Source: Alphaproteobacteria bacterium (lineage in GTDB: Bacteria > Pseudomonadota > Alphaproteobacteria > UBA9219). From it: a stretch of 46,662 nt of DNA. The DNA lies in assembly GCA_028690155.1 (NCBI GenBank), contig JAQVBU010000016.1, positions 1-46,662 on the forward strand, written 5' to 3'. Positions 1 through 46,662 of the stretch are shown here, in pieces. Position numbers and translations under genes: made by a program. Each line of letters opens with the position of its first letter. The first letter of the stretch is position 1. Under the pieces are notes generated by a model that was not told the origin of the DNA, ran no database searches, and saw nothing but the letters and a program-made list of their open reading frames with translations.

Positions 1-147
1 TTCTTCCTTCTTGTCTTGACCTTCTTCCTTCTTGTCTTGACCTTCTTCCTTCTTGTCTTGACCTTCTTCCTTCTTGTCTTGACCTTCTTCCTTCTTGTCT
101 TGACCTTCTTCCTTCTTGTCTTGACCTCCTTCCTTCTTGTCTTGACC
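1..147 (-). repeat. 21-bp minisatellite, seven copies (GQDKKEE)
   Basis: The unit 'ttcttccttcttgtcttgac'+c occurs seven times head to tail, starting at the first base, so the array may continue outside the window. Copies 1-6 are identical and the unit at 127-147 has one change (GQDKKEG). The length is a multiple of three, so copy-number change keeps the reading frame of the host gene. The encoded peptide is highly charged and probably disordered. Confidence 0.95.
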
Positions 148-3100
148 TTCTTTTGACGTTTCAGCAGGAACGATCTCCGCCAGCTTCTCCGCTTCCGTCA
201 ACGTTTTCTCAGATGCATCAACCCCGGCTGCTGCCACATACTCGTTTTCTTTTTGCCGGATTGCGTCCTCGAAGTATGCCTTGTACTCGCCCTCGGGAAG
301 GCCCGAAAGGCCCTCGGCTTTCATCGCGGCCAATGCCGCCAAGGCATGCTTATAAAGGCCGACGCCTGCTAGACTATCCGTGCCGTTAAGAATTGCCTGA
401 AGCGCTTTGACCCGTTGCTTCTCGGTCGGAGCCTCGCCGGAACGGTATACTTCGCTTAAATTTCCCCATTCAGCTTCTTCCCCGGTATAGAAAATCCATT
501 GGGGACGCTTATCCACCGGGAGCAAAGTCATGCTCCCCGCTTTGATCAAGCGGGCGGCCTTATAGAGATCTTGTTTTATCCAGCTATTTTGCTGCTCGTC
601 AAGCGTGAAGAGCTGAGCGTTCTTTGCCCCAGCAACGAAAGAATCCCTCATATCCTCGATATGCGTCTTCGCCACTGTTTCAAAGTCAAACGCCTGTTGC
701 ACGTCTTCTTGGGCCGACGATTCCTCGAAAGATATCCAATCGATGGATAACGGCTTCATGTCGTTAATTTTCTTTTCCAAATCCTCAACCTTACTCGAAA
801 GCTGCTCGTATCCGGGCTTATCCTTCAGGAAGGTCAACACGCTCAACGCATAGGGATAGTACCCAAGTGCAACAAAATCTTCTGCGACGCCAATAAGAGG
901 CTTTAACACCACGGCGCCTTCATCGGGACTTACATCGCCTTTGTTAAAAGTCTCTCTGAAATAGTTTGAAGCAAAGGCAAGCTTGTGAATGGCCTTACTA
1001 AGAGCATCATCATTGGCAGGGATCGTTTTATCCCGAGGAGTCGAGGAAATTCTTTCCTTGATCTTCTCATCGAGCATCACAGAAACCTCATGGGGATTAA
1101 ATACATAGGATCTCTGCTGCTGAAAAGCTTTGCCCCCAACTTCTTCATCACCGACTTCATCCGAAATGGTTATTTTCTTCTTGTCTTGACCTTCTTCCTT
1201 CTTGTCTTGACCTTCTTCCTTCTTGTCTTGACCTTCTTTTGACGTTTCAGCAGGAACGATCTCCGCCAGCTTCTTCGCTTCCGTCAACGTTTTCTCAGAT
1301 GCATCAACCCCAGCGGCCTCCGCATACACCTCTTTTCTCTTTTTGATCGAATCCTCGAGGCTCAATTTTGTGTACTCGAAAAGCCCAGAAAGGTCCTCAC
1401 CTTTCACCGTAACCAGAGCCGTTAGAGCGTGCTTGTAAAGCCCCGCCTTTGCCAAATTGTCCGCTCCGTCGAGAATGTCTCGGAGACCGTCAACACGTTT
1501 ATCATTCCAGACAATCCATTCGTCCCTTTCGTCGTCTGAAAGCGGCCTCGCGCTTTCCGTGCTAACCAAAGTTATGATTCCCTTTTCGACAACCAAAGAG
1601 GCCTTATTCCTTCTTTCCGTGCTAACCAAAGTCATGCTTCCCGCTTTGATAGACGAAGCGGCCTTATCGATAGCTTCGTTTATCTTGTCGTTCTTCTCCA
1701 AATCCGACGTAAAGAGCCCAGCCTCCTGCGCCGCCTCGGCAAAAGCATCCCTCATATCATCGACAGAAGTCTTCGCCACCGTTTCGAAGTCAAAGGCCTG
1801 TTGCACGTTCTCGGATGCCAAGGGAGCCTCTCCTTTGACCTTCCTTTCCAAAGTCTCGACAATAGCCGAAATCTTGTCGTATCCGGGCTCATCCTTCAGG
1901 AAAGACAAGACGCCCAACGCGTAAGAAAAATATCCCTGCTTAATAAGGCCCTCGGCCGGGCTCAAAAAGAAACTTAACTTTTGAGCGTTCGCGTCGACGT
2001 CTAACCCTTTCTTGCCAAACTTTCTTTCAAAAAATTCGAACCCCTTCGAGGTAAAGATAAGCCTATCAACGGCCCCTTCAAAATTGTGCTCGTTCAAGGC
2101 TATCGTTTCGTCCCGAGGAGTCGATGAAATTCTTTCCTTGACCTCCTCAAAAGACATTCCGGCAATCTCATGGGGATTAAATACGTAGGATCTCTGCTGC
2201 TGAAAAGCGTTGCCCCCAACTTCTTCATCACCACCTTCAACAGCTTCCTCGTCGGGCGGTTCTTCCTTCTGTTCTTCCGAAATAAGCGAAGCAGCCTTCA
2301 GCGGTTCATACATGCCCCCGTTAACGAAGCTCGGCCAGCGAGGAAGCGCCTCTAAAAGCTCTAACGCTTTCATACGGTCTTCCAAGTTGTTGATGGAGGT
2401 TGCCACATAAGCTTCATCCTGCTGCTCCTTCAAAAAGGTCAGCACATTCCGCCCATAGGCATAATATCCTTGGTCGAGCAATCCCTCAACACCCAAAGCC
2501 ATGAACTTCATAGCTGCCACACGTTGTTCATGGGTAGCCGACGCGTCAAAAAGAGAAACCTGCGCCACTATTCGACGGGCCTCCGTTAGATTTTCCGACA
2601 GCTCTTCCTCCGGCTTCATCGGGAGTACAACCCCCCCTTTGCGCAAAGAAGCCGGCAACAAAACCTTGCTTCCCTCTTGAATAAGCGCCGCCGCTTCAGA
2701 AAGAGCTTTCTTGTCGGGTTGAATCAAATCGTCATGCACCGACCCCTCAATCTCGTCCGAAAACGCACGAGATGACATTGCCACCACACGCTGTAGATCA
2801 AACACCGAAGACGGAACCTCTTTCGGTTGAGAAAGGGGCGCTTCCTTCTGATGCCGCATCTTGTCAAGCCCCTCTATGACATCTAAAGGCAGCTGTTCCG
2901 TCATGAAAGGATAAAGTCGTTCTCGCACATAAGCGTGGTACCGCACGTTTAGGGCTTCGCAGAGCGGATGAAGGGCGTAAAAAGAAACGAACAGCGCCTT
3001 GATATCGTTTTCAGATCTGGCACGCTTTATCTCTTGAATCGTTTCATAAAGCTCTACAATCGTTGCTGTTATCTCTTCCGAAGCAGGCTGTTCTTGGGAG

Positions 3101-3294
3101 GAAAGAATTTCGCTTTTGAGTTCATCAGCTGTTATCTCTTCCGAAGCAGGCTGTTCTTGCGAGGAAAGAATTTCGTCTTTGAGTTCATCAGCTGTTATCT
3201 CTTCCGAAGCAGGCTGTTCTTGCGAGGAAAGAATTTCGTCTTTGAGTTCATCAAAAGAAAGTTCTGTAAGTTCGTTAGAAGAGTACGTCATCAT
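1..3294 (-). CDS. Large modular-repeat protein, family unknown (3' end beyond window)
   Basis: I translated the minus strand by hand: the frame starting at ATG 3294 (or the adjacent ATG 3291) has no stop down to base 1, giving 1098 codons with the C-terminus outside the window. A G-rich site ('GGGGGATTTT') precedes the start. Layout by residue: 17-79 three copies of a 21-aa acidic repeat ('DELKDEILSSQEQPASEE'); about 160-345 a first module ('VFDLQRVVAMSS', 'DQGYYAYGRNVLTFLKE'); about 359-710 a second ('YVFNPHEIAGMSFEE', 'QGYFSYALGVLSFLKDEPGY', 'AFDFETVAKT', 'GLYKHAL'), ending in GQDKKEE repeats; about 719-1098 a third near-copy, ending in seven more GQDKKEE-type units. No signal peptide or membrane segment is visible, so the protein is probably cytoplasmic or exported by an unrecognised route. 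The helical 'GYYxYALxVL' hairpins resemble TPR-type folds, but I recognise no family. It is a paralogue of the next gene (3556-5082). Function unknown. Confidence 0.85.
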   Translation of the reverse strand, partial: MMTYSSNELTELSFDELKDEILSSQEQPASEEITADELKDEILSSQEQPASEEITADELKSEILSSQEQPASEEITATIVELYETIQEIKRARSENDIKALFVSFYALHPLCEALNVRYHAYVRERLYPFMTEQLPLDVIEGLDKMRHQKEAPLSQPKEVPSSVFDLQRVVAMSSRAFSDEIEGSVHDDLIQPDKKALSEAAALIQEGSKVLLPASLRKGGVVLPMKPEEELSENLTEARRIVAQVSLFDASATHEQRVAAMKFMALGVEGLLDQGYYAYGRNVLTFLKEQQDEAYVATSINNLEDRMKALELLEALPRWPSFVNGGMYEPLKAASLISEEQKEEPPDEEAVEGGDEEVGGNAFQQQRSYVFNPHEIAGMSFEEVKERISSTPRDETIALNEHNFEGAVDRLIFTSKGFEFFERKFGKKGLDVDANAQKLSFFLSPAEGLIKQGYFSYALGVLSFLKDEPGYDKISAIVETLERKVKGEAPLASENVQQAFDFETVAKTSVDDMRDAFAEAAQEAGLFTSDLEKNDKINEAIDKAASSIKAGSMTLVSTERRNKASLVVEKGIITLVSTESARPLSDDERDEWIVWNDKRVDGLRDILDGADNLAKAGLYKHALTALVTVKGEDLSGLFEYTKLSLEDSIKKRKEVYAEAAGVDASEKTLTEAKKLAEIVPAETSKEGQDKKEEGQDKKEEGQDKKKITISDEVGDEEVGGKAFQQQRSYVFNPHEVSVMLDEKIKERISSTPRDKTIPANDDALSKAIHKLAFASNYFRETFNKGDVSPDEGAVVLKPLIGVAEDFVALGYYPYALSVLTFLKDKPGYEQLSSKVEDLEKKINDMKPLSIDWISFEESSAQEDVQQAFDFETVAKTHIEDMRDSFVAGAKNAQLFTLDEQQNSWIKQDLYKAARLIKAGSMTLLPVDKRPQWIFYTGEEAEWGNLSEVYRSGEAPTEKQRVKALQAILNGTDSLAGVGLYKHALAALAAMKAEGLSGLPEGEYKAYFEDAIRQKENEYVAAAGVDASEKTLTEAEKLAEIVPAETSKEGQDKKEGGQDKKEEGQDKKEEGQDKKEEGQDKKEEGQDKKEEGQDKKEE
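1173..1233 (-). repeat. Second GQDKKEE minisatellite, three copies
   Basis: The same 21-bp unit is found in the same frame of the same gene: two perfect copies and one ending in 'KKI'. It sits at the equivalent point of the preceding protein module, directly after the shared segment 'EIVPAETSKE'. The whole module including its repeat tail has therefore been duplicated, with array lengths diverging afterwards. Confidence 0.93.
1555..1674 (-). repeat. 60-bp diverged tandem duplication inside the repeat gene
   Basis: Bases 1555-1614 and 1615-1674 share 'tttccgtgctaaccaaagt' and align over 60 bp with substitutions only. The protein shows the pair as 'KAASSIKAGSMTLVSTE' followed by 'KASLVVEKGIITLVSTE'. 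The third module (near 481-570) has a single copy ('KAARLIKAGSMTLLPV'), so this is a local insertion into module two. Confidence 0.8.
3058..3246 (-). repeat. 63-bp tandem repeat, three copies, N-terminus of repeat gene
   Basis: Three consecutive 63-bp units occur at 3058-3120, 3121-3183 and 3184-3246. The last two are nearly identical and the first has small changes. Each encodes 21 residues of the type 'ELKDEILSSQEQPASEEITA'. The period is a multiple of three and keeps the frame. A fourth degenerate start ('SFDEL') precedes it. Confidence 0.92.
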
Positions 3295-3373
3295 AAAATC
3301 CCCCGTTAACAAGGTGCCGCTATGGCCGGATAGAGCCTATCGCCGACAGAAATAGTAAAAAAAAGCGCTTGAT

Positions 3374-3446
3374 ACGTTAAACAATGTCTGTGTTGAGTAA
3401 GTTTATTCTTCAATTATTCCTTGCACAATCCAAATTTTATCGTTAA
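3374..3446 (-). promoter_or_regulatory. Conserved upstream boxes of repeat gene 1
   Basis: On the plus strand, box A 'acgttaaacaa' (3374-3384) and box B 'ttgcacaatccaaattttat' (3421-3440) both recur upstream of the paralogue at 3556-5082. Distances to the start codon are 80 and 127 bases here, against 79 and 127 there, while the DNA between the boxes has diverged. This is likely a shared promoter or operator. I cannot assign -35/-10 elements with confidence. Confidence 0.55.
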
Positions 3447-3555
3447 CGCTGGTTGCGTTATTTTTCGGCAAGTTTAAGAATGGGTTAACGAAATATTCTG
3501 ACTCTAAAGCAACGGAATACTCCGTTATGCCCATCCCCGACCTAAAAACGATGCG

Positions 3556-5082
3556 TTACAAAGTCATACTTTTTCGACCGACGCGGCCGCCCAACAAGCC
3601 AAAAGCCGATCCCTTCCCGAACACCCGACGAACCGCAGACGTTTGGCGATTTTTGTTTCCATAGGCCAAATCGTCCCCTGCATATTTCCGACGATAGGCT
3701 TCTTGCGCGACGCCAACAAGCCCGCCAGCCATGGAACTAACCCGAACAACCAGTCCCACAGCGGCCGTCTTAAACCTCTGCTTCAACGCATTCCCACCAC
3801 GATGTCGTCCCCCTTCTTCGGGCTCATCCCCACAATCTTGGTTAGAGGCGTGTTCTTTTCTGAAAACCTCAAGCGACTTGCCCTCGCGCCAAGCCGCTTC
3901 TCTTTCTTTGATCTCTTTGTCAAAGTACACGCCGTATTCATCAACGTTGCTCAATCTAGGAAAGACCTGAATCCGCGCCACATCCAAAACCGCAAGAGCG
4001 TATCGATAGTAGCCAAGGCTCGTAAGAGCGTCTGCGCTGTTAAGAATGGATTGAAACGCCACGACGCGTTGTTTTTCGGTGGCCGGTTTTCCTGAACGGT
4101 AAACGTCTCTAACGTTCTCTCTCGCCGCATCCAGGCCAAGGCTCGGATCGTTGCTTCTCCCAACAGCCGAAAGATTCGAGTGCACCAGCATATCGCGCTG
4201 TTTATCGGCGGGGACAAAAGCCATACAGCCCGCCCAAAGAAGCGACGCCGTTTCAAGAATCTTCCTTCTGGCAAAGGGAGAGGGGGCAATGTTCCTATCC
4301 GAACGAACGATGGCTTCTGCCAACTTTTCAACGGGCATAGCCGCCACCGTTTGAAAATCAAACACGAGGGGCGCGTGAAAACCCGTCACGGACACTCCTT
4401 GTATAGCCTGCCGCTCCAACTTCCCGAGCAACCCTGCGATTTTATCGTGGCCACGTTTGGTCTCTATGAAATAGAGCATGGACAGTCCGAACATATAATA
4501 ACCCTGCTCAATACAGTCTTGGGCAAGTCCGGCCATAGCTTTCAAGGACAAAATTCGATCATTGTCCGACGAGCTGACTTTGTCGAAAACGTCGTTGACG
4601 CGGCTTGATGTTTGCGAAAGCCGATCGGCAATCCTTCGCGGAAATTCTCCGTCGAAAGAAACATTGGGGTCCCGATGCGATTTTAAAATCGTTTCCTCAG
4701 CCTTTTCTAAGGACAACGCCGCAAAGGACAACGGATCAAAATCAAAAAGACTTCTTTGCGAATCCCCTTCCATATCTTTGGGGATGGAATGAAGAATGCT
4801 CGCGGCAAGGGGATAATATCCTTGTCCCGCAAGGGCCGTTGCAAAGTCCTGCACAGTCCGATGGGCCAACGCACGGTCCATCTCGGTCGCTTTCGGATTT
4901 TGGGCGATCTCATTAACATAATCCGAGATATGAAAAAGTTCTTGAACGGCTTTCGGTAGAAAACTTTCGTCGAAAGAGATCATCGGATCCCGATACATCC
5001 CTTTAAAAATGCCGAGGGCTTCCTCAAAAGAAAGTTTCGAAAAATTTTGGACGATGCCGCTTTTCCTGACCGACTGCATCAT
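3556..5082 (-). CDS. Modular-repeat protein, paralogue of the preceding large gene
   Basis: About 508 residues, function not recognised. The open frame extends to a TTG at 5112, but 'AAGGAG' at 5092-5087 sits 4 or 7 bases before two adjacent ATGs (5082, 5079), so the start is one of these. The first gene also begins Met-Met. Two early modules carry 'QGYYPLAASIL' (about residue 87) and 'EQGYYMFGLSMLYF' (about 190). A third part carries 'FDFQTVAAMPVEKL', then 'YRSGKPATEKQRVVAFQSIL' and 'LGYYRYALAVL'. The last matches 'YRSGEAPTEKQRVKALQAIL' of the neighbour closely, showing common descent. Unlike the neighbour it has no minisatellites, and its last 80 residues are basic and Gly-rich with a weakly hydrophobic stretch ('AAVGLVVRVSSMAGGLVGVA'). 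It lies head to head with the OGT-like gene. TPR-like scaffolding is a guess only. Confidence 0.85.
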   Translation of the reverse strand: MMQSVRKSGIVQNFSKLSFEEALGIFKGMYRDPMISFDESFLPKAVQELFHISDYVNEIAQNPKATEMDRALAHRTVQDFATALAGQGYYPLAASILHSIPKDMEGDSQRSLFDFDPLSFAALSLEKAEETILKSHRDPNVSFDGEFPRRIADRLSQTSSRVNDVFDKVSSSDNDRILSLKAMAGLAQDCIEQGYYMFGLSMLYFIETKRGHDKIAGLLGKLERQAIQGVSVTGFHAPLVFDFQTVAAMPVEKLAEAIVRSDRNIAPSPFARRKILETASLLWAGCMAFVPADKQRDMLVHSNLSAVGRSNDPSLGLDAARENVRDVYRSGKPATEKQRVVAFQSILNSADALTSLGYYRYALAVLDVARIQVFPRLSNVDEYGVYFDKEIKEREAAWREGKSLEVFRKEHASNQDCGDEPEEGGRHRGGNALKQRFKTAAVGLVVRVSSMAGGLVGVAQEAYRRKYAGDDLAYGNKNRQTSAVRRVFGKGSAFGLLGGRVGRKSMTL

Positions 5083-5160
5083 GAATCTCCTTAAGCAACG
5101 AGTTCGCTTCAATAAAAAATATATAAAAAGCGGCCGCTTCTTAGTGAATAACGTCTATGC

Positions 5161-5234
5161 ACGTTAAACAAAACCGCCTCGCGCCGGACGCTACGCGCTG
5201 GCTATTACTTGCACAATCTAATTTTTATGGTTAA
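5161..5234 (-). promoter_or_regulatory. Conserved upstream boxes of repeat gene 2
   Basis: 'acgttaaacaa' (5161-5171) and 'ttgcacaatctaatttttat' (5209-5228) match the boxes upstream of repeat gene 1 in order and spacing (48 against 47 bases apart). The region is also the leader of the divergent glycosyltransferase gene starting at 5293, so the boxes may serve both directions. Confidence 0.55.
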
Positions 5235-5292
5235 TCACAATCGTGGGGGTCTGTGCTTTGAACGGCGTCCGCTTTACCGGAAATGAAGCATA

Positions 5293-7473
5293 ATGAATTT
5301 CAATAAAATAACAGAAACAGCCATCAACGCTCAAAACAATGGGCAATTTGACAAGGCTGAAGTTCTTTACCAAGAGATCCTTCGTGCACAGCCGCGCAAT
5401 CCCTTGGCCCTTCACAATCTCGGAACGCTTCGTTTCCGCGCGGGAGATTATAAACAAGCCGCCGTCCTTATAAGGCAATCCATTGATTGCGGAAACGCCG
5501 CGCCCGAAGCGTTCAGCAATCTAGGCTTGGCCCTTGCCGCCGAGCGACGTTTTGACGAGGCGCTGGACGCCTATAAAAAAGCCATCGCGCTTCGCCCCAA
5601 AGCAGCGGATAATTATAATCACATGGCGGTGTCCCTTATGGAAAAGGGGGATCTTGAAGAAGCCGTCTCGTGCGGCCGCAAAGCCGTCGCACTTGATCCA
5701 AAGCTGTTTCTTGCGCACTACAATCTGGGCGTCGCGCTTCAGCGGCAGGGAAAACCGGCCGACGCCGTCAACGCCTTCCAAGAGGCCCTTTCTCATTTTC
5801 CCAATTTCCCGGAAGCCTACTGTAATTTGGGGCTTGCCTTGGCGGCGCAGGGAAAACGTGAAGACGCGGTTGAGGCTTATAAAAAAGCGGTTGCGCTTCG
5901 GCCCGACTTCCCCGAAGCCTATAACAATATGGGCCAACCGCTTAATGAATTGGGCCGGTTCGAGGAGGCCGCCGAAGCGTATCGGCAGGCCATCGCACGG
6001 CGGCCCGACTATCCGGAAGCATCCATCAACCTTGCCCACACATTGCGTCGGAACGGACGGATCAACGACGCGATCAACGCGTGCCGCAAAGCGTTGACGA
6101 CCTCCCCTCAAAACACCAAAGCAAGGGTCGAGCTCGTCAGCCTTTTACGTCAAACGTGCGCTTGGCACGACAGCGCCGCGGATACACGACTCCTGCTTTC
6201 CATGATTCAGGATGTCGAGCCGTTCTTGCTTCTTTCCGCGCCGTCTTCTTTGGCCGAACAATTTTTCTGCGCCCGGCATTGGGCGTCTCAGTTCACAAGC
6301 CAAACGCCGTTTTCTCACGACCGCTCGCGGTCGCCTTCGCGGCTTCGTATCGGCTATCTTTCCTGCGACTTCCATCTTCACGCGACCTCGTTCTTGATGG
6401 CCGGACTTTTCGAAGAACACGACCGCGACCGCTTCGAAATCTTCGGCTACGGCTACGACCGCGACGACGGCAGCGATATTCGCAAGCGCGTGATCAACGG
6501 ATTCGACCATTTTACGGATTTCTCCAAAGTTCCATCGCGCCATGCTGCCCGTCGCATTTATGAGGACAAAATTGATATTCTCGTCGATTTAAAGGGATAC
6601 ACGAACGGCACAAGGACGGATATTTTGACCGACCGCCCAGCCCCCATTCAAGTCAATTACCTAGGCTATCCAGGCACGATGGGCGCCGATTTTATGGACT
6701 ATATCCTTGCCGACGCCTACACAGCCCCCATGACGCATCAACCGTTCTATACCGAAAAAATCGTGCATCTTCCGCATTCCTATCAGCCCAACGACGCCAA
6801 GCGGACCATCGCCCCATTACTTCAGTCCAGAAACGATTGCGGACTGCCGGATGAAGGGTTTGTTTTCTGCTGTTTTAACGCGTCATTTAAACTTTCGCCC
6901 GAATTCTTCGCGGTCTGGATGCGGTTGCTGAAGGCCGTCCCCGGAAGCGTTCTGTGGCTTATGGCGATGCAGCCCGAAATCGAGAAGAGCCTGCGCGAGG
7001 AAGCCGAAAAGCATGGTGTCGCCCCCTCGCGCCTTGTTTTCGCCCGGGCCATTCCGCTTCAGCACCATTTGGCCCGGCATAACTATGCGGATCTTTTCCT
7101 CGACACCCTTCCCTACGGAGCCCACACGACGGCGAGCGACGCTTTGTGGGCGGGACTTCCCGTGTTGACATGCTTGGGCGACACTTTTGCGGGACGGGTT
7201 GGGGCCAGTTTGCTTCACGCCGTGGGCCTGCCGGAACTTATCGCCTCCTCGTTAGAGGACTACGAAGCCATGGCGCTCGATCTTGCCCAACATCCGGATA
7301 AACTGGCGTGCCTTAAAAACAAGCTGGCTCATCAGAACAAAAGCGCCCCTCTTTTCGACACCAAACAGTATACGCGCGATCTTGAAGCCGCCTATACCCA
7401 TATGTGGAATCTTTGGTGCAAGGAACGGACACCGCAGGCCTTCGCCGTCGCCGATATAAAAGATCAAGCGTAA
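5293..7473 (+). CDS. TPR / O-GlcNAc-transferase-like glycosyltransferase (GT41)
   Basis: 726 residues. Roughly the first 290 residues are tandem TPR units with the usual 'A..nLG.aL...G....A...y.kAi.l.P' pattern (for example 'PEAYNNMG', 'PEAYCNLGLALAAQGK'). From about 350 comes a GT41 catalytic region: 'LRIGYLSCDFHLHATSFLM' with the His expected near the active site, 'VDLKGYTNGTRTDIL', 'QVNYLGYPGTMGADFMDYIL', 'NASFKLSPEFFAVWMRLL' with the Lys of the UDP site, and 'LPYGAHTTASDALWAGLPVL'. Family enzymes transfer a sugar from a UDP-sugar to Ser/Thr of proteins, with the TPRs holding the substrate. Bacterial members have few known targets. It is divergent from the two modular-repeat genes, which could be substrates (inference). 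The ATG lies behind only a weak purine-rich site. It ends 4 bases from a convergent gene. Confidence 0.88.
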   Translation: MNFNKITETAINAQNNGQFDKAEVLYQEILRAQPRNPLALHNLGTLRFRAGDYKQAAVLIRQSIDCGNAAPEAFSNLGLALAAERRFDEALDAYKKAIALRPKAADNYNHMAVSLMEKGDLEEAVSCGRKAVALDPKLFLAHYNLGVALQRQGKPADAVNAFQEALSHFPNFPEAYCNLGLALAAQGKREDAVEAYKKAVALRPDFPEAYNNMGQPLNELGRFEEAAEAYRQAIARRPDYPEASINLAHTLRRNGRINDAINACRKALTTSPQNTKARVELVSLLRQTCAWHDSAADTRLLLSMIQDVEPFLLLSAPSSLAEQFFCARHWASQFTSQTPFSHDRSRSPSRLRIGYLSCDFHLHATSFLMAGLFEEHDRDRFEIFGYGYDRDDGSDIRKRVINGFDHFTDFSKVPSRHAARRIYEDKIDILVDLKGYTNGTRTDILTDRPAPIQVNYLGYPGTMGADFMDYILADAYTAPMTHQPFYTEKIVHLPHSYQPNDAKRTIAPLLQSRNDCGLPDEGFVFCCFNASFKLSPEFFAVWMRLLKAVPGSVLWLMAMQPEIEKSLREEAEKHGVAPSRLVFARAIPLQHHLARHNYADLFLDTLPYGAHTTASDALWAGLPVLTCLGDTFAGRVGASLLHAVGLPELIASSLEDYEAMALDLAQHPDKLACLKNKLAHQNKSAPLFDTKQYTRDLEAAYTHMWNLWCKERTPQAFAVADIKDQA

Positions 7474-7477
7474 CGCT

Positions 7478-8179
7478 CTATTTAAGTTTGCCTTTGCTGC
7501 GCATGTTGCGGAGTTCTTTCTGTTTGGCGTCGATTTTCCCCTTCAGGTCTTCAACGTCGCGCAAGATCGACATGGCGTTATAGTCACGCGTAAGAAGCGT
7601 TTTACGAAAAGCTTCAAGCCGACGCGCTAGGCCTTCCAAATCTTTCCGCGCCGAAGGGCTGCCGCTCTTTACATGGTAAAACATGTCGGCATAGCGATTA
7701 AGCTGACGATAATCGTCTTTCCGGATTCCCGAATTCGCGGACCCTTCAGGAGGGGTTATCGGTTTGACGATCTTCTTCCACGCAGTGGGACATTGGGAAA
7801 CATAGGGATAATACCCTTCTGGCTCGTCACAATGGTAATAAACGGCCGCTGTCTGGGCGGGCACCTCCACAACAACCCCGGCTGGCACAAAAGGATCCGG
7901 ATACGGATAAACCGGGGACGGATAAGAGTACCAAAGATCCCCTGTAACCCACCACCAAGCCGTTTTTCCGGCATGGAAACCATGGAACCAATGTCCCGCG
8001 CGCCAATGCCAAAGATCATAATCCCCAAATCGGTGAATATCGCCGTGCCATGGAGAACGTCCAGGTCCGTGCTTTGCGGGTGCGAGTGGGCCAACATGAA
8101 GAGGCGCGTCACGAGCGAAGGCCGGAGCCGTAACGACCAACAGAAATCCAGCGCAAAACATTAAGAAGCGTTTTTTCAT
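7478..8179 (-). CDS. Secreted Trp/His/Tyr-rich hypothetical protein
   Basis: 233 residues, with 'GAGGAGGGG' just before ATG. A clear signal peptide ('MKKRFLMFCAGFLLVVTAPA', cut near 'AFA') predicts export. Residues about 40-100 are rich in W, H, G, Y and P ('WHGDIHRFGDYDLWHWRAGH', 'GDLWYSYPSPVYPYPDP'), followed by 'VYYHCDEPEGYYPYVSQC', a pattern seen in many uncharacterised proteobacterial envelope proteins. The C-terminal 90 residues are charged and helical, probably coiled coil. I know no function. The aromatic/His-rich part could bind metal or wall polymer, but that is speculation. Convergent with the GT41 gene; monocistronic in appearance. Confidence 0.8.
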   Translation of the reverse strand: MKKRFLMFCAGFLLVVTAPAFARDAPLHVGPLAPAKHGPGRSPWHGDIHRFGDYDLWHWRAGHWFHGFHAGKTAWWWVTGDLWYSYPSPVYPYPDPFVPAGVVVEVPAQTAAVYYHCDEPEGYYPYVSQCPTAWKKIVKPITPPEGSANSGIRKDDYRQLNRYADMFYHVKSGSPSARKDLEGLARRLEAFRKTLLTRDYNAMSILRDVEDLKGKIDAKQKELRNMRSKGKLK

Positions 8180-8280
8180 AGCCCCTCCTCAAAAAAGCAA
8201 GAATCTTTTTAAGTATAAGGCAAAATATGGCGAAATCATGCATAAAAGGCATGATCCGGCAAAAAGGGAAAAGCGGAGGG

Positions 8281-8315
8281 AAGAAAAAGGTTAGCCGGCC
8301 TTTTATTAGCCGGCT
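8281..8315 (-). terminator. Terminator of the HEPN-like gene
   Basis: On the minus strand 'AGCCGGC' (8315-8309) pairs with 'GCCGGCT' (8299-8293), followed by 'AACCTTTTTCTT'. The stem begins in the last codons and the loop contains the stop codon of the gene ending at 8306. Confidence 0.7.
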
Positions 8316-9223
8316 TCTTTCATGGAGGGGGCTTCTTCATCGTCGTCGTCATCCACGGACGTATCGGCATCCATAGTGCCCACATCTTTGCGACGCCCGG
8401 CAAGAATGCTTTCGGCCATCATCGACATTAACGCGCTGGCCATACTGAAAAGTTGCATGGCCTCGCTGGTCGAAACAGACAGACCCATAACAACCAACGG
8501 ATTACGATAGCGTTCCTTGATCTGAGCCAACATTTGAATCACCCGCTTATCGGGACGAAAACGACGATCCTCCTCGTCCGTGAAGGATGCGAGTTTTTTG
8601 ATATAAAAAGCGTAATTCCGTTCGGCCTTTGACGGAACCGTGGTCGAAAAAACTTCGTAATAGCTACGCAAAGTTATTTCGATCGCGCGAAGAATGTGCA
8701 CAACCGACGCCGTTCCGAAACCGAAAGCCAGTGCGCGACCGGCCGACGAGAACTCACCCTGCGCTTTGACAGGCAAGACGCTGCGCACTTGATCCGAAAA
8801 CATCTCTTGAGCGTTCTCGGCCAAATCGTAGGTTGAATAAATACCGCACTTATCGGCGACATAAGTCGGCGCGCGGTTCAATTCAGCCGCCAAGGCATGT
8901 TCGAACTTTTCAACGAGGCCGTGCAGCATGGCCAGTTCATGCGTGTCGATCTGATCCTCGCCGCCAAGATTCTTTAATTGCTTTGAGGAAGGATCGATAA
9001 AATGACGATCGAAAATAGAGCCGATTTTATCCAAAAGGCGTGACGCATCAGCCTTAGATGAAGTCAGGGCAATCACGTTTCCCTTGATGAAAGAATCGAG
9101 CAAAGCCTGCGCCTCGCTTAGCGGCGCAAACATATCGGCAGCGCGGCCGCCGTTGTCCGAACGGAACAAAGCATGCAGCTTGGCGCCGAGTTCGTAAAAA
9201 CGATAAGAATTGAGTTGTTTCAT
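8306..9223 (-). CDS. Hypothetical protein with HEPN-like C-terminal half
   Basis: About 305 residues from ATG 9223. The frame opens at a GTG at 9253, but the intervening ten codons look like leader. Mostly helical. The segment 'AGRALAFGFGTASVVHILRA' followed by 'IEITLRSYYEVF', with 'ERYRNPLVVMGLSVSTSEA' further on, resembles uncharacterised proteins of the HEPN/Abi-like type, where the first segment reads roughly 'A..lAfgr.TAsvfHlmRa.E' and the second is 'RNp..H' (recalled family pattern, not searched). The His of the Rx4-6H ribonuclease motif is absent here (RNPLVVMG), so nuclease activity is doubtful. The C-terminus is an acidic tail ('TSVDDDDDEEAPS'). No toxin or antitoxin partner is adjacent. 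Function unknown. Confidence 0.7.
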   Translation of the reverse strand: MKQLNSYRFYELGAKLHALFRSDNGGRAADMFAPLSEAQALLDSFIKGNVIALTSSKADASRLLDKIGSIFDRHFIDPSSKQLKNLGGEDQIDTHELAMLHGLVEKFEHALAAELNRAPTYVADKCGIYSTYDLAENAQEMFSDQVRSVLPVKAQGEFSSAGRALAFGFGTASVVHILRAIEITLRSYYEVFSTTVPSKAERNYAFYIKKLASFTDEEDRRFRPDKRVIQMLAQIKERYRNPLVVMGLSVSTSEAMQLFSMASALMSMMAESILAGRRKDVGTMDADTSVDDDDDEEAPSMKEAG

Positions 9224-9556
9224 TTTTCGATCTTTTCCGTTTTGTTCGCGCACATGCGCTTGTCATTCAATATCGCAATATCGGCAAAAGCTCTCCAAAA
9301 ACTTACCACCGAGAGCCCGCTCGTTTTCCCTATGGCCAACTCAGATTTAATTTATCCTTTGCTTTCGTTACGAAACCATGCCGGATTCGTCAATTAATTA
9401 TTATAGTTAACGCTCTAATTCTCTGCGTTTTTCCTTGCTGCGAAGCAACGTCCAGCGGGCCCTTTTCGAGAGGCTGGGGTCATCGTTTAGGAAAAGCCTT
9501 TGAAGAATCAGATCGCTTTTCCGATAATTCATTTTCTCGTTATTCAGGAAAACCCC
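9224..9556. other. Intergenic region between the HEPN-like gene and thyX-like gene
   Basis: 333 bases between divergent genes. I see an A+T-rich stretch with '-10'-like 'tatagt' near 9402 but no matching -35, and a small hairpin 'TTGCTgcgaAGCAA' at 9434-9447 in the presumed leader of the downstream gene. No convincing small gene. Confidence 0.4.
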
Positions 9557-10954
9557 ATGTCCGAAATTTTTATTCTCGACGACCAGCATCCCGAAGACCT
9601 TGCCATGCTGCAGGCGCTCTATTCCCGAAGCCCAGCCAGCGTCGTGACCCATCTGGAGAAACTTAAGGCATCGGGAAGCGGCAAGTTCATGGATCAGTAT
9701 TATGTCGGATACGGCCATGCGTCGATCGGCGATTGCGGCGTAACAACCGTTTTTATCGAACAGGTTTCCATCCTTGCCGCGAAAGCGATCCAAGACACCC
9801 CCCTTTACAATGGTCAAGAAGCGTCGACACGCTATCTGGACTTTTCCAAGCAGGCCGCGCTTGATCCTTACGAAAACCCGGAAAGCGCGCGAATCCAGTC
9901 GCGGTGGATGGGGCTCTACCACCACACGCTCCCTCTTTTGATCGAGGGCTTAAAGCAGCGCTATCCCTTTGATCCTTCAATCTATAAAAGCGAGAAAATA
10001 TGGGCCAACGCGCTCTCCGCTCGCGCCTTCGATATTGCGCGGTCTTTGCTTCCTCTCGGCACAACAACCCTTTTAAGTTGGACCACGTCGTTGCGCGCCG
10101 CACGCGACCATCTTCGCCGTCTCAAACATCATCCGTTGCCCGAAATTCGCACGGTTGCCAAAAAAATTTTCGACTCGTTGCAGGCTCGCTATCCAAACAG
10201 CTTCAAAGTTCAAGATATGGAGATCGACAGCTCCGCGCGTGAAACGTACTTGGCCGACCATGCCGTCGAGAACAATTTTGTAAGCGCCGATAGCCTTCTT
10301 CGCCGATTTTCACTTACGCCTGAAGATATCGTTCATCTCACTGAAGAAAAAATAATCGCACGAACGGACGCGCTCGATCTCAAGGGACTTCGGGATAACG
10401 AAAGCGATCTTTTAGCGTTGCGTCCGGCCTTTACACCCCTTCCTTGGCGTCTTGAATCCTACGGTCGATATAACTTCTTGTTTTTGTTGGATTTTGGTTC
10501 ATTCCGCGATTTACAACGGCATAGAAACGGCGTTTGCCAAATTCCGTTGATCGATGGACGCTACGGATTTCATCCGTGGTACCTGAATCAGTTTAACGAC
10601 CTTCTTCCCGTCACCGAAGCCAAACAACTGAACGCCGATATCTCGGCCCAATTCTCGGCCCTTGCCGATCTTTCCGGAAAAATGGGGCCAACGACAACAC
10701 CCTTTCTGAATCAATATCTCTTTCCCATGGGAACGCAGGTCTTGGTTCACGCTTCTTATTCCCTCCCGGAAACCGTTTACATCGGCGAGCTTCGTTCCGG
10801 GAAAACCGTCCACCCGTCGTTGCGTCCGGTCGCCCAAAAAATGCTGGACATCCTTCGGCAAGACTTGCCTTCGATCGCCCTTCACGGCGATACTGAAGAA
10901 GACAGTTGGAGCGCAAAACGCGGCGAACAAACCATTTCCGATAAAACGTCCTGA
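9557..10954 (+). CDS. Double-length FAD-dependent thymidylate synthase-like protein
   Basis: 465 residues from ATG 9557, with 'AGGA' seven bases upstream (the open frame extends to 9500 without a ribosome site). ThyX makes dTMP from dUMP using FAD and methylene-THF, and usual family members are 210-260 residues. This protein contains two ThyX-like halves. The N-half has 'VGYGHASIGDCG', 'FIEQVSILAAKAIQD', 'NGQEASTRYLDF', matching the 'GHxS..E' to 'NxQSxRY' region but lacking RHR. The C-half has 'PWRLESYGRYNFLFLLDFGS' and 'DLQRHRNGVCQIP', which keeps RHR but lacks the Ser. The split suggests an internal duplication with the active site shared between halves. Long ThyX forms are known in some bacteria such as chlamydiae. 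A non-thymidylate role is possible. Confidence 0.75.
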   Translation: MSEIFILDDQHPEDLAMLQALYSRSPASVVTHLEKLKASGSGKFMDQYYVGYGHASIGDCGVTTVFIEQVSILAAKAIQDTPLYNGQEASTRYLDFSKQAALDPYENPESARIQSRWMGLYHHTLPLLIEGLKQRYPFDPSIYKSEKIWANALSARAFDIARSLLPLGTTTLLSWTTSLRAARDHLRRLKHHPLPEIRTVAKKIFDSLQARYPNSFKVQDMEIDSSARETYLADHAVENNFVSADSLLRRFSLTPEDIVHLTEEKIIARTDALDLKGLRDNESDLLALRPAFTPLPWRLESYGRYNFLFLLDFGSFRDLQRHRNGVCQIPLIDGRYGFHPWYLNQFNDLLPVTEAKQLNADISAQFSALADLSGKMGPTTTPFLNQYLFPMGTQVLVHASYSLPETVYIGELRSGKTVHPSLRPVAQKMLDILRQDLPSIALHGDTEEDSWSAKRGEQTISDKTS

Positions 10955-10984
10955 CAGTCTCTTACGTCAAAGGAAGGAACGACC

Positions 10985-11221
10985 ATGACCAACACACAAG
11001 CCATCCTTATCGGAGCCGCCCTTATCGCCGGGAGCATCTTGGCGACAAGCGGCGTTCATGATGCAAAAGCCGCTTACGGCGGCGGCACCTTTGAACTTAT
11101 GCACCACAGCAACACGTCGGCCAATGCGGGCGTTTTCCGCCTTAACGCATCGACGGGCGGCGTCAGCTACTGCTACATCAACGCGCAGCAAGGCTTGCTC
11201 TGCACGCACGAAGTGCAATAA
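10985..11221 (+). CDS. Small secreted hypothetical protein
   Basis: 78 residues with 'AAAGGAAGGAA' before the ATG. Residues 1-30 form a signal peptide ('ILIGAALIAGSILATSGV', cut near 'AKA-A'). The mature part of about 48 residues has 'MHHSNTSANAGVFRLNASTG' and two cysteines ('YCYINAQQGLLC') that could form a disulfide in the periplasm. It follows the ThyX-like gene by 30 bases and ends in a strong terminator, so it may be cotranscribed. Function unknown. Confidence 0.75.
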   Translation: MTNTQAILIGAALIAGSILATSGVHDAKAAYGGGTFELMHHSNTSANAGVFRLNASTGGVSYCYINAQQGLLCTHEVQ

Positions 11222-11227
11222 GAAAAA

Positions 11228-11262
11228 CGGCCTTTCGGTATAACCGAAAGGCCGCTTTTGGC
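11228..11262. terminator. Bidirectional terminator
   Basis: A perfect 12-bp stem 'cggcctttcggt' / 'accgaaaggccg' with a 3-base loop (11228-11254) has T-rich DNA on the right for the plus strand and 'CGTTTTTCTT' on the minus strand. It lies between convergent genes ending at 11221 and 11282 and can serve both. Confidence 0.85.
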
Positions 11263-11281
11263 TGTCTTTTTTCCCAAGACG

Positions 11282-11938
11282 TTAGGGTTTAGGCGCGTCC
11301 TGAACGGCCGGCGCAGGAGCCGCCGCCGGTTCGGCAGGTTGAACCGCCGGATCCATAGGCGCGGCAGGCCCACGACCGCCTTGAATCGCTTGGCCCCGAG
11401 GCCCCATGCCCACCCCTCTTCCGGCACCAAAATGACCGCCACGACCGTTGCCCCCAAAAGGCCGTCTGCCTCGATCCATCAGGAAATTGGCAAAGTTTTC
11501 ACGCTCGGCCGCCGACATATTGCTGATCCGCTCGACCGCCCTGTCCCGCGCCTCGGACCGAATGGCGCCGCGAACGCGGTCCATGTCCTCAAAATGTTTG
11601 ACAATATCGTCCTTGCTCACCGCACCCGCGTGCAACTTATCGGCAAAATCCTTACGCAAAGCGTACATCTTGTCGAAATTTTCCTTCATACGCGCTTCGT
11701 CGACCATCATGTCGTCGGGCTTGAACAAATCGCCGGGCCCAAAGGCGGGCGGCGCCATCATGCCAATCGTGCCGACCCCCGGCATAACGCCCTGTGGGGG
11801 CATGGCAACATTCGCCGAAGGCGCAGCAGGTTCTGGAGCGCCCCACCGACCAAGCAAAAAGGCGATAAAAAACAAGTTGGCGGCCAACGAAAAAAACAAA
11901 ATCGCTTGGCCTCTTTTTTCTGATGAACATGTAATCAT
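11282..11938 (-). CDS. CpxP/CnrX-like periplasmic protein with N-terminal membrane anchor
   Basis: 218 residues from ATG 11938, whose ATGA overlaps the stop of the anti-sigma gene; 'GAGG' stands 8 bases upstream. One membrane segment ('AILFFSLAANLFFIAFLLG') is followed by a Pro/Met-rich linker, a helical central part ('MYALRKDFADKLHAGAVSKD', 'MDRVRGAIRSEARDRAVERI') like the heavy-metal-resistance/Spy-CpxP family, and a Gly/Arg- and Pro/Ala-rich tail. Family members sit in the periplasm as stress or metal sensors that feed back on a sigma factor or kinase. Third gene of the sigma/anti-sigma operon, so likely a sensor partner (inference). No His/Cys metal site is obvious. Confidence 0.75.
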   Translation of the reverse strand: MITCSSEKRGQAILFFSLAANLFFIAFLLGRWGAPEPAAPSANVAMPPQGVMPGVGTIGMMAPPAFGPGDLFKPDDMMVDEARMKENFDKMYALRKDFADKLHAGAVSKDDIVKHFEDMDRVRGAIRSEARDRAVERISNMSAAERENFANFLMDRGRRPFGGNGRGGHFGAGRGVGMGPRGQAIQGGRGPAAPMDPAVQPAEPAAAPAPAVQDAPKP

Positions 11939-12351
11939 AAGCTTACCTCTTTCCATGAAGTTGGTCCAAAAATAATCTGATCGAGGTATTCCACCTCGGC
12001 CAAATCGGCCTCTTCCGCTTTGAAAGACGAAAAATCTCTCATCGTTTGCGGCATAGACGTTCCGATTCCAAAACCAAGAAAGGCAACGAAAGCCATAGTC
12101 GGAAGCTGAAGGGCCAACGCCGACACCTTACGCCTCGACCACAAGGCCGATGGATTCGGTCTTACAGGGTTTTTGGCAGCAACCGCCGCAACGATCTTAT
12201 CCAATAACGCCTGCGCCGAAGATGGATCCATGTCCTGAACACGATAGGCGTCAAGCTCGTTCCCAAGAACGGGATCGGGGGGAAGATCTCCCCTGTTCAC
12301 CCCATAGGAAACGCCAATGTTCTGGTTTCTAAGACCCCGTACGAACTTCAT
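11935..12351 (-). CDS. Membrane anti-sigma factor (putative)
   Basis: 138 residues. The start lies inside the 3' end of the sigma gene (overlap 12329-12351) and the stop overlaps the next ATG, so all three genes are translationally coupled. Residues 1-70 are soluble with 'DPVLGNELDAYRVQDMDPSS'. A single membrane segment lies near 80-100 ('LALQLPTMAFVAFLGFGIGT'), with a short C-terminal acidic part outside. The size, topology and position fit an ECF anti-sigma factor. No zinc-binding HxxxCxxC motif is present, so it is not of the ZAS class. The assignment is mainly by context. Confidence 0.65.
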   Translation of the reverse strand: MKFVRGLRNQNIGVSYGVNRGDLPPDPVLGNELDAYRVQDMDPSSAQALLDKIVAAVAAKNPVRPNPSALWSRRKVSALALQLPTMAFVAFLGFGIGTSMPQTMRDFSSFKAEEADLAEVEYLDQIIFGPTSWKEVSL

Positions 12352-12889
12352 CGCGTCCCTCCATCAAAAAATTCCGAAGATTTTGCCGCGCCCGAAACAA
12401 GAGCTGCTGATAAGCCCCTGTTTCTATATCCATAAGCTCGGCCGCATCCCGGTTACTCTTTTCTTCGTAGTAGTTCAAAACCACAGCGGCGCGTTGACGG
12501 TCCGGCAACCTTTGCAGCGCATCTCTTACGGCATCCGAACGCTGACGATCGACCAGAATATCCTCGGCAATCGGCGCTCCATCGATTAAATTCTCACAAA
12601 GATCGGCCTTTTCCGGAACAAAACGACGTTTACGGTCGATACAAGCGTTCAAAAGCACACGGTAGAGCCATGTCGTAAATTTCGCCCGCGGCGTCCAACG
12701 CCCCGCTTCGTCCCATATCTTTAAACACGTCTCTTGCATAACGTCCTCGGCATCCTGACGATTGCCCAGCATCCGTTCCGCCACGCGAACGCCCCATACC
12801 AAATACCGGTCCACCAATGTCCGATAGGCGCCCATGTCCCCCTGCGCTGTCTGTTGCAGCAAAAAATGATCCGTCGGTTGACTTGACAA
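12329..12889 (-). CDS. ECF RNA polymerase sigma factor (RpoE-like)
   Basis: 186 residues. No ATG opens this frame upstream of residue 19; TTG at 12889 behind 'GGAGAGGGG' is the likely start. Region 2 is clear: 'LVDRYLVWGVRVAERMLGN', 'RQDAEDVMQETCLKIWD', 'WTPRAKFTTWLYRVLLNACI'. Region 4 is clear: 'DALQRLPDRQRAAVVLNYYE', 'EKSNRDAAELMDIETGAYQQ', 'LLFRARQNLR'. It directs RNA polymerase to its own regulon and is held inactive by the next gene product. With the CpxP-like third gene, an envelope or metal stress input is plausible. A possible autoregulatory promoter lies at 12933-12957. Confidence 0.9.
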   Translation of the reverse strand: MSSQPTDHFLLQQTAQGDMGAYRTLVDRYLVWGVRVAERMLGNRQDAEDVMQETCLKIWDEAGRWTPRAKFTTWLYRVLLNACIDRKRRFVPEKADLCENLIDGAPIAEDILVDRQRSDAVRDALQRLPDRQRAAVVLNYYEEKSNRDAAELMDIETGAYQQLLFRARQNLRNFLMEGRDEVRTGS

Positions 12890-13375
12890 AAGCCCCTCTC
12901 CAAGCAGATGAATGTTTCAACACTATTATTATAACGCAAATGAAGACTCTTTGTTACGATGGAGTCCGATATATTTTTCTCCAAAAGGGAATAACAATAA
13001 AATTTCGTTCAAAATCCAATTTTTTCGTAAGTTTTTCTACCGCTGTACGTTTTATCCTTTCAGGAAGACGCCTGTCCCTTTTTTATGCGCAAAAACGATG
13101 AAGCGTGTGGGCACACAAGCTTGGTCAGGTCCTCTTCCATGGCCAAGGATGGAATGCGAGGGAATCGGGTGGCGCATAGCCGAGTCCTTCGCTTCCGTTC
13201 CTTTCTCTTCGACAAAAACATCGCCTTTTACTCTCAACCGTCTGTTTCGATTCATAAATCAAAAAGAGCTTCGTCTTTTACTTCTATGAAGGCGTAAAGA
13301 CTCTTGCGAATCAACGCGCTCTGACTCACACTTGCGCCTTGTGATTCTTTAGTTCTCTCCGTTGTGGAGTCTTTC
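12890..13375. other. 486-base intergenic region between divergent operons
   Basis: Holds the promoter candidate for the sigma operon at its left end and the leader of the MarR-like gene at its right. The middle is A+T-rich and contains short open frames (for example 13085-13297) without ribosome sites or recognisable products. No RNA gene seen. Confidence 0.4.
12933..12957 (-). promoter_or_regulatory. Candidate ECF-type promoter of the sigma operon
   Basis: Minus-strand 'GTAAC' (12957-12953), 16 bases, then 'CGTT' (12936-12933) resembles ECF promoters of the GGAAC-N16/17-CGTT kind. It overlaps a sigma-70-like 'TATAAT' (12933-12928). It lies about 45 bases before the TTG start of the sigma gene. 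Suggestive only. Confidence 0.4.
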
Positions 13376-13822
13376 GTGCCCGCTCAATTAAAGTCCCTTG
13401 AATTATGGCGTCATGTTTGTGTCGCAAGCGTTCGCGGCGATGCGCCCGATCTTTCTGCACGCCAGATGGCTTTGATGCTTTCCGTCTATCTCGACGGCGG
13501 TCCCCATACCGTTCGGGGCTTGGCCACAGCGCTAAAAATATCAAAGCCTGCCGTAAGTCGTGCGCTTGACCGCCTTGGCGAGCTTGGATACGTCCGCCGC
13601 CAACGGGATGAATTGGACCACCGTAACGTGCTTGTCCAGAAAACATCGGGGGGCGCGCAATTCCTGACCGCTTTTTCCCAGCTTGTCGATGACTCTCTGG
13701 TTCACGTTGCCTCAATCCCAGCCCAAATCGTCGATTTCGCCGTCGCGCCCGATCCGGTCCCTGTCGCGGCGCCCGTCTTGTCTCCGACGTCGACGTTGTG
13801 GGCACACGAACCCGCTGAATAA
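13376..13822 (+). CDS. MarR-like winged-helix regulator
   Basis: About 148 residues from GTG 13376, chosen because 'GGAG' lies six bases before it; an in-frame GTG at 13364 is the alternative. The winged-helix core is visible: 'DLSARQMALMLSVYLDGGPH', 'TVRGLATALKISKPAVSRAL', 'DRLGELGYVRRQRDELDHRN', 'VLVQKTSGGAQFL'. The last 40 residues are Pro/Ala/Val-rich. Probably a DNA-binding repressor or activator of unknown ligand. Two bases separate it from the NlpC/P60 gene. The pairing suggests control of, or at least co-expression with, the wall hydrolase. Confidence 0.8.
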   Translation: MPAQLKSLELWRHVCVASVRGDAPDLSARQMALMLSVYLDGGPHTVRGLATALKISKPAVSRALDRLGELGYVRRQRDELDHRNVLVQKTSGGAQFLTAFSQLVDDSLVHVASIPAQIVDFAVAPDPVPVAAPVLSPTSTLWAHEPAE

Positions 13823-13824
13823 CG

Positions 13825-14667
13825 ATGCTTGATCCTCGCATCAATGCGTTCCGCCCCGATCTCGCGGATGTGTCCTTGCGCGATCAAGTCGAGGCCCGCT
13901 CCTTTGTGGAACCCGTTATGCGCCAGTGTTTGGACGGCGTTTTGCCTCTTTTCGACACGCCTTCCGCCGACGCCCACCAAGTCAGCCAGATCCGTTATGG
14001 CGAATTCGTCGACATCTTCGAAAACCGCTCGGATGGGTTCCTGTGGGTCCAAAACCGCATGGATCGGTATGTCGGCTATCTTCCTGACACAGGCCATTTA
14101 GGCGATTCAATCGCCATGATGTCCAATAGAATCACGGCATTAAGAACTTTTGTTTATCCGGAGCCCGACATCAAATCCACGCCCATCGATGAATTAACCC
14201 TTGGCTCTTTCGTCAGCATCGATGGAAGACAAAACGACCTTTTGGCCTTGGCTAACGGCGGATTTGTGGTCGCATCGCACGTTATGGCGAGCGAATATGC
14301 GCATACCGATGATTATGTCTTTACGGCTGGACGATTGCTGCATACCCCCTATCTTTGGGGGGGGCGCACCGCGCGAGGGATTGATTGTTCGGGACTTGTC
14401 CAACTGGCGCTCGAAATGGCCGACATTGATGCCCCCAGAGACAGCGACCTTCAGGCCCAAGCCTTTGGGCATCCCCTTGAATCGCATTGGCGCGATGTGC
14501 CGTGGAAACGAGGCGACCTTGTCTTTTTCAACGGTCACGTCGGCCTTATGACCGATACGGATCATCTTCTCCATGCAACCGCGTTTACAATGGACGTGAC
14601 CGTCGAACCCTTAAGCAATATTGTCGAGCGAGGCCATGAGATTGTCGCCATGGGGCGACCTTTTTAA
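13825..14667 (+). CDS. SH3 / NlpC-P60 peptidoglycan endopeptidase
   Basis: 280 residues. Residues about 50-150 look like bacterial SH3 wall-binding units ('SQIRYGEFVDIFENRSDGFL', 'WVQNRMDRYVGYLP'). The C-terminal NlpC/P60 domain has the catalytic Cys in 'GRTARGIDCSGLVQLAL', a His in 'FFNGHVGLMTD' and a second His in 'HLLHAT'. Such enzymes cut gamma-D-Glu-meso-DAP bonds in stem peptides. No signal peptide is visible, so it may act on recycled muropeptides in the cytoplasm or leave by another route. Translationally coupled to the MarR-like gene; convergent with scpB. Confidence 0.88.
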   Translation: MLDPRINAFRPDLADVSLRDQVEARSFVEPVMRQCLDGVLPLFDTPSADAHQVSQIRYGEFVDIFENRSDGFLWVQNRMDRYVGYLPDTGHLGDSIAMMSNRITALRTFVYPEPDIKSTPIDELTLGSFVSIDGRQNDLLALANGGFVVASHVMASEYAHTDDYVFTAGRLLHTPYLWGGRTARGIDCSGLVQLALEMADIDAPRDSDLQAQAFGHPLESHWRDVPWKRGDLVFFNGHVGLMTDTDHLLHATAFTMDVTVEPLSNIVERGHEIVAMGRPF

Positions 14668-14680
14668 GCCTTGATTCTTT

Positions 14681-15334
14681 CTAGGCTTCGTCTTTATCGG
14701 CGTCGTCAACCCAACCGGCAAAATCATCGTCGTCGCCCGCCGCTGCTTCGTCGAGATCGTCGTCATCCGGTTCGTTGGGCAAACCAGCGATCACCGGACG
14801 CGCGTCGAGAAGCCCAGCCGCTTTCAGCTCCTCCAACCCGGGAAGATCGTTCAACGTTTCGATGTTAAAATAGCTCAAAAACTCCGGCGTCGTACGCCAG
14901 GTCAAAGGCCGCCCCGGCGTTTCGCGCCTTTTTCCAGGCCGTATCCAGCCTAGCTCAAGCAAAATATCCAAGGTACCCCGGCTTGTCTCGACCCCGCGGA
15001 TATTTTCGATATCGGCCCGAGTCACAGGCTGATGGTAGGCGATAATCGCCAAAACTTCGGCCGCCGCTCTGGGCAGTTTGCGCCGCGGCTGGCGCGTGAT
15101 TTTCATAAACGGCGAAATATCCGGCGCCGAACGAAAGCTCCACATCCCGTCCGTCTGGACAAGATTGACGCCCCTGCCCTCATAGTTTTGCCTTAACGTC
15201 TCGAGCAACGCATCGATATCCACACCTTCGCCAAACTGCCGGACAAGAACTTCTTTCGTTACGGGCTCTGCGCTTGCAAAAATCACCGCCTCCAAAAGGC
15301 GAAGGTCTTGGCTTAGTTCGCTTGTCTCCTTCAT
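14681..15334 (-). CDS. scpB: Segregation and condensation protein ScpB
   Basis: 217 residues. Two winged-helix domains: 'LRLLEAVIFASAEPVTKEVL' at the start and 'LPRAAAEVLAIIAYHQPVTR' followed by 'ADIENIRGVETSRGTLDILL', 'LGWIRPGKRRETPGRPLTWR', the family hallmark. ScpB dimers bind the ScpA kleisin to form the SMC complex that compacts and segregates chromosomes. The C-terminal 50 residues are an acidic Asp/Glu-rich tail. It starts 26 bases after scpA, one operon. smc itself is not in the window. Confidence 0.93.
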   Translation of the reverse strand: MKETSELSQDLRLLEAVIFASAEPVTKEVLVRQFGEGVDIDALLETLRQNYEGRGVNLVQTDGMWSFRSAPDISPFMKITRQPRRKLPRAAAEVLAIIAYHQPVTRADIENIRGVETSRGTLDILLELGWIRPGKRRETPGRPLTWRTTPEFLSYFNIETLNDLPGLEELKAAGLLDARPVIAGLPNEPDDDDLDEAAAGDDDDFAGWVDDADKDEA

Positions 15335-15360
15335 TTTTTCATTCCTCTGTTTATCAGCCC

Positions 15361-16188
15361 TTACGTTGCGGAGTCTTCTGGATCCTGCGGATGATCGTCG
15401 CCGGGCGCATGCGTCTTTTTGCGCAGATAGATCGGGGCAAACAAACCATCCTGACGCAATTCGAGTTCGCCAATCTTAACAAGCTCCAACGTGGCGGCAA
15501 ACGTCGAAGCAAGAGCCGAACGGACATCCGCCGTCTGCTCTTCGGACACAAAAGAGGGCAAATAATTTTGCAACACGTTCCAATCCGGCATCGTTCCGAG
15601 AAGGTTCCTTAGGCGGGAAACGCTCTCTTCGAGGCTGTAATAATGCGTGCGTTCGAGATTATAGGTTGGCGGTTTCTTGCGGCGCAAAGGCGCGCTGAGC
15701 GCGGTAAGGAGACCTTGAATGGGCAGGAAATAAATCGGCTTTTCCGTAACGACCAAAGGTTCCGGAATGCCGCGCAGGAAAACATCGGCGCCAAGTTGGG
15801 GCCGCTCCTGAATGTCCTTTGCGGCCTGTTGCATGGCTTCGAGCCTTTGAAGCTGGAACTTCAAGGCGTCCGCCATGGCCGCCGGATCGCTGCCATCCTC
15901 GGCTTTTTCAGGCTCCGGCAAAAGCAAGCGCGATTTGAGGTAGGCCAACCATGCCGCTATAACCAAATAGTCCGCAGCGATTTCCAGGCATAGACGATGG
16001 GCCTCGGCAATATAACCAAGGTACTGTTCGGCCAAAGGAAGAATGGCAATTTTGCCTAAATCGACTTTTTGGTCGCGCGCCAGCGACAGCAAAAGGTCGA
16101 TAGGCCCCTCGAATCCGTCGAGAGAAACCACCAAATCGGCTGCCTGCCCTTCTTCGTCAAAGGAAGGAATATCGTCTTCCGAAGTCAT
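15361..16188 (-). CDS. scpA: Segregation and condensation protein ScpA (kleisin)
   Basis: 275 residues from ATG 16188. N-terminal kleisin signature 'SLDGFEGPIDLLLSLARDQK', 'VDLGKIAILPLAEQYLGYI', 'AADYLVIAAWLAYLKSRLLL'. C-terminal winged helix with 'FAATLELVKIGELELRQDGL', 'FAPIYLR'. ScpA bridges the SMC heads and binds ScpB. First gene of scpA-scpB; divergent from gltX, leaving 291 bases between them without an evident gene. Confidence 0.93.
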   Translation of the reverse strand: MTSEDDIPSFDEEGQAADLVVSLDGFEGPIDLLLSLARDQKVDLGKIAILPLAEQYLGYIAEAHRLCLEIAADYLVIAAWLAYLKSRLLLPEPEKAEDGSDPAAMADALKFQLQRLEAMQQAAKDIQERPQLGADVFLRGIPEPLVVTEKPIYFLPIQGLLTALSAPLRRKKPPTYNLERTHYYSLEESVSRLRNLLGTMPDWNVLQNYLPSFVSEEQTADVRSALASTFAATLELVKIGELELRQDGLFAPIYLRKKTHAPGDDHPQDPEDSAT

Positions 16189-16479
16189 GCTTTTATCGCC
16201 ATCGAATCAAAAAAAGGTTGGAGAAAGTTAAGAGAATATTCCCTTAAACGCCATGTTTTTATCCTCTTTCCCGCGCGTTGCCCACCAAAGTTCTGTTCTT
16301 AACCTTGAGCCGTAGGAGCTCCAACGCCGACGACACAAGGATCTTTCGTGCTTTTTTATGGCATACAGGACTGGTCGATCAAAGGGATAGCCGCTTTTTC
16401 TTTCCTCAAATTTTCGTTCATTATTCCATGGAAATGGTCTAGAACAAGGCGCTTTTTGTTTTTTTCTCGTATCTTGATT

Positions 16480-17826
16480 ATGACTGTTCGCGTCCGCATC
16501 GCTCCATCGCCTACCGGGTTGCTTCATATCGGCAACATCCGCGCCGCCTTGTTTAATTACCTGTTCGCCCGCAAAAACGCCGGAACCTTCATGCTTCGGC
16601 TTGACGATACGGATCGCGAACGTTCGACGGAAGTCTTTGCCGAAGCGGTCAAACGCGACCTTTCTTGGCTGGGACTTCGGTGGGATTCTTTCGCACGGCA
16701 ATCCGATCGTCGGGCCCGTTACGACGAAGCCTTAGAACGGCTGAAAAAAGTGGGACGCGTCTACCCTTGCTATGAAACGCAAGCCGAGCTTGACCTGAAG
16801 CGCAAGACCCAGCTCGGCCGAGGCTTGCCCCCCATTTACGATCGCGCGGCGTTGGCCCTTTCGGATTCGGACCGCGCCGCTCTGGAAGCAAAAGGAGCCA
16901 AGCCTCATTGGCGCTTTAAACTCGATCCCACGGACGTTTCTTGGGGCGATGCCATTCAGGGACACAAAACCCTTCCGACGACGGCTCTTTCAGACCCCGT
17001 GCTCGTTCGCGAGGACGGCGTGCCCCTTTACACGTTCTGCTCGGTCGTCGACGATATTGACGACGGCATGACCCACATCGTGCGCGGCGAAGACCATGTC
17101 ACCAACACGGCCGTTCAAATTCAAATCTGGCAGGCGTTGACACCGGATCCGCCCCCCGTTTTCGCCCATTTTCCCTTGATCGTCAGCGCCAGCGGACTGG
17201 AAATGAGTAAACGCCTAGGCTCGCTTTCAATCGCCAGTATGCGCGACGACATGAAAATCGAACCGATGGCGATCAACGCTCTTTTGGCCAAACTGGGAAC
17301 CTCGGATCCTGTTGTGCCAAAACTTTCTCTGGACGAATTGGTTGACGAATTCGATTTGGCTAAAATTTCACACGCCACCCCCAAATTCGACCTCGAAGAC
17401 CTTAAGACGATCAACGCAAAAATCCTTCATATCACACCGCTCGCCTCGGTGCGCGAAGAGCTGAAGGCGCTCGGTCTTCCCGTCGTCGATGAAGCCTTCT
17501 GGAACGCCGTCCGCCCCAACCTCACCACGCTGGCCGATATCTCTTTCTGGGCCCGTATCGTCTACGGTTCGATTGAGCCGTCTGGGAACGATGAATCGTT
17601 CCTTCGAGACGCGGCCGACCTTCTTCCTCCCATGCCGTGGAACGAGCAAACGTGGTCCACATGGACGGCGGTCCTAAAAAACAAAACCGGCCGCAAAGGA
17701 AAAGATCTTTATATGCCCTTGCGTAGCGTCCTGACAGGGCAAACGCACGGCCCAGAAATGCGCTTTTTGCTTCCGCTTATCGGCGAAGAAAAAGTCCGCA
17801 AGCGTTTGTCCGGACAGACCGCCTAA
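16480..17826 (+). CDS. gltX: Glutamate--tRNA ligase
   Basis: 448 residues from ATG 16480; the upstream in-frame extension to 16348 lacks homology. Class I features: 'RIAPSPTGLLHIGNIRAALF' (HIGH-like HIGN), 'FMLRLDDTDRERST', 'LYTFCSVVDDIDDGMTHIVR', and the KMSKS-like loop 'GLEMSKRLGSLSI', where the first Lys is Glu but the catalytic Lys is kept. It charges tRNA-Glu, and alphaproteobacteria often carry two gltX genes, one charging tRNA-Gln for the amidotransferase route. Which this is cannot be told here. No Shine-Dalgarno is obvious before the ATG. Confidence 0.93.
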   Translation: MTVRVRIAPSPTGLLHIGNIRAALFNYLFARKNAGTFMLRLDDTDRERSTEVFAEAVKRDLSWLGLRWDSFARQSDRRARYDEALERLKKVGRVYPCYETQAELDLKRKTQLGRGLPPIYDRAALALSDSDRAALEAKGAKPHWRFKLDPTDVSWGDAIQGHKTLPTTALSDPVLVREDGVPLYTFCSVVDDIDDGMTHIVRGEDHVTNTAVQIQIWQALTPDPPPVFAHFPLIVSASGLEMSKRLGSLSIASMRDDMKIEPMAINALLAKLGTSDPVVPKLSLDELVDEFDLAKISHATPKFDLEDLKTINAKILHITPLASVREELKALGLPVVDEAFWNAVRPNLTTLADISFWARIVYGSIEPSGNDESFLRDAADLLPPMPWNEQTWSTWTAVLKNKTGRKGKDLYMPLRSVLTGQTHGPEMRFLLPLIGEEKVRKRLSGQTA

Positions 17827-17838
17827 ACGAATTAGGCA

Positions 17839-17886
17839 ATAAACGCCGAAGCGTTTGCAACAAGCGCCCGAGAAAAGGCGTTTTAT
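17839..17886. terminator. Possible shared terminator of gltX and mfd
   Basis: 'ataaacgcc' (17839-17847) pairs with 'ggcgttttat' (17877-17886) with one bulge across a 29-base loop, leaving T- or A-rich edges, between convergent genes. The right arm overlaps the mfd stop codon. Confidence 0.35.
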
Positions 17887-20800
17887 TCCGCCATAACGGC
17901 AAGATCGCCCAGAAGCTTCTTTACGCCATCAATCCGTTGCGCCGGATCGGCCCATGCACGGACCACCACAAGCTTCTGATCCGGACGCACTTTGACGGTT
18001 GCAGCATTCTTGGCGATCCAGGCCATCAACCGATCAGGCCGGGCAAAGATATCCTTGTGGAAGGCAAGAATGGCGCCCTTGTCGGCTGCGTCAATTTTAG
18101 CCACCCCGGCTCGGCGGCAGATTTGCTTGATCGCAATCGTCTGCATAAGATTGTCAACTTCGGGCGGCAAGGGGCCAAAACGATCAATCATCTCAACGGC
18201 CAGCGCTTCACGTTCGGCGTCGTCGATAACCTCGGCCATCCGGCGGTAAAGGCCCAGACGCACATTGAGATCGACGACATACGATTCCGGGATCAAAACC
18301 GACAGCCCCAAGTTGATCTGTGGCGTCCAACGATCCGGCGTTTCCTCTGAGCTTTTTCCGCCGGCGCGAGCCGCGGCGACGGCATCCTCAAGCATCTGTT
18401 GATAAAGCTCGACACCGACCTCGCGGATGTGGCCCGATTGCTCCTCACCCAAAAGATTCCCGGCACCGCGAATGTCCATGTCATGGCTAGCAAGTTGGAA
18501 TCCCGCGCCCAATTGTTCCAGCGTTTGAATAACCTCGAGGCGTTGTTGCGCAGTCTTTGAAAGAACTTTTGACGGATCGTAGGTCAGATAGGCATAGCCG
18601 CGCACCTTGCCTCGCCCGACACGGCCTCGAAGCTGGTAAAGCCCCGCAAGGCCAAAACGATCCGCGCGATGCAGGATGATGGTGTTCGCATTGGGAATAT
18701 CGAGACCCGACTCCACAATATTCGTCGATAATAAAATATCGAACCGACGCGCATCGAAAGCCGTCATAATGTCTTCAAGTCGCCCCGCCCCCATGCCTCC
18801 ATGAGCGATGACGACCTTAACTTCCGGAACAAGCTCGCGCAAGGCCTCGGCTACGCCGGCCAAATCTTCGACATGCGGACAAACATAAAAGCACTGTCCG
18901 CCGCGATAGTGTTCACGCATAATCGCTTCACGGATCACCAAGGGATCGTAAGGAAGCACGAATGTTCGAACGGCCAGCCTGTCCAGAGGCGGCGTCGCGA
19001 TAAGACTCAGTTCGCGCACGCCGCTTAACGCCAACTGTAACGTACGGGGAATAGGCGTCGCCGTGAGAGTCAAAACATGGACGTCGGCGCGAAGCGTTTT
19101 TAGGCGCTCTTTCTGTTTAACGCCAAAGTGTTGCTCTTCGTCAATAATCATCAACCCTAGCGATCGGAAACCTATGTCCTTGCTTAACAAGGCATGCGTT
19201 CCAATGACAATGTCAACACGGCCTTCCCTTATCTCTTCTTTGATGTGTTTGGCTTCGGACGCTGGGACCATCCGCGACAATTGAGCAATCCTGACCGGAA
19301 AATTCCGGAACCGATTGATAAAATTATTGGTGTGCTGCCGCGCAAGAAGCGTTGTCGGCACCACAACAGCCACTTGCAACCCGGCCTGCACAACCGCAAA
19401 AGCGGCACGCAAAGCAACTTCGGTCTTCCCGAACCCCACATCGCCGCAAACAAGCCGGTCCATGGGCCTGCCGCTGGCAAGGTCTTCCAGCACCTCGTTG
19501 ATCGCACGATCTTGATCCTCGGTTTCGGCATACGGGAAACGCGCGGCAAATTCTTGATACGCGCCGCGGGGAAGATCGATCGATTCGGCTTTTTTCAAGA
19601 CACGCTCGGCCGCCACGCGGATCAAGGCATCGGCCATATCCTTGAGCTTCTTCTTGACGCGGGCCTTGCGCTGTTGCCAGCCTGTCCCGCCCAAACGATC
19701 CAGCACCGCGCCCGTATCGGCACCGCCGTAACGCGTCAAAATGTCGAGGTTTTCGACCGGCACGAACAACTTGTCGCCCCCGTCGTAAATCAGCTTCACA
19801 CAATCGTGGGAAAGACCCAAAACGGTAATGTTTTCGAGCCCCTCGTAACGACCGATACCATGCTCGGCATGAACGACGAAATCGCCCGGGTTGAGCGTCC
19901 CCAATTCGAGCTGAAACGTCTTGGCCGAACGACGGCGGCGCGGCATGCGCACCAAACGGTCGCCTAAAATATCCTGCTCGGTCAACATAGCCAGATCCGG
20001 CGACACGAACCCGTGCTCAAGACCAAGAACAACCATGCCGACAAGCTTTGTGTCCATTTTTTTCAAGGCTTCGAACGAGGCTATGTTCTCGTCGACAGAG
20101 AGCCCGTGCGTCCTCAAAACCCCGGCCAACCGATCGGCCGATCCGCGGCTGTAACAGGCTATGGCCACGCGTCGGTTCTTTTTGTGTTGCTCGGCCACAT
20201 AAGCGCGCACGTCATCGTAAAGGGTTTTGTCTTTCCTGGCTTGGACGCGGGCGGCGGCAAAATCCTGTCCACGACGTCCCTGTCCGTCCAACGTGTCGCT
20301 TTGGCTTTCGTCCAGTGGCGCGAAGGGCGAAAAAACAGCAACAGATCGCCCGGACAAGGCTTGTTTTAAGGTTTCGTCGGTCAGATAAAGGCTTTGGACA
20401 GGAGCCGGTTTATAATAAAAACCTTCCGTTTCCTTTTTCTTAGAGCGTTTACTGGCTTGATAGAGCGAAAGCCGCGCCTGATAGAAATCTTCAACTTGCT
20501 GAAACCGCGCGCCCATGGATTCGAATGATTGATGATCAAAGACAACGGACGCTTCGGGCAGATAGTCCAACAGGCTGAAAAGACGGGGATAGAAAAGGCC
20601 GAGCCAATGTTCGACCCCCGCAAAACGCTTGCCTTGCGTAACAGCCTCATACAAAGGATCGTTATCGGTCACAGCGCCGAAAAGGGCACGATAAGACGAC
20701 CGAAAATGAGCGATTGAGCTTTCCGTTAAAACGGCCTCTGTGCTTGGGCCAAGGTGGAAGCGTTCGATGCGATCCGTTGTCGTCTGGGAAAGAGGATCGA

Positions 20801-21416
20801 AAACCCGGATGCTGTCGATGGCATCGCCAAAAAAATCAAGGCGAAGGGGTCTATCATCTCCTGGGGGAAAAAGATCAATGATCCCTCCACGCACCGCGAA
20901 CTCCCCGGCTTCGCGCACGGTCCCGGCATCGACATAACCGTTCTGGGCTAAAAAATGGCGAAGATCGTTCACCGAAAGCGTTTCACCCACAGCCGCATCA
21001 AGGCTTGCTTGCGTCAACACATCCGGAGGCAAGGTCTTTTGTGTCAATGCCTGTATCGTTGTCAGTACGACACAAGGCTTCTGAAACGGCTTCCTCAATC
21101 GGCTCAGCGCCGCAATCCGAAGCCCGACCACATCCGTATGCGGCGACACACGATCATAGGGCAAGCAATCCCACGCCGGAAAGGACACCGTTTCGCACTC
21201 CGGCCCAAAAAAGGCCAGAGCATCCGCCATCGTCGCCGCGCGTATATCGTCTTGGGCGACATAAAGGATCGGCTTGCCCGCAGAACGCCCGGCCGCTTCG
21301 ATAAGAAGTCGCGCATCATGCCCTTCGGGCGCACCGGCTAACGTTGCGCGCTTACGGCGGTCTATGGTCCAATCCTTCGTAAACATGTTTAAAAACTCAA
21401 AAGGCGCCGGGGACAT
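17883..21416 (-). CDS. mfd: Transcription-repair coupling factor
   Basis: About 1177 residues from ATG 21416 (an upstream TTG at 21434 is in frame but less likely), the usual family length. The N-terminus has the UvrB-like part ('GKPILYVAQDDIRAATMADA', 'FPAWDCLPYDRVSPHTDVVG'). The middle has the RNA-polymerase-interacting 'GDFVVHAEHGIGRYEGLENI'. The translocase motor follows with 'DRLVCGDVGFGKTEVALRAA', 'IIDEEQHFGVKQKERLK' and 'TATPIPRTLQLALSGVRELS'. The C-terminal TRCF domain ends the protein. Mfd pushes stalled polymerase off lesions and recruits UvrA. Convergent with gltX, divergent from dnaB. Confidence 0.96.
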   Translation of the reverse strand: MSPAPFEFLNMFTKDWTIDRRKRATLAGAPEGHDARLLIEAAGRSAGKPILYVAQDDIRAATMADALAFFGPECETVSFPAWDCLPYDRVSPHTDVVGLRIAALSRLRKPFQKPCVVLTTIQALTQKTLPPDVLTQASLDAAVGETLSVNDLRHFLAQNGYVDAGTVREAGEFAVRGGIIDLFPPGDDRPLRLDFFGDAIDSIRVFDPLSQTTTDRIERFHLGPSTEAVLTESSIAHFRSSYRALFGAVTDNDPLYEAVTQGKRFAGVEHWLGLFYPRLFSLLDYLPEASVVFDHQSFESMGARFQQVEDFYQARLSLYQASKRSKKKETEGFYYKPAPVQSLYLTDETLKQALSGRSVAVFSPFAPLDESQSDTLDGQGRRGQDFAAARVQARKDKTLYDDVRAYVAEQHKKNRRVAIACYSRGSADRLAGVLRTHGLSVDENIASFEALKKMDTKLVGMVVLGLEHGFVSPDLAMLTEQDILGDRLVRMPRRRRSAKTFQLELGTLNPGDFVVHAEHGIGRYEGLENITVLGLSHDCVKLIYDGGDKLFVPVENLDILTRYGGADTGAVLDRLGGTGWQQRKARVKKKLKDMADALIRVAAERVLKKAESIDLPRGAYQEFAARFPYAETEDQDRAINEVLEDLASGRPMDRLVCGDVGFGKTEVALRAAFAVVQAGLQVAVVVPTTLLARQHTNNFINRFRNFPVRIAQLSRMVPASEAKHIKEEIREGRVDIVIGTHALLSKDIGFRSLGLMIIDEEQHFGVKQKERLKTLRADVHVLTLTATPIPRTLQLALSGVRELSLIATPPLDRLAVRTFVLPYDPLVIREAIMREHYRGGQCFYVCPHVEDLAGVAEALRELVPEVKVVIAHGGMGAGRLEDIMTAFDARRFDILLSTNIVESGLDIPNANTIILHRADRFGLAGLYQLRGRVGRGKVRGYAYLTYDPSKVLSKTAQQRLEVIQTLEQLGAGFQLASHDMDIRGAGNLLGEEQSGHIREVGVELYQQMLEDAVAAARAGGKSSEETPDRWTPQINLGLSVLIPESYVVDLNVRLGLYRRMAEVIDDAEREALAVEMIDRFGPLPPEVDNLMQTIAIKQICRRAGVAKIDAADKGAILAFHKDIFARPDRLMAWIAKNAATVKVRPDQKLVVVRAWADPAQRIDGVKKLLGDLAVMAE

Positions 21417-21497
21417 TATGATTTTTGACCCCAAAAGGCCATCGAAAATACCTGCGGCACAGAGCCTTTTCGAAGAGGCCGCCCGTTTTTTTCCCCA

Positions 21498-21506
21498 TTA
21501 TCCACA
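21498..21506 (+). promoter_or_regulatory. Perfect DnaA box upstream of dnaB
   Basis: 'TTATCCACA' is identical to the consensus DnaA-binding site. It lies 54 bases before the dnaB ATG in the mfd-dnaB divergent region, just upstream of a -10-like 'TATTAC' (21520-21525), so bound DnaA would sit over the likely -35 of dnaB. Confidence 0.6.
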
Positions 21507-21559
21507 GACAGTAACAAAATATTACGTCTTCCGATCCGCAATCTGATACCATCCCGGCC

Positions 21560-23068
21560 ATGTCAAGTCCCGCTCAAAATCTTCCTGCTCTGCGCGCCGT
21601 GTCGTCCCAAGACCCCACAGGCGCCGTTCGTACGCCTCCCCACAACATTGAAGCCGAACAGGCTTTGTTGGGCGCGCTTCTCGTCAACAACGTCATTTAT
21701 GAAAAAGTCGGCGAAATTCTTGAACCCGACCACTTCTATGATCCGGTCCACGGTCGCATCTTCGGCGCCATCGCCACCCTCATCAACCGAGGGCAAATCG
21801 CCGACCCGAAAACGCTTCGCGGCGTTTTTGACAACGATCCGGCGCTTACAGCCGTAGGCGGCGCAAACTATCTTGTCGATCTGGCCGCCAACGTCGTCAC
21901 CATTTTTAATGTCGAGGATTATGCCCAGCTGATCCACGATCTTCATTTGCGGCGCGAACTTATCGCGCTCGGCACGGATGTCGTCAACGACGCCTTCCAG
22001 CAAGATTTGGACAAACCGGCCACCTCGCAGATTGAAACGGCCGAGGCCAAGCTGTTCGAGCTTGCCCGCACAGGGGAATCGGATCGGGGCTTTGTCAAAC
22101 TCGATAAAGCGCTAACCGTTTCCATCAAGCTCGCCGAAGAAGCCCATAAACGTGATAATCACATCACGGGCGTCACGACCGGTTTTGCCGACATGGATCG
22201 CAAAATGGGCGGACTTCAATCATCGGATCTGATTATTCTCGCAGGTCGCCCTTCTATGGGAAAAACCGCACTTGCGACCAACATCGCCTTCAACGCCGCC
22301 CACGCCTATTTGAAGAGCAATGGCCAAGAAGGCGCGGGCGTTGCGTTCTTCTCCTTGGAAATGTCCAGCGAACAGTTGGCCACACGTCTTTTAGGCGATT
22401 TTTCCAGCGTGCCCTCGGACAAAATCCGCCGCGGCGAAGTCAAAACCGAGGATTTCACGAAATTCGTCGAAGCCTCGCAAGTTCTTTCACGTGTTCCTCT
22501 TTATATCGATGATACGCCCGGCCTGTCGGTTGCCGCTCTGCGTACGCGCGCCCGGCGTTTGAAACGAACGGTCCCGTCTCTTGGCATAATCGTCATCGAC
22601 TATTTACAGCTTCTTCGAGGCACGGGAACGCGTCGCGAAGAAAACCGTGTTCAGGAAGTTTCCGAAATCACCCGCGGCCTGAAAATCCTCGCCAAAGAGC
22701 TGAACATTCCCGTTCTCGCCTTGTCCCAGCTTTCGCGCGCAGTGGAAATGCGCGAAGACAAGACGCCGCTTCTGGCCGATTTGCGCGAATCCGGTTCTAT
22801 CGAGCAAGATGCCGACGTCGTCATGTTCGTCTACCGTGAGGAATACTATCACGCCCGCAGCGAACCGACACGACGCGCCGAAGAAGACGAAAGCAAGTTT
22901 AACGACCGCTACAGCCGGTGGATGCAACGTGGCGAAGAGGTCACCAACATCGCCGACGTTATTATCGCCAAGCAGCGCCACGGCCCCATCGGAACGATCA
23001 AGCTGCACTTCGACGGCCAGTTCACCCGCTTCTCGAATCTGGAACGCAATCTCGACGCTAATCTTTGA
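21560..23068 (+). CDS. dnaB: Replicative DNA helicase DnaB
   Basis: 502 residues. N-terminal primase-binding domain begins 'PPHNIEAEQALLGALLVNN' and 'FYDPVHGRIFGAIATLINRG'. The RecA-like motor has Walker A 'LAGRPSMGKTALATNIAF', 'FSLEMSSEQLATRLL', Walker B 'LGIIVIDYLQLL', and 'ELNIPVLALSQLSRAVEMR' with 'LLADLRESGSIEQDADVVMF'. No intein. It unwinds DNA at the fork as a hexamer. A DnaA box lies upstream and the HAD gene follows after seven bases. Confidence 0.96.
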   Translation: MSSPAQNLPALRAVSSQDPTGAVRTPPHNIEAEQALLGALLVNNVIYEKVGEILEPDHFYDPVHGRIFGAIATLINRGQIADPKTLRGVFDNDPALTAVGGANYLVDLAANVVTIFNVEDYAQLIHDLHLRRELIALGTDVVNDAFQQDLDKPATSQIETAEAKLFELARTGESDRGFVKLDKALTVSIKLAEEAHKRDNHITGVTTGFADMDRKMGGLQSSDLIILAGRPSMGKTALATNIAFNAAHAYLKSNGQEGAGVAFFSLEMSSEQLATRLLGDFSSVPSDKIRRGEVKTEDFTKFVEASQVLSRVPLYIDDTPGLSVAALRTRARRLKRTVPSLGIIVIDYLQLLRGTGTRREENRVQEVSEITRGLKILAKELNIPVLALSQLSRAVEMREDKTPLLADLRESGSIEQDADVVMFVYREEYYHARSEPTRRAEEDESKFNDRYSRWMQRGEEVTNIADVIIAKQRHGPIGTIKLHFDGQFTRFSNLERNLDANL

Positions 23069-23075
23069 TCGCGAG

Positions 23076-23807
23076 ATGAAAAAAGCACAAAACGTCCTCT
23101 TTGACCTTGACGGTACGATCAGCGATCCGAAGGAAGGCATCACAAAAAGCATCGCCTTCGCGTTGGAGAAGATGGGGTACACACCGCCGCCGCTTGAAGA
23201 ATTGACCGTCTATATCGGTCCGCCTCTGTGGCAAACGTTCAACGCGCTGATGAACGCCCCTGACGAAAAATCCGTCGAACAAGCCGTACGGTACTATCGC
23301 CAACGTTACAGCGACGAAGGCCGCGGCATGGTCGAAAATATCCTTTATCCCGCCATACCTGAAACGCTCAAGGCTCTGAAAGGACTCGGCAAAAGGATTT
23401 TCATAACGACATCCAAAGCCGAACCCATTGCCAATCAAATTATAAACCACTTCGGTCTCTCCGATATTTTCGATGCCGTTTATGGCGCAGAGGCCAACGG
23501 CACGCGCAGTGATAAGACGGACCTGATTTCTTACATCCTTGAGCGCGAAAGCATCGCGCCGAAAGACGCCGTTATGATCGGAGACAGGAAGCACGACATT
23601 GTTGGAGCGCTCGACAACGGAGTCCCCGCCGTGGGCGTGCTCTGGGGTTATGGCTCGGCAGAAGAATTACGCAACGCCGGAGCCACGACATTGTGTAAAA
23701 AACCGGAAGACCTGCTCAACATCTTGTCCGAGGGTAACGCGCCCACACAGCCTTACGGCCAAGAGGCCCTTCGACGATCCGCTCAGCGCTCTTTTTCGAC
23801 AGAATAA
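23076..23807 (+). CDS. HAD-family phosphatase (phosphoglycolate phosphatase-like)
   Basis: 243 residues from ATG 23076, where homology to the family begins; the longer frame to 22809 overlaps dnaB and is not expected. HAD motif I 'VLFDLDGTISDPKEGI', cap with 'YIGPPLWQTFNALM', motif II 'KRIFITTSKAEPIANQII', motif III Lys in 'SDKTDLISYIL', motif IV 'VMIGDRKHDIVGALDNG'. The 'YIGPPL' cap type is shared with phosphoglycolate phosphatase, PpaX and small nucleotidases, so the substrate is open. Likely cotranscribed with dnaB; its 3' end overlaps the convergent DsbC-like gene by 25 bases. Confidence 0.85.
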   Translation: MKKAQNVLFDLDGTISDPKEGITKSIAFALEKMGYTPPPLEELTVYIGPPLWQTFNALMNAPDEKSVEQAVRYYRQRYSDEGRGMVENILYPAIPETLKALKGLGKRIFITTSKAEPIANQIINHFGLSDIFDAVYGAEANGTRSDKTDLISYILERESIAPKDAVMIGDRKHDIVGALDNGVPAVGVLWGYGSAEELRNAGATTLCKKPEDLLNILSEGNAPTQPYGQEALRRSAQRSFSTE

Positions 23808-24343
23808 AGTTTAATAAGCGCCTCCAAACGTTCTTTGTTGATGGTGTCAACGATGAAGCGGGGGCCTTCCACAATGGTTCCATCCGAAAAAATGAGGGCG
23901 GGATAGCGAATTCCGAGACTGGCGGCAAACTTATAAATCCCGTCGATGGGCGTTTCGCAGCTTCCGTCGTTATCCGGTAACGTGTTGGTATCGAAAAAAG
24001 CTTTCCATGCGGCCTCACGATTTTCGGCGCACCAAAGCTTCTTGGCCTTTTCTTCCGAAAGCGGGTGAATGTTCGGGATCGGCAAAAGAAACGTATAAAC
24101 GGTCAAATCGTCGATCGTTTCGAGAAGCTTTTCGACTTTTACGCAAAAAGGGCAATCCGGATCGGAAAAGAAATAAAGAACGTGAGTCCCTTTGCCATGA
24201 ACGCGTTTAAACGCGTACGACAAAGGAATGCGGGCGGGATCAACCAAGGTATGGGCCGTAGAGGGCGCCTCAACAAAGCTCAAGGCCTGCGCTGAGGAGA
24301 CCGGTAGAAGAAAAACAAAAAGAAGAAAAAGACAAAACCTCAT
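23783..24343 (-). CDS. DsbC/DsbG-like periplasmic thioredoxin-fold protein
   Basis: 186 residues from ATG 24343 ('GAGG' seven bases upstream). Signal peptide 'MRFCLFLLFVFLLPVSSAQA'. Thioredoxin fold with active site 'YFFSDPDCPFCVKVEKLL' (CPFC), 'PIPNIHPLSEEKAKKLWC', and cis-Pro region 'IRYPALIFSDGTIVEG'. It lacks the long N-terminal dimerisation domain of true DsbC, so it may be an oxidoreductase with narrower duty. It acts in the periplasm on disulfides. Overlaps the 3' end of the HAD gene. Confidence 0.82.
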   Translation of the reverse strand: MRFCLFLLFVFLLPVSSAQALSFVEAPSTAHTLVDPARIPLSYAFKRVHGKGTHVLYFFSDPDCPFCVKVEKLLETIDDLTVYTFLLPIPNIHPLSEEKAKKLWCAENREAAWKAFFDTNTLPDNDGSCETPIDGIYKFAASLGIRYPALIFSDGTIVEGPRFIVDTINKERLEALIKLYSVEKER

Positions 24344-24423
24344 GGGAAAACCTCGCCTGAACAAGAGGAAGGGCGATAAAAGCATACGAACGTCTTGTCC
24401 CGTTGGAAATAAAAAGGGAAAAG

Positions 24424-24792
24424 CTATTTCTTCTTGCGCGAAAAAGCCTCTGCCAAACGGCGCATGGTCGATGCCTGACGTTCGGTCGATTTAGGAGGGG
24501 GAACGGCTTTTTTATGACGCCGATCCGACGACGTTGCAAACACGATTTCGTCGATAGCCCTTTTCGAAAGCCTTTCATCTTCGGCTTCCGACTTTTTCTT
24601 CCCGTCTTTTTGACGCAAGAAATGGTCGATGTGGCCTGCCGCAATAGCTTTAAGCTGAGGCTTCGTCATTTCCAATAAGAGGGCCGGGTCACGCACGGCC
24701 CATGCGATCAAAAGCTTCTGCGCATCATGCCGACTGTGTCCCGTTGCAATAAGAGCTTCCTCAATCTTCTGAGCCATAAGGCTTTTGGGCAT
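24424..24792 (-). CDS. Small hypothetical protein downstream of clpX
   Basis: 122 residues from ATG 24792 with 'GGGAG' seven to eight bases upstream; the longer frame to 25044 overlaps clpX and is not expected. Residues 1-60 are helical ('MAQKIEEALIATGHSRHDAQ', 'LLEMTKPQLKAIAAGHIDHF'). The rest is very basic and probably disordered ('RQKDGKKKSE', 'MRRLAEAFSRKKK'). No family recognised. It is 20 bases after clpX, so cotranscribed with clpP-clpX, and could be an adaptor or a nucleic-acid binder (inference). Confidence 0.7.
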   Translation of the reverse strand: MPKSLMAQKIEEALIATGHSRHDAQKLLIAWAVRDPALLLEMTKPQLKAIAAGHIDHFLRQKDGKKKSEAEDERLSKRAIDEIVFATSSDRRHKKAVPPPKSTERQASTMRRLAEAFSRKKK

Positions 24793-24811
24793 CAAGTATC
24801 TCCCTGTTGTA

Positions 24812-26086
24812 TCACGCTTTTGCCGAGGCCAAAGAAACGTCTTCCTTTTTATCCCCATGGACATAAATCGGCTTGGCCTTGCCTTCGACAACGTCCTTGG
24901 TAATGACGACTTTCTCGACATCGGTCGTTCCGGGAAGCTCGTACATAGAGTCAAGCAACGTGCTCTCCATAATCGATCGAAGCCCTCGAGCCCCGGTCTT
25001 GCGGGCAATCGCCTTGGCCGCAATGGATTTAAGCGCGCCCTCATCGACTTCCAGCTTAATGTCTTCCATCTCGAACAAGCGCGTAAACTGTTTAACCAGA
25101 GCGTTTTTCGGCGTCATCAAGATGTCGATCAAGGCCGCCTCGTCAAGATCCGTGAGCGTCGCGATCACCGGCAAACGACCGATAAATTCGGGAATGAGAC
25201 CGAATTTCAAAAGATCTTCCGGTTCCGTGCCTCGCAAAATATCGCCTGTCTTCCGGTCATCCGGCCCACGAACGTCTGCACCGAACCCAATGGAAGACCC
25301 GCGCCCACGTGCCGAAATAATCTTGTCCAGCCCGGCAAACGCACCACCGCAAATAAACAAGATGTTTGTCGTATCGACTTGCAAAAATTCCTGTTGAGGG
25401 TGCTTGCGCCCTCCCTGCGGCGGAACGGACGCCACCGTCCCTTCCATAAGCTTCAAAAGCGCCTGCTGAACGCCCTCGCCCGACACATCTCGTGTGATAG
25501 AAGGGTTGTCAGATTTCCGGCTGATTTTATCGATCTCGTCGATATAAACGATGCCGCGCTGGGCCCGTTCGACGTTGTAATCGGCCGCTTGCAATAACTT
25601 GAGGATGATGTTTTCGACGTCCTCGCCGACATAGCCCGCTTCGGTCAACGTCGTCGCGTCGGCCATGGTGAAGGGAACGTCGATGATCCGCGCCAGCGTC
25701 TGCGCCAGAAGAGTCTTGCCGCACCCCGTGGGCCCGACAAGAAGAATGTTCGATTTTGCCAGTTCGACATCCGAACTGCGCGCGCTGTGAGCCAACCGCT
25801 TATAATGGTTATGCACCGCCACGGACAACACACGCTTGGCATAATCTTGGCCGATCACATAGTCGTTTAGGATCGCCATAATGTCCTTTGGCGAAGGGAC
25901 TCCTTCCTTCGACTTGGACAAAGTGGTTTTGCTTTCCTCACGGATGATGTCCATGCACAGCTCGACGCACTCATCACAAATGAAAACGGTCGGCCCCGCA
26001 ATCAGTTTGCGCACCTCGTGCTGGCTCTTTCCGCAGAAGGAGCAATAAAGCGTGTTCTTAGAATCTGAATTCGTCGATTTTGTCAT
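24812..26086 (-). CDS. clpX: ATP-dependent Clp protease ATP-binding subunit ClpX
   Basis: 424 residues. N-terminal four-Cys zinc domain ('[17 protein letters not shown]', '[11 protein letters not shown]'). AAA+ core with Walker A '[20 protein letters not shown]', '[20 protein letters not shown]', Walker B '[11 protein letters not shown]', the pore loop, and '[15 protein letters not shown]' containing the IGF-type ClpP contact 'IGF' just before 'GADVRG'. It unfolds tagged substrates and feeds ClpP; in alphaproteobacteria ClpXP removes cell-cycle regulators. It lies 69 bases after clpP with an intervening hairpin. Confidence 0.97.
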
Positions 26087-26106
26087 AGATCTCTCTTTAC
26101 CACAGC

Positions 26107-26132
26107 AAAGTCCCTCAAGGCATCCGGACTTT
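26107..26132 (-). other. Hairpin in the clpP-clpX spacer
   Basis: 'AAAGTCC' and 'GGACTTT' (7 bp, 12-base loop) lie between the clpP stop and the clpX start. There is no U-run after it, so it is more likely an mRNA processing or stability element than a terminator. Confidence 0.35.
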
Positions 26133-26155
26133 AGAAAAGATTTATTACTGTTATA

Positions 26156-26806
26156 TTAAACTTCTTTCTTTTCGTCCGAAAGACCTTCCGGACGATGCTG
26201 GACGACCTCATCGATCAAGCCAAAGTCCTTAGCCTCCTCGGACGTCATAAACTTATCGCGTTCAACCGCTGCGGCAATCACATCGATCGGCTGCTTGCAA
26301 TGATGAACGTAGATTTCGTTTAACCTCTGACGAAGCTTGAGAATTTCCCGAGCTTGAATTTCAATGTCCGTCGCCTGTCCCTGAGCCCCGCCCGAAGGTT
26401 GGTGGATCATAATCCGGCTATTCGGCAACGCAAAACGGTGACCCTCGGCACCCCCGGCGAGAAGAAGAGACCCCATGGAGCACGCTTGCCCGATGCATAC
26501 GGTCGAAACCGGGGATTTGATGTATTGCATGGTGTCGTACATCGCGAGCCCAGACGAAACGACCCCTCCTGGGGAGTTGATATAGAGGGAAATTTCCTTC
26601 GACGGGTTCTCCGACTCAAGGAATAAAAGCTGAGCGCATACGAGGCTCGACATAGCGTCGTTAACCTCGCCCACAAGGAAGATGATTCGCTCCTTCAAAA
26701 GGCGCGAGAAAATATCGAAAGAGCGCTCGCCACGCGAGGTTTGCTCAATCACCATCGGAACAAGCGAGCAAAGCGTCTCGGCGGGATGGCGATCAAGGGT
26801 AGGCAT
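26156..26806 (-). CDS. clpP: ATP-dependent Clp protease proteolytic subunit ClpP
   Basis: 216 residues from ATG 26806, preceded by 'AGGAG' nine bases away (the frame extends to 26833). Family start '[20 protein letters not shown]', '[20 protein letters not shown]'; catalytic Ser in '[14 protein letters not shown]', His in '[17 protein letters not shown]', Asp after '[18 protein letters not shown]'. It forms the tetradecameric barrel that degrades substrates delivered by ClpX. First gene of clpP-clpX-orf. Confidence 0.97.
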
Positions 26807-26948
26807 GGGTGAAAACTCCTGTTTGAAAAGCAAACTGTTAACAAAGACTTTTGGGACTTTAGCCCATTCCCCCCTGCCTACGCAAGAGATGGTTAATTTG
26901 TTTTTCTAAAGGAATCCGGTTTTTAGGTCGAGTAACCCTCTGGCGTTT

Positions 26949-27959
26949 CTAGATTAATTTTTTGCCCGTTAGCTCGTCTTTAAGGTAGGCATAATAGATA
27001 GGCGCCGCGACGAGCCCTCCTGTTCCGAAAGCCGCATCCATAATCAACATGGAAATCAAAAGTTCCCACGCATGAGCGTTGATGCGTGTGCCGATAATTT
27101 TGGCGTTTACGAAATACTCCAGTTTATGAATCACGATAAGAAAGATAAGCGCCGCCAGTGCCGCTCCGGGAGCAACGCCTAATGCAATAAGGAAAATCAT
27201 CGTGTTTGAAATTATATTGCCAATGATGGGCATCAACCCGACGACAAAAGTGACCAAAATCATGGTCTTGACCAACGGAAGATGATACCCGACCAACGGC
27301 ATAAAAACGGCAAGGAAAAGACCGGTCAAAAAAGTATTAAGCGCAGAAATTCGAATTTGAGAGAAAACAATCCGCCGGAACGCAAGATTAAGATAGCTTG
27401 TCCTCTCTTCGAACGCTCTTGTCAGCGGGGCCTTACTGTCCACGGTCGTCACGCATAATGCCGCCATGCCGCCTATGATGATACCAAACACGATATGCAC
27501 CAAAAACATGCCGGCATCACGACCAAAAAGGCTCAATGTTTTTGCGTTGGTCATAAGCCAGGCATGGAAACGGCGCTGCCAATCGTCCATATCGGAAGGA
27601 ATATAGGTTTGAGCCCAGTCCGGCATTGATTTTTGGGCTGAATTAACGGCGATGGCCATTTGTTGGATGACCCCGACAATGCTTTCTGAATCGCCGTTGA
27701 TAAAGGAGAAAAACTTCATCCCACCCAAAACGAAAAGGGCGCCAACGACCAAGGAAATCAAGGTCAAAAGCGTCGCGCGGGCCATCCTTGGCAAAACCCC
27801 GAGACAACCCAGCCTTAACGCCCCGAAAACGACGATATTGTAGACAAGAAGGCCCGCCAGAAGGGCCGGAAGCAGCCCCAATGGCAACAAAGCCAAAAGC
27901 CCAACGAACATAATCACCTGAGAAACAAGAGAAATTTTGTCGGTGTCGATCTTTCCCAT
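26949..27959 (-). CDS. AI-2E family transporter (PerM/TqsA-like)
   Basis: 336 residues, nearly all membrane segments: two pairs at the N-terminus ('IMFVGLLALLPLGLLPALLA', 'LTLISLVVGALFVLGGMKFF'), a soluble section about 85-135, and further helices to the end ('MILVTFVVGLMPIIGNIISN', 'PGAALAALIFLIVIHKLEYF', 'INAHAWELLISMLIMDAAFG'). The pattern of the last segments is typical of AI-2E/UPF0118 permeases, whose substrates vary (AI-2 export, sodium/proton exchange). It follows murC by 44 bases, probably in the same transcript. Confidence 0.82.
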   Translation of the reverse strand: MGKIDTDKISLVSQVIMFVGLLALLPLGLLPALLAGLLVYNIVVFGALRLGCLGVLPRMARATLLTLISLVVGALFVLGGMKFFSFINGDSESIVGVIQQMAIAVNSAQKSMPDWAQTYIPSDMDDWQRRFHAWLMTNAKTLSLFGRDAGMFLVHIVFGIIIGGMAALCVTTVDSKAPLTRAFEERTSYLNLAFRRIVFSQIRISALNTFLTGLFLAVFMPLVGYHLPLVKTMILVTFVVGLMPIIGNIISNTMIFLIALGVAPGAALAALIFLIVIHKLEYFVNAKIIGTRINAHAWELLISMLIMDAAFGTGGLVAAPIYYAYLKDELTGKKLI

Positions 27960-28003
27960 ACATCCATCCTATACCCCAAAAACAGGGCTTTTCGAGTGTT
28001 ACG

Positions 28004-29464
28004 TCAGGCCGCCTTGCCTCTTTTTGAAAAGACCGCCTTCAGCTCTTGAGGCAAGGCGTAAGCCCATGTGCTGATCGTTCCAGCGCCAAGGCAAATCACA
28101 TAGTCCCCTTCATGCGCCATATCGGCAATCATAGGAGCGAGATCTTTCGGATCGTTAAGGGCATACACGTCCCGATGACCATGAGTCCGCAATCCTTCAA
28201 TCAGAGCATCCCTGTCGGCGCCTTCGATCGGATCCTCACCCGCCGCGTAGACATCCGTCACAATAACAGCATCCGCATCGTTAAACGTTTTGCAAAAATC
28301 ATTGAATAAAGAGGCCAAACGCGTGTAGCGATGAGGCTGCATCACCGCAATAACCTTGCCTTTTTCACCTTTTGCCTGAAGCGCGGCCTTCAAGGTCGCC
28401 GCAATTTCCACGGGATGGTGCGCATAATCGTCGACAATCGTAATACCGTTCACATACCCTGTGCGGGTAAAACGACGTTTGACGTTTTGAAACTTAGCCA
28501 AGGCGTCCTTCATGACGTTGTCTCCAACCTCCAATTGAAGGCCGACACTGATAGCCGCCAACGCGTTCTGAACATTATGCAAGCCGATCACAGCCAAGGT
28601 AAAGCCTTCTATCGTTCGGCTCGTCCCGTCCTTGTGATCATGAACCACGACGTCGAAGGATGTTTTATCGGGCTTCTGATTAATGTTGACGGCCCGGACA
28701 TCGGCTTGCGGCGACAGGCCATAAGTCACGATTTTCCGATCCTGAATGCGCGCCACAAGCTCTTGAACTTCAGGATGATCCACGCACAACACGGCAAAAC
28801 CGTAGAACGGAACATTCTGAACGAACATTTCATACGAGGAACGGACGGCGTCGAAACTACGGTAGTGATCCATGTGCTCGACATCCATATTCGTCACGAC
28901 CGCCACCGTCGCCGGAAGCTTGGTAAACGTGCCATCGGATTCATCGGATTCGACGATCATCCATTCGCCTGAACCAAGCCGCGCATTCGTTCCGTAAGCG
29001 CTGATGATGCCGCCATTGATGACCGTCGGCTCAAACGCCGCCGCTTCGAACAAAGAGGCGATCATCGAGGTTGTCGTCGTCTTGCCGTGCGTGCCGCCGA
29101 CGGCCACAGCCCATTTCAAGCGCATCAATTCGCCCAGCATTTCCGCCCGACGCACGATCGGCAAAAAGGCCGCTCGCGCCGCGACAACTTCCGGGTTGTC
29201 TTTCTTGACTGCCGACGACACCACAATGACCTTCGCGCCATTGATATTTTCAGCCTTATGGCCGACAACCACGTGAATGCCTTTGTCTCTCAAACGCTTG
29301 ACGTTGGCGTTGTCCGACAAGTCGCTGCCCTGAACCGTATAACCAAGATGATGAAGAATCTCGGCAATCCCGCTCATCCCAATGCCGCCGATGCCGACGA
29401 AATGAATCGTGCCGACCGATTGGGGAGAAAAATGGGTACGTTCCGTCGCCTGAATCCAATTCAT
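28004..29464 (-). CDS. murC: UDP-N-acetylmuramate--L-alanine ligase
   Basis: 486 residues. Mur ligase order: N-terminal Rossmann '[20 protein letters not shown]', ATP site '[20 protein letters not shown]', central '[17 protein letters not shown]', '[20 protein letters not shown]', C-terminal '[16 protein letters not shown]'. It adds L-Ala to UDP-MurNAc, the first stem-peptide step, in the cytoplasm. Follows murG by 16 bases. The usual murB-ddl-ftsQ neighbours are not downstream; an AI-2E permease is. Confidence 0.96.
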
Positions 29465-29480
29465 TCGATATTACCTTCCT

Positions 29481-30599
29481 TTAAATTCCTAAAAATGATG
29501 TCGATGATTTAACAAGCGCTGCCACACAATCCGCCAGACTATCGACAGCGCCGACCTTGCCCCACGTCCGCGCGGCCGCCGCCGTTTTGGTCAGCGATGA
29601 GGGAAGAACCATGAGCGATTCAAGTCTAATAGACAACGATTCAGGCGTAAAGGCCTGCTCCGGAATAAGCCAAGCGCCGCCGGCCTCGGCAAGAGCTTCG
29701 GCATTAGCCGTCTGTTCGCCCACATGGCCGCCCGCATAAGGAACGAGAATGGACGGACGTCCGACAACCGTCAGTTCGGCAATGGTCGAGCCTCCGGCGC
29801 GGCCAATGACCAAGTGCGATTCGGCCATGCGCTCCGGAACATCGTGAAAAAAGGTTGAAAGCTCGGCATCAAGCCCGGCCGCCGCAAAAGCCGCACGGGC
29901 GCTTTCGATGTTTTCGGGACGGCACTGCTGCGCCAAAACGATCCGCCGCCGTAAATGCTCGGGCAGCAAGCCCAACGCGCGAGGAACGACCGAACTGAAC
30001 ACGCGCGCGCCCAAGCTTCCGCCCAACACAAGGATCTTAAACGGCCCATTTTCATCAAGCCCGGCATAGGGCTTGGCGCGAAGCGCGACGAAAGCAGGAC
30101 GCACGGGATTCCCGGTGCAAACCAAGCGCACGTCATCAGGAGCATCCAACCCCTGAACTTGGGGAAAGGATGTCGCTATAATCCGCGCTTTTTTCATCAA
30201 AGCGTGATTGGCTCGTCCGAGAATGGCATTTTGCTCATGCAATATAATAGGTATTTTGAGCTGCGAAGCGGCATAAAGGGTCGGCACCGAAGGATAACCG
30301 CCGAATCCAACCACAACCATGGGCCTAAGCTGGCTCAGATGCCAACGCGCCTGCAAGAACCCAACGCCCATTTCGATAACGCTGCGGATCTTGCCCCAAA
30401 CGCCGCCTGTCAAGGCGCGAGCCCGAATACGATAAATGGGAACCAACAGATCGCTTCCAAAAACAGAGCCGCGACGGTCCGTAATCAAGGCCACTTTGTA
30501 GCCACGCCCCAAAAGCTCGCGCGCCAAGGCTTCGGCCGGAAAAATATGCCCGCCCGTACCACCTGCGGCAAGAACGACAAAAGGCTTCAACTCACTCAT
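29481..30599 (-). CDS. murG: MurG glycosyltransferase (lipid II synthesis)
   Basis: 372 residues. GT28 features: 'VVLAAGGTGGHIFPAEALAR', 'VVVGFGGYPSVPTLYAASQL', 'PIILHEQNAILGRANHALMK', 'KILVLGGSLGARVFSSVVPR', 'LVIGRAGGSTIAELTVVGRP', 'LVPYAGGHVGEQTANAEALA'. It moves GlcNAc from UDP-GlcNAc onto lipid I at the inner face of the membrane. Its ATG overlaps the end of sppA by 8 bases, so translation is coupled to sppA instead of the usual ftsW. Confidence 0.96.
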   Translation of the reverse strand: MSELKPFVVLAAGGTGGHIFPAEALARELLGRGYKVALITDRRGSVFGSDLLVPIYRIRARALTGGVWGKIRSVIEMGVGFLQARWHLSQLRPMVVVGFGGYPSVPTLYAASQLKIPIILHEQNAILGRANHALMKKARIIATSFPQVQGLDAPDDVRLVCTGNPVRPAFVALRAKPYAGLDENGPFKILVLGGSLGARVFSSVVPRALGLLPEHLRRRIVLAQQCRPENIESARAAFAAAGLDAELSTFFHDVPERMAESHLVIGRAGGSTIAELTVVGRPSILVPYAGGHVGEQTANAEALAEAGGAWLIPEQAFTPESLSIRLESLMVLPSSLTKTAAAARTWGKVGAVDSLADCVAALVKSSTSFLGI

Positions 30600-32364
30600 A
30601 CACCGACTCCAAAGACTGCCATTGCGCGGCCACAGGACGATTGTCCATGCTTAAAAGCCGCTGTAAAGTCTGTTGCACGTTGTTGACGGCCGCAAGCGAT
30701 GACAGAATACGCACGGCCTCGTTGCTGAAGCGTTTCATAAAATTCATTAACCGCTCGGCCGGCGAAAGCGGCGCGGGAAACTCCACAAGAGAAAGCAGTA
30801 CATCATCACTAATTTTCAAAGTGTTACGGACCTCTCTTAAAGCAACATCATAACCGCCAAGCGCGTCGACAAGCCCCACGTTTACCGCCTGCTCCCCTGT
30901 AAAAACGCGCCCCTTTGCGATGGAAGGCATTTTCTCCATTGGAATGTTACGCGCTTCGGCCACGCCCGTCATAAAAATCTTATAGGTCCGGTTAAGCAAA
31001 GCATCCAAGCGCGCACGCTGCTCCGGCGTGAAGGCCGCCATCATCGACCACATCCCCGCATTAGGAGAGGTCGATACCCCATCCATCGACACGCCGATTT
31101 TTTTCATCAGCCCGTCAAGAACAAACTTTCCGCTGACAACGCCGATGGAGCCCGTCAACGTGGCCGGATTTGCCACGATCCGATCGGCGTTCATAGCAAT
31201 CCAATAGCCGCCCGAGGCCGCCGTTCCGGCCATGGATACAATCACGGGTTTGCCTTTCTCTTGGGCTTTGATTATGGCCCGTCGAATGGTTTCAGCCGCC
31301 GATGGCGATCCTCCAGGGCTGTCGATACGGAAAATGACGGCCCGAACCCTGTCGTCATCGGCCGCATCCAAAAACGCTTGAGAAACAATATCCGCACCCA
31401 AAATAGGTTCGCCCGTCAAATCGCTGCCTTCGATGCCTTCGTCCATCACGAGCCCTTGCCCCTGAATCAGCGCAACCGTCGCGCCCTCGCCTGAGGCTTT
31501 CTTCTGAGCAAGAGCCCCCACATAGGCCCCGACATCGACGTGCTCAACGGAACGGCCTGCCTTTCGATCGATTTCGTCGTTCAATTCGTCTTCATAGGCA
31601 ATCTTCGTCACAAGGCCTTGCTGATAGGCTTCCTCATCCGTATAGGGTCCCCGCGCCATAAGGGCCTTGACATGATCGATATCCCATTTACGGCTTTGCG
31701 CAATGCCGCGCGCGATTTGATCGGCAATATTGTCCACCAACGCCGTCATGGCTTCTTTTACGTGGGGCGAAAAAGAATCCCGCATTCCGGGTTCCATAAA
31801 GGATTTGTATTCTTCACGCTGCATGAAATCGGCAACGACGCCGATTTTGTCCAGTGCCGTCTTGATGAACGGCGACTGCACAGCGACGCCGGTCAAGCTG
31901 ACCGTGCCAACGGGCTGAAGCCAGATGTTCTCGAACGCGCTGGCGAGAAAATAGGCACGGTTTCCTGAGCCAAAGACACCATAATCCGCCCCAAAAGCGT
32001 ATGTAAACTTTCCGGAATCCCTGAAACGAGCAAGCGCCGCGCGAAGTTCCTGCGCTTGGGTCAGCGTAGGCTGCTCATGGCCGAAGGTTGCCACGATTCC
32101 CTTAATTCTTTCGTCCTTGGCGGCATGATCGATCGCAAACAACACGTCGAAAAGGCGAAGCTCTTTGCCCCCCGATGAAAAATTAAACGGCGAAAAACCG
32201 GGCTTTTCGGCCAAAGAATGGCTAAAATCCAAAGACAGAACCATGGCGTCGGGCAAGGAGGTTTCGGGCTTTTGCGCATAAAAAGCCAGATAAATGCTGC
32301 CCGCAACCGCCACACAAACGAGGAAGCCGATCAAGGCAAAGCAATTGACAAAAAACCTCAGCAT
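30592..32364 (-). CDS. sppA: Signal peptide peptidase SppA, 67-kDa type
   Basis: 590 residues, the long two-domain form. One N-terminal membrane anchor ('FVNCFALIGFLVCVAVAGSI'). The N-domain holds the likely general-base Lys in 'REEYKSFMEPGMRDSF'; the C-domain holds the nucleophile Ser in 'SMAGTAASGGYWIAMNADRI' within the ClpP-like fold ('VIFRIDSPGGSPSAAETIRR'). It degrades cleaved signal peptides in the membrane. First gene of sppA-murG-murC-permease; divergent from the TPR glycosyltransferase. Confidence 0.93.
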   Translation of the reverse strand: MLRFFVNCFALIGFLVCVAVAGSIYLAFYAQKPETSLPDAMVLSLDFSHSLAEKPGFSPFNFSSGGKELRLFDVLFAIDHAAKDERIKGIVATFGHEQPTLTQAQELRAALARFRDSGKFTYAFGADYGVFGSGNRAYFLASAFENIWLQPVGTVSLTGVAVQSPFIKTALDKIGVVADFMQREEYKSFMEPGMRDSFSPHVKEAMTALVDNIADQIARGIAQSRKWDIDHVKALMARGPYTDEEAYQQGLVTKIAYEDELNDEIDRKAGRSVEHVDVGAYVGALAQKKASGEGATVALIQGQGLVMDEGIEGSDLTGEPILGADIVSQAFLDAADDDRVRAVIFRIDSPGGSPSAAETIRRAIIKAQEKGKPVIVSMAGTAASGGYWIAMNADRIVANPATLTGSIGVVSGKFVLDGLMKKIGVSMDGVSTSPNAGMWSMMAAFTPEQRARLDALLNRTYKIFMTGVAEARNIPMEKMPSIAKGRVFTGEQAVNVGLVDALGGYDVALREVRNTLKISDDVLLSLVEFPAPLSPAERLMNFMKRFSNEAVRILSSLAAVNNVQQTLQRLLSMDNRPVAAQWQSLESVYE

Positions 32365-32418
32365 GCCTTTACCTAGAAGAAAAAAGGAAAGACAAAGGAT
32401 TATCGCAAAAGGCAGCCA

Positions 32419-34326
32419 ATGTCACTCGCAAACATACCCCCATCCCTAGATGATCCTTTTATGTTGGCTCTCGATGCGTATAAAGAAAAACGCCTCGACG
32501 AAGCTCGGGTCTTTTGCCAAAACGCTTTGAGGGAAAAGCCGGATAATCCGGCTTGCCTCTATCTTATGGGCACCCTTGAATTTGATTTTCATCGTTTCGA
32601 CAAGGCCGAAGCGTTGATGCGCCGCTCGGTTGAGCTGATGCCGACCGTGGCGCAAACGCACTTTGGTTTGGCCCAAGTCTTGGCATCTTTGGGGAAAAAC
32701 CAAGACGCTCAAACGCATTACGAAAAAACGATCGAGCTAAAAGCCGATCACGCCGAAGCTTGGTTCGGGTTGGGAAACGTCCGTTCCCTTTTGGGACAAC
32801 GCGAAGAAGGGGCCAAGGCCTATGAAAAAACACTCGACCTGAAACCCGACCATGCCGCCGCGCTTAATAACCTCGGCGTCTTCTTCTGCGACAAAGGAGC
32901 CTATGATAACGCCGTTCGCCTCCACAAAAAAGCCCTAGCCCTTTGCCCCTCTTACGCCGCAGCTTACAATAACCTCGGCAATGCCTATAAAGGCCTAAAG
33001 AAATGGGATGAAGCCTTGTCCTGCTATCGTCAGGCGCTTGATCTCGACCCCAACCTTTTCCAAGCGCTCAACAATATCGGGCTTTCGGTCATGTATGGGA
33101 AAGGCGACCTCCACGAGGCGGCGCGTTTTTTCAGAAAAGCCCTCGACATTCGCCCTGATAACGTCGCGGCCCTGACTCATCTGGGGATCACGTTTTGCAT
33201 GCAAGGAAACTTTGAGGAAGGCGCGGCGTGCTACGAAAAAGCGTTAGCCGTCGATCCTCACTACCGGGATGCGCTGAACAATATGGGCAACGCGCTCAAA
33301 GCGCTGGGACGAACGCAAGAGGCGCTGGACTACTACAAGAGCGTTCAGGATCTGACTCCGGACGATCCTGAACTTCACAACAGCATCGCCATGGCCTATC
33401 TGGCGCTTGGACGCTTTCAAGAGGGTTGGAACGAATACGAATGGCGGTGGAAGTCGTCCCAGTTCAAAGGCGTTGACCGTCTTCTTCCCGGCCGCCGCTG
33501 GCAAGGAGAAAAGGGCCCGGGAAAAACTCTTTTTATCTACGCGGAACAAGGCTTCGGCGACACCATTCAATTTTGCCGTTTTGCGTCGCTCGCGGCAAAA
33601 GAAAAGGGGTTACGCGTGTTGGTCGAAGCCCAGCCGGAACTCGTTTCCCTGCTCGCCTCGCTCGAGGGGGTCGAAAGTGTCTTTCCCCTTAAACGTAAAC
33701 TTCCCAAATTTGACTATCACTGCGCCATGCTCTCCCTTCCTTTGGGGTTTCAAACGACGGCTGACACCATCCCGGCCAATGGGCCTTATCTTTTTGCCAA
33801 CCCTGAAAAAACGCGCCTGTGGGCGGAACGCTTGGCCGAAGCCCCTTCAAAAAGCCTTAAAGTCGGTCTCGTCTGGACCGGCAATCCACGGCGTTTCTCT
33901 TTAGATCTGGCCATGACCAACGTCCGCCGTTCGTTGAACGAGGACAGCTTGGCTCCTCTTGCCGATCTTCCGGGCATTCGGTTCTATAGTCTCCAAAAGA
34001 AGGGGTTTTCGCTTTCATCCGATTTTCCTATCGTCGATCTTATGCCGCTATGCGCCGATTTTTCCGACACGGCCGCTTTTATCGACAATCTCGATCTTGT
34101 GATCAGCGTGGATACCGCCGTCGCCCATCTGGCTGGCGCCATGGGCAAGCCCGTGTGGCTTCTTAACCGCTTCGATTCCTGCTGGCGCTGGTTTCGAGAC
34201 CGGGAGGACAGTCCATGGTATCCGACGATGCGTCTTTTCCGCCAGTCGGCTCCGGGAGACTGGGACAGCGTTATCGACCGGGTACGTGACGAATTAAAGC
34301 TTTTAACGCAAACAGATCACTTATAA
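32419..34326 (+). CDS. TPR protein with heptosyltransferase-like (GT9-type) C-terminus
   Basis: 635 residues. About ten TPR units fill residues 10-330 ('PAYNNLG'-like pattern, e.g. 'YAAAYNNLGNAYKGLKKWDE', 'YRDALNNMGNALKALGRTQE'). The C-terminal half starts 'EGWNEYEWRWKS', then 'LFIYAEQGFGDTIQFCRFAS', 'KVGLVWTGNPRR', 'FIDNLDLVISVDTAVAHLAG', 'PVWLLNRFDSCWRWFRDRED', the arrangement of ADP-heptose:LPS heptosyltransferase-like proteins common in alphaproteobacteria and often near glycan or flagellin modification genes. No such cluster is here, so the acceptor is unknown. Second TPR glycosyltransferase in the window, but the catalytic domain differs from that at 5293. Followed by cysS after 32 bases. 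Confidence 0.85.
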   Translation: MSLANIPPSLDDPFMLALDAYKEKRLDEARVFCQNALREKPDNPACLYLMGTLEFDFHRFDKAEALMRRSVELMPTVAQTHFGLAQVLASLGKNQDAQTHYEKTIELKADHAEAWFGLGNVRSLLGQREEGAKAYEKTLDLKPDHAAALNNLGVFFCDKGAYDNAVRLHKKALALCPSYAAAYNNLGNAYKGLKKWDEALSCYRQALDLDPNLFQALNNIGLSVMYGKGDLHEAARFFRKALDIRPDNVAALTHLGITFCMQGNFEEGAACYEKALAVDPHYRDALNNMGNALKALGRTQEALDYYKSVQDLTPDDPELHNSIAMAYLALGRFQEGWNEYEWRWKSSQFKGVDRLLPGRRWQGEKGPGKTLFIYAEQGFGDTIQFCRFASLAAKEKGLRVLVEAQPELVSLLASLEGVESVFPLKRKLPKFDYHCAMLSLPLGFQTTADTIPANGPYLFANPEKTRLWAERLAEAPSKSLKVGLVWTGNPRRFSLDLAMTNVRRSLNEDSLAPLADLPGIRFYSLQKKGFSLSSDFPIVDLMPLCADFSDTAAFIDNLDLVISVDTAVAHLAGAMGKPVWLLNRFDSCWRWFRDREDSPWYPTMRLFRQSAPGDWDSVIDRVRDELKLLTQTDHL

Positions 34327-34358
34327 AGTAGAGTGGTAAAGTTTTTTTTGGAGTTTTT

Positions 34359-35744
34359 ATGCCGACGCTTTATCTGCACAACACCCTGACCCGCCAGAAG
34401 GAAGTTTTCAATCCCATCGATCCGAACCGTATCGGCATGTACGTTTGCGGCCCAACGGTTTATGATTTTGCGCACTTGGGCAACGCGCGTCCCGTCGTGG
34501 TTTTCGACGTGTTGTACCGCGTGCTGAAAAAGCTTTATCCGCACGTCCTCTATGTCCGCAACATCACGGATATCGACGATAAAATCATTGCCCGATCCAA
34601 AGAAACCGACGAGCCGTTTACCGACATCACCAACCGTACAGCGCAGGCCTATCACGAAGACATCGCCGCGCTGAACGCCTTGCCTCCGGATATTGAGCCA
34701 TGGTGCACCAAGCATATTCCCGATATGCTCGCGATGATCCAAGTCCTTCTCGATAAAGGGCACGCCTATCTCGCCGAAGGGCATGTGCTGTTTCACGTCC
34801 CGTCGATGGAAAACTACGGCGCACTTTCCCGACGTTCGCGGGACGAGCAGATCGCCGGCGCCCGCGTGGAGGTCGCGCCTTACAAAAAAGATCCCTCCGA
34901 CTTCGTATTATGGAAGCCCAGCGCTCCGGATCAGCCCGGCTGGGACAGTCCCTGGGGCCGCGGACGGCCCGGCTGGCATCTTGAATGCTCGGCTATGTCG
35001 AAAAAATATTTAGGCGTGACCTTCGATATCCATGGCGGCGGGCTCGACCTGATTTTTCCGCACCACGAAAACGAAATTGCCCAAAGCTCCTGCGCCCACG
35101 ATGGCGCTCCGTTAGCCAACTATTGGGTGCACAACGGCTTTTTGACGATCAACAACGACAAGATGTCGAAGTCGTTGAAAAACTTCTTCACGATCCGCGA
35201 ACTGCTGGCCGTCGCTCCGGGCGAAGCGCTTCGTCTGACCTTGATGTCCAGTCATTACCGGCAACCGCTTGATTTTTCTATCGATACCCTTCGAAAAGCC
35301 AAAGCAACGCTCGACAAATGGTATGGCGCGTTGCGAAACACCAGCGCGGTGCCAACGCAAACGGCCGACATCCCGGAAGCCTTGCTCGAGGCGCTGTGCG
35401 ACGATCTGAATACGCCTCAAGCCATTGCTCTTGTTCATGAATATGTAAACGATCTTAACCGCGCCCAAACCCCCGACGAACAAGCCCCCCTGCGCGCCCG
35501 TTTGCTCGCGGCCGGAACGTTCCTTGGTTTCTTCGAACAGGAACCCGAAGCTTGGTTCCGTTGGAAACCGACCGGGGAACAGGAAGGTCCTTCGGACAGC
35601 GAAATCGAGGCGTTAATCGCCAAACGGCTTGAAGCTAAAAAGGCCAAAAATTATGCCGAATCTGACCGCATTCGCGATCAATTGGCCGCTCAAGGCGTTC
35701 TTTTGGAAGATGGGCCTCAGGGAACCTCGTGGAAACGGGGATAA
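34359..35744 (+). CDS. cysS: Cysteine--tRNA ligase
   Basis: 461 residues with 'TTTGGAG' six bases before ATG. HIGH-type motif '[20 protein letters not shown]' with a zinc Cys, '[18 protein letters not shown]' with the second zinc Cys, '[14 protein letters not shown]' with zinc His, KMSKS loop '[19 protein letters not shown]'. The C-terminal DALR part includes '[20 protein letters not shown]'. It charges tRNA-Cys. Full length and unremarkable. Confidence 0.97.
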
Positions 35745-36000
35745 AGATAATAGATTGTTTTTAAATATTATTTTGCCATTTTTTCTCCTGCTTTCCGGGC
35801 CCTAAAAAAAAGAACGAACCGCTCGAAAAGAGGGTGCAATCCGAAAAACATATTGATACAATCTTAGTTGAGGCTTTTTAAACAAAGCCTTAACCGATCC
35901 TCACAATACACCCGTCGTGGATCGTTCGGTCGCTTAGTCGCGACCGGCAGGAATATAATTTTTTGTTTATTCGGCAACACGCTCGAGGAGGATTTCTGTT

Positions 36001-36678
36001 ATGGCCCTACCCCTCATGCCCAAAGCAACCGCTGTGTGGCTTATCGACAATACGTCGCTCACCTTCGATCAGATTGGCGAATTCTGCGGTCTTCACAAGC
36101 TGGAAGTCCAAGCGATCGCCGATGGCGAAGTGGCATCGAGTATCGTCGGGCTTGATCCCCTCTTGAACGGTCAATTGACTCAGGATGAAATCAAACGGTG
36201 CGAAGCCGATCCTCGCGCTCGCCTGAAGATGGTTAAAAGCGACCTTCCTCAACCGGTGGTTCGAACCAAAGGCGCCCGCTATACGCCCGTCTCGAAGCGC
36301 AATGAAAAACCGGATGCCATCGCTTATCTTCTCAAAAATTATCCGGACTTACTGGATGCCCAGATTGCGCGCCTTCTTGGAACGACCAAGGAAACGATCA
36401 ATAAAGTACGCGATCGTAGCCATTGGAATTCGCCCAACATCAAGCCTCAAAATCCCATTCTGTTAGGCTTATGCAAACAGGCGGATCTTGAAGCCGCGGT
36501 CAAGCGCGCCGAGCGACGGGTCGAACGAGAGAAAAAAGCTCAAAAAAAGGCCCGCCCCGGAAAGTCGTTCGATGAAATTCAAGCTGTCGAAGATATTCAA
36601 GACGGATTCGTCAGAACCCCAAACGGCACACAAGACGACCAGCCGGACATTGATCCCGATGCCATGCTGAAAGAATAG
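36001..36678 (+). CDS. DUF1013 cell-cycle transcriptional regulator (TrcR-type)
   Basis: 225 residues, 'GAGGAGG' nine bases before ATG. The N-terminus 'MALPLMPKATAVWLIDNTSL' and 'TFDQIGEFCGLHKLEVQAIA' matches the alphaproteobacteria-specific DUF1013 family, named TrcR in Caulobacter annotation. A second helical DNA-binding-like segment 'RNEKPDAIAYLLKNYPDLLD', 'AQIARLLGTTKETINKVRDR' follows; the tail is charged and disordered. Probably an essential transcription regulator of cell-cycle genes (family knowledge). It ends in a strong terminator. 'tataat' at 35954 lies in its 256-base upstream region, which holds no gene. Confidence 0.88.
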   Translation: MALPLMPKATAVWLIDNTSLTFDQIGEFCGLHKLEVQAIADGEVASSIVGLDPLLNGQLTQDEIKRCEADPRARLKMVKSDLPQPVVRTKGARYTPVSKRNEKPDAIAYLLKNYPDLLDAQIARLLGTTKETINKVRDRSHWNSPNIKPQNPILLGLCKQADLEAAVKRAERRVEREKKAQKKARPGKSFDEIQAVEDIQDGFVRTPNGTQDDQPDIDPDAMLKE

Positions 36679-36698
36679 TTTTTTCGGCTTAAGTGACT

Positions 36699-36734
36699 AA
36701 AAAACGCGCGTCCAAAACAGGACGCGCGTTTTTT
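36699..36734. terminator. Strong intrinsic terminator after the TrcR-type gene
   Basis: A perfect 15-bp stem, 'aaaaaacgcgcgtcc' (36699-36713) and 'ggacgcgcgtttttt' (36720-36734), with a 6-base loop, has A and T runs forming the base, so it can stop transcription from either side. Confidence 0.92.
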
Positions 36735-36740
36735 AAAAGA

Positions 36741-36871
36741 CTAGAGCATTTTCACGTTAGGTTGGCGGTTTTTGCACGGGCGGTAAAAGCTCTAACTTTT
36801 TGATTGCCGAGCCAATTCACGTGAACGGTTGTCGTCAAAAAAGACGCCAACCTTATCACGATCGGCTCTAG
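36741..36871. repeat. Intergenic inverted-repeat element (131 bp)
   Basis: The ends are inverted: 'ctagagc'...'aggttggcg' at 36741-36767 against 'cgccaacct'...'gctctag' at 36845-36871, equal arm length (27) with an 11-base internal mismatch. The interior has 'aaagctctaactttttgatt' and a palindrome 'ttcacgtgaa' (36823-36832). The wording resembles dispersed intergenic repeats common in alphaproteobacterial genomes (recalled, not searched). No coding capacity. Lies between two minus/plus gene ends. Confidence 0.6.
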
Positions 36872-36882
36872 GCGCTCACTAA

Positions 36883-37527
36883 CTAAGCAGCGCCTTGCTG
36901 AATTTCATCCTGAGTTTCCTCCAAACTCTCGGCAACGTCCTTCATAGAGGGCTGAGCCGGTCCGGAAACAGACGGCTGGCTAAGGCTCCCTCCCTCGGTA
37001 CGAGCACGGGAGATATAGGGCATAAGATCTTGAAGCTCGATGAAATTATCGGCTTGGCGACGAAGTTCATCCGCCACCATCGGTGGCGACGAACGCATCG
37101 TGCTTACGATGCTAACCCGCACGCCCTTGCGTTGAACGGCTTCAACCAACCGGCGGAAATCCCCATCGCCGGAAAAAATAATAATATGTTCGACGCGATC
37201 AGACATTTCCATGACGTCGATCGCCAGCTCAATATCCATATTTCCTTTGATCTTGCGGCGGCCAAAGGCGTCCGTAAACTCCTTTGTCGGCTTGGTCACC
37301 ATGGAATAGCCATTGTAATCCAGCCAATCAACCAAAGGCCGGATCGGTGAATATTCTTCATTTTCGATAAGCGCTGTATAGTAAAAGGCACGAACAAGAC
37401 GGCCCCGCCCTGCAAAAACTTCAAGCAGCCGCTTGTAGTCGATATCGAAGCCGAGGCCTCGCGCTGCGGCGTAAAGGTTGGCTCCGTCAATAAACATAGC
37501 CGACCGCTCTTCTTTATAAAAAATCAT
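36883..37527 (-). CDS. NYN-domain (LabA/DUF88, PIN-like) protein
   Basis: 214 residues from ATG 37527, behind 'GGGGAAAG', where family homology starts ('MIFYKEERSAMFIDGANLYA'). The frame continues 44 codons upstream to ATG 37659, but that start has no ribosome site and the extra part is not typical. NYN motifs: 'FIDGANLYAAARGLGFDIDY', 'GRRKIKGNMDIELAIDVMEM', 'HIIIFSGDGDFRRLVEAVQR', 'KGVRVSIVST'. The four conserved acids suggest a metal-dependent RNase fold. The C-terminal 40 residues are Ser/Gln-rich. Divergent from rpoZ, as in many alphaproteobacteria. Confidence 0.87.
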   Translation of the reverse strand: MIFYKEERSAMFIDGANLYAAARGLGFDIDYKRLLEVFAGRGRLVRAFYYTALIENEEYSPIRPLVDWLDYNGYSMVTKPTKEFTDAFGRRKIKGNMDIELAIDVMEMSDRVEHIIIFSGDGDFRRLVEAVQRKGVRVSIVSTMRSSPPMVADELRRQADNFIELQDLMPYISRARTEGGSLSQPSVSGPAQPSMKDVAESLEETQDEIQQGAA

Positions 37528-37708
37528 TCTTTCCCCATATGTGCTACGAGTAGAACCGTTTGCTTTGTGGCGTATTAAAAAGTCCCTACGTTCTTCTCTG
37601 ACACCATCTAACTGCTTAAAAGTGGTACATAAATCTTGAAGAAAATCCTCTGTTGCCATGCAAGGGTAAAGAGAATCAACTTTGTTAATCTACCTTAATT
37701 CGGTTCGG

Positions 37709-37737
37709 TTAACAAGACACAGAAATAGGGCTATATT
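37709..37737 (+). promoter_or_regulatory. Sigma-70-type promoter, probably of rpoZ
   Basis: 'TTAACA' (37709-37714), 17 bases, then 'TATATT' (37732-37737): 5/6 matches to each consensus hexamer. Transcription would start near 37744, leaving a leader of about 140 bases before rpoZ. The region 37528-37884 otherwise holds only the possible N-terminal extension of the NYN gene. Confidence 0.6.
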
Positions 37738-37884
37738 GTTTAAAGAAGGTCCTGACGAAACATCGCTCTTTACAAAGGGTTGATGAAAATTGTACGTTCC
37801 GCGCCTAATTGTTTTTGCGGATTTGCCGTCTTTTCATGCTTAACAAAAAATGATGGGCGCCCGCAGTAGAAGGAGAGATGCCTT

Positions 37885-38304
37885 ATGGCTCGCGTTACCG
37901 TCGAAGATTGCGTTCTTCAAATTCCAAACCGTTTCAAGCTGGTCATGCTTGCGGCGCACCGTGCGCGTGCGCTTGGCTCTGGCGCCGAACTAAAAGTCGG
38001 CCGTGACCGCGACAAGAATCCCGTCGTCGCTTTGCGGGAAATCGCCGAAAAACACCTTGATCTCTCCGGTCTTGAGAATTCTTTGATTAAAAGCATCCAA
38101 AAACACGTCGAGCCCGAACAGCCCGAAATGGAGATTGCCCAACTCATCGCCGACGAACAGAAAAAACAAAGCTGGGCCACGTCGATTGCCACCGAAAGCT
38201 CGGACGACGACGACGCCTTCGGCGACGAAGAAGGGGCCGAGATTGAGGAGGAATCCACATCCTCAATTCTTGGATCTTTCGAAGACACAGATATTAAGGA
38301 CTAA
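37885..38304 (+). CDS. rpoZ: RNA polymerase omega subunit
   Basis: 139 residues, 'AAGGAGAG' before ATG. Omega signature '[20 protein letters not shown]', '[17 protein letters not shown]', '[17 protein letters not shown]'. The C-terminal half is an acidic extension ('[20 protein letters not shown]') longer than in E. coli but usual for alphaproteobacteria. Omega helps fold beta-prime and forms part of the ppGpp site. It precedes relA/spoT, as expected. Confidence 0.95.
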
Positions 38305-38468
38305 TTAGGAAGAACCTGCTATTAAGCTTTTTAAAGCTGCGGCCGCTTGAAACGGATGTTGTTTGCCGCTTTCAGATGCGTGGCGCTGGTGCTTTATCGA
38401 GAAGCTAGGGCGGGATCCCATACCATGAACGGATTATCAAGAGGACTCCCGCTTCAAGAGGATCGTTG

Positions 38469-40706
38469 ATGCGGAATCCTGACCAATCTTCTTCCCCTGC
38501 CGACAACCCGTTGTCGAAGATCGTATCGGACGGCAAGGCGTCGCGATTGAAGCTTATACGTCAGTATGAGCTTGTCGATCTCGTGCGCGCCTACGATCCG
38601 GACGTCAACGAAGATTTGTTGAACCGCGCTTATGTTTTCTCGATGCAGGCCCACGGAAGCCAACTTCGCGCATCGGGGGCTCCTTTCTTTTCGCATCCTC
38701 TCGAAGTCGCCGCCATCCTTACCGAAATGAAGATGGACAGCACCACCATCGCCACCGCCTTGCTGCACGACACAGTCGAAGATACGCTGGCCTCGCTTGA
38801 CGACATTGAAAAACAGTTTGGCCCTGGCGTCGCACGTCTGGTGGATGGCGTAACGAAGCTTTCCCGCATTAAGCTTCAGGCCGATCAGGTAACTCAGGCT
38901 GAGAATTTTCGAAAACTTATCGTGGCCATGTCCGAAGACATTCGCGTTCTTTTGGTCAAGCTTGCGGATAGGCTGCACAACATGCGCACGCTGCAATACC
39001 TAAAGAGTCCGGAAAAACGCCACCGCATTGCACGCGAAACATTGGACCTCTATGCACCGCTGGCCGAACGTATCGGTATCGAAAAAATGAAGGACGAGTT
39101 GGAAGACTTGGCTTTCGCGGAGTTAAATCCTGATGCGCATGCCAGCATTGTAGCGCGGCTTGATTTCTTGCGCCGCAAGGACGACGCTGTTACGCAAAAG
39201 ATCCTTAAAGAACTCAAAACAATCCTGCGCGAAGCCAAGATCAAAGCGACCGTTGTAGGACGGGAAAAAGCGCCCTATTCCATCTGGCGCAAGATGCAGC
39301 GTAAAAATGTCGGTTTTGAGCAATTATCCGACATCATGGCGTTCCGCATCTTGGTGGATACCATTGATAACTGCTATCAAGTGTTAGGCATCATCCACAG
39401 TCATTACCACGTTATTCCCGGCCGCTTTAAAGACTACATCTCGACTCCAAAGCCTAACCAATATCAAAGCTTGCACACCGGCATCATGGGCCCCGAACAG
39501 CAGCGCATCGAAATTCAGATCCGCACGCATACGATGCACGAAGTCGCCGAGCTTGGTGTTGCCGCGCACTGGGGCTACAAAGAAGGCGCGCCCAAAACAG
39601 ACGGCCACCAATACCGTTGGCTTCGCGAACTTCTGGATATCGTCGAACACGTCCAAAAGCCGGAAGAATTTCTGGAAAACACCAAGCTGGAACTGTTTCA
39701 GGATCAGGTTTTTTGCTTTACCCCCAAAGGCGACTTGATCGCACTGCCGAGCGGTGCCTCGCCGGTCGATTTTGCCTATGCCGTTCATGGCCGTGTAGGC
39801 GACGCCTGTGTCGGCGCCAAGGTCAACGGACGCATGGTTCCTTTACGGACCATCCTAAGAAACGGCGACCAAGTCGAAATTGTTACCCAAAAAGGCAGCA
39901 CGCCGAGCCCGGCTTGGGAACGCTTCGTTGTCACGGGCAAAGCACGGTCGTGCATTCGCCGTTTCATCCGCACCCAGCAAAGAAGCGAATATATTCTTCT
40001 TGGAAAATCCATTCTCGAAAAATTGTGCAAACAAGAAGCCGTCGATTTTTCGGAAAAAGCCTTCGAAAGCGTCGCCAAAAACTTTCAAGGGAATTCGGCA
40101 GACGATCTTTTTGCCAGCGTGGGCGAATCCCTTCAGCCGGCGCGAGAAGTTTTCAACGCCGCCTACCCGGGACACAAACTCAAACAACCTGAAAAGAAAA
40201 GCCTTGAGCACTTTACCGCCGGACGCCTCAAGGAGCCCACCAAGGAAAGCTCGCCTCTTACGCTGAAGGGCCTTATTCCCGGCATGGCCGTTCACTACGC
40301 ACGTTGCTGCCACCCTTTGCCGGGCGATCCCATCGTCGGCATCGTGACGACTGGCAAAGGCGTGACCATTCACACGACCGATTGCGAAACGCTGGAAAAC
40401 TTCCTCGACTCTCCCGAACGCTGGATCGATGTCGGATGGAACGATAAAAAAGAAAGTACCGATCTGATGGTCGGGCGCCTGAACGTCATTCTGGTGAACA
40501 AACCTAATAGCCTCGCCAGCATGAGCACGATCATCGCGAAAAATAACGGGAATATCTTCAACATGAAGATTACGAGCCGCACACCGGAATTTTACGATTT
40601 CATCATTGATCTCGAGGTACGCGACCTGAAGCACCTGAAAACAATTATCGCCGCACTGCGCGCGAGTTCGGCCATCAACTCGGTCGAACGAACCAAAGGC
40701 CGTTAA
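38469..40706 (+). CDS. Bifunctional (p)ppGpp synthetase/hydrolase
   Basis: 745 residues from ATG 38469 ('AGAGGATC' upstream). HD hydrolase domain: 'HGSQLRASGAPFFSHPLEVA', 'TALLHDTVEDT', 'VKLADRLHNMRTL', all intact. Synthetase domain: 'KAPYSIWRKMQRKNVGFEQL', 'GRFKDYISTPKPNQYQSLHT', 'EIQIRTHTMHEVAELGVAAH'; 'RFKD' is of the RxKD kind found in two-way Rel/SpoT enzymes. TGS domain near 'VFCFTPKGDLIALPSGASPV', zinc-finger-like 'HYARCCHPLPGDPIVGI', then a C-terminal ACT. It sets the level of the starvation alarmone. Alphaproteobacteria usually have this single enzyme. Likely cotranscribed with rpoZ. Confidence 0.95.
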   Translation: MRNPDQSSSPADNPLSKIVSDGKASRLKLIRQYELVDLVRAYDPDVNEDLLNRAYVFSMQAHGSQLRASGAPFFSHPLEVAAILTEMKMDSTTIATALLHDTVEDTLASLDDIEKQFGPGVARLVDGVTKLSRIKLQADQVTQAENFRKLIVAMSEDIRVLLVKLADRLHNMRTLQYLKSPEKRHRIARETLDLYAPLAERIGIEKMKDELEDLAFAELNPDAHASIVARLDFLRRKDDAVTQKILKELKTILREAKIKATVVGREKAPYSIWRKMQRKNVGFEQLSDIMAFRILVDTIDNCYQVLGIIHSHYHVIPGRFKDYISTPKPNQYQSLHTGIMGPEQQRIEIQIRTHTMHEVAELGVAAHWGYKEGAPKTDGHQYRWLRELLDIVEHVQKPEEFLENTKLELFQDQVFCFTPKGDLIALPSGASPVDFAYAVHGRVGDACVGAKVNGRMVPLRTILRNGDQVEIVTQKGSTPSPAWERFVVTGKARSCIRRFIRTQQRSEYILLGKSILEKLCKQEAVDFSEKAFESVAKNFQGNSADDLFASVGESLQPAREVFNAAYPGHKLKQPEKKSLEHFTAGRLKEPTKESSPLTLKGLIPGMAVHYARCCHPLPGDPIVGIVTTGKGVTIHTTDCETLENFLDSPERWIDVGWNDKKESTDLMVGRLNVILVNKPNSLASMSTIIAKNNGNIFNMKITSRTPEFYDFIIDLEVRDLKHLKTIIAALRASSAINSVERTKGR

Positions 40707-40930
40707 CGGCCAACGCGCCAAAAAATTCCTGACATAAAGAACGCGCTTGATCGAATCATCGTGCCTTACGGCTTGATTTGAAACGATTGGGGATCGGTTA
40801 AGGTTAATTTTCCGCTCACGTTTCGTGGATAAAAGTATTGATGATATAAAACGGAAATTGCTATCAAGGATCGGTTCATAATTTATTTGCTTATTACGCC
40901 CCAACCCCTTTTTCTGAAAGAATAAATATA

Positions 40931-41866
40931 ATGTCAAATCCTGGAACAGAAATCGCCCTTCCCGGCTCGGTTGAAATCGCGGCTGTAAATCCTAACGAAT
41001 TGCCGGAGAGCTTCTTTGATGCTGTCGATGAATGCGTACTCAATGTCAATCGACAAGCGAACGCCCAACAAGCTGCAAATGAGGAAGAAAGAAAAAAGGC
41101 TGTAGAGAACGAAGAAAGGAAATGGAAGAAGGCACAAGCACGGGCCGAAAACTATGAACGAATTTCATCCGTTCTTTCCAAAGTTACGTCCCCATTTTTA
41201 ACCCCCGTTGCAAAAGGGGTTGATGTTGGCACTGCCTACGTTGGCAAAAAATACAACGCCTATAAAGCGGCAAAAAGAGCAAAGATTAAAAGTGAAAACA
41301 AAGAACGGCTTTTGATGTTATTCAATGCCGTTCAGCCGATTATTTTCAAAACAAAAGGCATGTCGGCCATTGAAGACAAAAGCAACTTTGAGCTTTTTGT
41401 TGTGAATACAAGCGTCGGCAACATAAATATTCATAAGGGGAACTGCCTCCATTATGTGGCGGCTGAAAAACTAGAAAATCCGAGCAATAAAAATCCGAAT
41501 GTTGTGGTTCTATCGATTTTAGATAACGGTCATATAAAGATTCATGGAAATTACAGGGCCTATGAAAAGAAGATGGGGAAAAGTCCTGTAAAGATCCACA
41601 TCGTTTCAAGCAGCTATTCTGACTGCATGCCTTCGATGTACTGGAGTGATCGTGCTAGAGTTATTCATTTTTGTGATCAACAATACGAAAACAAAGACTC
41701 AAGCCTTGAAGCCTATCGTCGCTTTAATAAGCGCGCTGTAAGTAGAATAACGGGACACGTGAAGGAAAACGTTGTGAACGAAGCCAGAGATACGTTTATA
41801 CGTATGATCGCCGAACAGAATCTTTATGCGAGAAACGGCCAAGCGTTAACAGTGCTTGATATATAA
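40931..41866 (+). CDS. A+T-rich orphan gene, coiled-coil N-terminus
   Basis: 311 residues, no family recognised. Residues 40-75 are a charged coiled coil ('EEERKKAVENEERKWKKAQA'). About 80-125 is basic ('KKYNAYKAAKRAKIKSENKE'). The C-terminal half looks like a mixed alpha/beta globular domain ('FELFVVNTSVGNINIHKGNC', 'VVVLSILDNGHIKIHG', 'VKIHIVSSSYSDCMPSMYWS') with several Cys. No signal peptide or membrane segment. It is visibly richer in A+T than its neighbours and has no strong ribosome site, hinting at recent acquisition. A host- or phage-directed role is possible but unsupported. Convergent with the DegP-type gene. Confidence 0.7.
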   Translation: MSNPGTEIALPGSVEIAAVNPNELPESFFDAVDECVLNVNRQANAQQAANEEERKKAVENEERKWKKAQARAENYERISSVLSKVTSPFLTPVAKGVDVGTAYVGKKYNAYKAAKRAKIKSENKERLLMLFNAVQPIIFKTKGMSAIEDKSNFELFVVNTSVGNINIHKGNCLHYVAAEKLENPSNKNPNVVVLSILDNGHIKIHGNYRAYEKKMGKSPVKIHIVSSSYSDCMPSMYWSDRARVIHFCDQQYENKDSSLEAYRRFNKRAVSRITGHVKENVVNEARDTFIRMIAEQNLYARNGQALTVLDI

Positions 41867-41889
41867 AGTTTGTCTTGTGGGGGCACGCC

Positions 41890-43323
41890 TTAACCGCCCA
41901 GCATCATTGTAATCTCATGATTGCCGCGGCGGATGGTTAGTTTCCAATGCGATGGCTTTGCGGCAAACGCGTTTATCGCCTCGCGGACGTTTACGATTTC
42001 TTGGCCATTGACGGCGGCCACGATGTCGCCCGGCACAAGGCCGATCCGCGCCGCAACCGAGCCGGGCTTAACTTCGGTCACGACAACACCCTCGCGCGGA
42101 TCGGAAGGCAGGCCAAGCTCTTCAACAACAGCGGGCGATACATTCGCAAGCGTCGCTCCGCTCGCCGGATTGCGGCCCTTGACGACGGTCTCGCGCCGAG
42201 ACGGATCTTCGGGCGGCGCGATCAGATCAAGCGTCACGGTACGCGTTTTGCCGCGGCTCACGACCTCAAGCTCCGCCTTCGCGCCGATGGACAAAGCCGC
42301 AATGCGATACCGGAACGCTTCCGGGTCCTCAATCGTCTTTCCGCCTACCGAAACGATCACATCGCCCGCCTTGATCCCTGCTTTAGCAGCAGGGCTTGAG
42401 GGATGCGCGCTCTTCACCAAAAAACCCATGGGCCGGTTCAGACCTAGCGACACCGCAATGTCTTGAGAAACTTCCTGCCCATCAAGCCCCATCCACGGAT
42501 GCATCATGCGGCTTTTGCCCTGCTTGGCCGCGCCCATCAAAACGCGCACCATATTCGACGGCACCGCAAAACCGATGCCCATGTTTCCGCCGTCGCGCGA
42601 AAAAATCGCCGCGTTGATTCCGATCAACTTGCCGTCCATCGTGACCAAAGCGCCACCAGAATTTCCCGGGTTAATCGCCGCATCCGTTTGAATAAAATAG
42701 CCCAAATCGCCCGCGCCGACCGCTTTGTGCGCCACCGCCGAGATGATACCCGAGGTCACCGTCTGCCCAACCCCAAACGGATTGCCGATAGCCAAAACCA
42801 AATCGCCGATTTCCGCGTCGTCCGAATCGCGAAGATCAAGAAAGGGGAAGTTTCCGCCTTTGGTGCTTTCCAAGCGCAGCACCGCCAAATCGGCCTTGTC
42901 GTCAGTCAGAACGACCTCGGCATCGAACTCGCGCCGATCCGACAGGACAACGCGAATTTCATCCGCACCGGCGATCACGTGGCGGCTCGTCACCACCAGC
43001 CCGTCTTCGCGCACAATCACGCCCGATCCCAAGGCGTGCTCCATACGTTCGCGTGTCAGTCCGGGAGCCAGAGCACCACCAAAAAACTGGCTGAAAAATG
43101 GATCGTTGAAAAACGGCGATACGCGTTGCTGCACCTTTTTTTGCGTATAGATGTTCACCACCGCAGGCGTGACCTTTTTAACCAACGGCGCAAAACTGAG
43201 CCTTATCTGCTCCCGCGATTGAGGAACAAAGACCTCGGCCCAGCCGTTTGAGGAAACGGTAGAACACAAAAGAAAAAAACAAAGGAAAAGCGACGTTCTT
43301 CTCATACGAAAGAGGATAAGCAT
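41890..43323 (-). CDS. DegP/HtrA-type periplasmic serine protease (Do)
   Basis: 477 residues from ATG 43323, or 471 from ATG 43305; the open frame runs on through tRNA-His to 43593, which is an artefact. Signal peptide 'RRTSLFLCFFLLCSTVSSNG'. Catalytic triad: His in 'VVTSRHVIAGADEI', Asp in 'LTDDKADLAVLRLE', Ser in 'AAINPGNSGGALVTMDGKLI'. Two PDZ domains follow ('MGFLVKSAHPSSPAAKAGIK', 'GVVVTEVKPGSVAARIGLVP'). It degrades or chaperones misfolded envelope proteins. A hairpin in the leader takes in the G-rich site and first ATG. Confidence 0.92.
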   Translation of the reverse strand: MLILFRMRRTSLFLCFFLLCSTVSSNGWAEVFVPQSREQIRLSFAPLVKKVTPAVVNIYTQKKVQQRVSPFFNDPFFSQFFGGALAPGLTRERMEHALGSGVIVREDGLVVTSRHVIAGADEIRVVLSDRREFDAEVVLTDDKADLAVLRLESTKGGNFPFLDLRDSDDAEIGDLVLAIGNPFGVGQTVTSGIISAVAHKAVGAGDLGYFIQTDAAINPGNSGGALVTMDGKLIGINAAIFSRDGGNMGIGFAVPSNMVRVLMGAAKQGKSRMMHPWMGLDGQEVSQDIAVSLGLNRPMGFLVKSAHPSSPAAKAGIKAGDVIVSVGGKTIEDPEAFRYRIAALSIGAKAELEVVSRGKTRTVTLDLIAPPEDPSRRETVVKGRNPASGATLANVSPAVVEELGLPSDPREGVVVTEVKPGSVAARIGLVPGDIVAAVNGQEIVNVREAINAFAAKPSHWKLTIRRGNHEITMMLGG

Positions 43324-43352
43324 CCCCCTCGCTTTTGAAAAGGGGGTGATGG
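43321..43352 (-). promoter_or_regulatory. Hairpin covering the degP-type start site
   Basis: On the minus strand 'CCCCC' (43346-43342) pairs with 'GGGGG' (43328-43324), and 'CAT' (43351-43349) can pair with the ATG at 43323. The G-run is the only candidate ribosome site for that ATG. The structure begins directly at the tRNA-His CCA end. Confidence 0.45.
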
Positions 43353-43426
43353 GGCGGTCGACGAGACTTGAACTCGCGACAACTCGGACCACAACCGAGG
43401 GCTCTACCAACTGAGCTACGACCGCC
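43350..43426 (-). tRNA. tRNA-His (anticodon GTG), CCA encoded
   Basis: 77 bases folding as a cloverleaf on the minus strand: acceptor 'GCGGTCG'/'CGACCGC', D-arm with 'AGTTGGTAGA', anticodon stem 'CTCGG'/'CCGAG' with loop 'TTGTGGT' (GTG), T-arm 'GCGAG TTCAAGT CTCGT'. The extra 5' G opposite the discriminator C is the G-1:C73 identity pair of tRNA-His. CCA is present in the DNA. The DegP-type gene starts 26 bases downstream. Confidence 0.96.
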
Positions 43427-43510
43427 AAAAATAAAAACCGCCAGCCCTCATAAAGGAGAGGAAGGCGGTTGGCAACCCCTGCCATGCAGAAAGAAAATTT
43501 TTCCGTCCTT

Positions 43511-43539
43511 TTGTCACGCAAGGTGTTGCATGTTGTAAA
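43511..43539 (+). promoter_or_regulatory. Possible glnA promoter
   Basis: 'TTGTCA' (43511-43516), 17 bases, 'TGTAAA' (43534-43539): 5/6 and 4/6 consensus matches, about 95 bases before the glnA ATG. I see no sigma-54 -24/-12 motif. Confidence 0.35.
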
Positions 43540-43560
43540 AAAACTTGGCAAATTTGTCAA
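43532..43560 (-). promoter_or_regulatory. Promoter of tRNA-His (and degP-type gene)
   Basis: Minus-strand 'TTGACA' (43560-43555), a perfect -35, 17 bases, then 'TACAAC' (43537-43532). It points at tRNA-His, whose 5' end lies about 100 bases downstream. Confidence 0.5.
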
Positions 43561-43561
43561 G
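43544..43561. promoter_or_regulatory. 18-bp near-palindrome between glnA and tRNA-His
   Basis: 'CTTGGCAAATTTGTCAAG' is symmetric except for one pair. It overlaps the minus-strand -35 and lies just downstream of the plus-strand -10 candidate, a suitable place for an operator acting on both genes. Confidence 0.4.
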
Positions 43562-43631
43562 AGGTTAGACTTCTTGTCCGTCTTGATCCTCATGCTGCGT
43601 TAACCTTCCTCCGGATAAAAGGATATCCGCC

Positions 43632-45041
43632 ATGGCCAAACAAAACTCCCTTTTCGAGCTTATCAAAAAAAGTGGCGCCAACTATGTCGATCTGCGCTTT
43701 ACCGATCCGCGCGGCAAGCTTCAACACATGACCCAGCATGTTGATCTGATCACGGAAGAAGCGCTGGAAGAAGGCATCATGTTCGACGCCTCCTCTATCG
43801 CGGGATGGCAAGCCATCCATGAATCCGACATGATCCTTAAACCCGACGCCGAGACCGCCGTCCTTGACCCTTTTTATGCCGAACCGACCGTGACCGTCAT
43901 TTGCAACGTTTACGACCCTGTCGTCAACAGACCGTACCCCCGCTGTCCCCGCTCGATCGCGAAAAGGGCCGAAGCGTATTTCGTGGAGTCGGATATCGGA
44001 AGCAAGGCCTTCTTTGGCCCGGAGATGGAGTTTTTTATCTTCGATAACGTCCGCTTTTCGACCGCGCCGACCGATATGTTCTTCAATCTTGAATCCATCG
44101 AAAATCCGTCGAACAGCGGCAAAGATTATCCGCAAGGGAATTCCGGTCATCGTCCACGCACAAAGGGCGGCTATTTTCCCGTCAACCCCGTCGACACAGC
44201 CCAAGATCTACGCACCGAGATGCTTTCGGTTGCCAGCCAGATGGGTATCTCTGTCGAAAAACACCATCATGAAGTCGCGGCAGCCCAGCATGAAATCGGC
44301 ATCCGTTACAATACGCTCTTGAAAGCCGCCGATAACGTCCAAACCCTGAAGTATATCGTCCATAACGTCGCGGCCATGTATGGGAAAACGGCAACCTTTA
44401 TGCCCAAACCCATTGTGGACGACAACGGATCGGGGATGCATGTGCATCAATCTTTGTGGAGGGGAAACACGTCGTTGTTTTCCGGAAACGAGTATGCCGG
44501 TCTTTCGGATACGGCTCTGTACTATATCGGCGGCATTATTAAACACGCTAAGGCCTTGAATGTCTTCACAAACCCGTCGACGAACAGCTATAAACGCTTG
44601 GTCCCCGGCTATGAAGCCCCTGTGTTTCTTGGATACGCGGCGCGAAACCGCTCGGCGGCCTGCCGCATTCCCTATACGAACGACCACAACAGTAAGCGGG
44701 TTGAGGTTCGTTTCCCGGATTGTCTGGCCAACCCTTACCTTGCCTTTGCCGCCCTTCTGATGGCTGGTTTAGACGGCATTCGAAATCAGATTGATCCAGG
44801 CAAAGCGGCCGAAGAGAACCTGTTTTCTCTTCCCCCTTCCTCACTGGCCAAAATTCCGACCATTTGCCGCTCGTTAGACGAAGCTGTTGCCGCATTGGAC
44901 GAGGACAACGCCTTCCTTCTTGAAGGCGACGTCTTTTCGGTAGACTTGATCGGAAGCTATATTGCCCTGAAACGGGAAGAAATCGACAGGCTGAACAGGG
45001 CACCCCATCCCGTTGAATTTGATCTGTATTATTCGGCCTAA
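43632..45041 (+). CDS. glnA: Glutamine synthetase, type I
   Basis: 469 residues, 'AAAAGGAT' before ATG. GS features: 'DLRFTDPRGKLQHMTQHVDL', 'FFGPEMEFFIFDNVRF', 'NGSGMHVHQSLW'-like 'DDNGSGMHVHQSLWRGN', 'NRSAACRIPYTN', C-terminus 'APHPVEFDLYYSA'. It makes glutamine from glutamate, ammonia and ATP as a dodecamer. The adenylylation site, normally 'NLYDLPPE', reads 'NLFSLPPS' (Phe398, codon at 44823-44825), so control by the GlnE adenylyltransferase through this residue should be lost. No glnB lies next to it, unlike in many alphaproteobacteria. Confidence 0.95.
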   Translation: MAKQNSLFELIKKSGANYVDLRFTDPRGKLQHMTQHVDLITEEALEEGIMFDASSIAGWQAIHESDMILKPDAETAVLDPFYAEPTVTVICNVYDPVVNRPYPRCPRSIAKRAEAYFVESDIGSKAFFGPEMEFFIFDNVRFSTAPTDMFFNLESIENPSNSGKDYPQGNSGHRPRTKGGYFPVNPVDTAQDLRTEMLSVASQMGISVEKHHHEVAAAQHEIGIRYNTLLKAADNVQTLKYIVHNVAAMYGKTATFMPKPIVDDNGSGMHVHQSLWRGNTSLFSGNEYAGLSDTALYYIGGIIKHAKALNVFTNPSTNSYKRLVPGYEAPVFLGYAARNRSAACRIPYTNDHNSKRVEVRFPDCLANPYLAFAALLMAGLDGIRNQIDPGKAAEENLFSLPPSSLAKIPTICRSLDEAVAALDEDNAFLLEGDVFSVDLIGSYIALKREEIDRLNRAPHPVEFDLYYSA

Positions 45042-45106
45042 CGCCGTCTTTCTTCGGCTTCTTTTTTCCTGTGACGGCAGACCACGGGTGTTCTATACTT
45101 GTTCTT

Positions 45107-46405
45107 ATGCCTCACTCAACAGTCTCTCTCTTCGAAAACACGGCGGCGCGGCCTTTGGCTGACAAATTGCGCCCCCGGATTCTTGCCGATGTCGTGGGAC
45201 AGGATCATCTGCTTTCTCCGGACGCGCCCATAGGCCGGATGGTCGCCGCAAAAAGATTAGCCTCGATGATCTTGTGGGGACCGCCGGGATGCGGCAAAAC
45301 GACGATCGCGCGCCTTTTGGCTGATGCCACCTCTCTTTATTTCGAACCCGTCTCGGCCGTCGCTTCGGGCGTAAGCGATCTTCGAAAAATCTTCGATGCC
45401 GCCGCCAACCGCCGAAGCATGGGGCAAGGCACGTTGCTGTTTGTCGATGAGATCCACCGCTTTAATCGCGCGCAACAGGACGTTCTTTTGCCCTACGTCG
45501 AGGACGGCACGGTGACCTTGGTCGGCGCGACCACCGAAAACCCTTCGTTCGAACTGAACGGCGCGTTACTGTCGCGTTGCCAAGTCTTGGTTTTAAATCG
45601 GCTGGACGATTCCGCCTTGGAAATCCTGCTGAAACGCGTCGAAAAAGATTGCGGACGCCCTCTGCCCCTTACGGACGATGCACGGGCTGCCCTTAAAGCC
45701 ATGGCCGACGGCGATGGCCGCTATTTGCTCGGCATGGCGGAAGAGTTAGCGTCGCTGGCGCCGGATAAGAAACTTGACCCGACCCGCTTGGCCACGTTTG
45801 TCCAAAAGCGCCGGCCCCTTTATGACAAAACGCAGGAAAGCCACTATAATCTCATCAGCGCGCTGCATAAATCCCTGAGAGGGTCCGACTGCAACGCGGC
45901 GCTTTACTGGTTCGCTCGGATGCTGGCTGGAGGCGAGGATCCCCGCTATATCGCGCGACGCCTGACACGCTTTGCCAGCGAGGACATCGGGTTGGCCGAT
46001 CCTCAAGCGTTACCGCTCGCCATCGCCGCCTGGGAAGCTTACGAACGTTTGGGAAGCCCCGAGGGCGAGTTGGCCTTAGCCGAGTTGGTCGTCTTCCTTG
46101 CCACCGCGCCCAAATCCAACGCAACGTATATCGCTTTAGCTCAAGCCAAAAGCGCCGCCAATGAATACGGGTCGCTTATGCCTCCCAAACATATCTTGAA
46201 TGCGCCGACCTCGCTTATGAAAGACCTTGGGTATAGCGAAGGCTACCAATACGATCATGACACCGCAGAGGGCTTTTCGGGTCAAAACTATTTCCCGGAA
46301 GACATGGACCGACAGGAATTTTATTGCCCGGTCGAACGAGGTTTCGAGCGCGAGGTCAAAAAACGCCTTGATTACTGGGCCGAAATAAGGAAACGGAAAC
46401 AATAG
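45107..46405 (+). CDS. rarA: Replication-associated recombination protein RarA (MgsA)
   Basis: 432 residues from ATG 45107; the GTG at 45071 opens the same frame but homology starts at '[20 protein letters not shown]'. AAA+ clamp-loader-like ATPase: Walker A '[17 protein letters not shown]', Walker B '[20 protein letters not shown]', sensor 1 '[20 protein letters not shown]'. The C-terminal tetramer part has '[20 protein letters not shown]', '[20 protein letters not shown]'. It acts at stalled forks with SSB and RecA. Full length. Confidence 0.95.
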
Positions 46406-46511
46406 GTCCCTCTTGGCGGTTCGCAATTGCCCCGCCTCGCCTTTCAGTTGCCAAGAAAGGGCTTCTTCGTTACAAAAGGCCCGTTCCATTTTTTCTTTTA
46501 AGGTAGGTTCT

Positions 46512-46662
46512 ATGGCCGCGTATCAGTACATCTATGTCATGAAAGGTCTTTCCAAGGCTTGGCCCGGTGGCAAAAAGGTTTTAGATGATGTCTGGTTGTC
46601 GTTTTATCCTGACGCCAAGATTGGCGTGCTGGGACCTAATGGCGCGGGTAAATCCACGCTGC
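46512..46662 (+). CDS. ettA: Energy-dependent translational throttle EttA (ABC-F), 5' part
   Basis: The first 50 codons before the window ends. ATG 46512 follows 'TTAAGGTAGG'. '[20 protein letters not shown]', then '[20 protein letters not shown]' leading into Walker A '[10 protein letters not shown]' match the start of EttA, an ABC-F ATPase that binds the ribosomal E site and gates elongation according to ATP/ADP. Another ABC-F paralogue is possible, but the opening is EttA-like. Confidence 0.88.

Follow-up and report, generated by a model that had tools for sequence, protein, structure and literature searches.

At the left edge of the window, i.e. the whole stretch of 46,662 nucleotides of alphaproteobacterial DNA analysed here, the minus strand carries an exceptionally long open frame, which raises the questions of whether it is a gene, where it ends and what its product could do. 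As claimed in a preliminary description of the same DNA, this frame (gene 2 hereafter, window positions 3294..1) is free of stops over 1098 codons, from ATG 3294 to base 1, a TTG start at 3312 being also possible; the longest one-strand open run in random sequence of similar composition had a mean of 123 codons and a maximum of 211 (300 sequences, each of 3600 bases, from a first-order Markov model). The window being the entire contig C21 of a 2.1-Mb genome, gene 2 leaves the contig and not merely the window, and it does so because the assembly broke within a 21-bp tandem repeat of 7.2 copies encoding (EGQDKKE)n, in agreement with the early view of a giant and real gene, easily truncated or missed. 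Between units 2-3 and units 4-5 of the list below, differences at the first, second and third codon positions numbered 115, 88 and 141 over 311 codons, with a dN/dS of 0.43 (range 0.40-0.48 between unit pairs), as expected of coding sequence. The features of gene 2 are as follows.

1..3294, minus strand: gene 2, first 1098 codons, the whole gene being larger (open frame; 3' end most likely on contig C27)
3065..3253, minus strand: 63-bp repeat, 3 copies, acidic N-terminus (repeat analysis)
2350..2817, minus strand: unit 1, B type, divergent, residues about 160-315 (sequence comparison)
1825..2187, minus strand: unit 2, A type, residues about 370-490 (sequence and profile comparison)
1315..1809, minus strand: unit 3, B type, residues about 496-660 (sequence comparison)
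1177..1238, minus strand: internal linker, 3 copies of the 21-bp EGQDKKE repeat (repeat analysis)
757..1116, minus strand: unit 4, A type, residues about 727-846 (sequence comparison; all-helical AlphaFold model)
229..705, minus strand: unit 5, B type, residues about 864-1022 (sequence comparison; all-helical AlphaFold model)
1..152, minus strand: terminal linker, 7.2 copies of the 21-bp repeat, contig break (the same repeat ends contig C27)

Regarding the architecture of the protein, three modules in tandem, each with the same three motifs and joined by charged linkers, had been proposed at the outset. The helical modules in tandem and the charged linkers stand, but the modules are not three equal ones: gene 2 contains five related helical units in the order B-A-B-A-B, that is two full tripartite modules preceded by a leading B unit. 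Likewise, the GYY..YAL hairpin does occur three times (residues 276, 454 and 811), but AFDFETVAKT (residues 500 and 868) and LYKHAL (residues 619 and 980) occur only twice each. The count of five follows from the GYY and LYKHAL hairpins, which occupy corresponding positions in two unit types that are related; judged by their profiles (hhalign probability 96.6, E 6.8e-10), the A and B types are homologous. The AlphaFold model of one module (units 4-5), a check suggested from the start, consists of helices only, with a mean pLDDT of 76.9 and a pTM of 0.50 from six sequences in the alignment.

Upstream of gene 2 lies a paralogue that the preliminary description had left unmentioned, as it had the probable remainder of gene 2 with its glycine-rich region on contig C27 and the tandem arrangement of the three paralogues before rpoB. 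In this paralogue, gene 1, the start codon is preceded by AAGGAG, and its units are ordered A-A-B.

3556..5082, minus strand: gene 1, paralogue of gene 2, 508 aa from ATG 5082 (open frame; sequence comparison)
4759-5061, minus strand: gene 1 unit V1 (sequence comparison)
4405-4758, minus strand: gene 1 unit V2 (sequence comparison)
3877-4374, minus strand: gene 1 unit V3 (sequence comparison)
3559-3807, minus strand: gene 1 shortened anchor (alignment)

As for the end of gene 2, a whole-genome search with this DNA returned a single other place, at 98% identity, namely the final 130 bases of contig C27. Contig C27 thus ends in the same repeat and in frame, and the frame goes on for 407 codons to a stop, which is the stop that leftward extension had been expected to reach, here via a putative join. 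The 407-residue tail comprises a linker, a glycine-rich membrane region and a C-terminal domain. Gene 2 most likely continues on contig C27; if the C21|C27 join holds, the joined protein would have at least about 1500 residues, a lower bound since further repeats may lie in the gap. Adjoining the tail on C27 is gene 3 (L012:14983-13286, 565 codons), followed by rpoB and rpoC as read by eye. Gene 3 matches the C27 tail strongly (45% over 362 aa, E 2e-76) and the N-terminus of gene 2 weakly (26% over 111 aa with an E of 1e-3, only four sequences having been compared; 28% identity when both N-termini are directly aligned), and these two matches within one frame support the join. It is devoid of units but possesses the N-terminal, anchor and C-terminal parts, while gene 1 lacks the C-terminal domain and ends just past its anchor, so that this domain is not essential to every copy. 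By sequence comparison, and with gene 2 joined across C21|C27, genes 1, 2 and 3 are three tandem paralogues ahead of rpoB.

The glycine-rich hydrophobic region shared by gene 1, the gene 2 tail and gene 3 exhibits the features of a glycine zipper, i.e. conserved GxxxG motifs in hydrophobic helices according to alignment and hydropathy. Across 11 aligned sequences, glycines 49, 53, 92, 96 and 103 are conserved, G49/G53 and G92/G96 having the GxxxG spacing, and the anchor is modelled as three long helices. The C-terminal model is poor (mean pLDDT 55) and the topology is consequently derived from hydropathy and charge. Of the 11 scanned proteins that extend into the region, 10 have a net positive charge ahead of the third hydrophobic stretch and a neutral or negative one beyond it; the remaining one, gene 1, shows no third stretch. 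Positive charge flanking a membrane stretch marks the cytoplasmic side (positive-inside rule), and the charge pattern of the anchor suggests that the C-terminus lies outside.

The anchors of genes 2 and 3 are far more alike than what surrounds them. At third codon positions, identity amounts to 95-100% over tail residues 65-154, to 85 and 75% in the two windows spanning the edges, and to 20-55% in windows wholly outside 65-154; dS is 0.105 and dN 0.132 in the anchor stretch, vs. a dS of 2.1 in the N-terminus and saturation in the C-terminal domain. Near-identity at third positions within diverged flanks indicates that the anchor was recently copied. Over 116 codons, the dN/dS between the two anchors is 1.26, and the 11 differing codons of 91 correspond to 10 nonsynonymous changes and 1 synonymous; positive selection in the anchor is not claimed (p 0.054 for third positions).

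The anchor occurs in other genomes of the order as well. The anchor core profile matched 10 of the 34 genomes of the order at E<=1e-3, own genome included, and 16 at E<=0.05; as glycine-alanine composition can inflate anchor scores, weak matches were not counted. Six of these ten genomes, again with the own one, had supplied rows of the profile, the new ones being G003, G010, G023 and G026; an earlier and longer anchor profile (A3) matched 6 of 34 at E<=0.01. The family was found in two of the three families searched within the order, and the members read by eye all run from a variable N-terminus through the anchor and a linker to a tail. By eye also, the tails look helical in G003, G011, G019, G022 and G026, which were aligned with one another, and are rich in cysteine and/or histidine in G001, G009, G010, G023 and a further own-genome copy (L056:6904-8214). 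That the C-terminal domain of relatives could be the same unit relocated to the other end was considered and rejected (hhalign probability 0.2 and 0.6 per cent). Anchor-family frames run open to the contig end in G001 and G009 as well.

The units, for their part, were found in 2 of the 34 genomes of the order, own included. The single credible relative outside the own genome is a 170-residue protein of G031, a genome that belongs to a different family within the order. Searches with gene 1 (E 2.3e-5) and with gene 2 (E 0.0033) detected it, as did a profile built without it (E 5.6e-10 among 4326 frames). Its alignment scored above all 2000 shuffles for three of the four B units; against unit 3, 269 of 2000 shuffles scored as well or better. 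None of the 10 other genus members searched, two of which are only 79-82% complete, yielded the units, and their role is hence not a core one. In a class sample of 385 genomes, three matched the units, namely the own genome, G356 and G328 (E 0.0024), G031 not being reported; the G356 match (E 1.4e-4, and 4.9e-6 on a retest of this preselected genome) falls in what reads by eye as a nucleotidyltransferase and is regarded as chance.

With gene 2 as query, 13 of 145 genomes matched, own included, and only G031 was left after exclusions. Nine of the 13 matches, at gene 2 residues 289-443 (best E 1.4e-4), fall in proteins that we take from their sequence to be methylmalonyl-CoA mutases; since they extend over a linker plus the greater part of one A unit, and the residues that match best have no counterpart in the sister A unit, they were read as chance (eight of the nine alignments were seen; L017 gave none). 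Also rejected were matches in G029 (E 0.0024), which falls in a charged linker, and in G007 (E 0.007), which has a stop inside. Of note, a match in G015 (E 0.0096) is in or near a frame that looks SMC-like by eye. No relative emerged for gene 2 in the genome-contig and viral-contig collections, for query A2 in viral contigs or for gene 3 in plasmids; two records of a phage collection matched (E 0.009) within a presumably RtcB-like protein and look like chance.

Around the genes, flanks read by eye contain rpoB and rpoC on one side and housekeeping genes on the other. A gene for rpoB was matched in 20 of the 25 genomes of the family, own included, and the genes upstream of it were inspected by eye in nine of these relatives, five of them members of the genus. 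In four of these five (G002, G003, G004 and G007), a helicase lies within about 2.7 kb of rpoB, which from its motifs we take to be PcrA/UvrD-like; the neighbours differ in G005 and in the four members of other genera. In the own genome, the helicase sits on contig C2 with an anchor-family gene after it; in G001, too, such a gene follows the helicase, at the contig end. From these neighbourhoods, the helicase-rpoB junction looks like a site where the anchor family gathers. Regarding the organism, a window protein presumed to be RelA-like is, among the matches listed, 80% identical to that of an alphaproteobacterial MAG and 71% identical to that of a MAG titled Micavibrio sp., such titles being depositors' labels. 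This second MAG gives a match at the same position and with the same E-value as G019, a genome placed in the family of the window.

The initial impression that no known domain is present was upheld by the libraries, in which no convincing profile match to a characterised family was encountered; nor does the frame hold an in-frame stop. Gene 1 and gene 2, its tail included, have no convincing match in Pfam, NCBIfam, PHROGs, PADLOC or PDB, only weak ones: PHROGs families with no assigned function (PHROG 11300 for the tail, E 0.0066; E 0.016 for gene 2), the candidate-defence model PDC-M16A of PADLOC for gene 1 (E 0.0081 and 0.045, covering about 70 of its 900 positions) and Pfam TMP_N for gene 2 (E 0.027, 15.4 bits vs. 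a cut-off of 27). Comparison of both models with PDB and of the units with BFVD yielded no clear fold family, second looks at the matches of Foldseek itself included (best E 0.34 for the unit model; best second-look Z 9.1, within the range noted for chance helical matches). Three peptide strings had no occurrence in the literature searched.

What could such a protein do? The reading favoured here, over an effector and over weakly constrained drift, is rated a little short of an even chance: gene 2 would encode a lineage-restricted, cytoplasmic, multivalent scaffold on an oligomerising inner-membrane anchor. The five helical units on charged flexible linkers would form a long cytoplasmic arm displaying several copies of one binding surface to putative partners; the three-helix glycine-zipper (GxxxG) anchor would insert in the inner membrane and probably pack into oligomers; the C-terminal domain, ending in three cysteines, would lie in the periplasm. 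Genes 1 and 3 are paralogous variants, the former with units and a shortened anchor, the latter with N-terminal, anchor and C-terminal parts and no units, and the family would change via slippage of the linker repeat, duplication of units and copying of the anchor between paralogues. Of all this, the sequence itself shows the frame, the units and the homology of their two types, the conserved anchor, the paralogy and the near-identity of two anchors amid diverged flanks, while the join, the topology, oligomerisation, the binding of partners and the role as a scaffold are inferred.

The glycine-rich region could instead be the membrane-active part of a secreted protein, and the main rival, though unlikely, follows the glycine-zipper effectors of type I, VI and VII secretion: an antibacterial or prey-directed effector, whose zipper would enter the membrane of a neighbour, with units and linkers serving secretion or delivery and the variable C-terminal domain as payload. 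Known effectors do pair helical or variable parts with glycine zippers, as described for CdzC/D (PMC5380434), TelE (PMC10434224) and the type VI effector Tde1 (PMC10240207), and the Micavibrio sp. title of a same-family MAG, a depositor's label, shares its name with an epibiotic predator (PMC3189940). An arms race would also fit the modular shuffling and the dN/dS of about 0.43 for unit pairs and 1.26 for anchors vs. 0.046 for the rpoB control between genomes of the genus, a comparison of unit pairs with rpoB that is indicative only since paralogous units and orthologues differ in kind. The weak PDC-M16A match of gene 1 is a further point in favour of the effector. Against it, a signal peptide is not evident by eye, a large further domain follows the anchor, there was no match to a toxin profile or, in Pfam and NCBIfam at E<=1, to LXG, and neither a secretion gene, type I included, nor an immunity gene was recognised by eye beside the genes (frames of >=150 or >=100 residues listed, C27 in part).

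Slightly less probable again is a lineage-restricted family under weak constraint, in which repeat slippage, gene conversion and decay would go with little selected function, gene 1 being already truncated. That gene 1 stops just past its anchor, that the linkers are repeat DNA, that units went unfound in the 10 other genus members searched and that dN/dS is high, with 10 of the 11 differing anchor codons nonsynonymous, all fit decay; however, the frames of 1098, 508, 407 and 565 codons are all intact, the dN/dS between unit pairs is below 1 (0.40-0.48), AAGGAG stands before the ATG of gene 1 and a lone unit survives in another family (G031). A phage or mobile-element protein, e.g. a tape measure, long and helical with a hydrophobic stretch, was already disfavoured and is highly improbable: length, repeats and the weak TMP_N (E 0.027) and PHROGs (E 0.0066 tail, 0.016 gene 2) matches speak for it, but TMP_N stays below its cut-off, the neighbours are housekeeping genes by eye with no structural phage gene recognised in the flanks read, scans of viral contigs gave no relative and the phage-collection matches look like chance.

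A wider and rather doubtful reading is that of a cassette system, in which paralogous envelope proteins would hold a near-constant glycine-zipper anchor by copying between genes, while both the periplasmic domains and the cytoplasmic arms, with their 0, 3 or 5 units, would diverge until saturated. Large and fast-changing proteins would then arise at a hot spot, the junction upstream of rpoB, and might in a Micavibrio-like lineage mediate contact with rivals or prey. In any case, an undescribed helical unit and a glycine-anchored protein family are added in a poorly studied bacterial group. The locus also illustrates annotation loss, as the repeat making the protein interesting is also what breaks the assembly, and the signature of anchor copying makes it possible to test whether recombination at the level of domains builds new envelope proteins.

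Among known systems, TPR, Sel1 and other alpha-helical repeat proteins resemble genes 1 and 2 in having helical units in tandem, whose packing positions are taken by small and aromatic residues. The repeat unit of TPR and Sel1 proteins is 34-36 residues long, unlike the unit of about 120-165 residues found here, and no TPR or Sel1 profile matched genes 1-2 at E<=1; the lone unit of G031 matched TPR_Vps8 below cut-off (E 0.22), the helical-looking tails of relatives matched a Sel1 protein weakly (E 0.029), and the resemblances of the unit fold to HAP40, SRP68, 14-3-3 and sNASP TPR are generic helical matches within the chance range. Glycine-zipper (GxxxG) membrane proteins were reportedly described by Kim and colleagues in 2005, a work that PMC10240207 and PMC10434224 cite; none of the glycine-zipper families of Pfam matched the anchor proteins, in which a three-helix arrangement is fused to large variable N- and C-terminal parts. 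A further parallel is with the glycine-zipper antibacterial effectors Cdz, TelE/LXG and Tde1, which likewise join a zipper to variable parts and diversify rapidly. Cdz proteins (type I) are of 84-86 aa and encoded beside a type I secretion system (PMC5380434), whereas the proteins here have 508, at least about 1500 and 565 residues; TelE (type VII) combines an LXG domain with a zipper at the C-terminus (PMC10434224), whereas the anchor here is central.

Besides the gene of the helical-unit protein (gene 2) and its paralogue (gene 1), the window holds:

5293-7473 (+), TPR-containing protein, first of two
32419-34326 (+), TPR-containing protein, second of two
40931-41866 (+), orphan frame of 311 residues
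41890-43593 (-), long frame, presumably HtrA-like
43350-43425 (-), tRNA-His gene

Both TPR-containing proteins look to be enzymes of the O-GlcNAc-transferase type, and the first is oriented divergently from gene 1. With G+C followed along the window in 2-kb steps, the lowest value (0.46) falls on the step holding the orphan frame, for which a Pfam search gave no match above cut-off. The tRNA-His gene lies within the 5' part of the HtrA-like frame, and the true start of this protein is therefore probably downstream of the tRNA.

Proteins sharing the glycine-rich GxxxG membrane region (the anchor family) are also encoded elsewhere in this genome and in relatives of the same order:

L056:6904-8214 (own genome, contig C2), fourth anchor-family gene, Cys/His-rich tail
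L031:1-2633 (relative G009), two tandem anchor-family genes

The former directly follows a helicase, presumably PcrA-like from its motifs, and has its counterpart at the same place in G001 (L030:10280-11011). Judging from sequence, the glycine-rich region appears to be present in two copies in L183 (G010), L186 (G023) and L200 (G001), where a Cys-rich tail motif, C.DP...CVE(K/R)VSFNE, is shared by all three by eye. The tandem pair of G009 adjoins a gene that we take to be RecJ-like, and another G001 member (L055:5406-6665) adjoins a similar gene. The first gene of the pair runs open off its contig within a Cys/Asp/Thr-rich repeat and, in this break within a repeat, resembles gene 2 of the window.
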